Source: an uncultured Candidatus Poseidoniales archaeon
GTDB lineage: Archaea > Thermoplasmatota > Poseidoniia > Poseidoniales > Poseidoniaceae
Length of the DNA stretch: 64,000 nucleotides
NCBI GenBank assembly: GCA_902605365.1
Contig: CACLCM010000002.1
Span: 39,964 to 103,963 of the forward strand
Reading direction: 5' to 3'
In this document: one piece after another, positions 1 to 64,000 of the stretch
Position numbering within the stretch: position 1 is the first letter of the stretch
How the letters are laid out: every line of letters starts with the position of its first letter
Notes under the pieces: model-generated
Told to the model about the DNA's origin: nothing
Database searches by the model: none
Seen by the model: only the letters and a program-made list of their open reading frames with translations
Position numbers and translations under genes: made by a program

Positions 1-16
1 CGACGGACGCTGAAGA

Positions 17-472
17 TTACTCTTCTTCCTCGAACAGCACTCTTCTTTCGCGTCCAGTAATCATTGCAAACGTTGCACCGAAAGCCAGCAAGGCCGCTAA
101 CAACATAGCCGCAGTGCTAACTAATAGGTGAACTATATTCGATAGCATTTGAGACCTCAAACCACTATTCGCTTCTAAAAGAAGGTCATCATTTGATACT
201 AAAGCCCAGGAAATCAAAACACCGATTCCAATGGCTACGAGCATTCCAACAAGTGGAGCAAATGGACGATGTCTTGAATCAGCATAGAAAAACAAGTTTC
301 CGAGCAATACTACACCCATGAGAACATATGAGGTTAGTAGTGCATTTCCAAATCTTTTGAAAGATTCTGGATGAGAACTATCTCCAATGGAGATATTGAT
401 TGTCACCAGCACCAATACAGGAAGTATAGCTGCTAAAGTTAGAAGTTTCCATGAAGCATTTGGCTCCCTCAT
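17..472 (-). CDS. Small four-helix membrane protein, unknown function
   Basis: I do not recognise a family. The 151-aa product has about four hydrophobic segments (near residues 9-28, 45-65, 73-91 and 116-138) and a short charged tail ending in four glutamates. Its ATG overlaps the stop of the upstream 273-aa membrane protein (ATGA), so the two are probably translationally coupled and may form one membrane complex. A G-rich Shine-Dalgarno-like stretch lies in the last codons of the upstream gene. Other roles, such as a transporter subunit or an assembly factor, cannot be excluded. Confidence 0.75.
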   Translation of the reverse strand: MREPNASWKLLTLAAILPVLVLVTINISIGDSSHPESFKRFGNALLTSYVLMGVVLLGNLFFYADSRHRPFAPLVGMLVAIGIGVLISWALVSNDDLLLEANSGLRSQMLSNIVHLLVSTAAMLLAALLAFGATFAMITGRERRVLFEEEE

Positions 473-1290
473 TCTTCTTCACCCCCAATGTGTGATTTAG
501 CAATTGCAACAACGTGCTTGATCTCATCTTCAGTAGGAGGGAGCGAATTCATAGGAGGTGGGAGTGATTTTTCATAACTCCATATCACAATTGCAAATGC
601 TCCAATTGCCAATGATACACCGACTACTGTCCCTAGGATATCTGCTGCTGAAAGCCAAATGTAATCACTAAACTCTTCTGCTGTTGTTAGATATCCGTCA
701 AATAGCATACCAGATAATGCAATACCCGCCATCAATACCGAAAGTCCTGCCAGTTTGATTGCTTCAACCAATCTGTCATCTCCGAATCCAACCAACGCTA
801 GGGCTGATGCTGAACAAAGTGATGTTGCGAATAGAAGGAAAGTTGGCCAGAACACAATCCAATAGGGATTTACTTCATCATTTCGCCATAATGGAGTTAA
901 GGTGTACCAATGCATCAAACAAAATATTGTCAAAGATATTACTACCGCTAGAAAACCGCTCCACCTAGCACTGGAGTCTAACTTGCCTACAGGTACATTT
1001 CCGCCAAATACCATCCCATGAATCCCGTAGGCCATCAGCAAAGAAGGAGCTAATATTGACAGTAGTAGATGACCTGCGGCTGTAGAATCTGACGATGGAA
1101 CTGTCCATGAGGATATCAGAACCAACACAAAACAAACCAATGACAAGAATAGACCTGATTTTTTGGCCCTACCGCTTAGATTCAACCATGCTCCGATTGG
1201 GACCAATAAAAGTGGAATCCAGAACCAAATTGCGGCCATTAGCATTGATTCCATGCTACGCACGGCGCCATCACGATTTATGAACATCAC
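469..1290 (-). CDS. Polytopic membrane protein (about 7 TM), unknown function
   Basis: This 273-aa protein has about seven hydrophobic segments spread through its length, including one near residues 17-37 and the last near 215-239, followed by a cytosolic-looking charged tail ending GGEEE. I see no catalytic motif. It is the first gene of a two-gene unit with the 151-aa membrane protein, which starts inside its stop codon. An internal Met at residue 13 or 16 could be the true start, because the first 12 residues look unlike a signal or membrane segment. The gene diverges from the eL42 ribosomal operon. Confidence 0.75.
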   Translation of the reverse strand: MMFINRDGAVRSMESMLMAAIWFWIPLLLVPIGAWLNLSGRAKKSGLFLSLVCFVLVLISSWTVPSSDSTAAGHLLLSILAPSLLMAYGIHGMVFGGNVPVGKLDSSARWSGFLAVVISLTIFCLMHWYTLTPLWRNDEVNPYWIVFWPTFLLFATSLCSASALALVGFGDDRLVEAIKLAGLSVLMAGIALSGMLFDGYLTTAEEFSDYIWLSAADILGTVVGVSLAIGAFAIVIWSYEKSLPPPMNSLPPTEDEIKHVVAIAKSHIGGEEE

Positions 1291-1343
1291 CGGTAATCTT
1301 GCCTTCAGTGGGCTGTTTCCTTATTTTGGGTAATCCGTCACCA

Positions 1344-1350
1344 CTAAATA
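1344..1350 (+). promoter_or_regulatory. Candidate TATA box for the eL42 translation operon
   Basis: CTAAATA lies about 37 bases upstream of the eL42 ATG in the only gap before this five-gene operon. An archaeal TATA box about 25 bases upstream of transcription would give a short leader that still contains the AAGGTGAG ribosome-binding site at 1376-1383. This rests on position and base composition only. Confidence 0.35.
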
Positions 1351-1386
1351 GAGGACTCTTGTGGGCCGAATGCTCAAGGTGAGACC

Positions 1387-1671
1387 ATGGTAAAAATGCC
1401 ACGTCAAGTAAAGCGTTACAGTCCAAGTGCTGGTAAGCACACCATGCATACCGTAGAGCGCGTAAAGAAGAAGCGCGCTAGCGAATTAAAGTGGGGTCAG
1501 AGAAGGTTCCGCAGAGTCATGGCTGGATACCGTGGTTTCCCACGTCCTAAGCCAGATGGTCGCGAAAAACCTACCAAGAGAGTTAACATCCTATTCCGTT
1601 GTACTGAAACTGGTAAAGCACACTATGCGCCATGCCAGCGTGCTAAGAAATTCGAACTCGTAGATAATTGA
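1387..1671 (+). CDS. rpl44e: Large-subunit ribosomal protein eL42 (L44e)
   Basis: The 94-aa product matches archaeal eL42 in length and in the KHT.HTVE, KPTKR and CTETGKAH blocks. eL42 sits near the ribosomal E site. In typical archaeal members two CxxC pairs hold a zinc. Here the first pair reads SPSA and the second reads CTET, so three of four ligands are gone, and another Cys occurs later (PCQRAKKFEL). The ATG follows an AAGGTGAG ribosome-binding site. It leads an operon with eS27, aIF2-alpha, Nop10 and a PAC2 protein, an arrangement well known in archaea. The identity is secure; loss of zinc binding is inferred from the sequence. Confidence 0.93.
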   Translation: MVKMPRQVKRYSPSAGKHTMHTVERVKKKRASELKWGQRRFRRVMAGYRGFPRPKPDGREKPTKRVNILFRCTETGKAHYAPCQRAKKFELVDN

Positions 1672-1681
1672 AGTGATTGTT

Positions 1682-1852
1682 ATGTCAGCTAAGTTCCTAA
1701 AAGTATCATGCCGTGACTGCTCTCATGAGAGCATTATATTCTCTAAAGCTACGACATCCATTATCTGTGCAGTTTGTGGCTCCATAATGACAAACCCCTC
1801 TGGTGGCAAGGCCCAGTTGGTCGGCTGCAGTGTTGTAGAACCCCTTGAGTGA
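1682..1852 (+). CDS. rps27e: Small-subunit ribosomal protein eS27 (zinc ribbon)
   Basis: This gene is below the cutoff of the supplied ORF track. ATG at 1682 reads 56 codons to TGA at 1850-1852: MSAKFLKVSCRDC at the start and VVEPLE at the end. Two CxxC pairs (Cys10/13 and Cys29/32) form the eS27 zinc ribbon, and the AQLVGCSVVEPL tail is typical of archaeal eS27. It lies 10 bases after eL42 and directly before aIF2-alpha, the usual archaeal order. Unlike eL42 next door, its zinc ligands are intact. Confidence 0.92.
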   Translation: MSAKFLKVSCRDCSHESIIFSKATTSIICAVCGSIMTNPSGGKAQLVGCSVVEPLE

Positions 1853-1869
1853 ATGGAGGCTTGACCTCC

Positions 1870-2661
1870 ATGGCAAAGAATCTCATCGAAGGCGGTCCTT
1901 CTGAAGGCGAACTTGTTGTCGCCGTAGTTCGTGAAGTAAAGCAGAACGGTGCATACGTCGACATCGATGAGTATGATGGAATTGAAGGATTTATTTTCAT
2001 TGGTGAGATTGCTAGTGGATGGATCAAAAACATTCGAGCATTCGTAAGACCTGGTCAGCGTTTAATCTGTAAGGTTCTTCGTAAGAGGAAAGATAACAAA
2101 TCTCTAGAATTGTCTCTAAAATCTGTCAGCGAAGAGCGTAAGAGAGATCGCTTGGCTGAATGGAAGAACGAAGAAAGAGCAAAACAACTCCTGAAAGTTC
2201 TGGCTGAACAAGTTGGTTGGTCGGATGAAGAGATGGCTGAAACTCAAGCAGAGCTTACAGAGTCTTACGCCACATTATACGGAGCATTTGAAGAAGCAGC
2301 AAAGGAACCTGAGTCCCTGACCGAAGTTGGATTCGAAGGCGACTGGATTGCACCTTTCATTGAGATGGCTGTGAAGAACATCATCCCAGATACAGTAGTT
2401 ATCCGTGGTAAGTTCACCCTAAATGTTGACCAATCCGAAGGGATTGAAGTAATTCGTAAAGCATTGATTGCTGCTGAAAGCGTCACAGATGAAGAAGCTG
2501 AATTGATAGTTACATGTCATTATGATGGAGCGCCATATTATCGTATAGATTTGAAGGCACCTGATTTCAAGACCGCTGAGGAAGGATGGAATAATGCAAC
2601 TACTGCTTGCTTAGACATCATCAAGGAAGCAGGCGGATCTGCTGAAGCAGAGAGGGATTGA
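1870..2661 (+). CDS. eif2a: Translation initiation factor aIF2 subunit alpha
   Basis: aIF2-alpha is part of the alpha-beta-gamma factor that delivers initiator Met-tRNA to the small subunit. The protein opens with an S1-type OB domain (GELVVAVVREVKQNGAYVD, then GFIFIGEIASGWIKNIR), followed by a helical domain and the C-terminal alpha-beta domain. The ORF track starts at a GTG (1849) inside eS27. I prefer ATG 1870, which begins MAKNLIEGGPSEGELV, because a GGAGG sits about 10 bases upstream and the 263-aa length fits the family. It lies between eS27 and Nop10 in the conserved translation operon. Confidence 0.93.
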   Translation: MAKNLIEGGPSEGELVVAVVREVKQNGAYVDIDEYDGIEGFIFIGEIASGWIKNIRAFVRPGQRLICKVLRKRKDNKSLELSLKSVSEERKRDRLAEWKNEERAKQLLKVLAEQVGWSDEEMAETQAELTESYATLYGAFEEAAKEPESLTEVGFEGDWIAPFIEMAVKNIIPDTVVIRGKFTLNVDQSEGIEVIRKALIAAESVTDEEAELIVTCHYDGAPYYRIDLKAPDFKTAEEGWNNATTACLDIIKEAGGSAEAERD

Positions 2662-2662
2662 A

Positions 2663-2875
2663 ATGGCTCGCCAACTAATGCAGAGATGCAAAGAATGTGG
2701 CGCATTCAGCCTATCCACAAAATGCCATGTCTGTGGAGGAGTTGCTCAAGCAGCCGCTCCAATGAAATGGTCTCCTGAAGATAAGAGAGCACATTTGCGA
2801 AGAAAACTCGAAGGAGTTGAAGAAAACGGTTGGGCAAATACACTCCCAACTTTGGCATCCCAAGAAGAAGAATGA
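2663..2875 (+). CDS. nop10: H/ACA ribonucleoprotein subunit Nop10
   Basis: Nop10 is a small zinc-ribbon subunit of the archaeal H/ACA RNP, which isomerises uridine to pseudouridine in rRNA. The product has CKECG and CHVCGG zinc knuckles, then the family block APMKWSPEDKRAHLRRKLEG that binds the pseudouridine synthase Cbf5. The 70-aa length is slightly above the usual 55-60 because of an added tail ending ASQEEE. It starts one base after aIF2-alpha, as in many archaea. Confidence 0.92.
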   Translation: MARQLMQRCKECGAFSLSTKCHVCGGVAQAAAPMKWSPEDKRAHLRRKLEGVEENGWANTLPTLASQEEE

Positions 2876-2915
2876 TGCGAATCATTATACCGCGTCAAAA
2901 GACGCTGATGTTTTC

Positions 2916-3653
2916 ATGGGTGTGCTCATCGACTGGATTTCACAGCCCCATACGCCTTGCGACCTACTATTGGTTGCAATGCCGGGGGTTGGGGATGTCG
3001 GTAAATTAGCAATCGATGCGGTCAATGCAGAATTGGATGCTGAACCGATTGCAAGAATACTACACCCAGCATTACCTCCACTCGCTAAACTCGATGAAGA
3101 TGGATTACTTGCTCCACCCCATATTTTGCTCTCTAGAGTGATTGTGGACGGCAGGGAAGTGTATACCCTAACAGGTGATGCTCAACCAATGACACCAGAG
3201 GGACAGCACGAATTAGCCGTATCTGTGTTGGAATTGTGCGAAGGCGGTGAGGTTCTGGTATTGGCAGGGATGTCTGCACAAGCAGAAAGGAAAGAAGTAT
3301 TCACAATTACCAGTTCATCCAGTTATCGAATAGAGTTAGAATCGATGGGAGTGGATGTACGCAGAGATGAGCCTAAAGCGGGAGTCATTGGAATGGCTGC
3401 ACTGATTACCGCTATTGGCCCGATTAAGAATGTCAAAACATCTTGTACGATAGCGACAACAGTAGGAAACTCTGCAGACCCTGTAGCATCCCAATTACTA
3501 CTAGAAACCGTAAGGAAATGGTGGAGTTTGCCTCTTCCAGTTCCGATTGATGCTACAGCAAGACTAGCTGCTAAGTTGAAAGAGTTACACCCTGGAATCG
3601 CCCAAGATATGGTTTCAGATTTGACGGAGTCACCTGACTCCATCTATATGTGA
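2916..3653 (+). CDS. PAC2 family protein (proteasome-assembly-chaperone-like)
   Basis: The protein shows the PAC2 family signature near its start (LLLVAMPGVGDVGKLAIDAV, compared with a usual GxPGxGxVG pattern) and a repeated glycine-rich core (EVLVLAGM, then GVIGMAALITAIG). Archaeal members are thought to be related to proteasome assembly chaperones, but their exact role is unproven. The ORF is open from TTG 2817 inside nop10. ATG 2916 gives MGVLIDWISQPHTPCDLLLV, which matches the family's usual start, though no clear ribosome-binding site is visible. It is the last gene of the eL42-Nop10 operon, a position this family often takes in archaea. Confidence 0.8.
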   Translation: MGVLIDWISQPHTPCDLLLVAMPGVGDVGKLAIDAVNAELDAEPIARILHPALPPLAKLDEDGLLAPPHILLSRVIVDGREVYTLTGDAQPMTPEGQHELAVSVLELCEGGEVLVLAGMSAQAERKEVFTITSSSSYRIELESMGVDVRRDEPKAGVIGMAALITAIGPIKNVKTSCTIATTVGNSADPVASQLLLETVRKWWSLPLPVPIDATARLAAKLKELHPGIAQDMVSDLTESPDSIYM

Positions 3654-3857
3654 TCAGCCACCAGAACTGACTATTGTCAAATCTAGTGATACATCAGCAT
3701 TCAATATTGTAGTGTGAGGTAGTACTACGTCTTCGTGACTAACAATTACAGTTGAAGGATGAATTCCGATAATCACTAGTGCCTGCTTAACGGTTGAACC
3801 TGCATCCAATTCAATGACATGGTCGTGCCCATGGCCCTTCAGTGCTACCTTCATCAT
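3654..3857 (-). CDS. Ubiquitin-like sulfur-carrier protein (MoaD/ThiS/SAMP type)
   Basis: This 67-aa protein has the size and pattern of a MoaD/ThiS beta-grasp protein and ends in the diagnostic Gly-Gly (TIVSSGG). In this family the C-terminal Gly-Gly is adenylated by an E1-like enzyme and then carries sulfur for molybdopterin, thiamine or tRNA thiolation, or in archaea is joined to lysines (SAMPs). Which role applies here cannot be told from sequence. The stop directly abuts the convergent PAC2 gene with no spacer. Two ATGs in a row (3857, 3854) follow a GGGGTGG stretch. A moaA lies about 19 kb away. Confidence 0.82.
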   Translation of the reverse strand: MMKVALKGHGHDHVIELDAGSTVKQALVIIGIHPSTVIVSHEDVVLPHTTILNADVSLDLTIVSSGG

Positions 3858-3910
3858 GCCACCCCAGTGACATCACTCTTATGACGGTCTTGTAGGTGGG
3901 CGGAATACAA

Positions 3911-3993
3911 GCCGAGATCGCATAGCCTGGTATTGCGGTGGATTCGAAATCCACTGTCCCTTGGACGCGGGAGTTCAAATCCCCCTCTCGGCG
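3911..3993 (+). tRNA. tRNA-Ser (anticodon CGA)
   Basis: The acceptor arm GCCGAGA pairs fully with TCTCGGC, followed by discriminator G. The anticodon stem GTGGA/TCCAC encloses loop TTCGAAA, giving anticodon CGA, which reads UCG. A long variable arm, GTCC-CTT-GGAC, marks it as a class II tRNA, as serine requires. The T arm is GGGAG-TTCAAAT-CCCCC, with one A-C mismatch at the fourth pair (3972 against 3982). No CCA is encoded. The 3' end from 3970 is repeated at 7504-7530, so the gene is an integration target. The mismatch suggests its 3' end came from the incoming element. Confidence 0.93.
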
Positions 3994-3996
3994 CTT
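3970..3996 (+). repeat. attL-like copy: 3' end of tRNA-Ser
   Basis: These 27 bases run from the T stem of tRNA-Ser through the discriminator to three bases past the gene. They match 7504-7530 at 26 of 27 positions. The single difference is C3982 here against T7516 in the far copy. Confidence 0.85.
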
Positions 3997-4060
3997 TCAC
4001 TTATGTTGAAGGTTCACTTAAATCGATACAAAATCACGATTATTCTCAATTTGAATTATT

Positions 4061-4177
4061 TTAATAATGACGCAGAACTCTAATTTGATTACTGATTTGT
4101 TTTAGGCGCCTCATGGCTTTCATTTCGTTCCGCCCAACATGCTTGCCCATTTCCAGCTCACGTTCTAGTCTCTCCAT
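4061..4177 (-). CDS. Possible 38-aa coiled-coil mini-protein
   Basis: This ORF is too short for the supplied track. It reads MERLERELEMGKHVGRNEMK and ends IRVLRHY before TAA at 4061-4063. It is strongly charged and could form a short coiled coil. The frame is open further upstream to a stop just before the end of the 709-aa gene, so a non-ATG start is possible. It would lie 31 bases after that gene in the same direction, in the gap beside the tRNA. No ribosome-binding site is evident and the family is unknown, so it may not be expressed. Confidence 0.3.
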   Translation of the reverse strand: MERLERELEMGKHVGRNEMKAMRRLKQISNQIRVLRHY

Positions 4178-4208
4178 TTCTCTTTGCAGAGAATGAATAG
4201 TTTGTGAT

Positions 4209-6320
4209 TTAGTATTGTCTCCCTCTTAGAGATTTAGAGACTCTTTGAGGCGCTAAATTTGATTGGTGAACTCCAACTCCCAGATTTGATATAATTTTCT
4301 CAGTAGCATCTAATATTCTCTTAACATGGGTTTTTGTCAGTTTAATACCTGAATCCTCATTGTGTACCTCGTCGTTTCGAAGAATCCTAGCTTGCTGTAA
4401 TTTGTCTAACATAGCGCTAGTGAATTTCATTTCATTGGCAATTACATCAATCAATTTCAAAGCAGCACCTTTCCCTTCAGGCATTGGCTCTGTTTGAGTC
4501 TCGCACCACATTTCTTTAGCGTGTGATTCGAATCGAGTAAATGCTGCAGTTAGAGAATCCTCTAGTGAACCTCTTTCTATAGCGCTCTTAACCTTCATAC
4601 TCAATTTATCATTTCCACTGTTTAGGTTTGGATAAATACTGTAATCAAAAAGTGTATTTTTATTTCCTATCTCCTTCTCAACAATTACTTCTTTCTCAAC
4701 AATTACTTCCTTTTCAATAATTTTCCTCTCTACAACAACTTTAGTTTCCACTATTCCGCCTTCCAGATTAGAAATACAAATTTCATCAAATGGAGAGCAA
4801 CTCAATAGTTGATTAAGTTCGTTCAGATTAAGATTAGGTCCTGGTAGATCACTAGCGTTATGTTTCTCTAGTAGCCTATCCAAACTCAAATGCGAGGTTG
4901 GGCTAGATTCAACCATCTCGTAAAGCATAGCCGCCCTTGGACTTGAATAACCAAGGTATGGATCGATTTTCCATCCTATGCTGTTACCCCAGGCTACATT
5001 TTCTCTTGTTAGTGGCAAATTCAATTGAGGGAGTTTTTCATTTACATTTTGGAATGTTCCGAAGGTCATTGGTTGCAAATTCATCTCAACCGCTTTCTTG
5101 TAAGTTGTTGGAGTCCAACCTAAATTTTCCAATTTCTTAACTTCTTTACTAGGTAGGTATGGAGGATCGGTTAAAGTATTGACATTCCCTCGATTGATTG
5201 AATACCCAATGTTTGGAGCAACAAAATTACTGCTCCATGCTGCAGCCTCTGCTCCAGATAAGTGTTCAGGAGGGTGCATACGATGGCTATTAGTGATAAT
5301 AATGTAAAACCAATCCTTTGCCCTATTGTATTCAGCTAAAGTTGAAAATTTTGTTTTCCTTAATTGATTAAATTCATCGATTGAGGTTACTCCTGATGAC
5401 TTATATAATTCAAAATCATTAGGGTTTTCAATACCCAATCTTGCACAAAAATATATGTCCTCATTCTCCTTGATTCCAATACTGTTGTAGTATGATACAA
5501 GTAATTCATTTCCTTCGATTATTGTGGCTAGCTTGTTTAGACATTCATCTACCACTTTTTTGAGGTTTTCTGCCCTGCCAGAATAATGGTAAGAAAGCCA
5601 TTCTGCATGAGAACTATTCGATGATGTGATTAAGTTTAAACCATTTTCACCATTCATTTTGTCCTCCAATTCATTCTCCCATACCGCTTCAAATAATTCA
5701 TAGAAGTGATTGGACAGCATACGGATATTAAATTTAAAATCAGGATTTTTGGTTTTGTATTCAGGTTCTTGCCGATAACCGCCACGGTTATCTCGAATGT
5801 AGTTACCTTGTTCATTGCGAACATTAACTTTTCTCATCCAGCTTGATTTTTGCCATTCGCCCCAACAAAGTTCCACCCAATGATTATGATTAAAATTAAA
5901 CCGATTTTTTGAGTCACCTCCATATTTCTCCCACCATTTAGGATCAGATTTGATTATAGGAGCAATCAAAGTGTATTCTTCAGAATGTTTACCATTAGTA
6001 AATCTGAAATTTTCAATAGATGTTTTATGTATAATTTCACCACGTATTTCAAAAATTTCATTCTTAGTAAGATAAACTGTTTCGCTTTGGCGATAAATTT
6101 CAAAATCATGCCAAGAGAATGAAACTGTAGTTATTTGCGGATTAAAATCCCTAGCTACAATCACTGTGATCTTCGATTCAGGAACTGGAACATCCGAGAG
6201 TTTCTTTAGTTGATAAGCCACAGTAGAGCGCTTCAGGCCTAATTCATCTGCTATTTCTTGGTGAGTTCTGCCTCTTGCTCTCAATTCCATTATCCTCTGC
6301 AACTCGTTGTCGGTGACCAT
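4209..6320 (-). CDS. HTH / coiled-coil / HEPN-like domain protein, island-encoded
   Basis: I do not recognise the whole protein. The N-terminus holds a helix-turn-helix (RIMELRARGRTHQEIADELG, then KRSTVAYQLKKL). A large middle of about 500 residues has no motif I know. A coiled coil near residues 555-585 has repeats such as VIVEKEVIVEKE. The last 120 residues resemble a DUF4145/HEPN-type helical domain with RNDEVH, an R-x4-H motif (R654 and H659 in ORF-track numbering) like the RNase site of HEPN toxins. The track starts at TTG 6338; I prefer ATG 6320. It diverges from the HEAT-repeat gene across a palindromic site. HEPN proteins often act in RNA cleavage and phage defence, so a defence role is possible but inferred. 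Confidence 0.7.
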   Translation of the reverse strand: MVTDNELQRIMELRARGRTHQEIADELGLKRSTVAYQLKKLSDVPVPESKITVIVARDFNPQITTVSFSWHDFEIYRQSETVYLTKNEIFEIRGEIIHKTSIENFRFTNGKHSEEYTLIAPIIKSDPKWWEKYGGDSKNRFNFNHNHWVELCWGEWQKSSWMRKVNVRNEQGNYIRDNRGGYRQEPEYKTKNPDFKFNIRMLSNHFYELFEAVWENELEDKMNGENGLNLITSSNSSHAEWLSYHYSGRAENLKKVVDECLNKLATIIEGNELLVSYYNSIGIKENEDIYFCARLGIENPNDFELYKSSGVTSIDEFNQLRKTKFSTLAEYNRAKDWFYIIITNSHRMHPPEHLSGAEAAAWSSNFVAPNIGYSINRGNVNTLTDPPYLPSKEVKKLENLGWTPTTYKKAVEMNLQPMTFGTFQNVNEKLPQLNLPLTRENVAWGNSIGWKIDPYLGYSSPRAAMLYEMVESSPTSHLSLDRLLEKHNASDLPGPNLNLNELNQLLSCSPFDEICISNLEGGIVETKVVVERKIIEKEVIVEKEVIVEKEIGNKNTLFDYSIYPNLNSGNDKLSMKVKSAIERGSLEDSLTAAFTRFESHAKEMWCETQTEPMPEGKGAALKLIDVIANEMKFTSAMLDKLQQARILRNDEVHNEDSGIKLTKTHVKRILDATEKIISNLGVGVHQSNLAPQRVSKSLRGRQY

Positions 6321-6352
6321 GCTTATCCGAACAGTCAAAACTACATAAATGT

Positions 6353-6383
6353 TTGGAATTATTCCAATTAGTTGGAATTATTC
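6353..6383. promoter_or_regulatory. Palindromic operator candidate between divergent island genes
   Basis: TTGGAATTATTCCAA at 6353-6367 is a perfect 7-base inverted repeat around one T. A second copy, TTGGAATTATTC, starts 19 bases later at 6372. The pair lies about 33 bases upstream of the preferred ATG of the HTH protein and about 75 bases upstream of the HEAT-repeat gene. Two phased sites in a divergent promoter fit autoregulation by the HTH protein, which is an inference. Confidence 0.55.
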
Positions 6384-6458
6384 TCGATTTAGATGGGGCA
6401 AATACAAGCCCTTGTAAGTGTTGGCAAGATTAATTATGAGCGAGCATGAGTAACTGTT

Positions 6459-7451
6459 GTGTGGGATGGATACAACTATTTTGATACCGAAAATTTTCGC
6501 ATTGAAATTGGAAAAATACTGGACCGATTACGTGCAGATACAGCGGACATTAGCAAAGAATTTCCACTAAGAGAACTGAAGAATCAACTCACGGGAGGTT
6601 CTCTATCTGCTCTATCTAGTCACTGGAGATCTCAAGGAATAGTTAGGAGTGGCACTAGGTTGAGAGGCAAAAAATCGACCATGCTTCATGATGAAGGACA
6701 TGTCTTGTGGGAGAAAGAAGAGTGGAGACTAATTCGAAATAAGGAAGAGAATCGATTTCAGGAATTGCTAAAAGATATGCAGAATCTTGCATTAGAACCA
6801 TTAACAAATATTGTTCTTAATGCTGAAGATGACTACCTTTCTGATAAATCATTGAAACTTATTTGTATATTTGAAGGAGGAAGTTCAGTTGACTTATTGA
6901 TAGATTTTTTACAAAATGTAGAAGTTAATCATCATAGAAAAATGTCAGTTGTAGAAGAGATGGTAAAAATAGGAGGCGAAAAATTTGTTGATCCTTTGCT
7001 TCGAGTTTTGGACTTGGAAGAAATTGAAATTCCAGGTACTGGAGAACTTCTAGGACTGAAAATCATACGCGCATTGGGTAGTATCGGAAGTGAGAAGGCA
7101 GTAGAACCATTACTCAATTTGTTTGAAAGAAAGAACCAGACGAATGGATATGGTTCTGTTGCTTCTGCGCTAGGATGTATTGGAGATAAAAGAGCTGTTG
7201 AGCCATTGATTGAGGCCTTATCAGATGAATCTTGTAAATGCAAGGGAGACGTAGTAAAGGCACTTGGTTTACTTAATGACAAAAGAGCTGTAGAACCGCT
7301 TATTGGCGCTTTAGATGATGAAATGTGGTATGTTAGAAGCGTTGCAGTAAAATCACTTACTTCTATTGGAGGTTCGAAAGTGAAAGCTGCTTTAGTTGAC
7401 TATGACTATAGGGATATTAAATATGGAGGAAGTTACAAGCCAAGTTCCTGA
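6459..7451 (+). CDS. HEAT-repeat (PBS-lyase-like) scaffold protein, island-encoded
   Basis: The 330-aa protein has a charged N-terminal region of about 110 residues with no recognised domain, then helical repeats. The clearest units are ALGSIGSEKAVEPLLNLF, ALGCIGDKRAVEPLIEAL and ALGLLNDKRAVEPLIGAL near residues 205-300, typical of PBS-lyase HEAT-like repeats that bind other proteins. No catalytic motif is seen. The start is uncertain: GTG 6459 is the first in-frame start and there is no ATG for more than 70 codons. It diverges from the HTH/HEPN-like gene and is the only other large gene between the tRNA-end repeats, so a partner role is plausible but unproven. Confidence 0.7.
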   Translation: MWDGYNYFDTENFRIEIGKILDRLRADTADISKEFPLRELKNQLTGGSLSALSSHWRSQGIVRSGTRLRGKKSTMLHDEGHVLWEKEEWRLIRNKEENRFQELLKDMQNLALEPLTNIVLNAEDDYLSDKSLKLICIFEGGSSVDLLIDFLQNVEVNHHRKMSVVEEMVKIGGEKFVDPLLRVLDLEEIEIPGTGELLGLKIIRALGSIGSEKAVEPLLNLFERKNQTNGYGSVASALGCIGDKRAVEPLIEALSDESCKCKGDVVKALGLLNDKRAVEPLIGALDDEMWYVRSVAVKSLTSIGGSKVKAALVDYDYRDIKYGGSYKPSS

Positions 7452-7503
7452 TTTTTATCAATGTGGTAGTAATTATTTCTGAGTAAAATAGGGGCCCAAA
7501 AAC

Positions 7504-7530
7504 GGAGTTCAAATCTCCCTCTCGGCGCTT
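7504..7530 (+). repeat. attR-like copy of the tRNA-Ser 3' end
   Basis: This copy matches 3970-3996 except for T7516 in place of C3982. No 5' tRNA half precedes it, so it is not a tRNA gene. With T at this position the T stem would be GGGAG/CTCCC, fully paired with the resident tRNA 5' half. It therefore looks like the original chromosomal 3' end, moved here by integration. Confidence 0.85.
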
Positions 7531-7580
7531 AACAATCGTAGATTGTTGGCTAGGTTTGTCAATCAGAGATTGAACAAACC
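7531..7580. terminator. Double hairpin between convergent genes, beside attR
   Basis: Two stem-loops follow the attR copy directly. The first is AACAATC-GTA-GATTGTT (7531-7547). The second pairs GGTTTGTCAATC with GATTGAACAAACC (7553-7580), 12 pairs with one bulged A. Both share a CAATC/GATTG core. They lie between the convergent HEAT-repeat gene and the 458-aa membrane gene and could end transcription both ways. Another GGCGCTC follows at 7581. Alternatively they are part of the recombination site. Confidence 0.5.
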
Positions 7581-7591
7581 GGCGCTCAAAA

Positions 7592-8968
7592 TCATTCTTC
7601 TTCAATAGTAGAATCATACTCAGACTCTAATTGCTTGACTATCTTTTCATTTAATCCGAAGGTAGATGCAACTGTATCGAGTAACTTTCTCTCCTCTTTA
7701 GTGATAATACGGTCTTCCATCGCCGTCCTATATGCATCCAAGTATGCGGTTTCCTCAGGCGTATGCGTTTCAGGAATGAAGCGATTAGATGCTTTGTCTA
7801 TAATTAACAAAATTGGTTTTCTTACCACAAGCAAGGATACACCGATAAAGACTCCGCCAGCCGCTCCATAACCAATCAAACTCTCCATTAGTTCACTTCC
7901 AACAATGAAGGAAATGACACCTAAACCAGTGAATACTGCCGTTGTGAAGCCTTTTCGTAGGTTATTATCGATCCCAAATACAGTATCTTTCAGGGTAGCG
8001 TGAACGAACATCATTGCTTCAAAGGCAATTGCAGCTGGAGTTATAGTAAGAGAAAATATCCACGCAAAGAATAACATTCGTTCCGTGAAATTGGGGTCAC
8101 CGTATCTCCAAAGAGTTTCATCAATAAACGTCACTTGGCTTCCATGTACTACAGAAATTAATATCAATAGTATAAACCAGAACATCAGTAATACTACCTT
8201 TCCTAAAAATCCAATGTACAGGGACCTTGAAGTGAGACTTTTACTGAAGTCGGGATTATCTCCCTCTTTGTAAGATTTTATTGAAGAACGTATGAACAAT
8301 AATGCAAGTAATGAAACCATAGGAGAACCTAGAGCAATTGCCCATAAACCAGGAGGCTGTGTTGTTACCGTTGCCTCATAACTAGCAGTACAGTCACCAG
8401 TATCCTTGAAATCATCCTCAATACCTTGTCTCCATTCTTCATCCTCACCAAACCAACGATCTGTTGTTGGCTCTTCGCCTTCTTCACAAACTACCCATGT
8501 TGCGTCTGAAACATAGAATGCAGGTACTGTTCTAATCAGTAACCAGATTGTAATTCCCAGAGCGGGAGCAATATACCAGGCATGCTTTTTGAATGAAGGC
8601 TTGTGCATGAAACTGAGTCTGTTCAATCGGTAGTAAATCGGTATACACAGATACATAATTACGGCTGTAATATGGGCTGTGAAGAATACATCGATTGTCC
8701 AATGCCATAGAATATCTTGTAGCCATTCATATCTTCTGATGTAAGGTGTGACTTGTGCAACAATAAATGATGCCTTTATCCCTTCGCACACCAATAATAC
8801 AGACATAAATTTATTTTCAAATCCTTTTGATTTAGCACGCCAAACCAAAGCAGCTAATGCTACACAATAAAACAATATCAGTAGGGAACTGATAGAAATG
8901 ATCATCCTAAAACCAAAAAGATTGTCAGCGCTGAAAGCACCAATATAGTATTCTTGGACGGTTCTCAT
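7592..8968 (-). CDS. Polytopic membrane protein with TerB-like cytosolic tail
   Basis: The 458-aa protein has about seven or eight hydrophobic segments, starting near residues 24-44. An acidic, probably external loop (near residues 168-205) contains two Cys and several Trp. The last 55 residues (AMEDRIITKEERKLLDTVAS and beyond) resemble the helical TerB-like modules that read D-x-I-(S/T)-x-E-E; the 213-aa protein at 42061 has similar modules. It ends TIEEE. No transporter or enzyme family is recognised. It lies just outside the attR copy, so it is probably chromosomal. Confidence 0.7.
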   Translation of the reverse strand: MRTVQEYYIGAFSADNLFGFRMIISISSLLILFYCVALAALVWRAKSKGFENKFMSVLLVCEGIKASFIVAQVTPYIRRYEWLQDILWHWTIDVFFTAHITAVIMYLCIPIYYRLNRLSFMHKPSFKKHAWYIAPALGITIWLLIRTVPAFYVSDATWVVCEEGEEPTTDRWFGEDEEWRQGIEDDFKDTGDCTASYEATVTTQPPGLWAIALGSPMVSLLALLFIRSSIKSYKEGDNPDFSKSLTSRSLYIGFLGKVVLLMFWFILLILISVVHGSQVTFIDETLWRYGDPNFTERMLFFAWIFSLTITPAAIAFEAMMFVHATLKDTVFGIDNNLRKGFTTAVFTGLGVISFIVGSELMESLIGYGAAGGVFIGVSLLVVRKPILLIIDKASNRFIPETHTPEETAYLDAYRTAMEDRIITKEERKLLDTVASTFGLNEKIVKQLESEYDSTIEEE

Positions 8969-9043
8969 ACTTCGTGTTCAAATGATACATTTAATTGGTT
9001 TTTTGGCTACATAAACAATATTTTTGTAGGATTAAGACTACTA

Positions 9044-9922
9044 TTAATCGTTTAATTTGCTCTTTATCAAACCTATAATTTGCATGGTTTGGTTATTGAA
9101 AACTATAGTTGCAAATAGTGATGTAAAGATTAACATCAGCCACCACATAGAGCCTAAACCTGCAGTGTATTCACCACCAAATAGATCGCCGTGGTCGATT
9201 GAAGAGGTTATTATCAGATGAATAAACAAGCTGGAAAGAATTATGATTACTGAAAAACCCCAACCTACAGAGCCGAACCTTTGATATTGTTCTTCTACAA
9301 AACCAGAATTAATGATTCCGCTTCCTCTTAAAATTTCAAGAACTAGCAAAGTAATAATGACAAGTAAAGAGAGGTACAAACAAATCTGCAATATTAGCCC
9401 TGATGTAGACATTTCATTAACTCCAACCAGTTTAGCAGTCTCTTCACCGACCACTTCCTCGAACTCAGAATACTCATATTTCTGAGTTTGAGATTGCCCC
9501 ATAAAAAATGTGTAAGTAGTCGTTACTTCGAAATCGTTCAACCCATAGTCAATACTAGTCGATTGCTTATAACCATCATCAACTTCTTCATGTTCGAGAT
9601 TATACCATGAATAAGAACCTAATGAAGTGAAAATAAGGAATACCATGATCGTTGCCATCCCAAACTTGGCAGCCTTCCAACCATCAATATCGACTGCACC
9701 TAAACCCCCTTTCAACAAGGCAGATAAGTAGGGAGTATCTTCGCTATTTGCTAGTCTGGCTTTTTTGAGATTTCCAGATTTGGATTCAATTTGTTTAGGT
9801 TTTTTATTTGCATATAGGCGCAAAATCAATTCTGACTTTTTACCGCTGGTTGGAAGACCTTTTGATTTGAGCAATTCCTTGAGTTGGGGAACTGTCATAG
9901 ATTGATTAGCGTCTTTAACCAT
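9044..9922 (-). CDS. SAP-domain membrane protein
   Basis: The N-terminus carries a SAP motif (VPQLKELLKSKGLPTSGKKS, then ELILRLY) near residues 10-40; SAP domains usually bind nucleic acid. It is followed by a basic stretch and about four membrane segments (near residues 92-110, 177-200, 222-242 and 255-275), with a probable external loop holding many Glu, Tyr and Thr residues. A SAP domain tied to a membrane anchor is unusual and could tether DNA or RNA to the membrane, which is an inference. A SAP-repeat protein is also found at 28564. The overall function is unknown. Confidence 0.7.
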   Translation of the reverse strand: MVKDANQSMTVPQLKELLKSKGLPTSGKKSELILRLYANKKPKQIESKSGNLKKARLANSEDTPYLSALLKGGLGAVDIDGWKAAKFGMATIMVFLIFTSLGSYSWYNLEHEEVDDGYKQSTSIDYGLNDFEVTTTYTFFMGQSQTQKYEYSEFEEVVGEETAKLVGVNEMSTSGLILQICLYLSLLVIITLLVLEILRGSGIINSGFVEEQYQRFGSVGWGFSVIIILSSLFIHLIITSSIDHGDLFGGEYTAGLGSMWWLMLIFTSLFATIVFNNQTMQIIGLIKSKLND

Positions 9923-9969
9923 GATAATGAATAATAATTATTGTTAATAAGTTGTGGCCCGGAATTAAC

Positions 9970-11769
9970 TTAATTATCATCTGCTCTTGAGATTACATGC
10001 ATTGTGCTACCCTTCTCCAGATTAGCCTTGACATCTATTGCCCAAGCATCTAGTGACACGTTAAGAACCGCAATTTCATCTCCCTGTTTTAGAGTATTGA
10101 ACAGGCTTGGCCAGGCATTATCCCAACCTTCTACTGCAATCCTTCCACTGTTGTCAAGTAGAACAATTCCTTTGCGAGCCCATGGCTTGCCATTCTTGCC
10201 AACGCCTGATTTGTAAGTAGTATATGCAACTCTACCAACTACATTCCACCTAGCTTGGAAGTCGAACAGACCTACATCTCCTTCTTCGGCTTCTGATGCT
10301 TTTTCGATTCTTGCATGCGGGTCTACTTTGAGTTGTAATTCACCTTTCCAATTGGTCGAAGGAACAACTCCAATTAAACGAATACTATCTCCTTTAGCCA
10401 CATCAGCAGGGTAAGTAAGCACTCCTTGACTTTCCTTGACCATTATGCGTACGAAAGCGAACCCTCCATCTTTTTCGATAGTAATATTCGGTGCTTTTTC
10501 CGGTACATTCGTGACACTAAAAACCTCACAAAAAATATTGACACGAGGTTTTAGGTCGGCAAAGGGGGTTAGTTCGTACACCTTGATGTCGCCTGATGGT
10601 TGATGTTGTCCTCCATCCGGTAGGTCATCGTCTCCACTACCATTTGGACAGAGCCCTGCCCAATCACATGTATCGCAACGTAACTCATCCGGGTCGTCAA
10701 TCTTGACACCTCCTTCAGAAAAACCACGTATTGACCTTGGAATTGGCGGACAATCTTCTATTGTCACCTCAGTTCCTTTGATCTCTTGCCATAAGTCGTT
10801 CAATTCAGATTCCAAATTTGTAATTTCTTCGGCAGTAGGTGGCTCAACTGATTTACGCACACCTACTCCTGCATACCAAATCTCTAGTTCATCGGGTATG
10901 ACGCCATCATGAGTAATTGACCACAGCATAGCATAGATACGTAATTGCTCAACATAATTGCCACTACGGTCACCGCCACCCCGGCTAGCTTTCAAATCCA
11001 TAATCCGGATTTTTCCACCATGCCTGTAGACTAGGTCATATTCACCTTGGAACCAATGTTCTGGGTGTATTACATTCAGAGAGAATGGAGGGGCATTGGG
11101 ATCTACGAACCAAGGTCTAGCTATTTCCCAAGCCTCAACCAATGTACATTCACCAGTTCTTGCTAATGGATTTGGACCTTGTTTTTCTCTTCCATCAGGG
11201 GCTGGGATATCCGGCCTTACACCATTACGCCAATCTGTCAATTCTGATTCTGTGACCGAATCCTTGCAAGATTCTACTTCATCCATGTGCATTCGTAGTG
11301 CAGATACGCACATATCTCGATAAGCATCCATTGAGTATTCATGCCAATTACCGCCTTTACGTGCGTTCTTACTCCACTCTTCATGCATTTCATCCCTTAT
11401 GCTTGGCCAATGGGCATCTACCCTGTCTTCACACCATTTCATGAAATCCGATGGTAATTCATCATCGAATAGAGGCAGTAACATATCCGCTCCGTTGGCC
11501 AGAACATCTGATGGAGCAGAATTGAAAACAATGCCCGGTGATTCCATTAGAACTCGGCAAACACATTCTTCAACAGCCCTTCCCAAAAAAAGAGGAGGGG
11601 TCTGCGGGAATTTTAGTCGCATCTTATTTTGATACCACCAAAGTCTAGGACAATCTTCCCAAGTGTTAGCCTGCGAAGCAGAAAGACGATTGAAAGGACC
11701 GATATCATCGGTCTGTGAATCGGCAACCTGCACAGGCATGTCTCTTATCGTGACATCAAGTGTATTCAA
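9970..11769 (-). CDS. RecB/Cas4-like PD-(D/E)xK nuclease with OB-fold tail
   Basis: The N-terminal half is a RecB-family nuclease: LSASQANTWEDCP start, GEYDLVYRHGGKIRIMDLKA (motif D...DxK), and EQLRIY (QxxxY). One Cys in the first motif plus CDTCDWAGLC gives the C...C-x2-C-x5-C set that binds an Fe-S cluster in Cas4, AddB and Dna2. The last 220 residues (from about DIKVYELTPF) look like two OB folds, as in single-strand DNA-binding proteins. The start is a TTG overlapping the stop of the upstream paralogue (TTGA), so coupling is likely. No cas genes are nearby. A DNA repair or end-processing role is inferred. Confidence 0.78.
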   Translation of the reverse strand: MNTLDVTIRDMPVQVADSQTDDIGPFNRLSASQANTWEDCPRLWWYQNKMRLKFPQTPPLFLGRAVEECVCRVLMESPGIVFNSAPSDVLANGADMLLPLFDDELPSDFMKWCEDRVDAHWPSIRDEMHEEWSKNARKGGNWHEYSMDAYRDMCVSALRMHMDEVESCKDSVTESELTDWRNGVRPDIPAPDGREKQGPNPLARTGECTLVEAWEIARPWFVDPNAPPFSLNVIHPEHWFQGEYDLVYRHGGKIRIMDLKASRGGGDRSGNYVEQLRIYAMLWSITHDGVIPDELEIWYAGVGVRKSVEPPTAEEITNLESELNDLWQEIKGTEVTIEDCPPIPRSIRGFSEGGVKIDDPDELRCDTCDWAGLCPNGSGDDDLPDGGQHQPSGDIKVYELTPFADLKPRVNIFCEVFSVTNVPEKAPNITIEKDGGFAFVRIMVKESQGVLTYPADVAKGDSIRLIGVVPSTNWKGELQLKVDPHARIEKASEAEEGDVGLFDFQARWNVVGRVAYTTYKSGVGKNGKPWARKGIVLLDNSGRIAVEGWDNAWPSLFNTLKQGDEIAVLNVSLDAWAIDVKANLEKGSTMHVISRADDN

Positions 11770-13370
11770 GGCTTCGATTTGATTTGCATTCTAGTATTTC
11801 TTGAATCGATTCTGAGTTGAACTAAGCCTTCTCTCCAACCTAATTCTGCAGAAGTTAGTTTTACTATCATTCCAGGTCGTATAGATAGCATTGTTCCATT
11901 TATTGCAGAACCAAATGCGACTACTTCGGCAACACGTTCACCGTCCCATAAGTGATATGACATCATAGACCAAGGCCTTCCATCCGCTCTCTTACCATCC
12001 CTCTTTGAACAGCACAATACAACTCCTTCGACGTTGGCCTTAGTACGAAGCATTCCCATACGAGTTAACTCGGCTTCAGATTTCTCCAAGATTGAACTAT
12101 TCCCATCCAAATAGAGCCTGGGTTGTCTTCTCCAAACCCCCGGTAATGCACCTGTGATGTAGACATAATCTTGTGGAGAATTATGCATTTCAGGATATGA
12201 GCCTGGTTGACTTTCTTCTATTGTCACCATTTTTTCACCCGCCTGAATCATAGCACCTAGTACCGGTTCACCGTAATGATTTGGAAGTGGACCCCATGAA
12301 CCCTGCAATTTTCCTTTTACATTTACGCGAGAAGGAATTGAGGATAAAGGCTCACAGGGAAGTGTAATCTCAGGAGCCTCGTAGGGAATCTCTGCTAAAG
12401 AGCACCAGTGGCAGCCTCCTGCTTTGCCATCACATGGGTTTTCTATTGGAAGAGAATTATCCGTATCCCATGCTTTCATTTCGTCATGGACCGCCCTGTA
12501 ATCTTCTGTGGAAAGGGGAGCGAGATCGACTACTTTTCTCATACCATTTGTAAGATACCAGCCTTCAATGCCGTCACAACTAGAATCATGAGTTTCACCC
12601 CACAACCACGCATAGAAGTTTAATTGAGAGTCCAAACTCTTTGCGAACTTTCCTCCACCATCACCCATCTTGATGTCGATAATGCGTACCCTGCCATCCC
12701 ATCGTAATACTAGGTCGCATTCACCTGCAGCCCATCTATCAGGATGGTACATTCTTTGAGGCTCAGGATTGCGAGGGTCTTTGACCCAAGGCCTAGCTAT
12801 TTCCCAAGCATCTTGCCAAGTTATTTCTTCACTGAATTGGTGTATCTCGTCTTTCCATGAGACCATGCTGTTGGCCTTACTAGGCTGGGTGAAATGGGGA
12901 GGTGAGTCCCAACATGGAGCTGGAATGTCGAACTCAAAGTCTCCGCCTCCCGCCTCATAACAGGATTTCACTTCTTCTAGTTGCAAAGAAATTCCGTTTC
13001 TGAGCATTTCAGACACCAATTCAATATCGAAGTAATCATCAAAGTTGCCATCAGACCAAAGGGCATCATCAAAAGTACTCTTTCCTTTGTCGATTGCACT
13101 TCTGGCATTCTCTTCAACAAGTCCGAATAACCAGCTTTGTAATTCTTCATACGAAGTGACAACTGGTGCTCTATGCATCAATATTGAACAGAAGGCATCT
13201 TCCACTTCAATGCCCATCACTTGGTGAGGGGAAAGTGGCCCTCTCAGGCCGATTCTGTAATTCAAAAACCACTGCTTTTCACAGCGTAAAAATGTCGTTA
13301 AGGACGAGGCTGATAAACGGCCACGCGCCCTACCTATGGATTGAGCTTCTGGAGGAATCTGTGCTGGCAT
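11766..13370 (-). CDS. RecB/Cas4-like PD-(D/E)xK nuclease, paralogue
   Basis: This 534-aa protein repeats the plan of its downstream neighbour: LSASSLTTFLRCEKQWFLNY at the start, GECDLVLRWDGRVRIIDIKM (motif D...DxK), QLNFY (QxxxY), and a C-terminal OB-like region of about 190 residues. The cysteine set differs (C-x6-C-x2-C in CDGKAGGCHWC, without the last spacing seen in the neighbour), so any Fe-S cluster may be altered. The two genes overlap and most likely arose by tandem duplication. They may form a heterodimer with unequal subunits. ABCE1 lies directly upstream with a 9-base gap, so all three may be cotranscribed. Confidence 0.76.
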   Translation of the reverse strand: MPAQIPPEAQSIGRARGRLSASSLTTFLRCEKQWFLNYRIGLRGPLSPHQVMGIEVEDAFCSILMHRAPVVTSYEELQSWLFGLVEENARSAIDKGKSTFDDALWSDGNFDDYFDIELVSEMLRNGISLQLEEVKSCYEAGGGDFEFDIPAPCWDSPPHFTQPSKANSMVSWKDEIHQFSEEITWQDAWEIARPWVKDPRNPEPQRMYHPDRWAAGECDLVLRWDGRVRIIDIKMGDGGGKFAKSLDSQLNFYAWLWGETHDSSCDGIEGWYLTNGMRKVVDLAPLSTEDYRAVHDEMKAWDTDNSLPIENPCDGKAGGCHWCSLAEIPYEAPEITLPCEPLSSIPSRVNVKGKLQGSWGPLPNHYGEPVLGAMIQAGEKMVTIEESQPGSYPEMHNSPQDYVYITGALPGVWRRQPRLYLDGNSSILEKSEAELTRMGMLRTKANVEGVVLCCSKRDGKRADGRPWSMMSYHLWDGERVAEVVAFGSAINGTMLSIRPGMIVKLTSAELGWREGLVQLRIDSRNTRMQIKSKP

Positions 13371-13379
13371 ATTTTAACC

Positions 13380-15149
13380 TCAAGAATCAAATGAATAATA
13401 GTCGCCTTTCTCACGCTGCTCTCTATCTTTACGACTGGAAGATTTGTTTATTCTAGGACGTTTTGAATCGTGATCTCTTCTAAATGTCACATCGACGCCG
13501 CTAAGGAAGCGATTCATTCCTGCTCGTAACTTGAATGGCCCTTCTGCCATACCATGTTTGCCACCCTCTCCCTCGAAGACTAGAAGAGAATCCGACACAA
13601 TATCGATGAAGTATACATCGTGATCTATTACGAATGCAGCTCTTTCATTGGACTCCATAGTTCTTCGAATCGCTTTTGCGGCTTCCATACGTGCATTTGC
13701 ATCAAGATGCGCACTTGGCTCATCAAGAAGATAGAGGTCTGCATCTTTGCCAAGACAGATTGCAATTGCTACTGCTTGGGCTTCTCCACCAGACAGGTTA
13801 TTGACATCCTTAGTAAGTAAATCATCAACTCCTAAAGCGCGAATAACATTGACGTTGTACTCACCACTTCTCCAACTAGGACCAACTTCAGCATCTAACC
13901 AGGTTTGAACATTACAATCCATATCGAGGTCAATATGTTGCGGTTTGTAGGATATTGAAGCATCAGCAGTAACCCAACCTCCGTCATATTCATGCTCCCC
14001 TGCAAGGATTTTGATCATCGTAGTTTTACCGCTTCCATTAGGACCAACTACACCCACAACTTCGGATTGGTGGACCTTTCCGTCACCAGTTTTGAGCTTG
14101 AAATCACCGAGTGACTTTTCCAGCCCCCCCCATTCAACAACTGGATTTCCTATCTCGTTTGAACGGTCTGTATGTTTTTTGAATTTGATAGGTTTGTCTC
14201 TTATTCTGACATTTTGTTCAACCAGGAAACCGTCTAAATACGCATTTATCGCCATTCTAGTTGTGCGAGCAGGTGTGAATATACCGAAAGCACCTTTTTT
14301 GCCATATACTATGTGGATTAAATCCGCTAATACATCGAGAACTGCTAAATCGTGTTCAATGACAATTACACGAGCCGTTTCTGCTAATTCTTGAATAATC
14401 TTTACGATTCGCATTCTCTCATAGATATCAAGGTAAGACGATGGCTCATCGAAGAAGTACACATCTGCGTCTTTGAGTAATGTTGCACAAATTGCAACCC
14501 TCTGTAATTCACCACCAGATAATTGGTCCAAATCCCTCTCAAGAAGATGGCTTAAACCTAGTTTTTCGGCCATTTCATCGAACATTCCTCTTTCATCAAC
14601 TGAAGAAAGTAATTTGCCCACTTTTCCTTTTACTGCTTTGGGAATGTGGTCTACATATTGTGGTTTTAGTGCGACTTTCACATTAGATTCGCTCACCTGG
14701 CTGAGGAAATCTCGCAATTCCCCACGAGGTAGGCTTTCAATCGCATCTTCCCACCAAACATCATCGGCTTCGAAATCTCCAAGGTTAGGAACAATTGAAC
14801 CATTTAGAATGTTAAATGCGGTTGATTTACCCATTCCATTAGGTCCAAGGATACCAACTACTGATTCTTTAGATGGAGTTGGAAGACGAAACAATCGGAA
14901 ACCATTGAGAGAATATCTGTGAATCATATCAGTTTTCAGTTCAGCTGGCAAGTTGATTACAATAACAGCGTCATCTGGACAGTGCTTAGCACGAATGAAG
15001 CATGGAGGGCATGCACTTTCGAGAATACGAAATTTCTCTCCATCGAACTGGATACATTCACCACCGCATGACCCCGCCCATTTTTTGAGATAGTCAAACG
15101 CATCGCTCTTCGGCTTGCATCTATCTTCAATTAGAACAGCAATACGCAT
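13380..15149 (-). CDS. abce1: ABCE1/Rli1 ribosome-recycling ATPase
   Basis: ABCE1 splits the ribosome after termination using two ABC ATPase domains. Both are present: Walker A GPNGMGKST and GPNGSGKTT, signatures LSGGELQRVAI and LSGGEAQAVAI, Walker B FFDEPSSYLD and LLDEPSAHLD. The N-terminal domain normally has eight Cys holding two 4Fe-4S clusters. Here only six Cys remain (11, 28, 32, 47, 50, 57), the ACPPCFIRAKHCP block has Arg where the third Cys should be, and the left-hand spacing is not canonical. The flanking INLP and IHRYSLNGF motifs are intact. The 589-aa length is normal. The identity is secure; loss of at least one cluster is likely. Confidence 0.93.
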   Translation of the reverse strand: MRIAVLIEDRCKPKSDAFDYLKKWAGSCGGECIQFDGEKFRILESACPPCFIRAKHCPDDAVIVINLPAELKTDMIHRYSLNGFRLFRLPTPSKESVVGILGPNGMGKSTAFNILNGSIVPNLGDFEADDVWWEDAIESLPRGELRDFLSQVSESNVKVALKPQYVDHIPKAVKGKVGKLLSSVDERGMFDEMAEKLGLSHLLERDLDQLSGGELQRVAICATLLKDADVYFFDEPSSYLDIYERMRIVKIIQELAETARVIVIEHDLAVLDVLADLIHIVYGKKGAFGIFTPARTTRMAINAYLDGFLVEQNVRIRDKPIKFKKHTDRSNEIGNPVVEWGGLEKSLGDFKLKTGDGKVHQSEVVGVVGPNGSGKTTMIKILAGEHEYDGGWVTADASISYKPQHIDLDMDCNVQTWLDAEVGPSWRSGEYNVNVIRALGVDDLLTKDVNNLSGGEAQAVAIAICLGKDADLYLLDEPSAHLDANARMEAAKAIRRTMESNERAAFVIDHDVYFIDIVSDSLLVFEGEGGKHGMAEGPFKLRAGMNRFLSGVDVTFRRDHDSKRPRINKSSSRKDREQREKGDYYSFDS

Positions 15150-15209
15150 AATGAACCCCTCCTAATTGCGCTGCTAATATTATTGTTCATGAAACAGCCG
15201 GTGGTTATG

Positions 15210-15265
15210 ACGGCACGGTGCCGTTTAACAACCAAGCAGCACCTTGTCACCTTGCCATTGGCAAG
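15210..15265. terminator. Two hairpins downstream of uL16
   Basis: ACGGCAC-G-GTGCCGT (15210-15224) and CTTGCC-ATT-GGCAAG (15251-15265) are perfect inverted repeats in the gap between the uL16 stop and the ABCE1 start, both on the minus strand. They follow uL16 and could end its transcript or form a leader structure ahead of ABCE1. No long T-run follows either hairpin. Confidence 0.4.
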
Positions 15266-15274
15266 TTGGTTGGA

Positions 15275-15814
15275 TTAAACTAATCCCTTGATGTGTTCGT
15301 GCCCACGAATTAGTTTGGTAGTACATGGAGTTGGGAACTTCATGCTAGCCTTGCGTAGAGCATCCTTTGCGACTAGATAGTCAGCAGGAGTGAACTGAAG
15401 TGAGATGACACGCTGTCCGCGCTTTACACGTGCTGCAGTACCTACATTCTTTCCGAAAGCACAACGCATACCTTGCGATACACGGTCTGCACCTGCACCT
15501 GTAGCCTGCTTGTTCTCACGTAGAACGTGGTGAGGGTAGGTGTGAATGCGAAGTGCGTAGTTTTGTGCACCAGCGACTTTCCTGATTGTAGAGTTAGAGA
15601 TAACACGGGCTGCTTCCAGAGCAGTGTGCCTGATTTGACAGGACTCATCTGCGATGAGATTTAGTTCCATTAGGAACTCTCCAGTCTCCGCAGCACGGCG
15701 ATTACCAGCATAGAAGTTTAGGATACGGTTGTTAGGAACTCCACCGATATACTTGCGTCGGGTATATGCAGGGCCTTTGAGTCTGCGATACATCTTTGCG
15801 GGCTTACGTGCCAT
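15275..15814 (-). CDS. rpl10e: Large-subunit ribosomal protein uL16 (L10e)
   Basis: uL16 lies at the core of the large subunit near the A-site tRNA. The protein opens MARKPAKMYRRLKGPAYTRR and has the archaeal L10e blocks IGGVPNNRIL, LRIHTYPHHVLRENK and GADRVSQGMRCAFGK. The ORF track adds 30 residues from an upstream start. I choose ATG 15814 because GGAGGTA precedes it by six bases and the 179-aa length and start match the family. It is transcribed ahead of ABCE1, and a gene on the plus strand diverges from it. Confidence 0.95.
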   Translation of the reverse strand: MARKPAKMYRRLKGPAYTRRKYIGGVPNNRILNFYAGNRRAAETGEFLMELNLIADESCQIRHTALEAARVISNSTIRKVAGAQNYALRIHTYPHHVLRENKQATGAGADRVSQGMRCAFGKNVGTAARVKRGQRVISLQFTPADYLVAKDALRKASMKFPTPCTTKLIRGHEHIKGLV

Positions 15815-15930
15815 GCTTGATACCTCCGTGCGACTTTGCGACCAACCATCCCTATTTGACCATACCGATACATTCCCAATTTGTCCCCGTAGGGGAAAGG
15901 TCATGGATTAGGCACGCTCAGGACAGTACA

Positions 15931-17076
15931 ATGTCGGCGTGGCGAAGACTCCTAGAAGAGGAATCCGAACATCAGTGGTTGTCGTTTGTTGCATTCACTG
16001 TAATCATCATATCCGGGGCTGTGTTAATCGAATGGTCTAATGAATTATCTGGAGTTCACGAAGGTGGACAGTTGAATGTAGATGGCCAAATTGTTGATTC
16101 AGCAGGTAATGCAATTCTCTATGAAACCGAGAATGGAATTAACATATCACTGAATGGCAAGGAAGAAGTTGCACCATATGGCACTTGCTTAGTTCAGCAT
16201 GGCCACATTACATTTGCTTGCCTAGGTCAAGAAGGGTTGATCTGGTTCACAGAAGAAGAACACCCCGAAGAATGGGGTTGGATTCCAATGAGTCTTGGGC
16301 GTAATATTACTGCATCTCTATTATCTCCAAATGACTTGAATCAATTACTTGTAATAACTCAAGATGGAACATCGAATTCAATAGCTGCTATGGAAATATC
16401 AGCGGGCGATGGAGCATCTCCATCGATAACTCACGAGGGGGATATGCACCTGGAGGTTGCTACTGCTACTGAAGACGGATGGCTTGTAGGAGGCTCCTGG
16501 CAGGCTCCTGCTAATTGGTTAGGGTCAAATCCTGCATCCCCTCCTATGTTTGAATTAGTGCTATACGTAACATGGGATGGCATAAATGCTCCATCAACTG
16601 AAATCATCCACATGGGTGATGAAGGATTTATTCATGGAATATTTGCTGCAGGAGATAGCTACATTGCAACTGGTACATCTGATACACTGAGGATAGAAAA
16701 CGGAGTTGCATCATCGATGGGGATGGCTAGTTATGCTGCAATTGGTGATATGAATGGAGATGTCTGGCTATTCGGTGGCAAAGGTTCTACATCGGTAGCG
16801 ATTATCTCAGAAGAAGAAATTAGTATTGAAAAATTACCTGAGCCTCTCAGCATAATGCCAACATACGTTGTCTGTGATGAGAAAGGGCTTATTTCAATCC
16901 ACGGTATTGATGGCGAAGATAAATCTGACGCCATATCTATAGACAGCAATGCTAGGAAATCTTTTCTTAGTCTAAGAGGGATTATTGACCTTGGATTTAT
17001 CCTAGGATCTATCCTGATTATTGGAATGATGGGTTGGAATATTACGGACGCTATTAGAAAAGGCGAAATATTCTGA
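15931..17076 (+). CDS. Membrane-anchored extracellular protein, unknown function
   Basis: The likely start is ATG 15931 (MSAWRRLLEEESEHQWLSF), which places one membrane segment near residues 17-35. The ORF track start at 15796 overlaps the divergent uL16 gene. The body of about 300 residues has recurring beta-rich segments with Gly, Trp and Asp (such as GWLVGGSWQAP and GDVWLFGGKGST), suggestive of a beta-propeller. A second membrane segment lies near the C-terminus (LGFILGSILIIGMMGWN), followed by a short basic tail. No family is recognised. It is followed by mutS after about 100 bases. Confidence 0.7.
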   Translation: MSAWRRLLEEESEHQWLSFVAFTVIIISGAVLIEWSNELSGVHEGGQLNVDGQIVDSAGNAILYETENGINISLNGKEEVAPYGTCLVQHGHITFACLGQEGLIWFTEEEHPEEWGWIPMSLGRNITASLLSPNDLNQLLVITQDGTSNSIAAMEISAGDGASPSITHEGDMHLEVATATEDGWLVGGSWQAPANWLGSNPASPPMFELVLYVTWDGINAPSTEIIHMGDEGFIHGIFAAGDSYIATGTSDTLRIENGVASSMGMASYAAIGDMNGDVWLFGGKGSTSVAIISEEEISIEKLPEPLSIMPTYVVCDEKGLISIHGIDGEDKSDAISIDSNARKSFLSLRGIIDLGFILGSILIIGMMGWNITDAIRKGEIF

Positions 17077-17179
17077 AGATTAACTGTCTATCCGAAGTAA
17101 AAGGCCAATCTTTGAGGGCATCATTTACGAACCCCCGTCGAAGTGGAAACACCCTAGCGCAAGCGATGGATGGGTCACG

Positions 17180-19801
17180 ATGTCGAAAAGAGGAATGATG
17201 GACCAATACATGGACATCAAAAAGGAACACCCAGATTCCGTTCTTTTCTTCCGCATGGGAGACTTCTATGAACAGTTTCATGATGACGCAGTTGTCTCTT
17301 CTGAAGTATTAGGAATCACCCTCACTAGTCGTGACAAAAAGGCCGAAGACCCAATTCCAATGGCTGGTTTCCCATGGCACGCCCTCGAAGACAACTTGAG
17401 GCAAATGTTGCAGGCGGGACACAAAGTGTGTGTCGCTGAGCAAGAAGAACAATTACGAGAAGGTGCGAAGTTGCTCGAAAGAGTGGTTACTAGAGTTTAC
17501 ACGCCTGGTTCTCTGTATGAAGAGAGCCTGATTGGAACTGACGAAGTTGCAGGACTTGCTGCGATTTGCGTCAAAGCAGAAGGTGTTGGAATCGCAATCC
17601 TAGATGCTTCAACTGGACATGTGTGGACCATGGAGCACACCGGTGATGAAAGATGGGACAGATTACTAGATGATTTGTTGCGAAGTAGTCCACGCGAAGT
17701 TATATTCTCTCCAAGAGACGCAGAGAGAGAAGAAATTCGCAAAGTTATTTCCCAATTAGACGGAGTTACTCTTTCACAGCATAATTCATCCAAACGAAAG
17801 GGAGAAAGCGCACTAAAAAATGTACTCGAAGTGGCTGATTTAGGCCATATAGATCTTGGAGACTCCCCTCTTGCTATGGATGCTGCCGGTTTGGCTGCAG
17901 ACTACTTAGCTACCATGCATGTCGTAGATTCAATCGATGTAAAAGAAGTAGAAATAATGCAACCAGATGGAAATATGGTTCTCGACCAGACTACTTTACG
18001 AAACCTAGAATTGACTCAGACACTATCTGGAGAAAAGGAAGGTTCACTCTTAGGAGCAATCGACAGATGCAGAACTTCGATGGGTCGACGCATGCTGAAG
18101 CAATGGATACTTAGACCCCTAGCAAATAAGGAGAAAATCGAAGAAAGGCAGGATGCAGTTGCATCATTAGCGCGCTCTTCAAGAAGATTAGATGACGTCA
18201 GAAATAGCCTTAAAGGTCTTAGAGACCTCGAGAGATTAGCAACTCAGTTATCCTACAACCGTTCAGGAGGAAGAGATATTGTTGCTATAGGATTGGCATT
18301 GGAAAGAATGCCCAAAATAAAATTATTGTGCCAGGAGATGGATGATGAACTCCTCAACACGATATCATCTGACTTAGATATCTTAGAAATGATGCGAATC
18401 GACATTCAAGCCAACCTCAATGATGAACAACCACTATCGCTCAGAGATGGTGGATTGATTAGGGAAGGCGTAGACTCAAAACTGGATGAATTGAGAACTG
18501 CTGCCGCTGTTGGCCATAAATGGTTCAAGGATTTAGAAATAAAAGAGCGAGCACGCCTTGAAATTCCATCACTAAAAGTCAGACATAATCGCCAGATAGG
18601 TTGGTTTATCGAAGTAACCAAGACTCACCTTTCTAAAGTTCCAGAAGAATGGAAGAGAAAACAACAGATGACCAATGGTAACCGTTACACTACTGATGAT
18701 TTAGTAGAATGGGAAGACCGATTACTAACCGCTGCATCCAAGGCTAACTCGATGGAATATAATATGTTCAGAGATCTCCGTGATAGGTGTAGAGATAATT
18801 CTCGTGCTCTAGGCTTAGTCAGTTCTAATGTAGCCCAAGTAGATGTCTTACAGTGCTTTGCAGAGGTTGCTCGAACGAGGTCTTGGACTAGACCTACTAT
18901 TCACGAAGATGACCGTTTAGTCGCCAAAGGATTACGTCACCCGGTATTAGAAATTCAAACTGGTTTCGTGCCAAACGATATTCGCCTAGACAAGAAAAGG
19001 AAATTCTTACTGATAACAGGACCAAACATGGGTGGTAAATCGACTCACTTGAGGTGTGCTGCTTTACTGAGTGTTTTGGCTCAAGCGGGTTCATTCGTTC
19101 CCGCAAATAGCGCTCAAGTCGGAATGGTAGACCGTATTTTCACAAGGGTTGGGGCATCAGATGACATTCGAAGAGGGCGCTCCACGTTCATGATGGAAAT
19201 GATGGAAGTCGCTCATATTCTGAAAAGAGCAACTCCAAAATCACTTATTCTTCTAGATGAAATCGGAAGAGGCACCTCTACTTTCGACGGACTTTCAATA
19301 GCATGGTCAGTAACCGAAGACATCTGTAGTCGAATAGGAGCTAGAACATTATTCGCAACTCACTACCACCAATTGATTGGCTTAGAAGGAGATGCAGCAG
19401 GATTGGTCAATGTACATGTTCAAGTCGCTGAATCCGATGGGGAATTGAAGTTCTTACACACTGTTGCAGATGGTCCTTGTGACGACTCTTACGGAGTACA
19501 AGTCGCAGCATTGGCGGGATTACCAAGACATGTAGTAGAGAGGTCGGGTGACCTTCTCGGATTCTTAGAGAGTCAAGCACACGGGGCAAAAGCCGGTGAA
19601 AAGGGTGCGCCGACTGCAAGAAGCGCAGGGCAAGCATCACTGCTAGGATTTGTAGGACAACCTCAAGTTAGAATAGAAAAAGATGCATTGGGAGAGGCTG
19701 TTAAACAAGCACTATCCAATATCGACCCAGATTCTATGAGTCCAAGAGAAGCTCATGATGCACTTTATACTTTACAAAAAATATTGGAGGGAGAAAAATG
19801 A
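17180..19801 (+). CDS. mutS: DNA mismatch repair protein MutS
   Basis: This is a full-length bacterial-type MutS1 (873 aa). The mismatch-reading Phe-x-Glu motif is present in MGDFYEQF (F29 and E31). The core, clamp and ATPase regions follow, with Walker A GPNMGGKST near residue 614, Walker B LILLDEIGRGTS, and ATHYH near the C-terminus. MutS recognises mismatches and recruits MutL. The start ATG lies about 100 bases after the upstream gene. Its last codons overlap the ATG of mutL (ATGA), so the pair is a coupled operon. Most archaea lack MutS1-MutL; those that have it are thought to have gained it from bacteria. Confidence 0.96.
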   Translation: MSKRGMMDQYMDIKKEHPDSVLFFRMGDFYEQFHDDAVVSSEVLGITLTSRDKKAEDPIPMAGFPWHALEDNLRQMLQAGHKVCVAEQEEQLREGAKLLERVVTRVYTPGSLYEESLIGTDEVAGLAAICVKAEGVGIAILDASTGHVWTMEHTGDERWDRLLDDLLRSSPREVIFSPRDAEREEIRKVISQLDGVTLSQHNSSKRKGESALKNVLEVADLGHIDLGDSPLAMDAAGLAADYLATMHVVDSIDVKEVEIMQPDGNMVLDQTTLRNLELTQTLSGEKEGSLLGAIDRCRTSMGRRMLKQWILRPLANKEKIEERQDAVASLARSSRRLDDVRNSLKGLRDLERLATQLSYNRSGGRDIVAIGLALERMPKIKLLCQEMDDELLNTISSDLDILEMMRIDIQANLNDEQPLSLRDGGLIREGVDSKLDELRTAAAVGHKWFKDLEIKERARLEIPSLKVRHNRQIGWFIEVTKTHLSKVPEEWKRKQQMTNGNRYTTDDLVEWEDRLLTAASKANSMEYNMFRDLRDRCRDNSRALGLVSSNVAQVDVLQCFAEVARTRSWTRPTIHEDDRLVAKGLRHPVLEIQTGFVPNDIRLDKKRKFLLITGPNMGGKSTHLRCAALLSVLAQAGSFVPANSAQVGMVDRIFTRVGASDDIRRGRSTFMMEMMEVAHILKRATPKSLILLDEIGRGTSTFDGLSIAWSVTEDICSRIGARTLFATHYHQLIGLEGDAAGLVNVHVQVAESDGELKFLHTVADGPCDDSYGVQVAALAGLPRHVVERSGDLLGFLESQAHGAKAGEKGAPTARSAGQASLLGFVGQPQVRIEKDALGEAVKQALSNIDPDSMSPREAHDALYTLQKILEGEK

Positions 19802-21699
19802 ACTCACCGAATAGAATTGTTCAACTCGATGACAGGACTATCGGGCACATTGCGGCAGGCGAAGTAGTAGAAAGACCTGCACAGGTCGTTAAGGAGTTAA
19901 TCGAAAATTCGATTGATGCAGGCGCTAAAAGGATCATAGTGGACGTTGAACGCGGTGGCTTTGACCTCATGCGAATATTAGATGATGGCTCTGGAATCCA
20001 CGAAGAGGATTTGCCGCTATCGCTCGACAGACATGCTACCAGTAAATTGCGTAGCCAAGAAGACTTAGCATCAATCGGTACTTTAGGATTCAGAGGCGAA
20101 GCACTAGCCAGTATTGGTATGGTCAGCAGGCTATCCATTTCTAGCCGTCCTGCAGGTACAGAAGGACGTAGCATAGTGATGGACAATGGCGACAAGAATA
20201 AAATTGAACCAGCAGGTATTGCAGAAGGAACTTGTATTGAAGTATCCAATATCTTTGCAAATCAGCCCGCTAGATTAGCATTCCAAAGACGCCCTGCAAC
20301 CGAGACCAGTAAAATTGTCGATGTCGTCGTTTCACACGCTATCAGTCACCCAGAAGTCGGATTCAGATTAACAAGCGATGACAAAGTAATCCTCGAAGTA
20401 CCTGCTGTAGATGAAATGGAAGACAGACTTTACGATATTTTAGGCAGACAAGCAGGTCGCATGATTGAGATTTCATCACCACCCAGTGATGACGATGCAC
20501 CAGGAGAAGAGAATTGGAGCGGATGGATATCAACTCCTGACATTACAAGAGGAAAAGGCGATGACATTCATATTTTGATAAATGGCAGGCCAGTGGCTGC
20601 TCAACCGTTTTTACAATCTATTCGAAGAGGCTACAGAACTAGATTGATGCAAGGCAGACACCCAGTTGCTGTTTTGATGCTAAATCTTCCAGCAGATGAG
20701 GTTGATGTGAATGTTCATCCAACAAAACGTGAAGTCAGACTCAAGAACTCTTGGAGAGTTCTTGAACGACTTGACAGAGCTATCGCTTACACATTAGAAT
20801 CAACCCCTACAGAACCTGAATCAAGCGGTGGCATCACAGGAATTACATCGCTTGCACCTGAAGCAAAAGAAAGACGTACCATTGAAAAGCCGGCTTGGGC
20901 ACAAACAGCACAAATTTCACTGACAGGAGAAAAACCGGTTGAAGTAAAACACGAAGACAAGCCAAGACCAGTCTCAGTCGCTGAATCTTCTCAAACAACA
21001 ATAACTGGACAAGAAGCGATTGCTCCGGCTCTTTCCGTTGGAGAAAGAGAGTTACACAGACACGCCGGTTTTGATGCAGAAGATCCTGAAAACTCTGAAC
21101 CACTGGGTCCTGTGATCAATGATTTGCCTGCGATGGAACCTCTAGCACAATTTGCAGATTCGTACATCTTAGTACAGGCGGAAGAAGAGTTGTTACTGAT
21201 AGACCAACATGCTCTGCATGAAAGAGTTAGATACGAACGATTGCGCCATAATGAAAGTCTATGGCAAGCCCAAGAAAGAATAAGTTCAGTCCCACTAGAA
21301 CTCGATGCAAGGCAAATTGCGAGATTAGATGCTCGTATTGACGACCTCAATGACATGGGATTCGTGATTAATAAAAGCGCGGGAGGATATTCTATAACAA
21401 GCGCACCTGCACTCCTATCTGCTAACGATTTAGAACCATTTATTCACGACATATTACTCGATATGAGTGAAGATGGAGCTCCTCTTGAAACCGTTGAAGA
21501 ACGTAAGGACCACCTTGCGTTCCTAAATGCATGCAGAGGTGCTGTAAAGGCAAATGAAAGGTTGAACCTGGCCCAGATGAGAAGGCTACTAGACGACATG
21601 AGACGCATCCCTAATCCGTGGGCTTGCGTGCATGGAAGGCCGACTGCAATGAGGATTCCACTAAATGCATTAGACCATCACTTCGGACGTCATGGCTAA
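19798..21699 (+). CDS. mutL: DNA mismatch repair protein MutL (endonuclease type)
   Basis: The GHKL ATPase domain shows ELIENSIDAGA, DDGSGI and GFRGEALASI. After a variable Pro/Glu-rich linker (about residues 340-440), the C-terminal domain has DQHALHERVRYE, the DQHA-x2-E-x4-E metal-binding motif of nicking MutL proteins, with ACRGAVKANE and CVHGRP as the supporting motifs. It should therefore nick the strand itself, as in organisms without MutH. It overlaps mutS by four bases, and its stop shares CTAA with the convergent aroA. Confidence 0.95.
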   Translation: MNSPNRIVQLDDRTIGHIAAGEVVERPAQVVKELIENSIDAGAKRIIVDVERGGFDLMRILDDGSGIHEEDLPLSLDRHATSKLRSQEDLASIGTLGFRGEALASIGMVSRLSISSRPAGTEGRSIVMDNGDKNKIEPAGIAEGTCIEVSNIFANQPARLAFQRRPATETSKIVDVVVSHAISHPEVGFRLTSDDKVILEVPAVDEMEDRLYDILGRQAGRMIEISSPPSDDDAPGEENWSGWISTPDITRGKGDDIHILINGRPVAAQPFLQSIRRGYRTRLMQGRHPVAVLMLNLPADEVDVNVHPTKREVRLKNSWRVLERLDRAIAYTLESTPTEPESSGGITGITSLAPEAKERRTIEKPAWAQTAQISLTGEKPVEVKHEDKPRPVSVAESSQTTITGQEAIAPALSVGERELHRHAGFDAEDPENSEPLGPVINDLPAMEPLAQFADSYILVQAEEELLLIDQHALHERVRYERLRHNESLWQAQERISSVPLELDARQIARLDARIDDLNDMGFVINKSAGGYSITSAPALLSANDLEPFIHDILLDMSEDGAPLETVEERKDHLAFLNACRGAVKANERLNLAQMRRLLDDMRRIPNPWACVHGRPTAMRIPLNALDHHFGRHG

Positions 21700-22868
21700 A
21701 TCGTAATGGTTTTTACATCCAAACCACATAACTTCAATTGCTCAAGAAATGATGGCCAGGCCACTTCGTGAAGGTCTACTCCTTCGATCATCGCTCCACA
21801 AAACCTTGCTAGCAGTACTGCTGTCATCTGCATACGGTGGTCGCCATATGTTTCGACTATTCCATCAGGACGAGATGGCACCTGTCCACCCTCCACCAAT
21901 ATTCCGTCAGTATTCGCTGAAGCTTTTATTCCGAATCTAGAAAGCATTTCAACTGTTTTAGTAATTCGATTGGATTCCTTATGTGCCGCATGCGGTGCGC
22001 CTGAAATCAATCCACCATTCCCCAAAGCCAGCCATGCGGCCATTGGAGTAATCAAGTCATTAGAGTCTCTCAGTACGCTATTTTCTAAGGAATGTCCAAT
22101 CGATTCTTTTTCACTCGGTGCGTTGGTTACTTCCAATCCAGCCAATTTAGCAAATGACATCATGGAAGCGTCAGAAGGAATTTCTACGTCTGGGCAATTT
22201 ACTTGCCACGCCTCTCCGATATTTTTAGCTCCAGTCAATTGACACAATTCCCAAGTCAATGCCGAATGGTTCCTTGAAACAGCATCTCCCTTTGTGGTTA
22301 TATTGAATCCATCAGTTCTTGGAGCCATGAGCATTAGTGATGAATAGAATTGCGATGTATTAGAAACATCTATTTCGACGTTTTGAAGATTGAATGGACC
22401 GTTTATATCGATTGGTAGTTCTGATGTATTTTGCTTAGAATTGAATTCAATACAGAGTGACTCCAATAGTTGTAAGGAACTCCTTGCACGTAGGCTTGAG
22501 TCGCCATCTATTGATATTTTGAAGTCGCAAGTGGCCGATTGTCCAATCAAAAACCTCAGTGCTGTACCGCTGTTTTTACAATCTAGAGTTCCTGATGGCT
22601 GAGATAACTCCCCTCCATATATCGTGTCTTTTTCCCACTTTATCCCAAGTTGTTTCAAACAATCTATCATGGCAAGTACATCTTTTCCAATTTCCCACAT
22701 TACAATTTTAGTTGGTTTAACATCCATGCTAGCCAGAGTAAGCCAACGCATAGCATGACTCTTAGAAGGAGGTAGTTTTAATCTACCAGACAGTGTACTG
22801 GGCTCCACGCATAGAACTTTTTTTCCACTAAAATCGGGGCCAGTATCACTAACCTTACTAGGCCCCAT
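21696..22868 (-). CDS. aroA: 3-phosphoshikimate 1-carboxyvinyltransferase (EPSP synthase)
   Basis: AroA joins shikimate-3-phosphate and phosphoenolpyruvate in aromatic amino acid synthesis. The motifs are LKLPPSKSHAMRWL (phosphate-binding Lys, Ser and Arg), DCKNSGTALRFL, SDASMMSFAKLAG and YGDHRMQMT. At 390 aa it is somewhat shorter than the bacterial 427. It stands alone and is convergent with mutL, sharing CTAA. aroD is elsewhere in the window (53480), so the pathway genes are scattered. Confidence 0.93.
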   Translation of the reverse strand: MGPSKVSDTGPDFSGKKVLCVEPSTLSGRLKLPPSKSHAMRWLTLASMDVKPTKIVMWEIGKDVLAMIDCLKQLGIKWEKDTIYGGELSQPSGTLDCKNSGTALRFLIGQSATCDFKISIDGDSSLRARSSLQLLESLCIEFNSKQNTSELPIDINGPFNLQNVEIDVSNTSQFYSSLMLMAPRTDGFNITTKGDAVSRNHSALTWELCQLTGAKNIGEAWQVNCPDVEIPSDASMMSFAKLAGLEVTNAPSEKESIGHSLENSVLRDSNDLITPMAAWLALGNGGLISGAPHAAHKESNRITKTVEMLSRFGIKASANTDGILVEGGQVPSRPDGIVETYGDHRMQMTAVLLARFCGAMIEGVDLHEVAWPSFLEQLKLCGLDVKTITI

Positions 22869-22945
22869 AACCTATGCGAGATGGTGCCTAATCATGAAGT
22901 CATCCAAGGCACATGTTGAAGAGCGGCTTTACTACAGCCTCTAAT

Positions 22946-23917
22946 ATGGTCAGAGATTCACTCAACCGTCCCTTAAGGGACCTAAGAATATCTCTAACCG
23001 ATCGGTGTAACATGCGATGCAGATATTGTATGCCTAGTGAACACTTTGGAAATAACCATGAATTCTTATCTAAAAAAGAGATTTTGAGTTATGAAGAATT
23101 GACTATGATTGTAGAATCTCTAGTCCCACTCGGTCTTTCCAAAATCCGCCTTACAGGAGGTGAACCATTATTGCGCAGAGACATATGTAAATTCATTGAG
23201 ATGTTACCTCAAGAATTAGATATTGCAATGACGACAAATGGTATACTACTAGCACGTTTTGCACAAGACCTAGCAGATGCCGGTCTAAAACGGGTTACCG
23301 TATCTCTAGACGCTATTGATGTTGAAACGTTCCAAGCGATGGGCGACACTAAAGAAGTCCCTGAAACAGTGCTACTCGGTATTGAGGCTGCACGAAAAGC
23401 TGGATTAGCAGTCAAGGTGAACACAGTAATTAGAGCAGGATATAATGAACACTCTGTCAAGATGGTTGCTGACCGGTTCATAGGTAGCGATGTAATTGTG
23501 CGATACATCGAATTTATGGACGTAGGTAAAACCAATGCTTGGAATTTAGATGAGGTCATTACCGGCAAAATGATGCGACAGATGCTTGAAAACATCAAAC
23601 CTCTAGATGCTAATCACGTTGGTGAAGTGGCCAACAGGTACCAGAGAGGTAGCCAGGAGATTGGATTCATTGAGAGTGTATCTAATCCATTCTGTGGCGA
23701 CTGTAATCGTGCTAGAATATCTGCAGATGGTTCGATGTACACTTGTTTGTTTGCATCAAAAGGTAACGACCTGAAGGCGATGATTCGTATGGATGCCACC
23801 AAAGAACAGATTGCAGAAGCTGTTAGGTCGATTTGGACCAAAAGAGATGATGCTTATTCACAGATCCGAGGTAAAACAGAAGTCGACAAAGTCGAAATGT
23901 CCTTCATCGGTGGTTAA
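22946..23917 (+). CDS. moaA: GTP 3',8-cyclase MoaA (molybdenum cofactor)
   Basis: MoaA is a radical-SAM enzyme that turns GTP into the first molybdopterin intermediate. CNMRCRYC is the CxxxCxxC that binds the SAM cluster. FCGDCNRARISADGSMYTC carries the second cluster. The protein ends SFIGG, the C-terminal Gly-Gly that MoaA needs. The ORF track starts 11 codons earlier at 22913; ATG 22946 gives MVRDSLNRPLRDLRISLTDR, which matches the family start. It diverges from aroA, and its stop shares TTAA with the convergent pilin gene. Confidence 0.93.
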   Translation: MVRDSLNRPLRDLRISLTDRCNMRCRYCMPSEHFGNNHEFLSKKEILSYEELTMIVESLVPLGLSKIRLTGGEPLLRRDICKFIEMLPQELDIAMTTNGILLARFAQDLADAGLKRVTVSLDAIDVETFQAMGDTKEVPETVLLGIEAARKAGLAVKVNTVIRAGYNEHSVKMVADRFIGSDVIVRYIEFMDVGKTNAWNLDEVITGKMMRQMLENIKPLDANHVGEVANRYQRGSQEIGFIESVSNPFCGDCNRARISADGSMYTCLFASKGNDLKAMIRMDATKEQIAEAVRSIWTKRDDAYSQIRGKTEVDKVEMSFIGG

Positions 23918-24396
23918 CTTTCGATCACAGGTAGCCTGATATTTGCTAGTACTGAGTCGCTACCTTTGTCGACTAGTTGGAAATAATGGCTACCAGTATT
24001 GCAGCCCAGTGAGCCACAATCTAACACAAAGTAATCACCTTTAGTCACAGACCAGCCTGCATCTCTATCATGGAATGAGATGTTAGTGCCTACTGTACCA
24101 TATACATCTGAATCATCAACTGTGCCGGAATGCTCAGTGACACTTTGTCCGGTTTGATTTACAATTGACCATTCAACTTTCAGTGGGTCAAGGGATTGAT
24201 CTAAACTTGTAATTGAGATTACATGGTAGCCATTAGATAATGCACGTACCGATACTTTCCCTTGGGGTTCGGCCTTCTCTACATTGTCAAGAGTTGATGC
24301 CATCATTACGAAAACCATACTGGAAAGTAGTACCGTAATTGCTAGTAACAGTACAGTTGCGATGACCGGGCTGACCGCTTCATCGTCTCTCTGCAT
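23914..24396 (-). CDS. Archaeal type IV pilin-like protein
   Basis: The N-terminus (MQRDDEAVSPVIATVLLLAI and on) is the archaeal pilin signature: a charged leader, the AVSPVIA box and one hydrophobic helix that packs in the filament core. The rest, about 125 residues, is a beta-rich external domain with two Cys near the C-terminus (CGSLGC). The ORF track adds 20 residues; ATG 24396 fits the short leader of this family. A prepilin peptidase is not seen here. The CpaF-like ATPase and TadB/C-like proteins at 30-33 kb could belong to its assembly machine, but that is inferred. Confidence 0.82.
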   Translation of the reverse strand: MQRDDEAVSPVIATVLLLAITVLLSSMVFVMMASTLDNVEKAEPQGKVSVRALSNGYHVISITSLDQSLDPLKVEWSIVNQTGQSVTEHSGTVDDSDVYGTVGTNISFHDRDAGWSVTKGDYFVLDCGSLGCNTGSHYFQLVDKGSDSVLANIRLPVIES

Positions 24397-24478
24397 GATA
24401 CTCCCTCGCAAGCAAGCCACTTGAATCAACCGCTCAATTTTGTTGAAAAATGGCAAATGTAGGCCACATCTCGTAATT

Positions 24479-25579
24479 CTAAATGACCCAAAGCATCCTT
24501 CGACAGGTTACAGCTCTCCAAATAATATTCTTTGTCAGTCGGTTAAACATCAAGTTTAGAATCCAATCGGGTAATCTAAAGATCATACTCCCCATCTTGA
24601 AAGAGCGTTTTGAATTACGCATTACTTTGCCCATTTGTTTTTTCCAACGCTTTTCGTATTCTTCTAACGCAGTTCCTGATGAAAGATGTTCAGATATTAC
24701 TTGACCTGCAATCCTTCCACCTATCATTGCAATTGTGATGCCTGCTCCGTTAGAAGGCAATACCATTCCTGCTGAATCTCCTACAAGCATGTAATTGCCT
24801 TTTACGAATTTCTTAATCGTTCCAGACATTGGTAGTGAACCTGCTCCTGTAAACGAGATATTACCATCATACTTTGAAATGAAATCTTCAGTATATTGGT
24901 TTAGAGAACGCCCTTTAGAGAAACTCTTCTGAATACCTAACCCGATATTAGCGCCAGTTCCTTTAGGGAACATCCAAGCATATCCACCCGGAGCCATAGA
25001 GCCAAAGTGCAATTCAACTGCTTCACCAAAGTCTCCGTCCATCAAAACAAACTTTACTGGAATTTTTATTGACTTTTCATTCCAGTATTCTTTACGAATT
25101 GGCCCGTTATGGCCACCTGCATCAACAATCACTTTTGCAGTATATGAATCTCCATTGCGAAGAAGAACTTTGTTTCCTTCAACTCTTTCCACTCTAGAAT
25201 CGATTAGGAAATTTGCTCCTGATTCTTTTGCTAACTCGACTAAAAACTCATCATGTGCAACTCGATTAAGGACATATCCATCAAAATCAAACTTCAGTGG
25301 TTTGCCAGAAGGTGGCACCAAATGCATTTTTGTTGAATGTCGAGATATTGCATCGGCAGGAGTTCGAAATAAGTCATCCATGTCTGGAACATCAGGACAT
25401 AAGCGCCTCATTTCATCATTGGAAGGAACCAATTCCCCACACTGTAATGGTGTTCCGATAGGGTCTCTTCTATCGATAACCAGAACATCCGCTCCGCCTT
25501 CTGCTGCATACCTGGCTACGGTACTTCCAGCAGGTCCACCACCGATAACGATTACATCATGGTCAAATGATTCAGTCAA
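24479..25579 (-). CDS. Geranylgeranyl reductase family flavoprotein
   Basis: The N-terminal VIVIGGGPAGSTVARYAAEG is a Rossmann FAD-binding motif, followed by DRRDPIGTPLQCGEL with the conserved Cys of the GGR family. GDSAGMVLPSNGAGI is the second FAD motif. In archaea such enzymes saturate the geranylgeranyl chains of membrane lipids; relatives act on menaquinone or chlorophyll chains. It follows the polyprenyl synthase with a 9-base gap, so the pair probably supplies and reduces lipid chains. The 366-aa length is slightly below the usual 390-400. Confidence 0.87.
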   Translation of the reverse strand: MTESFDHDVIVIGGGPAGSTVARYAAEGGADVLVIDRRDPIGTPLQCGELVPSNDEMRRLCPDVPDMDDLFRTPADAISRHSTKMHLVPPSGKPLKFDFDGYVLNRVAHDEFLVELAKESGANFLIDSRVERVEGNKVLLRNGDSYTAKVIVDAGGHNGPIRKEYWNEKSIKIPVKFVLMDGDFGEAVELHFGSMAPGGYAWMFPKGTGANIGLGIQKSFSKGRSLNQYTEDFISKYDGNISFTGAGSLPMSGTIKKFVKGNYMLVGDSAGMVLPSNGAGITIAMIGGRIAGQVISEHLSSGTALEEYEKRWKKQMGKVMRNSKRSFKMGSMIFRLPDWILNLMFNRLTKNIIWRAVTCRRMLWVI

Positions 25580-25588
25580 GCCATCACC

Positions 25589-26563
25589 TCACGAGTGTCT
25601 GTTCTGCACCATTCTAACTACATGTTTAAGCAATTGCTTAGCATCACAATCTTCGAAATTATCCAAATGCGAGATTGCCCTTTCCAAATGATTGTCTATT
25701 AGAATCTCAGAATAGCGTAAACTTTCTGCATGCTCCAGTAATGAAATTAGTTCATCAAATAATGAATCGTCAAAGTTACGAATCAATTCGGCTAACCTGA
25801 CACGTTGCTCGCCATGAAGTAATGTCAAAGCATGGATAAGTGGAAGTGTCATTTTTCCTTCATATACATCCGAGCCTCGAGGTTTACCCATCCGTTCATC
25901 GCCCCGAATATCTAGTAAGTCGTCTACTAATTGGAAAGCAATTCCTAATTCCATTCCAAATTTGAATAGTTCCTCACACCGGTCTTGACTTGCATTTGCA
26001 ACTAGAGCCGCCCCCTTACAACCAGCAGCAAATGGACCTGCAGTCTTGCCTTTTACAATTTCAAGATAATCTTCAGGAGAAGTGGATAGATCCAATACGT
26101 GGTCTAACTGACTAAATTCAGCACTAGCGAGACGAGATGAATAACTCGCCATCACTTCAACAATCTCTTCACGATATTTACCACCCAATCCGAAGCCTTG
26201 AACGAATAGCCAATCTCCACCGATTATAGCCTTAGGTTGACCTACTAGAGCATGTAAAGTTGATTGACCTCTTCGAGTTAATGATTCATCATTTATGTCA
26301 TCATGAATCAATGTCGCTGTATGAATAAATTCTGAGGCCAAAGCTAGAGGCATTACTTCATCGATATTCTCGCCGCCCGATAATTGGTATGAAAGAAGAG
26401 AAAGAATTGGCCGAAGCCTCTTTCCGCCAGCTAGTAGAATCTTACCTGACAATTCTGCTACTTCGCCATAAATAGCGCACTGCTCTTCAATCATAGCTTC
26501 TAAATTGGCATTAATTAAGTCGCGTAAATCTTCGAGATAATCAAGTGCAGTATTGTCCTCCAT
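25589..26563 (-). CDS. Polyprenyl (geranylgeranyl) diphosphate synthase
   Basis: Both aspartate-rich motifs are present: LIHDDINDES (DDxxD) near residue 80 and QLVDDLLD near residue 205. With magnesium these hold the allylic and isopentenyl diphosphates that are joined head to tail. LLAGGKRLRPIL is the family's substrate-binding block. Product chain length cannot be told reliably. The ORF track adds 20 residues; ATG 26563 (MEDNTALDYLEDL) gives a normal 324-aa length. It heads a two-gene unit with the geranylgeranyl reductase. Confidence 0.9.
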   Translation of the reverse strand: MEDNTALDYLEDLRDLINANLEAMIEEQCAIYGEVAELSGKILLAGGKRLRPILSLLSYQLSGGENIDEVMPLALASEFIHTATLIHDDINDESLTRRGQSTLHALVGQPKAIIGGDWLFVQGFGLGGKYREEIVEVMASYSSRLASAEFSQLDHVLDLSTSPEDYLEIVKGKTAGPFAAGCKGAALVANASQDRCEELFKFGMELGIAFQLVDDLLDIRGDERMGKPRGSDVYEGKMTLPLIHALTLLHGEQRVRLAELIRNFDDSLFDELISLLEHAESLRYSEILIDNHLERAISHLDNFEDCDAKQLLKHVVRMVQNRHS

Positions 26564-26644
26564 GAAACACCCCACAAGGGTCGCCTTCTTAACGAGTGGC
26601 GGGCGCCCTTTGAACGCCGGCATCTGCTGGCCGAGGTTGATGAG

Positions 26645-27757
26645 ATGAGTGAAGAAGGACGATTTGAAATCCTTTTATGCCCAGAAATGGGTGATGGAGT
26701 CCATACTCATGTCAAGAAACTAATCGATAACCATCCAGATAGTATGACCTTAGTTGAAAAGCAAGTTCCTCACATAGAGTCTGCAATTGAACTATTGCGA
26801 GATGGACATGGTGACTTAGTTGCCGCCTCAGGAAGATGGTGGTTTGAAAACCGAGACAAGGACTTAACCGCATCAGTCGTATTACCTAGAAGAGAGCCCA
26901 CAAGAGTCCTTGTAGGTGAAGACAAACCTGAATATGTTCCTAAAGGTGCTGTAATTATCGCTGATTGCGAAATAGTTCGTCGTCAAATGATCAGACTCCG
27001 TAAAGACATCAATGTAATGTTGCCAGAGGAATTTGGGGATGCACCTGATGATATGTTTGAGAGAACATTATGGCTAGAAGAATTGAGAAAGGATAACTCA
27101 ATTGATGGCTATATCATTCCTAGAGCATTACATGCGACCTTGCCTTTCAGAACAAGAAGACACACTTTAGGGATGCAAAGAGATAATCCTGAAAGATTTA
27201 GATTCATCCCAGTCCCATTAGATGGTTTTACAGTACTAATATCTCGAATAGATTTTCCAATAACTGGAATCACAGAAATTGTCGATGCAGGAGCTGCACT
27301 ATCATTGCGCCTAGAAATGATGATGTTAGACAATATAGAAACAAGTATGCATGACAAAATTGCTTTGATGATTGAACAGAGAAAGGTAGGTACAATTCTT
27401 AGAGAGGCTGCTCGAACTGGTGACGAATTACCTGCAATAGGATTAGTTACCGATAAAGATGAGATTAAGGGTGGAAAAACCAGAATCGATTTAGCACTTG
27501 AAACGCTCAATAGAGACGGTACTGTAACTGCAGGTGTAGAAAAAATATTCATTCCATCTGAAAGTCACTCAGCATCATTGAAGGTACTGAATAATTGGAA
27601 TCAATTATTGAAGATTATGCGTGAAGACCCTGAGGAAGAAACCCGTGGAAGAATGAAGGAATTAATGGATGAATACATTGATGATTTAGTCTCCAAAGGA
27701 AGATTGTCAGAAGAGAGAATACATTCTCCAATGATGGAAGATGAAAAAGAGGATTAA
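26645..27757 (+). CDS. Degenerate porphobilinogen-deaminase-like (HemC-like) protein
   Basis: The match is weak and judged by eye. Blocks such as HGDLVAASGRWWF, ADCEIVRRQMIRLRKDINV and LRKDNSIDGYIIPRAL sit in the order of HemC domains 1 and 2 (compare its SLRRQ, RGNV and YDAI segments). The Cys that binds the dipyrromethane cofactor in HemC domain 3 is missing: only two Cys occur, both in the first 110 residues. It is therefore unlikely to make hydroxymethylbilane and may be a binding protein or a repurposed fold. The last 60 residues are a charged helical tail. It diverges from the prenyl synthase gene. Confidence 0.45.
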   Translation: MSEEGRFEILLCPEMGDGVHTHVKKLIDNHPDSMTLVEKQVPHIESAIELLRDGHGDLVAASGRWWFENRDKDLTASVVLPRREPTRVLVGEDKPEYVPKGAVIIADCEIVRRQMIRLRKDINVMLPEEFGDAPDDMFERTLWLEELRKDNSIDGYIIPRALHATLPFRTRRHTLGMQRDNPERFRFIPVPLDGFTVLISRIDFPITGITEIVDAGAALSLRLEMMMLDNIETSMHDKIALMIEQRKVGTILREAARTGDELPAIGLVTDKDEIKGGKTRIDLALETLNRDGTVTAGVEKIFIPSESHSASLKVLNNWNQLLKIMREDPEEETRGRMKELMDEYIDDLVSKGRLSEERIHSPMMEDEKED

Positions 27758-28380
27758 TCCACTAAATTTTCACCAGACAAATCTCTTATCCTGGCCCTAC
27801 AACTTTCAATATTAGCAGGGTCTCTGTTTTCACCTGCTAAAATTAAATCAAATCCATTATTGTTTAATTCCCTTGACAACTCTATCATTTCAAGAGGAGC
27901 ATTTGAATCAACAACTTCCGATATTGATTCATCGATTTCTCTGGCGGACGATTCCCATGAACCCGATAATTTCAGTAAATCCTTAGTTAGTCTTTCAATA
28001 ATGTCAACTGCAGAAGGAGGTCTTGCAAGGGCGCCTTGAATAGTTCTAACAGCATCAACATGAAGTGAACGAAGTTCACCCAAACGACCGGCTGCTCCAA
28101 TAATTTGAGTAGACATCCATTCGCGGTCGCCGTTTTTAACCATTTTTTTACGAGCCTTTTCAAGTTCCTTTTTGACTTCTAAAGATCCTGCAATAATCGC
28201 ATCTTGAATACTAGCAACTTCGTTGAGGGTTGTTTGCACTGATTCAACCCTATCGCGCATTTCTTCCTCGAGGCGAACTTCCTCTCTCCTCAAGTCGTAC
28301 CTAATGGAATCTATAATTCCTGAAGCAAGGGACGTCGCTTCTTTGAGTGAACCTTTAGCCGCTCTCTCATACCTCCCCAT
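27754..28380 (-). CDS. Coiled-coil protein, unknown function
   Basis: The 208-aa protein is almost wholly helical and charged. The first 95 residues (EEVRLEEEMRDRVESVQTTL and on) predict a coiled coil; the rest looks like helical hairpins. No membrane segment or catalytic motif is seen. Its stop shares TTAA with the convergent HemC-like gene, and it diverges from the SAP-repeat gene. A structural or chromatin role is possible but has no direct support. Confidence 0.65.
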   Translation of the reverse strand: MGRYERAAKGSLKEATSLASGIIDSIRYDLRREEVRLEEEMRDRVESVQTTLNEVASIQDAIIAGSLEVKKELEKARKKMVKNGDREWMSTQIIGAAGRLGELRSLHVDAVRTIQGALARPPSAVDIIERLTKDLLKLSGSWESSAREIDESISEVVDSNAPLEMIELSRELNNNGFDLILAGENRDPANIESCRARIRDLSGENLVD

Positions 28381-28454
28381 GCTCCGCCCTCAAATCTCCC
28401 TCAAGTCGCATCGGTTTGAAGGTGTTGATTCTCTGAAAAGCGGAAAATGCTCTT

Positions 28455-28513
28455 AGCCCCTTAGGGGCTTTGAAATAAAAAATACCCTCCTAGAAAGTGT
28501 CTCTAAGCACTTT
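28455..28513. other. Inverted repeats in a divergent gap
   Basis: The gap between the coiled-coil gene (minus) and the SAP-repeat gene (plus) holds AGCCCC-TTA-GGGGCT (28455-28469) and the looser AAAGTG/CACTTT (28494-28513). The first looks like a stable hairpin followed by an A-rich run. Since both genes point away from it, it is more likely a leader or operator structure than a terminator. Confidence 0.35.
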
Positions 28514-28563
28514 GATTGGGGTGCAACCTCAAATATGGAGAGGAATGGAGAGTGATTGGAGGA

Positions 28564-30261
28564 ATGCAATTGACCGATAAGCAATCCCTTCTTTCTGAAC
28601 TCCATCAGGCAAGATTAGATCGCCTAAAAGAGATATGTGCGGAGCATGGAATTTCACGTAATGGCTCGGTAGAAGTTCTACGTGGTCGGCTGATTGCAGA
28701 CCTGGTTCTAGACGAGTGGGATTTCTCACCTGAAGGAATAGACTCTATTCTCAACAATGATATTGGGCAGGTACTTGCTGTATTTGGTGTTAAAAAATCA
28801 GGCTCGATTCGTGAAAGGAGGCAAAGGCTCTTCCTTCACCTCAACCATGATGCCAAACAGCTCACTCCTGAGAAACTAGATACTTTGTCAAGAGACCAGT
28901 TGCATGAACTATGCTCTAAACTAGATTTACCTCGCTCAGGAGCTAAACAAGCACTTCTGATGCGTGTCGCAGGCGTCCTAACATCACAATCAGGTTCATG
29001 GGGAGTAATCAAAAAGAGCCTAAGAAGGCCAAGAGGGGAGCCTAAGCGCATCAACATTCCATCCCCGTCAGATGATTATGACTCCATATCAAGCCAAGTT
29101 AGCGCCCCTGAAACCCAACAGTTGGCAGAACAATCTGCTGTGCATACAGAAGAAATTGAAATTATGGAAGATGTTGAAGATGTTAGTGAAGTAGAGGTCA
29201 TTGATATCGCACCTCGAGTTATTGTAGAACCATTGCCTGTTGCGCCGGTTGTTGAACTCACAGAGTCGGTAATTGAGATAGAAGGACGCACTGCGGAAAT
29301 TGATGCATTGTGTAGAGATTACCTACTAGTTGGGTCAATTAGTGACTCAGAGGATGTCAATGCATTCATTTCCAGCCTAAGCGCACACGGACTTCCGGTA
29401 AACGACTCAAATGCGGCAGACTTCGTCAAAGCAAGACTGATTTCTCTTGATGCAATGGCTAGAGCAGAAAAAGAAGCACTGCACTCGATGCCTAATTCAT
29501 GGAGGGAAAGAGAGGCCTTACGTGGATTTGAAGAAGCACGTAATATCCTAAGGGAGGTTTTGCCAGAAATTATCACTTCGACTGACGGAGATATGGTCAA
29601 AGCAAGAATGGCATTCGAAGAAAAGGCAAGAGAATTGAATCTTGATTTACGCCTTCCATCCGTTTCAGGAAGATTGCATGCGCTATTCGACTTACAAATA
29701 TCTTTAGATGAAGAAATCGCAGCAAGCGACCCCAAAACCGCTAGAAGAACCAGAGTTATTCGACTATTGCAGCACGGATCTATTCATCTTCAGGCTGGTG
29801 AACGAAGAACACTCGACCGACTTGAGCGAAATATCGATGGTTTCGAACAATTGGTTGAAGCCATATTGGAAAAGTCTGAAGGCTCATATGGTGATGCTCA
29901 GCAAACCTTAGTCATTCGATTCCTCGAGAAGAAAGGATATGATGTTAACAATTCTGAATTACGGCCAAGAGTCGTAGCAGCAGCAGGAGTTATCGGGGCC
30001 GAGTTAGGTCACATTTCACCTTCTGAAATACCAAGGATTGCACCAGGTATCAAAGTATCAGATACTGAAGTGGATTCAATCATATCCGACCTCAAAAGAC
30101 TAGCACAGCAATTCAAAGCGGTAAGTGATGAACCAGTGGCTGATGAAGAAATGGAACTAGCAGAATCTGTTGCAGATGCTGCGGACAGAGTTTCTTCTGT
30201 CAGAAGTAGAATCGACGGTGTCGACGATTTACTTGCTCGCCTAAATATCTCAAATAATTAA
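28564..30261 (+). CDS. SAP-repeat, helical DNA-binding-like protein
   Basis: Three SAP-like helix pairs occur in the first 165 residues: RLDRLKEICAEHGISRNGS, then NNDIGQVLAVFGVKKSGS, then RDQLHELCSKLDLPRSGAKQ, each followed by L..R. SAP motifs usually contact DNA or RNA. A Val/Glu-rich acidic linker (about residues 200-260) leads to an all-helical C-terminal region of about 300 residues with no known family. The start is uncertain: ATG 28564 follows GGAGG too closely, and GTG 28552 or TTG 28516 are alternatives. Its stop shares TTAA with the convergent CpaF-like gene. A chromosome-organising role is possible. Confidence 0.6.
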   Translation: MQLTDKQSLLSELHQARLDRLKEICAEHGISRNGSVEVLRGRLIADLVLDEWDFSPEGIDSILNNDIGQVLAVFGVKKSGSIRERRQRLFLHLNHDAKQLTPEKLDTLSRDQLHELCSKLDLPRSGAKQALLMRVAGVLTSQSGSWGVIKKSLRRPRGEPKRINIPSPSDDYDSISSQVSAPETQQLAEQSAVHTEEIEIMEDVEDVSEVEVIDIAPRVIVEPLPVAPVVELTESVIEIEGRTAEIDALCRDYLLVGSISDSEDVNAFISSLSAHGLPVNDSNAADFVKARLISLDAMARAEKEALHSMPNSWREREALRGFEEARNILREVLPEIITSTDGDMVKARMAFEEKARELNLDLRLPSVSGRLHALFDLQISLDEEIAASDPKTARRTRVIRLLQHGSIHLQAGERRTLDRLERNIDGFEQLVEAILEKSEGSYGDAQQTLVIRFLEKKGYDVNNSELRPRVVAAAGVIGAELGHISPSEIPRIAPGIKVSDTEVDSIISDLKRLAQQFKAVSDEPVADEEMELAESVADAADRVSSVRSRIDGVDDLLARLNISNN

Positions 30262-31493
30262 CGAGATGCGTAGAAACCTTGGACAACTTTGGTTACTGTA
30301 TCGATATCTCTGATATCTCTGCGAAGTAAATCAGCTAATATCTGCTCCCTCTGATTGAGGTGTTGCTCAAATTGGGCAGGAGTTATTCCAGCCGCTTTAC
30401 AGATAGTCTCTCGCATCTTGGAAGGTATTCCCGTTTCCTCAATGGTGTCAGTTGCAGCGTTGTACTTCCATATAGCATTCAAACGAGGTTTGTCGCCTTC
30501 CATACCTGCAACTTCGGCTACCTCTGTAATTTTCCTAGCAGTTTTGCCATTGACGTGTAATCTAGCTTGGATTATTATCAAATCAAGACCGGTTAGCATA
30601 ATTGGCGGGACATTCATTGGCGGATTGATCATCCTAGTGATGGTCTCCATAGCGGTATTAGCGTGGAGTGAACCGAATGAACCGTCGTGACCAGTATTCA
30701 TCGCTGTTAGCAAAGTTGCTGCTTCACTGGAACGAACTTCTCCCACGATAATACGGTCTGGTCGCATTCTGAGACTTGATTTTAGACAGTCATTCATATC
30801 GACAGCAGGTGTTCCGTCAGGTCTCTCTCTCCTGGTTTCCATTCTTAGCCAGTGGTCGTGATATACTTGTAATTCAGCGGTATCTTCCACTGTAAGTAAG
30901 CGCTTGTGCCACGGAATATACATTCCAAGGCAATTCAGAGTTGTGGTTTTACCAGAACCAGTACCACCTGCAATAACGAAATTGGCAGGTCGACTATCCA
31001 ATCCTTCAATCCAAACCCACATCATTGCAGCAAGGCGTAGATTTACAGTTCCAAATTTAATCAAATCTATCATTGTAAGTGGGTCATCACGGAATTTTCG
31101 AATTGTTAGAGTCGGTCCATCGGGTGAAACGGGAGGTATTGTTCCATTCACACGGCTTCCATCGGGAAGACGACCATCAAAGATAGGAACTAATCCAGGT
31201 CCATCTCCTAAAGGAACAGATGTAAATGCTGCAATGTTACGAGCAATCTCTAATCCTTGTTGGTCATCGACAAATACATTGGTTTGACACATACCGTGGT
31301 CTCTGTGTGCCACTTTAACACATTGAGAGCCACCGTTGTACATCACTTCTTCCAGATTATCATCTCCAAGTAGAACTGCCAAATTGCCATATGGGTTTGG
31401 CTCTACTCCACCATCTACATGATACATTGGAGAAGGGTGATTCTGCTCCATGTATATTGTTACATTTCCATATTGATCCAGTATTTTTTGCAT
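30258..31493 (-). CDS. CpaF/TadA-type secretion or pilus ATPase
   Basis: This 411-aa protein belongs to the type II/IV secretion ATPases. It has Walker A GGTGSGKTTTL near residue 180, the acidic LLTVEDTAELQ, the Walker B region RIIVGEVRSSEA and the His-box region GSLHANT. Such hexamers drive assembly or retraction of pilus-like filaments with a TadB/TadC- or FlaJ-type membrane platform. Two such membrane proteins are encoded just upstream, with gaps of four bases, so the three form one unit. The N-terminal domain is short, as in CpaF/TadA. A partner pilin is not in this operon; one candidate is at 23914. Confidence 0.88.
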   Translation of the reverse strand: MQKILDQYGNVTIYMEQNHPSPMYHVDGGVEPNPYGNLAVLLGDDNLEEVMYNGGSQCVKVAHRDHGMCQTNVFVDDQQGLEIARNIAAFTSVPLGDGPGLVPIFDGRLPDGSRVNGTIPPVSPDGPTLTIRKFRDDPLTMIDLIKFGTVNLRLAAMMWVWIEGLDSRPANFVIAGGTGSGKTTTLNCLGMYIPWHKRLLTVEDTAELQVYHDHWLRMETRRERPDGTPAVDMNDCLKSSLRMRPDRIIVGEVRSSEAATLLTAMNTGHDGSFGSLHANTAMETITRMINPPMNVPPIMLTGLDLIIIQARLHVNGKTARKITEVAEVAGMEGDKPRLNAIWKYNAATDTIEETGIPSKMRETICKAAGITPAQFEQHLNQREQILADLLRRDIRDIDTVTKVVQGFYASR

Positions 31494-31497
31494 TTAA

Positions 31498-32229
31498 TTA
31501 TCCTCCAATAACAAGAACTCCGACATGATAAATCGTCATTGAAACCGCCATCCAAAGCGGGGCCCACCAAAGCGATGATCGCATACGACCTAGCATCCTG
31601 CCACTTACTCCGATAGCAACTAAAGATGCTGCTCCAAAGAATAAAGTGAAAGATGTATTGAATTCGTCAAGTTGGAATCCTTGACTCCTTGGTGCAAACA
31701 GACCCACTATGAAGGCGATTAAGAATGGTAAACCGATTGATACAAACATTACGATTAGAATAGATCTACCCATCAAATCGGACTCTCTTCGATTCATCAA
31801 ATCGTTCAATCTCTCATAATCCTGAGACATGTCAGAAAGTATGTTTTGGAGAGGTGCATCTTGTTCTATAGCAGTAGATATGAGATGCATTACTCTCTGA
31901 ACCTGTGAGGAGCGAGATTTGGTCGCAAAATTTGCTAAAGCCGAATCGAACGATGATGCGTGGCTTTCAGCTAAGGTCTCTTTTAGCAACTTACCGAGAG
32001 TACCAGTACTTCGGTCGGCTTCCGCCATCATAGCTTGCTGGAGACCTAATCCTGCACCTAGGGAGTCTGAAAGAGCCTCTAGCATTGCAGGTAAATCGTT
32101 TTCAATCGACCTACGTCGTTGCCTCTCAATGATTGGCGGAACTCCGCCTATTGCGAACGCTATTCCAATTGTTATCATGAACAACAAGAAAGGATCGTTT
32201 CTGAACATCTCAAGAATACCAAAAATCAT
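31498..32229 (-). CDS. TadC/FlaJ-like T2SSF membrane platform protein
   Basis: The 243-aa protein has a T2SSF-type cytosolic helical region (MLEALSDSLGAGLGLQQAMM, then SHASSFDSALANF) between membrane segments near residues 14-30 and 150-170, with two more at the C-terminus. It starts five bases after the 191-aa partner. In archaella and archaeal pili a single FlaJ/PilC protein of about 500 aa carries two T2SSF units; here two small proteins share the task, more like bacterial TadB and TadC. Confidence 0.78.
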   Translation of the reverse strand: MIFGILEMFRNDPFLLFMITIGIAFAIGGVPPIIERQRRRSIENDLPAMLEALSDSLGAGLGLQQAMMAEADRSTGTLGKLLKETLAESHASSFDSALANFATKSRSSQVQRVMHLISTAIEQDAPLQNILSDMSQDYERLNDLMNRRESDLMGRSILIVMFVSIGLPFLIAFIVGLFAPRSQGFQLDEFNTSFTLFFGAASLVAIGVSGRMLGRMRSSLWWAPLWMAVSMTIYHVGVLVIGG

Positions 32230-32233
32230 GAAA

Positions 32234-32809
32234 TCACAACCCTGGGTCCTTCGTGTGGGCCTTTATTCCAGCCAGTGCCATTCCAAGTAATGTGATGAAT
32301 AGTCCAACATTTACGATACTCATAGCCGTATCTTGTTCTAAATTACCAACCATATCGGCCAATCCGCCAGAAATGAGTTGTGGAATAATTCCGATAATCG
32401 ATAATATGATTGGACCAATCATGCCAATAGACAACAGGGTTTCAGGAACTCCGCCCAAACTTTCAATGTAATCTTTGACGTTCTCAGTACGCACTTCTTC
32501 CATTCTTTCTCCTTGCTTTCGCAAGGTTTCAATGATATCTGTATTTTGTGTAATGTTATTCAGCATCGTATTTACTACTCTTTTGTAGCCATCATTCTCT
32601 GCCTTTTTCAAAAGATTTCGCAATTCTCTTTCCATCGGTTTACCAGAATTGATATTTTTCATCAAGGTTTCAAAATCTTTGGAAATAATTCCGTATCCAC
32701 CTTGAGCGATTGAGTGGATTGCAGCCTCGAGACCAACACCTGAGCTCATCAGAACATCCAGTGTTCTAATGACATAGAGAATCTCTCTAGACTCATCCAG
32801 TGACCTCAT
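32234..32809 (-). CDS. TadB/FlaJ-like T2SSF membrane platform protein
   Basis: The 191-aa protein starts with a T2SSF-type helical region (VLMSSGVGLEAAIHSIAQGG, then MERELRNLLKKAENDGYKRV) and ends with two membrane segments (near residues 120-140 and 160-180). It is about half a normal T2SSF protein and pairs with the 243-aa gene downstream. Together with the CpaF-like ATPase it should form the inner-membrane motor of a pilus or secretion device. The 117-aa gene ends 10 bases upstream. Confidence 0.78.
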   Translation of the reverse strand: MRSLDESREILYVIRTLDVLMSSGVGLEAAIHSIAQGGYGIISKDFETLMKNINSGKPMERELRNLLKKAENDGYKRVVNTMLNNITQNTDIIETLRKQGERMEEVRTENVKDYIESLGGVPETLLSIGMIGPIILSIIGIIPQLISGGLADMVGNLEQDTAMSIVNVGLFITLLGMALAGIKAHTKDPGL

Positions 32810-32819
32810 TCATTCCACC

Positions 32820-33173
32820 TCAACGTATATCTTCAATGAATTCGAATGTATAGATGCTATCTGAACCATCATATTCCATCTTACCGAAAACAGTTTTCAC
32901 ATCTCTTTCTTCAAATGGGTCATGAATGTATGGTTGGCCGCTTCTGAACATTTTGAGGATCTTTTTGTAATCCTCATAATTCATCTCACCACGTACCGTG
33001 TAAACCGCTGATTCAGCGCCTTCATCTACCAAATCATCGCCTTCTCCACCATGGAGTACAGTACGAGTAATTCGTCGTGTTATCACTACGCTAATATCTG
33101 CATTTGGAAGTCTAAGCCAATCTGCACTAGAAGTTCCGCTTGCTGGGCGAATAAAGAAATCTGTTCCTCCCAT
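32820..33173 (-). CDS. Conserved-looking 117-aa protein in the Tad-like operon, unknown
   Basis: The family is not recognised. The protein is soluble, beta-rich and without Cys or a signal. GGEGDDLVDEG, AVYTVRGEM and the closing DSIYTFEFIEDI recall the layout of small phage-tail or baseplate proteins, but this is a weak visual impression. It lies between the RPA genes and the TadB-like gene in the same direction, 10 bases from the latter, so it may be part of the motor unit or a separate gene that happens to be cotranscribed. Confidence 0.6.
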   Translation of the reverse strand: MGGTDFFIRPASGTSSADWLRLPNADISVVITRRITRTVLHGGEGDDLVDEGAESAVYTVRGEMNYEDYKKILKMFRSGQPYIHDPFEERDVKTVFGKMEYDGSDSIYTFEFIEDIR

Positions 33174-33234
33174 AGTCTCACCTGTAAACCGATGAGGTCG
33201 CGAATGGGCCTTGAACCTGTTGGAGTAAAAAGCC

Positions 33235-34179
33235 TCAAACAGTTATCTTGAACCATCCAAATCTAGGTTCGTGAACTGTTCCTTCTTCGGACAAATCATC
33301 AAGACTTGCTTCTGCTGCATCACGGTCATGACCTCTGGCTGCAGCATTAGATAGTAATGTGTCGAAATCAACACCTTCACCTTGATCTAATCTTGAAATT
33401 AAGTCTAGAATTACCTGTTTAAGGTCCGGTGCATCTCCGCTCGAATCGCTAGGCTCTTCTGCCTCACTTTCACCTACATCTAGACTAACTTGAGCCGCTG
33501 GAGTCGGTGCCACTGCAGATGGTGTCTTATTTTCTGCAATATCCAATGTTTGCATAATATTCAATCTATATGACTCTAAATCAATATCACCATAGTGCTC
33601 GTTAGCTAACAGGATACTTTCACACATGTGCTCGGGGATTCCATTGGCTCGCAATGCTTCTATTGACTTCTCTAAAGATACTGATTTCTCCTGGCTATCG
33701 ATACGATTTAGCATCCCATCTGCTGCTTTTACGAGCCATTCGCAGTAAGTTGAACGAGAAATTATCGCTGCTTCTTCTGGTCTTAGACTGGTGTAAACCG
33801 CTCCTTCTTCAGACTGGAAATATCTTGCTTTAGCAGTCATGATTAGCATTATTGTTTCACCATCATCGACTCTTGAAGACAATTGTAAAGTCAATTCACG
33901 CATAGATTCTGGTGCATAATCGCCTACTGAAAAGTAGTGCTGACCAGAAGGGTCTCTAATCTGGCCTCGCCATAGTGTTGCTCCGTTGGAGGTTTCATGG
34001 GGTTCTAGCCTCTCAAGTAGTCCTGCAACTACCAATCTGTTGACCTTAGCTCCCAATTTGGTGATTACGAAAAGAGGATCGAACTCTCCTGAACCTTGTT
34101 GATGTAAAGTAGACTCGCCAAACTCAGAAGCCAGCATATGCCATGCTGGTTGCCTCTTTGCTCTTCTTGCTGGTTGCAA
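33235..34179 (-). CDS. RPA-associated OB-fold protein (COG3390-like)
   Basis: This 314-aa protein resembles archaeal RPA-associated proteins: VITKLGAKVNRLVVAGLLE followed by WRGQIRDPSG and FSVGDYAPESMRELT form an OB fold. A variable Pro/Glu linker then leads to a winged-helix-like C-terminus (FDTLLSNAAARGHDRDAAEA). Such proteins partner with RPA on single-stranded DNA. The start is a TTG placed directly after the RPA1 stop, with a GGGGGGTGG stretch just upstream, so translation is probably coupled. Confidence 0.8.
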   Translation of the reverse strand: MQPARRAKRQPAWHMLASEFGESTLHQQGSGEFDPLFVITKLGAKVNRLVVAGLLERLEPHETSNGATLWRGQIRDPSGQHYFSVGDYAPESMRELTLQLSSRVDDGETIMLIMTAKARYFQSEEGAVYTSLRPEEAAIISRSTYCEWLVKAADGMLNRIDSQEKSVSLEKSIEALRANGIPEHMCESILLANEHYGDIDLESYRLNIMQTLDIAENKTPSAVAPTPAAQVSLDVGESEAEEPSDSSGDAPDLKQVILDLISRLDQGEGVDFDTLLSNAAARGHDRDAAEASLDDLSEEGTVHEPRFGWFKITV

Positions 34180-35886
34180 TCAAACCACCCCCCATTTTGC
34201 TCTCAATTCAGCCGCAACTAATACAGATTCAACTTCGATTAATTCCGCATCATCAGAAAGAAGCATTGCGCCTTGTTCATCTACTATAGTTCTCCCTGAT
34301 GCCTTCAATTGGCGACCAAGGAATCTTTCTCTTAGACTTTGAACAAAAGCCATAGTACCATTTTCGGTAATGTCTGCAGTGATTTTTTCTTCGTTCATTC
34401 CAATCAATGCTTCAGAAGCAGATTTGTTAATGATAAGAGAAATTGTTGATTGGCCATCGTCGAGAACCATTCGCATTCGCACATCAGGTTTACCTTCACT
34501 TGATGAGCAACCAGGAGTAGAACATGCACCATCCCTTAGTACTCTACGACATTCTACACATCGAATGATTATACCCGAATCTTCACGGATAGAAATTACG
34601 TGACCAGATGTTGAGATTCCAACCCTGCTAGCGCCTGTAGCCAATTCCGAAAGAGGGACTTCAACTACATTGTTTGCCAAATCAATATCGTCACCCCAAG
34701 GAGGTGCTGCTAAGATTTCTATTTGCGAAACATCGTCAATTGTGATATCAGGTATACCTTGCCATGCTCGTACACGAACACCTCGTAAGCGAATTACAAC
34801 AGGTGTAGCTTCGAAATCGAATGGAGGTTCAGACCAAATTGAACATCTGCATCTACCTGTTGGGTCTGCTATATCGCCTGACCAAACACTCTTTTCTTCA
34901 CCGTCTTTACCGGTGAAGTCTCGCCTGATCATTTTCTGAACTTCTACAATGATTTCGACATCTCTTGAAACATCTCGCAGATCCTCTATACGGCTAACGG
35001 AGTTAGCTACTAAATCATCTGCTGATGCAAAATTAGAATCATGATATATTTCTATTCTAGAAGATGCGCCTATATTTATTTCAGGATTATCTCTGAATAC
35101 TTTGATCTGGGCGTTTTCAATCTTCAACAAAGAACCAACTTCGTGTTCAAATGATTCCCAAGATAAGAACCCAATCGCTCCTGTATCATCTGCGATTCTT
35201 CCTCTAACTATATCGATGGTACCTGAACCATCTCTTCGGTGTATTACGTCTTTGCGACTTGCAAGAAGTCGGCCTACGATAGTCACATTCCCTTCTGACT
35301 TTATCGAGTTTATTTCGACTGGTTCGCCAGGTGTTGTGACTGTTCTCTCGCCTTCCCTTAGCACTACTACTCTGCTAGACTGATTGATGTTGATACTCAT
35401 TCTACCTTGGTACTCATTCACAGATACACCTTCGAGCCTAACTACTGCCCCTGGTGCAATGTTTGGATGATTGCCCCAATCCTTGAATTCCCATCGAGTT
35501 CTATTTCCGCCTTCAGAAAATGGTTGGTCTTCAATAAGACCATATGGAACTATTTTCTCTTCACCACGAACCATCGTTGTTCTTGGATTGTGCGTAACGA
35601 TTTCTACTTCGATTTCGACATTTCTGTCATCTCCGGAAAGGTCTGACAATTTCTCTACTTTTTTCAGTGGAATCGATTGCTTTTGAGACGAACCTGATTG
35701 CTTTGAAGAAGGAGTTGCCATTCCAGTATCTGATTGGAAACGACGTAGAACTGAGCGCATTGCATCCTCTGGAGGGATTAAGAAATCCGTCTCATATCTT
35801 GCAAATGCTTCTGCTACCTTCTCTGCGTCTGCCTCAGGCACCTGCTTGAGTACCTCTGCTACATGTGCATCATAATTTGATGACAT
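34180..35886 (-). CDS. Replication protein A large subunit (multi-OB, zinc finger)
   Basis: RPA coats single-stranded DNA during replication and repair. The protein has at least three OB-like units: EIEVEIVTHNPRTTMVRGEE, GNVTIVGRLLASRKDVIHR and VEIIVEVQKMIRRDF. A zinc finger near residue 440 (CVECRRVLRDGACSTPGC, C-x2-C-x8-C-x4-C) leads into the last OB. The ORF track begins at GTG 35895. I prefer ATG 35886, because GAGGTG lies about eight bases upstream. The RPA-associated partner follows directly, as in haloarchaea and related Euryarchaeota. Confidence 0.87.
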   Translation of the reverse strand: MSSNYDAHVAEVLKQVPEADAEKVAEAFARYETDFLIPPEDAMRSVLRRFQSDTGMATPSSKQSGSSQKQSIPLKKVEKLSDLSGDDRNVEIEVEIVTHNPRTTMVRGEEKIVPYGLIEDQPFSEGGNRTRWEFKDWGNHPNIAPGAVVRLEGVSVNEYQGRMSININQSSRVVVLREGERTVTTPGEPVEINSIKSEGNVTIVGRLLASRKDVIHRRDGSGTIDIVRGRIADDTGAIGFLSWESFEHEVGSLLKIENAQIKVFRDNPEINIGASSRIEIYHDSNFASADDLVANSVSRIEDLRDVSRDVEIIVEVQKMIRRDFTGKDGEEKSVWSGDIADPTGRCRCSIWSEPPFDFEATPVVIRLRGVRVRAWQGIPDITIDDVSQIEILAAPPWGDDIDLANNVVEVPLSELATGASRVGISTSGHVISIREDSGIIIRCVECRRVLRDGACSTPGCSSSEGKPDVRMRMVLDDGQSTISLIINKSASEALIGMNEEKITADITENGTMAFVQSLRERFLGRQLKASGRTIVDEQGAMLLSDDAELIEVESVLVAAELRAKWGVV

Positions 35887-35921
35887 TAGCGACACCTCGA
35901 CGGTCTAATCTCTTTTTCAGG

Positions 35922-35937
35922 CCCGTCGCAGGACGGG
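35922..35937. other. GC-rich hairpin upstream of RPA1
   Basis: CCCGTC-GCAG-GACGGG is a perfect six-pair stem with a four-base loop, about 36 bases upstream of the RPA1 start and downstream of the tldE stop (both genes on the minus strand). It could end the tldD-tldE transcript or sit in the RPA1 leader. It lies in a gap of about 180 bases where nothing else is evident. Confidence 0.4.
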
Positions 35938-36067
35938 TGTTCGGGCTTTCGTGCTGGCTGGTTGGTTTCTATTGACACTCCCTTTCACCTCCGTGGAGTT
36001 AGATGTTCGTTGGAGACGGTTCTTGAAGATGTCTGCCAGTTCTAACTAAAACTGAAAGTATAGGTAG

Positions 36068-37474
36068 TCAAGCAGGATTTATTCTAAGTCCGTCCATTAA
36101 CAGAATATCTGGTACATGCATTGAGCCGGTGCTGTATGAACCCTTGCGTATATTCGAATCACCTAGTACGACCCTTCCGGCCAGAGCTTTTGCCATATTA
36201 CCGGACAGTCCTGCTTGAGAAAGCGAACCAATAATCTGCCCTCCTTCTATTCGTAAAATAGTCGAAGTTGTTACAGAAAAATCACCACTTGTTGGATTTG
36301 CTGTATGTGCACCCATCACACTGTGAACTAGATAACCATCCTCCATTTCTTCGATTAATCTGTCTCTGGACAACGTTTGATCTGAGGAAGATAAAACCAA
36401 GTCGCTGCATCCACAAATTGGAGGAGATGTATGACCTCCTCTTGATGCAGAACCTGTAGATTTGGCAGAAGAGACCTTTCCTTCAGCAACCAATTTAGCA
36501 GCATCTCTAGTCGACCAAAGTTCACCGTTTAATCTACCAGAATCTACCAAGGTCTGAGTACGACTTGGGACTCCTTCATCGTCCCTAGAACCTGAAGACA
36601 TCCCTCCTTCCATCAAGCCGTCGTCAACCAAAGTAAGATGATTAGCCATCACAATTTCATTCATTTTCCCAGACCAGAATGATTCACCTCGAGCTAGCCT
36701 CTCACCCTTTATTGCGCTAGGAACAACCACTGAAAATAGTGGGGAAAAGCCACCGGATGTCATCAAAACTGGACAGTCTTCGGTAGCACCGCCTGGTATC
36801 TTTTCTCTAGTTGCTTGTGACCAGTGTACTGCTTTGTCAACACTTGCGGTTAAGTCTTTCAGAATTGAGCGTGATGATTCACCCTCGTAAGAAGAAGTTA
36901 GATGTTCATCTTCGTCAATGGAAACATGAATGCCTATTCCATGAGATGTGTGTACTCCACCATTCTCAATTCCACTACTTGTCACCAAAGCACCTGCGCC
37001 AGCACCTACTCCAATTCCACCACCCACAGCAACAGCCCTGGAATCTATTTCAGTAACTCGAGTAAGTACTTGGTCACCTTGCTCTAATAAATCTTCAGGA
37101 CCCATGTCTAGAATGGCTTTATCTTTCATACCGCCGACTTTTGGGGCGGACTCATTACCCGGCAATTCGAAGCCATCGATAGATGGAGAACGCTTGGCTA
37201 TACTGAGTGCTTGCTTAATCGCTCTTGATGCAGATGAGGGGTCGACAAGATGCGCGTATCCATAACGGCCATCTTCGACGATTCGAATTCCGAATCCCCC
37301 ATCTCCTCCTCCGGAGGCCATAGAAATTCTTCCAGCTTCGATTTCCAATGAGTGCCCATAGCCCTGAGTTGCATAAACTTCCCATTGCTGTACATTCTCT
37401 TTATCACAAGCCGCACCGATATTTAGTGCAGACTCCATTAGCCTCTCAACCGCATCATCAGGGATCATTATCAT
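36068..37474 (-). CDS. tldE: TldE/PmbA-type metalloprotease subunit
   Basis: TldD and TldE form a heterodimeric protease that in bacteria trims modified peptides such as microcin B17 and unfolded protein tails. This 468-aa protein is the TldE partner: it has the family fold blocks (DGGFGIRIVEDGRYGYAHL, SSGIENGG and, near the end, STGSMHVPDILLMDGLRINP) but lacks the HExxxH metal site, as expected for TldE. Its start overlaps the tldD stop by four bases. In archaea the natural substrate is unknown. Confidence 0.85.
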   Translation of the reverse strand: MIMIPDDAVERLMESALNIGAACDKENVQQWEVYATQGYGHSLEIEAGRISMASGGGDGGFGIRIVEDGRYGYAHLVDPSSASRAIKQALSIAKRSPSIDGFELPGNESAPKVGGMKDKAILDMGPEDLLEQGDQVLTRVTEIDSRAVAVGGGIGVGAGAGALVTSSGIENGGVHTSHGIGIHVSIDEDEHLTSSYEGESSRSILKDLTASVDKAVHWSQATREKIPGGATEDCPVLMTSGGFSPLFSVVVPSAIKGERLARGESFWSGKMNEIVMANHLTLVDDGLMEGGMSSGSRDDEGVPSRTQTLVDSGRLNGELWSTRDAAKLVAEGKVSSAKSTGSASRGGHTSPPICGCSDLVLSSSDQTLSRDRLIEEMEDGYLVHSVMGAHTANPTSGDFSVTTSTILRIEGGQIIGSLSQAGLSGNMAKALAGRVVLGDSNIRKGSYSTGSMHVPDILLMDGLRINPA

Positions 37475-38910
37475 CCCACCAATGCTTCTCTAATTCGCAT
37501 CAAAGGGCCACCGTCGCCGACAGGTACAGTTTGTCCCTTTCCACAGAAGCCAGGTGCTGCTAAATGAGCATCTTTGGTAAGTCCGTCCACATCTTTGAGA
37601 ATCTGTAAAGTCATTCCTGAAACACTGACATCCTTTACCGGGCGTGATAATGAACCATTTTCAATAATCCAAGCCTCCTGTGCTGCGAATTGGAAAGAGC
37701 CTCGACCAGTATCAACCTGTCCGCCTCGGCTACCACAAGCATATATTCCAAAATCAATGTCCTCGATTAATTCATCTAAATCATGGTGTGAACCACCTTG
37801 AATTATTGTGTTTGACATTCTAACAAGAGGGTGATGAAGACCATCTTGTGCTCTTGCTCCACCGTTTGGCTCCAGGTCATACCTATGAGCCGTTTCTCTG
37901 TGATTGAGATATTCTGTAAGTACGCCGTTTACGATTAAATTCTTGGGCCTTGGGTCTACACCTTCATCATCGATAGGATAGCAACCATAGCCACCTCGCA
38001 AGGTTGGATCATCGACAACTGTGCAAATTTCTGAGCCAATTGTTTTCCCTAGTCTACCCTCTAGACACGAATCACCCGCTGCTACCAAATCGGCTTCACA
38101 AGGATGCCCTAATGCTTCATGGATGTAAACTCCTGTCAAATCTCGGTCGGCAACCAATGGGAACCTACCTGATGGCGCTCTTTCAGCACCGAGTAACCTC
38201 AAAGCGGAAATCTTTGCATTTCGGCCCATTTCTCCAAGGTCACAACCCTCGATTACTTCCAAGCCACCTTCGCCGCCATGCCTCATTCTATAGGACACGA
38301 CGTCGTCACCATCTCTGGCGGTAACCATACCATTAATCAAACTCCTTTGGAATGACCAAACACGATTCATGCCTTCTGTGGTCATCAATTCGGTGTGAAT
38401 ATGTTCATCAGACCAACCTGTTGAAGTAGAAACTATTCTTTCATCATCTTTAGCCTCATTATCGATAGCTAACATCATCTCTATTCTCTGGTCAAGGTCA
38501 GTATCTCTTACATCCTTAGCACTCTTCCAGTGTATTTCATCTTGGATGATAGGAACTTCTGCAAGTCCAACGATTGTTTGTGAAGGAGAACGACGTGCTG
38601 CAACTGCTTTAGCCAGTCTAAATGTAGATTCAACTTGGCCCATTATTGATGCGATATCACTTGTAGAATGGACGCCCCATGCTCCGTCGGCAAGTATCCT
38701 CATCGTTACTCCGACCTCTTGGCCGGGAATCGCCCTCTCGAGTTTACCGTCTTTGAGAGATGCAGTGTTAGTAGTCTCGCTTACAAGCCTAATTTCTGCA
38801 TACTCTGCTCCAAGGTCAGAAGCCATGTTGAGGGCTTTAGTAATCTTATCTTCATCCAATAGTCTACCACTGGAAAAGTGTGAATCAGATTGACGTGTTG
38901 CAACCACCAT
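37471..38910 (-). CDS. tldD: TldD zinc metalloprotease subunit
   Basis: The catalytic HExxxH is present as IHEALGHPCEADL near residue 264. The N-terminal family block AEYAEIRLV and the C-terminal QILKDVDGLTKDAHLAAPGF are typical of TldD. The 479-aa length is normal. It is the first gene of the tldD-tldE pair (overlap ATGA). A KEOPS subunit and a Hel308-like helicase lie upstream on the same strand with gaps of about 40 and 25 bases, so all four may share a transcript. Confidence 0.9.
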   Translation of the reverse strand: MVVATRQSDSHFSSGRLLDEDKITKALNMASDLGAEYAEIRLVSETTNTASLKDGKLERAIPGQEVGVTMRILADGAWGVHSTSDIASIMGQVESTFRLAKAVAARRSPSQTIVGLAEVPIIQDEIHWKSAKDVRDTDLDQRIEMMLAIDNEAKDDERIVSTSTGWSDEHIHTELMTTEGMNRVWSFQRSLINGMVTARDGDDVVSYRMRHGGEGGLEVIEGCDLGEMGRNAKISALRLLGAERAPSGRFPLVADRDLTGVYIHEALGHPCEADLVAAGDSCLEGRLGKTIGSEICTVVDDPTLRGGYGCYPIDDEGVDPRPKNLIVNGVLTEYLNHRETAHRYDLEPNGGARAQDGLHHPLVRMSNTIIQGGSHHDLDELIEDIDFGIYACGSRGGQVDTGRGSFQFAAQEAWIIENGSLSRPVKDVSVSGMTLQILKDVDGLTKDAHLAAPGFCGKGQTVPVGDGGPLMRIREALVG

Positions 38911-38951
38911 ATGCCAGTGGTGCAGTAGGAACTCTTTGAGACTTACTAATT

Positions 38952-39440
38952 CTAGCGCATATCTGCCAAGTGTATATGGGCTATTGCGGCATTTTCATCA
39001 GTTCCTGACTCGATCCCGATTCTGTTAGCATCAAATACCGATAAATCAGGACGATCTTGAAGACTTTTGAAACTCATTCTTCGAGCGTGTTCTGCAAAGT
39101 CCCCACTACCTGCTTCGCATGACAGGTCGACAATCCACGCTGTTTTATCCCCTTCACAAATACCTGCGCGTTTGAAACTAGATGCGACATGATGTGTGCC
39201 CGATAATAAACGAATGAATTCACCATCCAATGAATTCGATTTCATTACTCCTCTTTCGCTATTCCTCATCAGTACTTGATGAGCAACCCATCCATGAATA
39301 TCGCTAGCCAAACATGAACCTCCAACAAGAGCCCAATATTCCGAATCACGAACTTCCAGCCACGACATTACAAGAGCTCTAGGGTCTTTGCAAGGGACAT
39401 CCAATTCGACCCTTAAACAGGGAAAAGGTGGTGCGGTCAC
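38952..39440 (-). CDS. cgi121: Probable KEOPS subunit Cgi121
   Basis: KEOPS makes the t6A modification at position 37 of ANN-decoding tRNAs; Cgi121 binds the tRNA 3' end. The 162-aa protein has the family's central block (EFIRLLSGTHHVASSFKRAG, like the LRYLSGxRQI...A.K..G pattern) and the preceding DIHGWVAHQVLMRN. The placement directly after a Hel308-like helicase also fits, as the two are often neighbours in archaea. Sequence drift in this family is large, so the call leans on that context. Confidence 0.75.
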   Translation of the reverse strand: MTAPPFPCLRVELDVPCKDPRALVMSWLEVRDSEYWALVGGSCLASDIHGWVAHQVLMRNSERGVMKSNSLDGEFIRLLSGTHHVASSFKRAGICEGDKTAWIVDLSCEAGSGDFAEHARRMSFKSLQDRPDLSVFDANRIGIESGTDENAAIAHIHLADMR

Positions 39441-39464
39441 AACATCCCCAAACCATTCTTGGTT

Positions 39465-41975
39465 TCAATCCTGACGCTCACCCGGTAATGGTTCATCATC
39501 ACTTCTAGGTTGCTTTTGTTTGCCAGATACTGAAAGGCTACGAACAGATTCCATGATTCTCTCAACCAGAACAGGGCCCCAGCCTCGCATTGATTTCAAA
39601 CTGTCTAATTGCTTAGAAGACATTGCTAACAAGTCCGCAGGAGTACGAACCCCCATTTTCGAAAGTGTTCTTGCACGATTACGACCTACATTCCTAACCT
39701 GGACTAATTGAAGTAAATCCTTTTTGCAACCAGCTCTTACTCTTGCCCGAGTCAAATCTAACATAGCAGCGAGTTCAACAACATGCCCTAGGTGTTCTTC
39801 TGCAAAAACGTCATCTCGGAGTAAAACTTCTCTAGAAGCCAATAGTAACCAAGCCATCAAATCTGTTCGGGAATGAACATCTCCTGGTGTCACTCCAATC
39901 TCCTTTTCGATATTGCGTAAGTCTATTTCTTCGTACCACATCTCGGTACACCAAGCGCTTTTTACCAAACCCATAGCCCTTTCATCAATCGGGCTTTCAA
40001 TCAATAATTCATCCTCAACCAATGCGGCTTTTTGTCTTAAAGTACTACCAAATTCTAATTCGCTAGACTTTGGCCACAGGGATAAGAAATCTGGAGTTGC
40101 AGCAACCAAGTGACATAGACTGAACTCCGTAACAGGTAGGGATTGGCGAACGATTCTTCTCACCGCTCTCCTTAACCCATCGATCATGATATCTGCAGAT
40201 AAGGGGTCTATGTACAACTGAGCTACTCTTTCGCCCATTGCTGTTGCTTCATAACGAGTATCTAGAGCCTCTACTTCGAAAGATTCTGGAGCGGAGATAG
40301 TGATGCTGGAAGCACGTTGGAACCCAAATGTTGCTTCTGTCGGCTCTCTTGTTTTGTTGGTAGAGAAACTAACCCCTGAAGCTGATTGTGCAGCATCTAC
40401 CCAAGATGGTGTTTCGTCATCCCAAGACTCACTTACTGTCCCAACATTTGCCCTTCTGATAAATCTCTTTTCCACCAACCATTTCAACATTGAATCAATG
40501 TTCTCCTGGAGGTAGGAATGAGTTTGCGAATGGCCAAGGTATGTGCTTGAGAAGAAATCTCCAATTTCACTTCGTAAGTTCAATCCGCCAGTAGCTATCG
40601 TAGATAGAAGATGAAACCTCAATGCGGGTTCAGCAGCTAATTTCGAGGTTATATCTTCGACTGGACCGTGAATGTAACGGTCAGCAATTGCATCGGCGAC
40701 CTCTCTGGGGTCGCCGCCTTTGCAAGCCAGCCAAGCCTCTCCTTTAGGGTCGTATCGAGGCCTTCCGGCTCTACCAAGCATCTGCCTTACTTCCATTACA
40801 GGTAGGAAACGACTCATTCCATCCTCGTATCTTTTTAAATCTCGAACCAAAACTCTTCGTGCGGGCAAATTTACACCTGCTGCAAGTGTTGGAGTGGCAC
40901 ATAAACAGTGTAAAACACGTTGCTTGAATGCATCTTCGATCAGGCTACGCTGATTATGCCTTAGTCCTGCGTGATGGAATGCAACGCCGCCAAGAACACA
41001 TTCTGCTAGAATATCACCCATAGCAGAATTTGATGCCCTGGCCAATTTAGAAGACAATTCTTTCAATGGGATAAGGGATTCAGGGTCTGATTTTGAAAGG
41101 AATTTGTGCATCCGTTGACCTAACTTCTTAGCTTCAGACTGTGCAGAACGTCGAGTTGCAACGAAAACAAGAAGTTGTCCTCCTTGCTCATGGACATCGC
41201 TTAGTGCGGCCCAAGAAATGTGACTCTTAGGTCCGCTAAGGGTGCGAGGAGGATTTAGAGAACCTAGAGTGGTTAATTCGCTCTGCTGAATCGCCCGGGG
41301 CTCTAAATCCAATTCTGCTAAAGTGGCATATTCAAGGCTGACTGGACGCCAATTTGATACTATCAATTCACTGTCGAGCCAATCTGCTAAGTCTTGAGAA
41401 TTACCTACTGTAGCGGATAATGTGATTATCTGCGCTTCAGGTAGAAGATGGCGTATTCTAGCGAGATTGATTTCCATAGTAGGCCCTCTATGACTATCAT
41501 TTACTAGATGGAATTCATCGGCAACGACAATTGAAACACGACGTAAAACTTCAGGTTTTGAACGCATTAGAGAATCTAATTTTTCGCTGGTACAAACTAA
41601 GATATCACAATCATCTATCTGGCGTGCTTCACTAGGCGCATCTCCAATTCCTAAACCAATTTTCAATCCTAAATGCTCCCCCAACTGCTTCAATTCATTT
41701 TGCTTCTCGCTGGCAAGGGCTTTCAGTGGAACGATGTATATACCTCTAGAACCTACATCTCGAACTTTGATTTGGTGGACAATTCCCATGAAAGCAACCA
41801 GACTTTTACCGCTGGCAGTTGGAATGCAAACCATGGTATTCTTGCCAGCAAGAACCGGAATCATTGCTTCAGCCTGAGGAGGGTGGAGATTGTTAATCCC
41901 CCACTCGTTGTCTAAAAAATCCACGAAATCGGTAGGGAGCCCTAGGCGAGAAATCACACGTTCTGGCTCACCCAT
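39465..41975 (-). CDS. hel308: Hel308-like Ski2-family DNA helicase
   Basis: Hel308 unwinds lagging strands at stalled forks. The 836-aa protein has the SF2 motifs in order: Q-like LHPPQAEAM, Walker A TASGKS (I), DEFHLVND (II, DExH), LSATVGN (III), FHHAGL (IV-V region), TPTLAAGVNLPARRV and GRAGRPRYDP (VI). A winged helix and ratchet follow. The C-terminus has a helix-hairpin-helix (VRNVGRNRARTLSKMGV). The length exceeds that of typical Hel308 (about 700-750), partly through an insertion with no clear motif near residues 480-560. It may be cotranscribed with Cgi121 and TldD. Confidence 0.87.
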   Translation of the reverse strand: MGEPERVISRLGLPTDFVDFLDNEWGINNLHPPQAEAMIPVLAGKNTMVCIPTASGKSLVAFMGIVHQIKVRDVGSRGIYIVPLKALASEKQNELKQLGEHLGLKIGLGIGDAPSEARQIDDCDILVCTSEKLDSLMRSKPEVLRRVSIVVADEFHLVNDSHRGPTMEINLARIRHLLPEAQIITLSATVGNSQDLADWLDSELIVSNWRPVSLEYATLAELDLEPRAIQQSELTTLGSLNPPRTLSGPKSHISWAALSDVHEQGGQLLVFVATRRSAQSEAKKLGQRMHKFLSKSDPESLIPLKELSSKLARASNSAMGDILAECVLGGVAFHHAGLRHNQRSLIEDAFKQRVLHCLCATPTLAAGVNLPARRVLVRDLKRYEDGMSRFLPVMEVRQMLGRAGRPRYDPKGEAWLACKGGDPREVADAIADRYIHGPVEDITSKLAAEPALRFHLLSTIATGGLNLRSEIGDFFSSTYLGHSQTHSYLQENIDSMLKWLVEKRFIRRANVGTVSESWDDETPSWVDAAQSASGVSFSTNKTREPTEATFGFQRASSITISAPESFEVEALDTRYEATAMGERVAQLYIDPLSADIMIDGLRRAVRRIVRQSLPVTEFSLCHLVAATPDFLSLWPKSSELEFGSTLRQKAALVEDELLIESPIDERAMGLVKSAWCTEMWYEEIDLRNIEKEIGVTPGDVHSRTDLMAWLLLASREVLLRDDVFAEEHLGHVVELAAMLDLTRARVRAGCKKDLLQLVQVRNVGRNRARTLSKMGVRTPADLLAMSSKQLDSLKSMRGWGPVLVERIMESVRSLSVSGKQKQPRSDDEPLPGERQD

Positions 41976-42060
41976 GATTCACTAGTGTGGGTCAATAGTC
42001 CAAAAGGTAAGCGATTGATTAGCCGACATCCTCAAGGCCTATCTGCCATGTGGCCATGAC

Positions 42061-42702
42061 ATGAGCCCCGATGATAGCATGGTCGATGAGAGACTTTCAG
42101 TCTTCGATGACGAGCCTGATTTGAACGATTGGTTTGAGGTTATTTGTGGCTCATTAATGGCCGTAATAGGCATATTCCAACTAATATCTCCGGGTAATTT
42201 AGTCGACCCTGATGTGATGCGCTGGTTTGCTGCTGCTGTTGCAGTTGCAGGAATTATGTGGGCAGCACATGGATTGAAAGACATGGCCATCAAAGAAGTT
42301 CGCAAATCGATAGTGCTCCTAGACATGACCTCCCGCCAAGGCTCAGTGGATTATGGGTTGATCAGAGATGTTATTCTAAATCCAAATCAATATGCTGATT
42401 TCCTAGTAAAAGAATACGAAAATGCGTATTCCGATGGAGTCATCTCGGATAAGGAACTTTCAGAATTGAAAACAATCCAAGACGCTCTTGGAATTAGTGA
42501 TGAAGCTGCGGCTAAGATTGCAGTAGGTGCAGCGATTAAATCTGCAATTGCAGACGGCATTGTAAGCGATGAAGAAAGAGCAATGATAGACAAAGCAGCA
42601 ACTAGCCTTTCCAAAGCTAAGCGTACTAAACTAACAAAAGCATTGGACAATGGGAAAATCACCGAAGAAGTCGAGAAGATTCTCAAATCACTCGATGACT
42701 AA
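42061..42702 (+). CDS. Two-helix membrane protein with TerB-like modules
   Basis: The protein has two adjacent membrane segments (near residues 25-45 and 58-78) and a cytosolic helical tail with repeats of the form DGVISDKELSELKTIQDALG and DGIVSDEERAMIDKAATSL. These resemble TerB-like acidic modules; the tail of the 458-aa protein at 7592 carries one similar unit. In TerB such acidic sites bind metal, but whether these do is unknown. Its stop shares CTAA with the convergent 673-aa gene. No enzymatic motif is seen. Confidence 0.6.
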   Translation: MSPDDSMVDERLSVFDDEPDLNDWFEVICGSLMAVIGIFQLISPGNLVDPDVMRWFAAAVAVAGIMWAAHGLKDMAIKEVRKSIVLLDMTSRQGSVDYGLIRDVILNPNQYADFLVKEYENAYSDGVISDKELSELKTIQDALGISDEAAAKIAVGAAIKSAIADGIVSDEERAMIDKAATSLSKAKRTKLTKALDNGKITEEVEKILKSLDD

Positions 42703-44720
42703 TTCCCCCACATATTATCAGATACAAGCCTATTGAGTATCTCTTTAGCTCTACGGCGACGTCTATTTTCCATTGTAATACCTAGAACTGTTAGGGTAAT
42801 ACCGGCAATTACCCAGAGGTATTGAGACTCAAGCAAGGATGAAGCAGGAGTAACTGCTGTTGAAGTGTACAGTAGATTATGGTCAATTTCCCCACTCAAT
42901 TGTATTCGGAAATCTAGATCATCTTTTGCTCCATCTAACATAGTAATAGAGATAAGACTAGGATAGAGGTTGTCCTGCATCAACCTCCAACGTCCATCTG
43001 GTATATCGATTGGACGAGTACCCCATGCCGGGTCTTGAATTAATCCAAGACTTCTAGATTCGGTCATTTCTGTTTTGAAATGTATGACATTCGATTCGGG
43101 AATCTCATCTACAATTAGTAATGCTTCAAGCATCAAAATGTCAAGTATTAGAGTTCTAGCTGCTAGTAGAATAAAACTTCGTGAATGAGGGTCTAACATA
43201 TCATCTGTCGACTGAAAATCACTTTTCTGTGCGACTTTTGCAAAAATTAGTTGCTCAAAATCCAATTCATAAATTTGAGGAATATGTAATTGCCATCTGC
43301 CATCATCAAGAGGCCAAGCAGAATCTGCTTCTAGACGTACAGAAAGTACCTCTCCATCCAACATACCGAAGGTCGCTCCCACATGCATGGCTCTAGATGA
43401 AGCGGGTGTACCCGGGTGTGATGCATGCCATAATTGGTCTAATCTAGTGTCTATTAATTCATCTAGGCTGCTTTCATCAGAGGATTGAACTTCTCCACCA
43501 ATAACCCATAATGGGGAAATTACGCCACCTAAAATCAAAATTAATACTCCGGGAATAAATATTCCAAATCGAATCGGTTTCGAAGTTGTCTCTTCTCTAA
43601 TCTCGATGAATAAACCAACCAATATTGCCAAAGAAAGTATGAGAACCATTACTCCAGAAGCGGCATTGAGTTCCTCTGCACCTGTTTCTTCGCCCTTCAT
43701 TCCAAGTCCTTCCCATTCCCAAGAAGAATAATCAAATTCTTCGGGAGAAGTTGGTCCAAGACTCTCAAAAGCAATCAAACCGGCCCATTGGTATGGCTGG
43801 AACGCGTTTAGACGACCACCGATGCACAGATTGTAATCTCCGGTTGGTAATGCTCTCCACTGCCAAGTCATTCTTGTCTCTTCGTTGACAATCTGAGTTT
43901 CTAATTCTGGAGAAGGGGCAAGCCTTCGGTCAGGAAGAATAAGGTCGGGCTGACCATGAGATTGCTCAATTTCAGAAGGCACTACCTCCCAAACAAATGT
44001 AATACGTAAGATCTCATGACTTGCTACTTCAAATGCCCAGCAATCTCTATCGTCTTCAACCAATGCTCCATAGTGATTGGTTTCTAGTTCAGTATTTCGA
44101 GGAGATGAATCTGAGGAAGGCTCGTCTATGTTACGTGATTCCACATCTTCCGACCAGATGATATCGAGGAACATGTAGGATGCCCCTCTAAGGTTGAGTT
44201 GCCAGGTTCCTGGGCGGTCTACATCAAATTGCAACAGGATTCTTATTGGCTCATCTGGCCAAAGAAGCCTCTCGCCGCCATGATTTATTGGCTCATTTTC
44301 GATGAAGTGTGGGCCAGATATCCCGTCAGTAGGGTTGTTATCGCCTTCTAAATCGATTACTGTAGTAGATTGAGCAATAATGACTGTCACTTGTACATCT
44401 GGTCTAGAAAGTCCGATTACGTCATCTTGGTATCGCAAATCTACCTGTAGTTCATCTATTTCATCAGGAATTAAAGCAATTTCACTTTGGACTGGAGTCA
44501 TTGGTAATTCGATAAAAATGGTTTCTGGAGAGAATGGAGTCGCCGAATTTACCGTACCGCTTATGCTTTCATCACCAGTATGGAATTCTGTCAATGAACA
44601 ATCATCAACATCGTTACATGAGAACCATAGCTCTCCTCCGCCTTCTTCTGAATCAATTGCAGCAGAAGCGATAGGGGCGCTCAATAAACAGAGAAGAGCA
44701 ATCGCTACTAGTCTCCGCAT
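42699..44720 (-). CDS. Large secreted/envelope membrane protein, unknown function
   Basis: A clear signal peptide (MRRLVAIALLCLLSAPIASA) starts the 673-aa protein. A beta-rich external half of about 330 residues follows, then two membrane segments (near residues 358-378 and 387-407), a second external or cytosolic domain, and a final membrane segment near residue 640 with a basic tail (ENRRRRRAKEILN). No domain family is recognised. It shares its stop with the convergent TerB-like gene. The size and layout suggest an envelope assembly or surface protein. Confidence 0.65.
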   Translation of the reverse strand: MRRLVAIALLCLLSAPIASAAIDSEEGGGELWFSCNDVDDCSLTEFHTGDESISGTVNSATPFSPETIFIELPMTPVQSEIALIPDEIDELQVDLRYQDDVIGLSRPDVQVTVIIAQSTTVIDLEGDNNPTDGISGPHFIENEPINHGGERLLWPDEPIRILLQFDVDRPGTWQLNLRGASYMFLDIIWSEDVESRNIDEPSSDSSPRNTELETNHYGALVEDDRDCWAFEVASHEILRITFVWEVVPSEIEQSHGQPDLILPDRRLAPSPELETQIVNEETRMTWQWRALPTGDYNLCIGGRLNAFQPYQWAGLIAFESLGPTSPEEFDYSSWEWEGLGMKGEETGAEELNAASGVMVLILSLAILVGLFIEIREETTSKPIRFGIFIPGVLILILGGVISPLWVIGGEVQSSDESSLDELIDTRLDQLWHASHPGTPASSRAMHVGATFGMLDGEVLSVRLEADSAWPLDDGRWQLHIPQIYELDFEQLIFAKVAQKSDFQSTDDMLDPHSRSFILLAARTLILDILMLEALLIVDEIPESNVIHFKTEMTESRSLGLIQDPAWGTRPIDIPDGRWRLMQDNLYPSLISITMLDGAKDDLDFRIQLSGEIDHNLLYTSTAVTPASSLLESQYLWVIAGITLTVLGITMENRRRRRAKEILNRLVSDNMWGN

Positions 44721-44746
44721 AGAGCCTTGTCACTGACTAAACCTAA

Positions 44747-45286
44747 TCACTGTGACGCCTTATTGGGTACATCGACCAATACAGTACGGCAAATACGACA
44801 AAGGTATCTCCCCTTACCCGCTTTTTGTCTAGGATATTCTTTTTCACATGAATTACAAACCCACAACCAACTAGCCTTTTCCATTCTCAACATTTCGGTA
44901 AATGATGAGCCCATTTGTCCAGACTTCTTGCTAGGCCACAATTCTTCGAGAGAACGAAAAGTGGAATCATGTGCAGTGTAACCCAATGCATGAACGAACT
45001 CGTGATGCATTACCCATGCCCCGTATGGTAGCCATTCATCGGATAATAATCTGGGATGTATATCGATCACTTCGACTTCTTCAGGCATAGTTGGTTTTCT
45101 AACTCCTCGCTTCCACCTGGTCACACCGTGGCGTTGAGTTGCATTCTTTTTTAGAACGCCTAATTTAATGTCTGTTAACTTAGTAAGTTCCTCTTCACTC
45201 CAAACACCCATAGACATCATGACCTCAATAACGAAATCACGAAGTTGGATTAATTCCAATAACTGAGACTTGGATGCTTTTGCCAT
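44747..45286 (-). CDS. SprT-like zinc metalloprotease
   Basis: The catalytic motif HEFVHALGY (HExxH) sits near residue 90, followed by FRSLEELWPSK with the third ligand region. A C-terminal zinc ribbon (CNSCEKEYPRQKAGKGRYLC, then CRTV) completes the SprT/Spartan-like plan. Spartan cuts proteins crosslinked to DNA; a similar job here is an inference. The 179-aa length is normal for small SprT proteins. It starts directly after the thioesterase gene on the same strand with no spacer. Confidence 0.8.
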   Translation of the reverse strand: MAKASKSQLLELIQLRDFVIEVMMSMGVWSEEELTKLTDIKLGVLKKNATQRHGVTRWKRGVRKPTMPEEVEVIDIHPRLLSDEWLPYGAWVMHHEFVHALGYTAHDSTFRSLEELWPSKKSGQMGSSFTEMLRMEKASWLWVCNSCEKEYPRQKAGKGRYLCRICRTVLVDVPNKASQ

Positions 45287-45766
45287 TCAAGACCACCGAT
45301 GATAGGCAGGGTGTCCATCTTTGACAGCAACAAAAAGTCCTTTTCCAGTTGCGCACACTTTGCCATTGGCTGTGAGAGTCATCTTGATATTTGCACGGTC
45401 ATCCAATAACTCCTCGACTTCAGCCAAGATGTGTAATTCGACATCTGTAGGAGTTGGCCTGCGTAAAGATATGCTGTAATTTGCGGTAACTGTACAAGGG
45501 GGCTCATCTAATCCTAAAGCATCCATAAGAGCAATTGCTGCAGCCCAATTACCATGACAATCCATCAGGCTACCAATTATTCCTCCATTTACCATACCAG
45601 GAAATGCTTGATGTTCATCTGACGGAGTGAATTTTAATTCTAAACCACCTTCGCATCGATGCGAATCGATTTGTAACCCTTTTTCATTAGCAGGCCCACA
45701 ACCAAAACAAATCGATGAAGGGGCATATTGCCTCTGAACTCCAACTCCCATGTTGGGGCAAGGCAC
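45287..45766 (-). CDS. Hotdog-fold acyl-CoA thioesterase (PaaI-like)
   Basis: The protein has the family opening CFGCGPANEKGLQI and the core HQAFPGMVNGGIIGSLMDCH, in which Asp and the surrounding glycines form the thioesterase active-site region. The 159-aa length fits a single hotdog domain. Such enzymes cleave acyl-CoA thioesters, though the acyl chain cannot be predicted. It is immediately followed by the SprT-like gene, and its start is divergent from the zinc-carboxypeptidase-like gene at 45831. Confidence 0.82.
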   Translation of the reverse strand: MPCPNMGVGVQRQYAPSSICFGCGPANEKGLQIDSHRCEGGLELKFTPSDEHQAFPGMVNGGIIGSLMDCHGNWAAAIALMDALGLDEPPCTVTANYSISLRRPTPTDVELHILAEVEELLDDRANIKMTLTANGKVCATGKGLFVAVKDGHPAYHRWS

Positions 45767-45830
45767 AAGGAGGTTGATTTGTTTATCCGGACTTCCATCA
45801 CCTTGATGTCCCTTCAGTTAATGGACCACC

Positions 45831-47123
45831 ATGGCGGGGAAGAAGCGACGGGTCAGAGTCGCGCATGAACTGCCAAAAACTAGACGCTTGGCAATTAAAA
45901 AAGCGCTAGCTGAACATGAATCAGAAGCAAGACCTGAATGGGATAGGACTTCGGATTGGGAAGATATTCGATTTTTGCGAAAACGAATTAAAAAAGGCGA
46001 AATGCGAACAATTGACATGCCATTATTGAACGTAGAGATGGGTGATTCTTGGCCGATTCCAGTAACTATATTTCACGGCGTTAGACCGGGGCCCGTCGTA
46101 ACTATAATTGGTGGAACCCACGGAAATGAATTAACTGGACCAAGTGCTTGTACTAACCTTCTTTCTTCCATATTCACAGGTCCAGATGGAGCATTGGACC
46201 CTAGCACAATGGCAGGTACCGTCAGAATAGTACCTGTCCTTAATCTTCCAGGATATCGGTCAAAATCAAGGTACTTTCCCGATGGCAGAGATCTAAATCG
46301 AGCCTTCCCCGGCCACTCTAAAGGCAGTACTACATCTAGGGTTGCGTATATGGTAAAGCGTAATCTTATCAAAGACTCAGACGTAATAATTGACCTGCAT
46401 AGTGCAGCAACTGGTAGATCCAACATGCCTCAAATTAGAGGTGATTTGTCTCATCCGGAATCCAACCTAATCGCTAAAGCGTTTGGAATTGAAGTTGTAC
46501 TGGACAGTAGACCCCCGAAAGGTAGCTTAAGAAAAACCGCTAACCAAATGGATATTGCCGCTATAACATATGAAGGCGGCGGAGCAAATTGGTTAGACCA
46601 AGCATCAGTAAAAGTTGCAGTACATGGATGCCTGAATGTCTTGAGAGCATTGAAAGTCATACCCAAAAACCCTAGCAGACCCCGTTTCAGACTGAATGCA
46701 GGAGGCTCATCTTGGCTTAGAGCAGGCGAAGGCGGACTGCTTGACATGTTTGTAAGACCGGGGAGTGTTGTCGAGAAGGGAGATGTTGTAGCTACGATTT
46801 CAGACCCAGGTTCTCCTGGTCTTTCAGTAGACATTGTAGCCCCTGTTGACGGTCTAATGATATGTACAGCAACAAACCCATTCGTTACAGCAGGCACACC
46901 GGTTGGACACTTCCTACCTGTGTCCAAACATATCGATTTGCTACGTTCACAAATTGATGACAGAGGGGTTCTAATCGTTAATGGAAGTCAAGGCGACGCT
47001 ATTTGGAGAGATGAAAGCGACGAAATGGTGGAAATTGAACTCGAGGGTGAATGGTCTGGTGGCTCAATTGATGCTGAATGGAATAAAGTCAATGAAGAAG
47101 AGACTGAGCAAGAAGAATCCTAG
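45831..47123 (+). CDS. AstE/AspA-family zinc hydrolase (succinylglutamate desuccinylase-like)
   Basis: The zinc motif GGTHGNELTGP (HxxE with the following Asn) occurs near residue 94, then VPVLNLPGYRSKSRYFPDG, GRDLNRAFPG and IIDLHSAA (third His). This is the M14-type aspartoacylase/succinylglutamate desuccinylase fold, which cleaves acyl-amide bonds of amino acids. The C-terminal beta region (VEKGDVVATISDPG) recalls the lid of the family. The substrate is unknown. The protein has a basic N-terminal extension of about 55 residues and an acidic tail (EEETEQEES). It converges on the LeuA-like gene with a 2-base gap. Confidence 0.82.
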   Translation: MAGKKRRVRVAHELPKTRRLAIKKALAEHESEARPEWDRTSDWEDIRFLRKRIKKGEMRTIDMPLLNVEMGDSWPIPVTIFHGVRPGPVVTIIGGTHGNELTGPSACTNLLSSIFTGPDGALDPSTMAGTVRIVPVLNLPGYRSKSRYFPDGRDLNRAFPGHSKGSTTSRVAYMVKRNLIKDSDVIIDLHSAATGRSNMPQIRGDLSHPESNLIAKAFGIEVVLDSRPPKGSLRKTANQMDIAAITYEGGGANWLDQASVKVAVHGCLNVLRALKVIPKNPSRPRFRLNAGGSSWLRAGEGGLLDMFVRPGSVVEKGDVVATISDPGSPGLSVDIVAPVDGLMICTATNPFVTAGTPVGHFLPVSKHIDLLRSQIDDRGVLIVNGSQGDAIWRDESDEMVEIELEGEWSGGSIDAEWNKVNEEETEQEES

Positions 47124-47125
47124 TC

Positions 47126-48382
47126 TTAATCATTGTAAAACGCCTTTACAGCCGCTTGAACTTCTTCTTCTTCCATATTTCTTGGCTGGCTTTTGGCTAC
47201 TTCGAAAAGATGTGCTACCAATTCTTCATTTGCCTCCATACCCCTACTTTCTAACCAGTGAATAATGTTTGAACGTCCAGACATGTGGCCTATTCGAATT
47301 ACCTGTTCCAAGCCGAAATCTCCGGCAGGCACACCACTGTAAACACGGTCTGCCAACCACATATCGCCTTTCTTAATCGCTTTGATGACCGCACTAGCAT
47401 GAACTCCAGTTCCAGTCTCGAAAGCATCCCTTCCAAACACTGGATAATTACGTGGAAGAGGGACTTTGATGTATTCGTTAGCTTTGTTGACATACTCATT
47501 TAACAAAGAAAGGTCATTTTTGATGATGCCCATCAATGACAAATTGACTAAGGTTTGGTCCAATGGAGCATTTCCTGCTCTTTCACCAACTCCTAAAGCT
47601 GTACCATGCAACACATCAGCCCCGGCTTCTACCGCTGCAATATTGTTTGCAACTCCAAGACCTCTGTCTTGATGCCCGTGCCAATTAACTTCGATATCTC
47701 GGCGTTGATATCCGCCATCTTTGATAACTTCTTCATCGATAAATGACAGAAGTTGTTTGACACCATTAGGGGTAACATGGCCACAAGTATCACAAACGCA
47801 CAAGATTCTCACTCCTAAATCCATAGCCCTTTGATAAATTAATTTGATATCCTCAGGTTTTGACCTCGTAGTATCTTCAGTCACAAACATTACAGGAATG
47901 TCATTATCTACAGCAAATGATACCGCTTTTTCCATTGTTGAAACCAATTTATCCATAGTCCAACCTTCTGTGTACTGGCGTATAGGGCTGGTTCCAAGGA
48001 AAGCACTAGCCTGTATTTGCATTTCATATTTCGATTGTAAGTCAACTAATGGCTCGATGTCATTCATTAAAGTTCGAACAGCCGCTCCGGGGCGTATTTT
48101 GAAATCATTTTCCTTGATGTGATTTAGCATAGCATCAATATGTTGGAGATGAAATGGCCCAGCACCTGGCAATCCTAAGTCGACCTTTTGTATTCCCAAC
48201 CTCTCCATGTAGGTCAATAACTCGATTTTCTGGTCGATACTTGGGTTCAATGCACTAGGGCTTTGTAGACCATCACGTAGAGTTTCATCATCAAACCAAA
48301 CATCATGCGGATGGTTGGAAGAGTCTCTAGAATATTCATAATCAACAGCGTTCCAATCATAGATTAGATTTTGTTCATTCAT
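47126..48382 (-). CDS. LeuA/homocitrate-synthase-family enzyme
   Basis: The family's key blocks are DDETLRDGLQSP near residue 31, NWHGHQDRGLGVANN (His-x-His metal site) and HGTALGVGERAGNAPLDQ. These enzymes condense acetyl-CoA with a 2-oxo acid: isopropylmalate, citramalate or homocitrate synthases. The C-terminal feedback-regulatory domain of bacterial LeuA seems absent, since only about 420 residues are present. The ORF track begins at GTG 48391; ATG 48382 has AGGTG eight bases upstream and is preferred. The specific acceptor cannot be decided by eye. Confidence 0.8.
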   Translation of the reverse strand: MNEQNLIYDWNAVDYEYSRDSSNHPHDVWFDDETLRDGLQSPSALNPSIDQKIELLTYMERLGIQKVDLGLPGAGPFHLQHIDAMLNHIKENDFKIRPGAAVRTLMNDIEPLVDLQSKYEMQIQASAFLGTSPIRQYTEGWTMDKLVSTMEKAVSFAVDNDIPVMFVTEDTTRSKPEDIKLIYQRAMDLGVRILCVCDTCGHVTPNGVKQLLSFIDEEVIKDGGYQRRDIEVNWHGHQDRGLGVANNIAAVEAGADVLHGTALGVGERAGNAPLDQTLVNLSLMGIIKNDLSLLNEYVNKANEYIKVPLPRNYPVFGRDAFETGTGVHASAVIKAIKKGDMWLADRVYSGVPAGDFGLEQVIRIGHMSGRSNIIHWLESRGMEANEELVAHLFEVAKSQPRNMEEEEVQAAVKAFYND

Positions 48383-48460
48383 GGTAATCACCTATCCTAG
48401 AGACTCGCGCCCCAGTTGCGAGATGGGCTGTCAGTGTTTGAACCCGTCGGATGCTCCTTC

Positions 48461-53479
<5,019 letters not shown>

Positions 53480-54274
53480 ATGGCTGACCCGAAAGTATGC
53501 GTAGCTCTTGATGGCACAACCGTCGAAGAGATGACAGATGAAGCGGCTCGCGCTAATTTGGCTGGAGCCGACATGGTTGAAGTCAGATTTGATAGATTGT
53601 ACCTAATCAAACCAGACCCTACCATCTCCGATGAAGAAGAGGGTGAAAGGGTCGCAACACCACCTGAGAACGAGTGGGACACTTCAGATGTGTCAACTAT
53701 CGATGTTGATGCATCGATTGCATCGCTAAAAGAAGGACTGCCCCTACCGGTAATATTCACCGTTAGACCAGTGTCTGAAGGCGGATTCTTCCCCGGAATT
53801 GAATCCGAGCGTATCGAGATTCTTTCAAAGGCAATCAAATCCAATGTCTCATGGATTGATCTTGAACTATCAATCGATGATGCCGATAGAAAGAAACTGA
53901 AGTCTGCGGCGACAAAGAACGGTTGCAAAATAATTGCATCTAAGCACGACATTAACGGCGTTCCTGATGCTGAAACAATCGCTAATCTAGTCAGAGATAA
54001 CCAAGAAGCAGGAGATATTGTCAAATTCTGTGGCTCAGCCCACAATCATGCTGACGCACTACAAATTATCGAAGCCGCTACTGAACTCACAGGAGAGGGC
54101 CTAAATCACAGCCTAATGGCTGTAAACGGCGGAGGGGACTGGCCAAGACTTCATGCACCAATGCTGGACCAAAGTTTGGTATTTGCGACCATGAAAAACG
54201 AGTTCCGAATTTCAGATAAGGGACTAATCAATATCCGTGACCTTAGAGATGCCTGGACACTACTTGAATACTGA
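53480..54274 (+). CDS. aroD: 3-dehydroquinate dehydratase, type I
   Basis: AroD removes water from 3-dehydroquinate by a Schiff base. The type I motifs are present: KVCVALDGTTV, ADMVEVRFDRL, FTVRPVSEGG, IDLELSIDD, IIASKHDI (catalytic His) and DIVKFC (Schiff-base Lys). An acidic stretch of about 35 residues near residues 50-85 (SDEEEGERVATPPENEWDTS) is an insertion not usual in the family. The ORF is open from ATG 53396, which would add 28 low-complexity residues; I prefer ATG 53480 (MADPKVCVAL). It abuts the convergent 331-aa gene with no spacer. Confidence 0.87.
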   Translation: MADPKVCVALDGTTVEEMTDEAARANLAGADMVEVRFDRLYLIKPDPTISDEEEGERVATPPENEWDTSDVSTIDVDASIASLKEGLPLPVIFTVRPVSEGGFFPGIESERIEILSKAIKSNVSWIDLELSIDDADRKKLKSAATKNGCKIIASKHDINGVPDAETIANLVRDNQEAGDIVKFCGSAHNHADALQIIEAATELTGEGLNHSLMAVNGGGDWPRLHAPMLDQSLVFATMKNEFRISDKGLINIRDLRDAWTLLEY

Positions 54275-55270
54275 TTATTCAGAGTTCTGCTCTAATGAAG
54301 GCACTAAGCCTTGACCTACTTGCTTATTTTCAGAAGTTAGACTTAGTCCAGCTTCCATGTATCGCTTATTCATGATTATTGGAACAACTAAAGTGGCCAT
54401 CATTAATCCGCAACAAACTAACGAAACTGTCCAATTTGGCAGAATTGTTGTTCTTTCTTCAGACACAACTGAAACATAAGCAGCAATTGTTGTCTCCGGT
54501 ATAGCATCATTTCGATGTGAATTGTTGGTATTGTCAATTACAATATTGAAGTATTGCTTAGTTTCATCCCCGAAGAGACTACTACTAGTCTCTGGCCCAT
54601 CAAGAGATAATGAAAATGATACTTCTTTGATATCCTCATATTGATGAGAGTCTCGATATGTGTTCCAACCAGCCACCTCGAAACTACGCCATTCAGGAGA
54701 AATGTCACTCAGCACGTCATCTGCATCTCTATGACCCCAACCCCAAGCACCATGACTGACATCATATGCAGCAGTATAACGATCATATTGAGAATTGGTC
54801 ATTAGATATACATCTGCACTCGGATCGTAGGAACTGTTCGTAGTTTCGATAGTTACACAAATAGTAGTCCTTCTTTCGTGATCAAGATTTACCCTGAGGG
54901 TGCCAACAGCATCCTCTCCAATGAGCATAGTTGTTTGGAAATCCTCCCTAAGTAATGATAAATCGTTTTGAGGCTCCCAAGTCATCCAAGTTTCTTCAGG
55001 CCCATCATAATCAACAGACTCATAGTTCTCTTTATCATCTTCAGAGTTTTGTCCCCTTCTATTTTCTCGTTCGTAAAACTCATTGTCATAATTGAATACA
55101 TTTGGAATTTTAGCTAACCTCTCTACGGTTTTATTAAAATTAGGAGTTACAAAATCTCCCCCGTCACAATTAGAGGCTGCAGATACTCTAACCGCAGGTG
55201 AAATCTCAGTAGGAGTGAGCATTGGCAAAATCATGACGATTAGCACTACAAAAACTAGCCTTGAACCCAA
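54275..55270 (-). CDS. Secreted membrane-anchored protein, unknown function
   Basis: The product has a signal peptide (LVFVVLIVMILPMLTPTEIS), a beta-rich external domain of about 250 residues with many Asp, Tyr and Ser, and one membrane segment near residues 284-304 (WTVSLVCCGLMMATLVVPII) before a short tail. Two Cys lie in the membrane segment; others are near residues 34 and 147. No family is recognised. It lies directly downstream of the 1401-aa PKD protease gene on the same strand, so the two may be made together at the cell surface. Confidence 0.65.
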   Translation of the reverse strand: MGSRLVFVVLIVMILPMLTPTEISPAVRVSAASNCDGGDFVTPNFNKTVERLAKIPNVFNYDNEFYERENRRGQNSEDDKENYESVDYDGPEETWMTWEPQNDLSLLREDFQTTMLIGEDAVGTLRVNLDHERRTTICVTIETTNSSYDPSADVYLMTNSQYDRYTAAYDVSHGAWGWGHRDADDVLSDISPEWRSFEVAGWNTYRDSHQYEDIKEVSFSLSLDGPETSSSLFGDETKQYFNIVIDNTNNSHRNDAIPETTIAAYVSVVSEERTTILPNWTVSLVCCGLMMATLVVPIIMNKRYMEAGLSLTSENKQVGQGLVPSLEQNSE

Positions 55271-55326
55271 ATTTACACCCCCCTATGGGGGGTGAGTGTG
55301 TAGTAGGGGGTTAATCGGCTTTACCT

Positions 55327-58300
55327 TCAGCGTCTTCGCCTCAGAGGACGTATGTATCCTGATGAACCACTGCGGCGTTCATCTTTCGAAAGAATACCTG
55401 GAGCAGGAGGAGGTGTGTGTTGGTCCATTCCCAGTACACCACCATACGACTGTACTTCTTCTACTTCGTAAGTTGCTGCTGCTTGTTCTGCTTCCTCTTC
55501 GATTTCAGTAGGGCTTCTCATCACAGCCCAACCAAGAACCAATACTGCCACAATTAGAGCGAGAATCACCATTGATTCACCGCTTGCCTCAACAAACCAA
55601 TCCTGCCAATCTTGAACTGAGAAATCAGAAAGACTTGGATCTGCCGACTTTTCAGCCAAGATTGTTACTTCTGTATCTTTTTGTACACAGACTCCCATTC
55701 CATCACAAACCGAGACTCTCAAGCTACTTACACCGACAGTATCCCAACTAGCAGCAACTCTAATCCCGTCTGCACCAGATGGCGTTATCCAATCATCTGC
55801 AGGGTCGCCGTTTCCATCTGAATCAAATTCTAGGTCAGACTCCCAAAGCACTACAATTGCGGATGATATTCTTTCATCACGATCTGTGTATAGCCCATCA
55901 TTGACATCTAAATCTCTCCAGACCACGTATTCAGAAATTTCTTCTGCATCACTAATGTTTGCATCCAAAACAATCGATTCTCCAACATAAACCGTGTCGA
56001 CTATGTCAAATTCTCCAATCACAGGAGGTTCGTTTACAACAACGGTAAACGTTGCTCTAGTTACATCTCCAGTCAGATATGAATCCCTTACTGTCAAAGA
56101 TACTTTGTAAGTACCTGGTCGCTCGAACGAATGCCAAGGCATTGCCTCATGTGAGATAGGAGTTGCATCTCCGAAATCCCATGAATATTCGACGATACCG
56201 TTCCAATTTGAATTGTTGGATTCAAGGGGTACAAATCTACCTTCATAACTACGGTCACCGTCTCGGGTTCCTGCTGAATCGAAGAACAACATCTGATTAG
56301 GCGTTGTAACGACATTTCCTTCATCATCGAATGTATGTGACCAATCTGTTGGCTGAGCACCTTCTGCCATAGGAGTTGATGAAGTAATCAGAGAACCGTC
56401 ATACCAAGCATCTAGGATGCGAACTGAAATTATTGGTTTTGGATTCTCAATTCTTATTGAAAGAATACGCGATTCGCTAGACAAACCATTCTCATCGGTC
56501 ACTACAAGCATTACTATGTGTTCGCCAGGAGTTGAGAAATTATGTGTAAAGAGTGATTCCTCCGAAGAAGTTCCATCTGAGAAATTCCAAGTGAAGGTTA
56601 GATCGCTAGAATCTCCAACTGAACCGTCAGGGTCGAAACTTGTCCTTCCATCAAATGTGTAAGGGACATCAACTTGTCCATCTTCAATTCTAAAGTCGAT
56701 GATTGGACTTCCTGCTGAACCTGCGTCACGAACAGTAAACTGGGCCACTGGGAGTTGATTTAGTACCTGGACCATAATTTGTGAACTAGCCATAGCACCA
56801 TCGTTATCGGTAACAGTCAAATTGACATATTTCACACCAGGGGTGGACCAAGCTACCATCGGATTCTGATCGTTTGAAGACATTGCTACGAACAAGTCCG
56901 TCCTATCTACAACTCCCCCATCTAGATTTACGCCTTCATCAAACTGCCAAGACCATGCTACGAGTTCTCCATCTACATCATCAAATACATCTGGCAACAT
57001 AGTTGCAGTAAATGTCTCCGTGATTATTACATCACTAAATATCTGACCAGGAGCACGGTTGTTTACAATAATTTCCAGAACAAGTGATGCCGAATTAATA
57101 CCATCACTCACAGTTAGTGTCAAATTGTAAACTGTAACCGCAGTGAGCCCATCTGCCCACAAATGATATGCTTGTGATAAGCCCTTACCAGATTCGATAT
57201 CGCCATCTCCCCAATCCCAAGTGAATTGTAAGTGGCTAACCGGTACATTATCGGTAGTCATGGCTGCACTAAATTGAATAATCTGACCAGTAAGTATTGT
57301 CAAATTATCCACAATTACTTGTCCATTCACTGAGATAGTAGGAATTGGAGAAGTTAAATCAGTCACATTGATTGATTTGACATCAGATAGGGACCAAGTG
57401 CCACCCTGGTCTAATATTCGTAATGAGACATTGTAAGAACCTGCCCCAAGATAGGCCCTAACTGGACTCTTAAGAGATGAAGTATTACCATCACCAAAAT
57501 CCCATGCATAAGCAACTGGGTCGTCAAGATATGGCAATGTATTGTTTGCCAAAGATAATCCCCAAGCATCGAAACCATTCCCTACGAATAGGACATTGTC
57601 CCAAGTTTGAACCTCTACTTGTTCTAAACTAGAATTCGCAACAGGGCGCATATTGTCGAGGAACTGCGCTCCGGTTTGGGTGGTATCCACTACATCCCCA
57701 AGCATATCAGTCATTGTAAGATGGAATGTGTGAACCTCACTTGTTTTAGCAGTATACCAAAACTTGGTAGAAACATCAACTCCGCCACCTGCTTGAACAC
57801 GAGTCTCCATTGTATCCAACACTATTCCTGAAGAATTCTTAACCTGTATCTCAACATCTAAATCTTCAAAGAAAGCATTTGAAAGAACATTAAACTCGAT
57901 TTCAGCAGTATCTACCATCGAATCGCCATCCCTGTCTGCCAATACTGTCGAATTCAAAGTTAGAGATGCTGGAGAGGTTATGCGTGCGGCTTCTACATCG
58001 ATTACTCCTTGAGGATATGAACTTCCGCAAGATGTGTAATCACAATCCCCTTGATTGGATGCAAGCCAAGTAATCGCCCAAATTTCATCAGTAATATTAC
58101 CAAATCCTGGAACTAAAGCGGTCCCAACAGCCCCGTTGAAGTTAATATCGCTACGAGTGTAAATTCCATCCGCAGATGCACGACTCATTATCACTCCATC
58201 CATTCCAGGAATATCACCAGTAAATCTCATGGTTAAAGGAGCAGGAGAAGCGGAACCTGGAGTGAATTTGAATACTTGCACTCCCCATCCTTCTACGGCA

Positions 58301-59508
58301 TTTCCAGTCGAAGACCATGGGCCAATCCAATCACTATTCGAATCGGCGGGCTGAATCTTACAGAAATCACTTGAACCACATGCGGGAGACATGTAAAGAT
58401 TTGACATTCCATATATTCCCTGATCGCTATCTAAAGTTGCAGCTATTGTGAAATTGGTATAGATATCAATGAAATCCCGACCAATGACGCCCGGAGTTGC
58501 TCCTATTGGATTCCTAGCAAGGTCTTCTATTGCTGCAGCACCTGTTGAAGAGTCTTGGGCCAGTTTTCGAATAGCAGGCCCTCCTCCAAGGTGGTCAGCA
58601 AGATACAGAAGGAAAATGAATCCACCTCCATAATCTGCAATTCTCTGATTCCACCATCTTACGGAGTGATAACTTGCTGTAGTCCATGCATTAACGTGAC
58701 CGTACAATGTAGAAGATCCTCCAAAACACAGGAATGCAGCCATATCTGCAGCTCCTTCATCTATCCATAGGTTCTCATAAGGGTCGAGAGCGTTGTGAAG
58801 TAAATGTTGTAACTCATGAGCTAGGATTACCTTTGACCAAGTTAGAGGCGCATCATCAATATCAATGAAAATTGCTTCACGAGACGAAGACATACCTGGA
58901 GAGAAATATCCTCCGATATTGTAAGCCCCATCGATTGCATAAATGATGATTTCAATCTGACAATTGTTGTCTACATCAGGGGCGGCAATACCTCTACCGT
59001 CGAAATAATCCTTACCAAAGTAAGTCATCAAAGTAGGGTAAACTGTCGAATCCCATGTGCTAGCCCAGTTATTCAAGACAGTTGAAGAGAGTGTCCTTCC
59101 GCTTTGAACCATAAATGCGGCAGTAGAAGTTGTTTTTTCGATTGTTACATCTATCGAGCCACCAGATGTAGGAACTGTTGCAGAATCACCTTCGTTGTAC
59201 GGAGTGCAAGCTCTACCACTGGTCTTAGATTGAGGAGATGTTGCGATATCTACACCAGGCATTCCCTCATCAACCCATGAATCTTTCATCAATCGAGTTG
59301 CACTGTACAACATTTCATTGCTGTCTGCAATCATGTAAGGATGTGCATTTGATGGCACAAAGTCACCGATATCAGCAAAAACTGGAGAGAATTCATCCAC
59401 CTCGTCTAGCGTTTCACTAGATGAGTCCGCAGACACCATTGGAGACAAAGATGAGAGGAGGAAAACTGCTAGAATTGTGTAAGCGCGATTAGAGCAGCGT
59501 TCGGACAT
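55327..59508 (-). CDS. Giant surface metalloprotease with PKD repeats
   Basis: The preferred ATG (M9 of the track ORF) starts MSERCSNRAYTILAVFLLSS, a signal peptide. HELQHLLHNALDPYENLWID (HExxH) with WIDEGAADMAAF as a possible third ligand lies near residues 230-255, a gluzincin-like protease site. At least five PKD-type beta domains follow (WDFGDGNTSS, WDWGDGDIES, WQFDEGVN, WNFSDGTSSE, WDFGDATPIS). A C-terminal membrane segment (VILALIVAVLVLGWAVM) and a basic tail ending RPLRRRR anchor it. It probably degrades extracellular protein. It diverges from a secreted M28 peptidase, which suggests shared use. Confidence 0.78.
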   Translation of the reverse strand: MSERCSNRAYTILAVFLLSSLSPMVSADSSSETLDEVDEFSPVFADIGDFVPSNAHPYMIADSNEMLYSATRLMKDSWVDEGMPGVDIATSPQSKTSGRACTPYNEGDSATVPTSGGSIDVTIEKTTSTAAFMVQSGRTLSSTVLNNWASTWDSTVYPTLMTYFGKDYFDGRGIAAPDVDNNCQIEIIIYAIDGAYNIGGYFSPGMSSSREAIFIDIDDAPLTWSKVILAHELQHLLHNALDPYENLWIDEGAADMAAFLCFGGSSTLYGHVNAWTTASYHSVRWWNQRIADYGGGFIFLLYLADHLGGGPAIRKLAQDSSTGAAAIEDLARNPIGATPGVIGRDFIDIYTNFTIAATLDSDQGIYGMSNLYMSPACGSSDFCKIQPADSNSDWIGPWSSTGNAVEGWGVQVFKFTPGSASPAPLTMRFTGDIPGMDGVIMSRASADGIYTRSDINFNGAVGTALVPGFGNITDEIWAITWLASNQGDCDYTSCGSSYPQGVIDVEAARITSPASLTLNSTVLADRDGDSMVDTAEIEFNVLSNAFFEDLDVEIQVKNSSGIVLDTMETRVQAGGGVDVSTKFWYTAKTSEVHTFHLTMTDMLGDVVDTTQTGAQFLDNMRPVANSSLEQVEVQTWDNVLFVGNGFDAWGLSLANNTLPYLDDPVAYAWDFGDGNTSSLKSPVRAYLGAGSYNVSLRILDQGGTWSLSDVKSINVTDLTSPIPTISVNGQVIVDNLTILTGQIIQFSAAMTTDNVPVSHLQFTWDWGDGDIESGKGLSQAYHLWADGLTAVTVYNLTLTVSDGINSASLVLEIIVNNRAPGQIFSDVIITETFTATMLPDVFDDVDGELVAWSWQFDEGVNLDGGVVDRTDLFVAMSSNDQNPMVAWSTPGVKYVNLTVTDNDGAMASSQIMVQVLNQLPVAQFTVRDAGSAGSPIIDFRIEDGQVDVPYTFDGRTSFDPDGSVGDSSDLTFTWNFSDGTSSEESLFTHNFSTPGEHIVMLVVTDENGLSSESRILSIRIENPKPIISVRILDAWYDGSLITSSTPMAEGAQPTDWSHTFDDEGNVVTTPNQMLFFDSAGTRDGDRSYEGRFVPLESNNSNWNGIVEYSWDFGDATPISHEAMPWHSFERPGTYKVSLTVRDSYLTGDVTRATFTVVVNEPPVIGEFDIVDTVYVGESIVLDANISDAEEISEYVVWRDLDVNDGLYTDRDERISSAIVVLWESDLEFDSDGNGDPADDWITPSGADGIRVAASWDTVGVSSLRVSVCDGMGVCVQKDTEVTILAEKSADPSLSDFSVQDWQDWFVEASGESMVILALIVAVLVLGWAVMRSPTEIEEEAEQAAATYEVEEVQSYGGVLGMDQHTPPPAPGILSKDERRSGSSGYIRPLRRRR

Positions 59509-59596
59509 TATCATACCTCCATGGAAACGCATTGCTGCATTACAAATATCCGTGTTCCAATGAGGTATTTAATAGTCGGCGAATGTGGCATCATCA

Positions 59597-60748
59597 ATGC
59601 GAATGGGAATTGCCGTGATTTTGGCTATACTTCTCATGTCGTCAGCATTATCAAAAACGGGTGCCCAAGAGGGTGAAGAGACCCCAATCGGGTGCCAACT
59701 TTCATTCGATGGAGACATTGCGAATCAATCTGTTCAATTCCAAACAGGCCTTGGGCCTAGATTGCCGGGTTCCGCTGCTAGTTCTGAACTTCGTGAATCG
59801 ATTAAAAGTAACTTGTCAGGATGGCATATAACAGAATCTACACACCATGTAAACGGCATGGTTTTGACTAATTTGTTTGCTACGTGGAACAAAGGCGCAG
59901 GCTCGACTGTTATGTTTGCTGCCCATTACGATACAAGGCACAAGGGCGACCTAGATTGGAATGAAAGTATGCGAGACAAACCAATTGATGGAGCTAATGA
60001 TGGGGCTAGCGGAGTTGCTGTCCTTATAGAATTAGCAAGACACATACCAAGCATGAATCTGACTCATGAAGTGACCTTATTCTTCACAGATGGAGAAGAC
60101 CAAGGAGAGTACAGTAACGCTTCCTCGTGGATTTTAGGAGCCAGAGCTTGGGCTGATAATCTTACGACTAGTGAGGCAGATAATATCGAATCATTCATTT
60201 TAGTAGACATGATTGGAGACTCTGATTTGACTTTAAGAAAAACCAAACCTGGAAATTCAAGTTTATGGAACCGTACAGAAAATAAGATCAGATACCTAGA
60301 TGAAGTTTGTAATTATGGTGAAACAACATATTTCGATTTCGAAAAATATGATTCAATAATAGACGACCACGTCCCAGCAGATGAACTTGGAATACCTGCG
60401 ATAGACATTATTGACACAAGATATGGTGAAGGTGCAAGTTTCTTGGGAGGGCATTGGCACACTCATAATGATACAGCGGACAAAGTCAGTGCTGATTCTC
60501 TTCAGAAAATCGGTTATATCTTAGAATCAGGCCTAAAAACTGGTTCATGGTTGAACATCAGAGTTCAAGAAAATACTGAACTGGAAGAGCAGGAACAAGT
60601 AGAAGAAAATGACAACGAAGAACATGATGAAACATCAGGCCTAGAGGCTGATGAAATGTTTATTGGAGTGTTACTGATATGTTGCACCCTACTAGTTTGG
60701 GGTAACTTAGCATGGCGTATTTTCGCGGATAACAGAGGGGAGGGGTGA
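59597..60748 (+). CDS. Secreted, membrane-anchored M28-family metallopeptidase
   Basis: M28 enzymes are two-zinc exopeptidases. The zinc ligands are visible: AAHYDTRHKG (His, Asp), GANDGASGVAVLIELAR (Asp), FFTDGEDQGEYS (Glu and Asp) and HTHNDTADKVS (His). A signal peptide opens the protein (GIAVILAILLMSSALS) and a membrane segment near residues 355-375 anchors it, with an acidic Glu-rich linker before. The ORF track starts at GTG 59585; ATG 59597 (MRMGIAVIL) is a close alternative. It shares a gap of under 90 bases with the divergent PKD metalloprotease. Confidence 0.85.
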   Translation: MRMGIAVILAILLMSSALSKTGAQEGEETPIGCQLSFDGDIANQSVQFQTGLGPRLPGSAASSELRESIKSNLSGWHITESTHHVNGMVLTNLFATWNKGAGSTVMFAAHYDTRHKGDLDWNESMRDKPIDGANDGASGVAVLIELARHIPSMNLTHEVTLFFTDGEDQGEYSNASSWILGARAWADNLTTSEADNIESFILVDMIGDSDLTLRKTKPGNSSLWNRTENKIRYLDEVCNYGETTYFDFEKYDSIIDDHVPADELGIPAIDIIDTRYGEGASFLGGHWHTHNDTADKVSADSLQKIGYILESGLKTGSWLNIRVQENTELEEQEQVEENDNEEHDETSGLEADEMFIGVLLICCTLLVWGNLAWRIFADNRGEG

Positions 60749-60824
60749 AATCCGCGCACGACTTCCGCTTACTTACACGGGGGGATAACAAATCAGCGAT
60801 GATAAGACGAATCGGCTTGCAGCA

Positions 60825-61646
60825 TTGCGCCAAAGGGTGCAATCAAAGTTGGTAAAGTCGCGTATTGCCACCCGTAGAAGGGAAAAAAAGGCTGAAGAAG
60901 AAATTGTGGTTCAAGTGAACTCACCAGAAAGACTTCCATTTCTCGATGAAGAAATTATTTCTGACGGCGATCGTAGAAGAAGAATCGCATCTGCTCTTGT
61001 GATGATTGGAGCTTTGATGGGTGTTCTTTCAGGAACTTTGATTCTGCAAGGTAATCCATCTGGATTGCTAAATTCCTCTTTATTCAAGAGTAATGACGCA
61101 CTCGACATACATGGCAGTGTTTTGGACGAAGACGGTTATGCTGTTGAAGGCGTAACTATCGAATTAGTCGACATAGATTCTGCTTCGGTAATCAAAAGCG
61201 ACTTGACAGATGTCAATGGAAGATATATCATAGAAGAGGTTAGTGTCAAGGAATATGAGTTGCACTTATCTAAACAAGGCTATGAAACCGTTATTTTATT
61301 CTTTCAACCAGAACCCATTGGAATTTCACCAGTAACAATGGTTGAAGGTGATGGTGAGAGAACTAAAGATGAACGCTCACAAACAGAAGGGTGGTCTATG
61401 GAAAATGCTGTCGCACTTGCTACAGTTGAAGGGCTTTTCACTATTGGTTGCGCATTGATCGGAGTGCATGCGTCGTTTGAGATCAAGCGAAAGAAGCGCT
61501 ATCGAAGAACTCAAGCATTCTGTTGGGTAGGCCTTTTCAGTAGGGGACTAATCATATTTGGTCCAGCATTAATATTACTAAGCATGATACTTTTGATGTT
61601 GAACAAAGATGAATTTGAAGACCAAAAAGAGTTGGAGGCATTTTGA
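60825..61646 (+). CDS. Membrane protein with carboxypeptidase-regulatory-like domain
   Basis: A basic cytosolic start (SRIATRRREKKAEEEIV) leads to a membrane segment near residues 55-75, an external beta-sandwich that fits a CarboxypepD_reg-like domain (DIHGSVLDEDGYAVEGVTI and NGRYIIEEVSVKEYELHLS), and two more membrane segments at the C-terminus. Such domains often bind peptides or sugars. The start is uncertain: TTG 60825 is the first in frame, GTG 60837 is another choice. The 3' end overlaps the start region of the thymidylate-kinase-like gene, so they probably form an operon. Confidence 0.6.
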   Translation: MRQRVQSKLVKSRIATRRREKKAEEEIVVQVNSPERLPFLDEEIISDGDRRRRIASALVMIGALMGVLSGTLILQGNPSGLLNSSLFKSNDALDIHGSVLDEDGYAVEGVTIELVDIDSASVIKSDLTDVNGRYIIEEVSVKEYELHLSKQGYETVILFFQPEPIGISPVTMVEGDGERTKDERSQTEGWSMENAVALATVEGLFTIGCALIGVHASFEIKRKKRYRRTQAFCWVGLFSRGLIIFGPALILLSMILLMLNKDEFEDQKELEAF

Positions 61647-61648
61647 CA

Positions 61649-63001
61649 ATGTATCTGATTAGCGTCGAAGGTGGCGACGGTTCTGGAAAGGGTGAAGCCG
61701 TTAGAATCCTAGCAACTTTAGCCAACCGTTTAGCATTCCCAAACGTACACGTTACCCATGAGCCTAGACGCCATAGTGAATTAGGTAAACTCGCTCTAAG
61801 GGCAGTAAGTAAGGGAGAACATACTCCTTTGCAAGAAGCAGGATTATTTGCAGCAGACCGTGTTGACCATTCACACACATGGATTAGACCTAGGTTGCTA
61901 AAAGGAGACCTGGTAATTTCGGATCGAAACATACACTCGAGTTTGGTTTACCAAGGAGTTGTAGGAAAACTAGGATTGAAACAAGTAGCGAAGATGAATG
62001 CTGCTGCAATGATACCAGACCTGGTAATTTGGATAGATTGCGACCCTGCTAAAGCGATGAAGAGAATAAATTCAGGAACTCTTAGAATGGCTGGTGAAAA
62101 ACATGAATATTTCGAAACAACAGAAATTCAAACAAAAATACGTGCAGGTTTTAGAGGCATATTATCTGGGGAAATTGAGACTCCGGCGCCATTTAGTCGC
62201 TCGATAATTATTGGACCTGTTCTCAATGAAGGGGGACTAGATGATTTAGAAAGGCAATTGTCACAGGCACTGAGTACATTCTTCAACCGAAGACTGGAAC
62301 CGTTGAATGTTAATCGTGATGAAGTAGATAGACATCTTCTGAAAAGTCTGACTACAGGGGTACAAACTCAACAAAAACTCCCAGGGGCACCCTCTCAGCA
62401 TATTTCTTTGTTAGAAGATTGGCTGGATGGTAAATCTCCAGCACAATGGATGCAATTAGCAGAGGATGAATGGGATGAGAAAAGAGCACGAGCCTCCGAT
62501 GTACCAGGTAGACCCATAGCTCATTCCTCGTGGGCCATATTAGGAACATTATCCCTTACAGATACCACTGATGTACCTAGCCTTCACAGACAACTTGGTC
62601 CAGTTCGCTCGGTCACCAAGAGGCACACTCAAAGACTCGTGAAATGGATGGAGCAAGAGAGGTGGATACACAGGCAGCAGAGTCACGTGCCTTTCGCAGA
62701 AGCACAGATGTTCAAATTACGAAAGAGTAGGCTCGGATATGGCAGACTATGCCTTGCCATGTGGCCTCTTCGAATTGCGTTAGCAAGTTGGCGCAGGTCA
62801 AACCCTGAAAGCGATTGGGCAAACGCTTTATCTGAAATAATTCAATCTACAGATGACAAAAAGGTGCCACTGCAAATACGTAATGCTGTCAAGCATGTTA
62901 TTGAAAGACTGAACCTAATTTCAAGTGGTCACGCTGAATGCCCAGTTCCACAAAACGAAGAGGAATTAGTAATCTGGTGGGCGACTGAACCACCTCAATA
63001 A
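61649..63001 (+). CDS. Thymidylate-kinase-like protein with C-terminal extension
   Basis: The first 215 residues follow the thymidylate kinase plan: YLISVEGGDGSGKGEAV (P-loop), THEPRR, DRVDHSHTWIRP and VISDRNIHSSLVYQG (DR motif). In Walker A the Ser/Thr after the Lys is replaced by Gly (GDGSGKGE), which may change nucleotide use. A further 230 residues of unknown fold follow, partly helical and basic, with a possible winged helix near LGPVRSVTKRHTQRLVKWME. Normal kinases have about 210 residues. ATG 61649 has GGAGG 10 bases upstream; the TTG at 61643 is less likely. It may not be the cell's main dTMP kinase. Confidence 0.72.
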   Translation: MYLISVEGGDGSGKGEAVRILATLANRLAFPNVHVTHEPRRHSELGKLALRAVSKGEHTPLQEAGLFAADRVDHSHTWIRPRLLKGDLVISDRNIHSSLVYQGVVGKLGLKQVAKMNAAAMIPDLVIWIDCDPAKAMKRINSGTLRMAGEKHEYFETTEIQTKIRAGFRGILSGEIETPAPFSRSIIIGPVLNEGGLDDLERQLSQALSTFFNRRLEPLNVNRDEVDRHLLKSLTTGVQTQQKLPGAPSQHISLLEDWLDGKSPAQWMQLAEDEWDEKRARASDVPGRPIAHSSWAILGTLSLTDTTDVPSLHRQLGPVRSVTKRHTQRLVKWMEQERWIHRQQSHVPFAEAQMFKLRKSRLGYGRLCLAMWPLRIALASWRRSNPESDWANALSEIIQSTDDKKVPLQIRNAVKHVIERLNLISSGHAECPVPQNEEELVIWWATEPPQ

Positions 63002-63003
63002 GT

Positions 63004-63756
63004 TCATTCTTCTTCTGCACTAAGAGTAAAGCGACTACCTGATGGCAATAGAACTCTGGATGGGTCTTTTGAGAAAAATAGTGGCCTTGCCGATAAAGAA
63101 GATGCTAGAAACGCTCCCACAAATATTCCAAATGGAGTTCCTGTAATCAATCGCATAAAAGAAGTCGATTCATAATCAGTTAGCATCTGACTGAATCCAT
63201 CCAAAGCCATTGGTATAACCGAAATTGCAGCTACTATCAGAATCAATCTTGTTCTAGTATTATTCTTGTAAGTAGAATCAAGTTTGTCATCTGGGAACAT
63301 AGATAGGAAGGAATCCCTTAATGTCCACCGATTTAACCCTCTTCTAGAAAACAAAAAACCGCCGATTGCTAAACCGAAGAAGATACCTATGTCACGAACA
63401 CAGACAGGCATCTGGTTGCCGTTTATATCCCAAGAACGCTCCCATTTCATATGACAATTCAAATCTCCAAATCCATATACAAATGCAGCATAAGGATCTA
63501 GTTCACTCCAAGCGAATTCTCCATGCACGCTTTGGTTGTGTCCAGTACTTTGACCTCCACTAGTTTGGACATTACCCCATGAATCCTCAGAATAATAATC
63601 TATCATATTTGCTCTACCAGATAAATCAGGTACACTGTTAGCAGGAAGGTATGCTGGAACTAAGAAAAAGGATATCAGGAAAAATGTTGCAATTCCACCA
63701 ACCCAGTTCCCTATTTTCCTCTCACGGGCTCGATTCTCCAACCCATTCCTTTCCAT
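63004..63756 (-). CDS. Four-TM membrane protein, unknown function
   Basis: This 250-aa protein has membrane segments near residues 18-38, 125-143 and 165-185, and one more near 205-225. The region between the first two is external and has many Trp, Tyr and two Cys (LNCHMKWE, MPVCVRD). It ends SAEEE. No family is recognised. It converges on the thymidylate-kinase-like gene with a gap of two bases. Confidence 0.65.
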   Translation of the reverse strand: MERNGLENRARERKIGNWVGGIATFFLISFFLVPAYLPANSVPDLSGRANMIDYYSEDSWGNVQTSGGQSTGHNQSVHGEFAWSELDPYAAFVYGFGDLNCHMKWERSWDINGNQMPVCVRDIGIFFGLAIGGFLFSRRGLNRWTLRDSFLSMFPDDKLDSTYKNNTRTRLILIVAAISVIPMALDGFSQMLTDYESTSFMRLITGTPFGIFVGAFLASSLSARPLFFSKDPSRVLLPSGSRFTLSAEEE

Positions 63757-63814
63757 GATTTTTTCTAACTGTTCTTAGCGTATATCTTTTCCCTCGGATT
63801 GTAGTGGCCTATGC

Positions 63815-64000
63815 ATGGAGGAGAAGGTTGGATTCAGGCGAGCCCTCTCCGCATCGATTGTGTTAGGGCTATATTCCGGATTCATGCTTGCAGTGGCTAT
63901 TGCTATGAGTGTCAGACAAGACGGTTTCCGACTAGCGGTCTTTCTTTGGGGAGTTACTATAGTGGTAAGTGCTTTATTTTTGACTCCTGTGCTTGCGGGT
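63815..64000 (+). CDS. Membrane protein, partial (runs off the window)
   Basis: ATG 63815 opens 62 codons with no stop up to the window edge. The residues (EEKVGFRRALSASIVLGLY and on) form two hydrophobic stretches separated by a short polar loop with Arg and Gln, so this is an N-terminal fragment of a membrane protein. A GGAG upstream is not evident, and an overlapping frame starting at 63811 (MHGGEGWIQ) is also open. The family is unknown. It diverges from the 250-aa gene. Confidence 0.5.
   Translation, partial: MEEKVGFRRALSASIVLGLYSGFMLAVAIAMSVRQDGFRLAVFLWGVTIVVSALFLTPVLAG

Follow-up and report, generated by a model that had tools for sequence, protein, structure and literature searches.

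A paralogous pair of RecB/Cas4-type nucleases with predicted tandem OB folds beside ABCE1 in Poseidoniales

EXO5 is an Fe-S RecB-type exonuclease of ssDNA that works with RPA, and it is RPA that sets the direction of EXO5; Dna2 is an Fe-S PD-(D/E)XK nuclease that has an OB fold and a relationship to RPA (PMC8710748). Cas4 provides a further point of reference (background in PMC5704561). The window considered here, which is the whole stretch of 64,000 nucleotides analysed from an uncultured Candidatus Poseidoniales archaeon, contains two neighbouring genes, termed A and B, that an earlier sequence-only reading had taken for an unequal pair of RecB/Cas4-like nucleases with OB-like tails.

The ABCE1-B-A locus and its two nuclease genes

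Gene B (11766-13370, minus strand; 534 aa) is preceded directly upstream, as the sequence-only reading had seen, by the gene for the ribosome-recycling ATPase ABCE1/Rli1 (13380-15149, minus strand; NF009945 750 bits against a cut-off of 469). The ABCE1 stop lies 9 bp from the B start. Gene A (9970-11769, minus strand; a 599 aa ORF) follows B. The overlap of A and B that had been described is a start-codon artefact: the shared 4 bases require a TTG start that the orthologues of A do not conserve. In the orthologue alignment these proteins start at an MPV motif that corresponds to M11 of the A ORF, and the true start of A is probably the ATG at 11739 (codon 11). With that start, about 26 bp separate the B stop from the A start.

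A and B are genuine genes and, by an alignment over their entire length (24% identity, E=1e-33), full-length paralogues. Their scores with PF12705 PDDEXK_1 (51.4 bits for A and 41 bits for B, curated cut-off 22) and their motifs place them among the RecB-type nucleases of that family; PF12705 lies above its cut-off in 24/24 members of a mixed A/B alignment, and GExD, DxK, and QxxxY are invariant in both paralogues. The nuclease domain of A spans residues 28-375 (10645-11688, minus strand), as judged by the PF12705 match, the invariant columns, and an alignment with Cas4 4r5q, and its catalytic residues are G242-E243-x-D245, D258-x-K260, and Q275-x3-Y279. That of B spans residues 14-335 (12366-13331, minus strand), with G216-E217-x-D219, D232-x-K234, and Q249-x3-Y253 invariant in 18/18 B sequences. 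Purifying selection on A and on B is strong, with dN/dS values of 0.04 and 0.06, respectively (each against a 96%-identical relative).

The two proteins differ in their cysteines, one set being of the full Cas4/AddB type and the other altered, as had been read from the sequence. In A the presumed ligands of an Fe-S cluster, C40 within a CPRLWW motif (11650-11652, minus strand) and C365-x2-C368-x5-C374 (10648-10677, minus strand), are invariant in 32/32 orthologues. The set in the window's B consists of C30 (13281-13283, minus strand) and C313-x6-C320-x2-C323 (12402-12434, minus strand), in which C313 is a relocated cysteine, the CxxC is present, and the canonical last cysteine is lost. Most B members retain C30 and the CxxC. 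The canonical CxxCx5C is found in the B proteins of the second family and of one genus of the first (L072), while most B proteins of the window's family have lost the last cysteine and have a new one upstream of the CxxC; in the genus g5 all of the Fe-S cysteines of B are gone and the catalytic residues are retained. A dead nuclease is ruled out for B by this retention and by the invariance of these residues in 18/18 sequences. (A fifth cysteine, A C168 at 11266-11268 and B C137 at 12960-12962, is invariant in both paralogues; it lies in a helical insert of the nuclease domain, outside the usual set of four.)

The claim of OB-like tails is borne out by structure prediction. AlphaFold models of A and B (mean pLDDT 88.9 and 85.7) have the nuclease domain followed by two beta-barrels, and the best PDB matches of Foldseek for both C-terminal parts are the tandem-OB proteins RPA70, HIN-200, POT1, and Teb1, with RPA and HIN-200 domains in the lead and E down to 7e-10; the matches cover a portion of each chain, hence their low TM-scores. 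Each tail is thus predicted to form two tandem RPA-like OB folds. Models and Foldseek place those of A at residues ~398-495 (10285-10578, minus strand) and ~505-599 (9973-10257, minus strand), the second of which also contains the match of the A profile to archaeal RPA 8aa9 (E=2e-8); those of B, both strongly conserved, lie at residues ~345-435 (12066-12338, minus strand) and ~440-534 (11769-12053, minus strand). A separate multi-OB RPA is encoded ~21 kb away in the same genome (34180-35895, minus strand), which rules out that A or B is the RPA of the cell.

In the 18 genomes that hold both genes, near-invariant columns of A number 40/130 in the nuclease core versus 3/193 in the OB folds, and those of B 31/118 and 34/186, respectively; the Fe-S region of B drops to 21% identity. 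A thus conserves its nuclease core and Fe-S region and not the sequence of its OB folds, while B conserves its nuclease core and both OB folds and not its Fe-S region. This complementary pattern suggests a division of labour within a two-component nuclease that would process ssDNA ends or flaps.

The surroundings are mixed, with genes for translation, PAC2, and pdxT, and say little about the function of A and B. Among the identified flanking ORFs of 32 Poseidoniales loci there is no cas gene, in agreement with the sequence-only reading. In the window, several extra genes (for an HTH protein, a HEAT-repeat protein, and membrane proteins) and a tRNA-Ser lie at 3911-9922, between A and the usual PAC2 and aIF2-alpha genes; these are missing from most relatives. 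The protein encoded at 9044-9922 (minus strand), downstream of A, begins with a SAP (DNA-binding) domain and has hydrophobic stretches that probably span the membrane.

Distribution and history of A and B

In whole-genome searches A is present in nearly all Poseidoniales. The ABCE1-B-A array is conserved in both families: A and B are adjacent and in the same order in 14 genera, ten of the window's family and four of the second (g15, g17, g19, and g21). In this second family, seven other genera (g12, g13, g14, g16, g18, g20, and g22) have A without B; here A mostly lies behind pdxT and a radical-SAM gene, and is usually followed by PAC2 and aIF2-alpha, as it is elsewhere. The tree unites these A-only genera in a single clade (100/99), consistent with B having been lost once. 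The question whether the two genes always occur together, which the sequence-only reading had left to a search, is therefore answered in the negative, since this clade rules out obligate pairing. B alone was not found in the searched genomes; it is always beside an exonuclease gene, either A or, in one genus, a DEDDh exonuclease.

This genus is g5, whose genomes G030, G307, and G310 have the order ABCE1, B, and then the DEDDh exonuclease (PF00929), with A absent. In 3/3 g5 genomes that hold the locus, the DEDDh gene (L070:11618-12457, L282:8556-9395, and L283:3943-4779) starts 14-15 bp after B, exactly at the place of A, to which its product is unrelated. Remoter DEDDh homologues occur at other places in most genomes of the order, but the copy after B is specific to g5, and the replacement was probably a single event in one genus. 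With A exchanged for DEDDh and the Fe-S cysteines of B lost, g5 offers a natural experiment on the roles of the Fe-S cluster and of the partner.

Profile matches were obtained in 194/245 sampled Thermoplasmatota genomes. In the 18 non-Poseidoniales genomes from this sample that were inspected, the matches cover almost only the OB/RPA-like positions, the exception being one match of 39 columns (E=0.008), and the nuclease-OB-OB architecture was not found. The best 80 of 298 relatives in a genome collection carry, without exception, the titles Poseidoniales/Poseidoniaceae, Poseidonia, or unclassified Euryarchaeota; beyond these 80, the pair may occur rarely outside the order. An origin in viruses, plasmids, or phages was rejected, since no relatives were found in IMG/VR (by a patterned scan), PLSDB, or INPHARED. 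In the tree, whose root was placed between A and B by assumption, A and B each form one clade (100/100) that contains both families, which argues that the duplication predates the family split and that the pair, in an ABCE1-B-A array, is ancestral in Poseidoniales. (Metagenome genomes are incomplete, which limits claims of absence; in G098, G308, and G309, where A and B were not found, ABCE1 is missing too, so that the locus probably falls in an assembly gap and a loss is not concluded.)

The neighbouring ABCE1 has a history of its own. Residues 1-71 of the protein encoded in the window form a non-canonical Fe-S domain, RCKPxSxAFxYL...CGxECIQ...ESACPPCxIRAKxCP. Of 96 Poseidoniales ABCE1 proteins, 72 have the canonical domain (with a CIGCGIC motif) and 24 have this alternative, conserved form, which is homologous to the canonical one (E 5e-6 to 3bk7) but has lost several of the cysteines found there. 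A quick tree built from the ATPase part requires at least 8 switches between the two forms, and both can be present within one genus; from these switches the N-terminal Fe-S domain seems to have been exchanged repeatedly across Poseidoniales, independently of the rest of ABCE1. This domain has been described as essential (PMC7196836), and its exchange may merit separate study.

Proposed role and rival readings

With moderate confidence, we favour the reading that A and B constitute a nuclease family, restricted within the searched phylum to Poseidoniales, whose probable task during replication or repair is to trim ssDNA at ends, gaps, or flaps. By the tree, one gene was duplicated before the family split, each copy having a RecB/Cas4-type (PF12705) domain joined to a tandem RPA-like OB module. 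The substrate, polarity, and complex formation that we infer are as follows. A, having kept the four-cysteine clamp of a presumed Fe-S cluster, is most likely the main ssDNA exonuclease or flap nuclease; its OB pair would hold ssDNA, which would reach the active site by threading past an entry that the Fe-S lip shapes, by analogy with the way in which RPA directs EXO5. B, with its catalytic residues kept, constraint in its OB tails, and Fe-S cysteines that appear dispensable, is probably a subunit that grips the substrate or binds a partner, and it would act together with the exonuclease of the next gene downstream, be it A or DEDDh. The occurrence of A alone in seven genera indicates that B is not needed for the basic function of A; B may also serve some other purpose and share no more than the operon with A.

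This trimming would be separate from the AddAB-like machine. Relatives encode the latter at another locus as a two-gene pair, consisting of a ~1200 aa PF12705 protein and a ~1650 aa UvrD-PF12705 protein (1241 aa and 1646 aa at L220:1499-10161, with equivalents in L221-L225). The absence of an addA/recB helicase noted by the sequence-only reading thus stands for the window and not for the order; the AddAB-like helicase was not seen in the window genome itself, which is ~60% complete. NurA (PF09376), of HerA-NurA end resection, went undetected in the 18 genomes sampled from Poseidoniales, which are widespread archaea of the surface ocean; it is present in a genome of the same class and in 7/14 control genomes.

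A more specific version of the favoured reading is offered tentatively: a self-contained two-component nuclease in which A is the Fe-S catalytic subunit and B is an OB loading platform that can also accept the entirely different DEDDh exonuclease. Such a machine for resection or flap trimming would be the first of its kind described in archaea. The suggestion of an end-processing complex in which A and B are obligate, heteromeric partners is similarly doubtful: the adjacency and fixed order of the genes in 14 genera, the complementary conservation, and the constant presence of an exonuclease gene beside B speak for it, but a well-supported clade within the second family has A without B, and in g5 B sits with a non-homologous exonuclease. 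The new end-processing pair of the sequence-only reading thus survives in part, in that two unequal nucleases with OB folds are consistent with end processing, and fails with respect to constant pairing.

It is unlikely that A and B are instead the nuclease partners of the AddAB-like helicase, or of another helicase. Fusions of PF12705 nucleases with helicases of the UvrD type are common (PMC5704561), and Poseidoniales have such a helicase in the AddAB-like pair; however, both AddAB-like subunits already have a PF12705 nuclease of their own, and their genes are unlinked from A and B. A defence or anti-mobile-element pair of the solo-Cas4 or DruK kind, in place of housekeeping repair, is a distinctly improbable reading. 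Weak matches to DruK and Cas4 models and the proposal that solo-Cas4 acts in defence or repair (PMC5704561) speak for it. Vertical inheritance, the occurrence of A almost throughout the order, a stable place among translation genes, the very strong purifying selection on both genes, and the lack of relatives among the viral contigs (patterned scan), plasmids, and phages searched speak against it. Finally, the conserved ABCE1-B-A array and the nearby aIF2-alpha raise the thought of RNA processing or of translation quality control with ABCE1, which is very unlikely given that, to our knowledge, characterised RecB/Cas4-type nucleases act on DNA, that the OB folds here are RPA-like, and that, in genera with A and no B, the A gene is not linked to ABCE1. 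(The wide clustering of archaeal replication and translation genes, PMC2643942, speaks for such a role.)

Comparison with known nucleases

A and B are none of Cas4, Dna2, Exo5, or AddB: the marks of these proteins are missing, in relatives a separate AddAB-like pair lies elsewhere, and NurA was not detected in the sampled genomes. By fold the nuclease domain matches phage RecB/Cas4-like exonucleases, and A shares with Cas4 the RecB-type PD-(D/E)XK core and the four cysteines C...CxxCx5C, which in B are complete only in some lineages. However, of the models for Cas4 (COG1468) TIGR00372 gives 19.5 bits against a cut-off of 65 and PF01930 does not match; the motif I His of Cas4 is replaced by a Glu that is invariant in both A and B (G63-x3-E67 in A; GRAVEE versus GRILHE of 4r5q); and A and B have a long helical insert and two C-terminal OB folds, without cas association. 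AddB, AdnAB, and RecBCD likewise combine a nuclease of the PF12705 type with a set of Fe-S cysteines, but A and B are without a helicase or helicase-like part and their chains end in OB folds. Dna2 differs in that A and B have no SF1 helicase domain in the chain and have OB folds that are C-terminal and in tandem. The sequence-only reading is supported in that the pair does not belong to a known AddAB locus. EXO5 (DEM1) is a single nuclease domain, and the Exo5 family model in Pfam does not match A or B, which carry their RPA-like OB folds covalently; archaeal RPA can be aligned to the OB folds of A, here joined to a nuclease. Such a built-in RPA-like module would amount to a covalent answer where eukaryotes combine EXO5 or Dna2 with a separate RPA.
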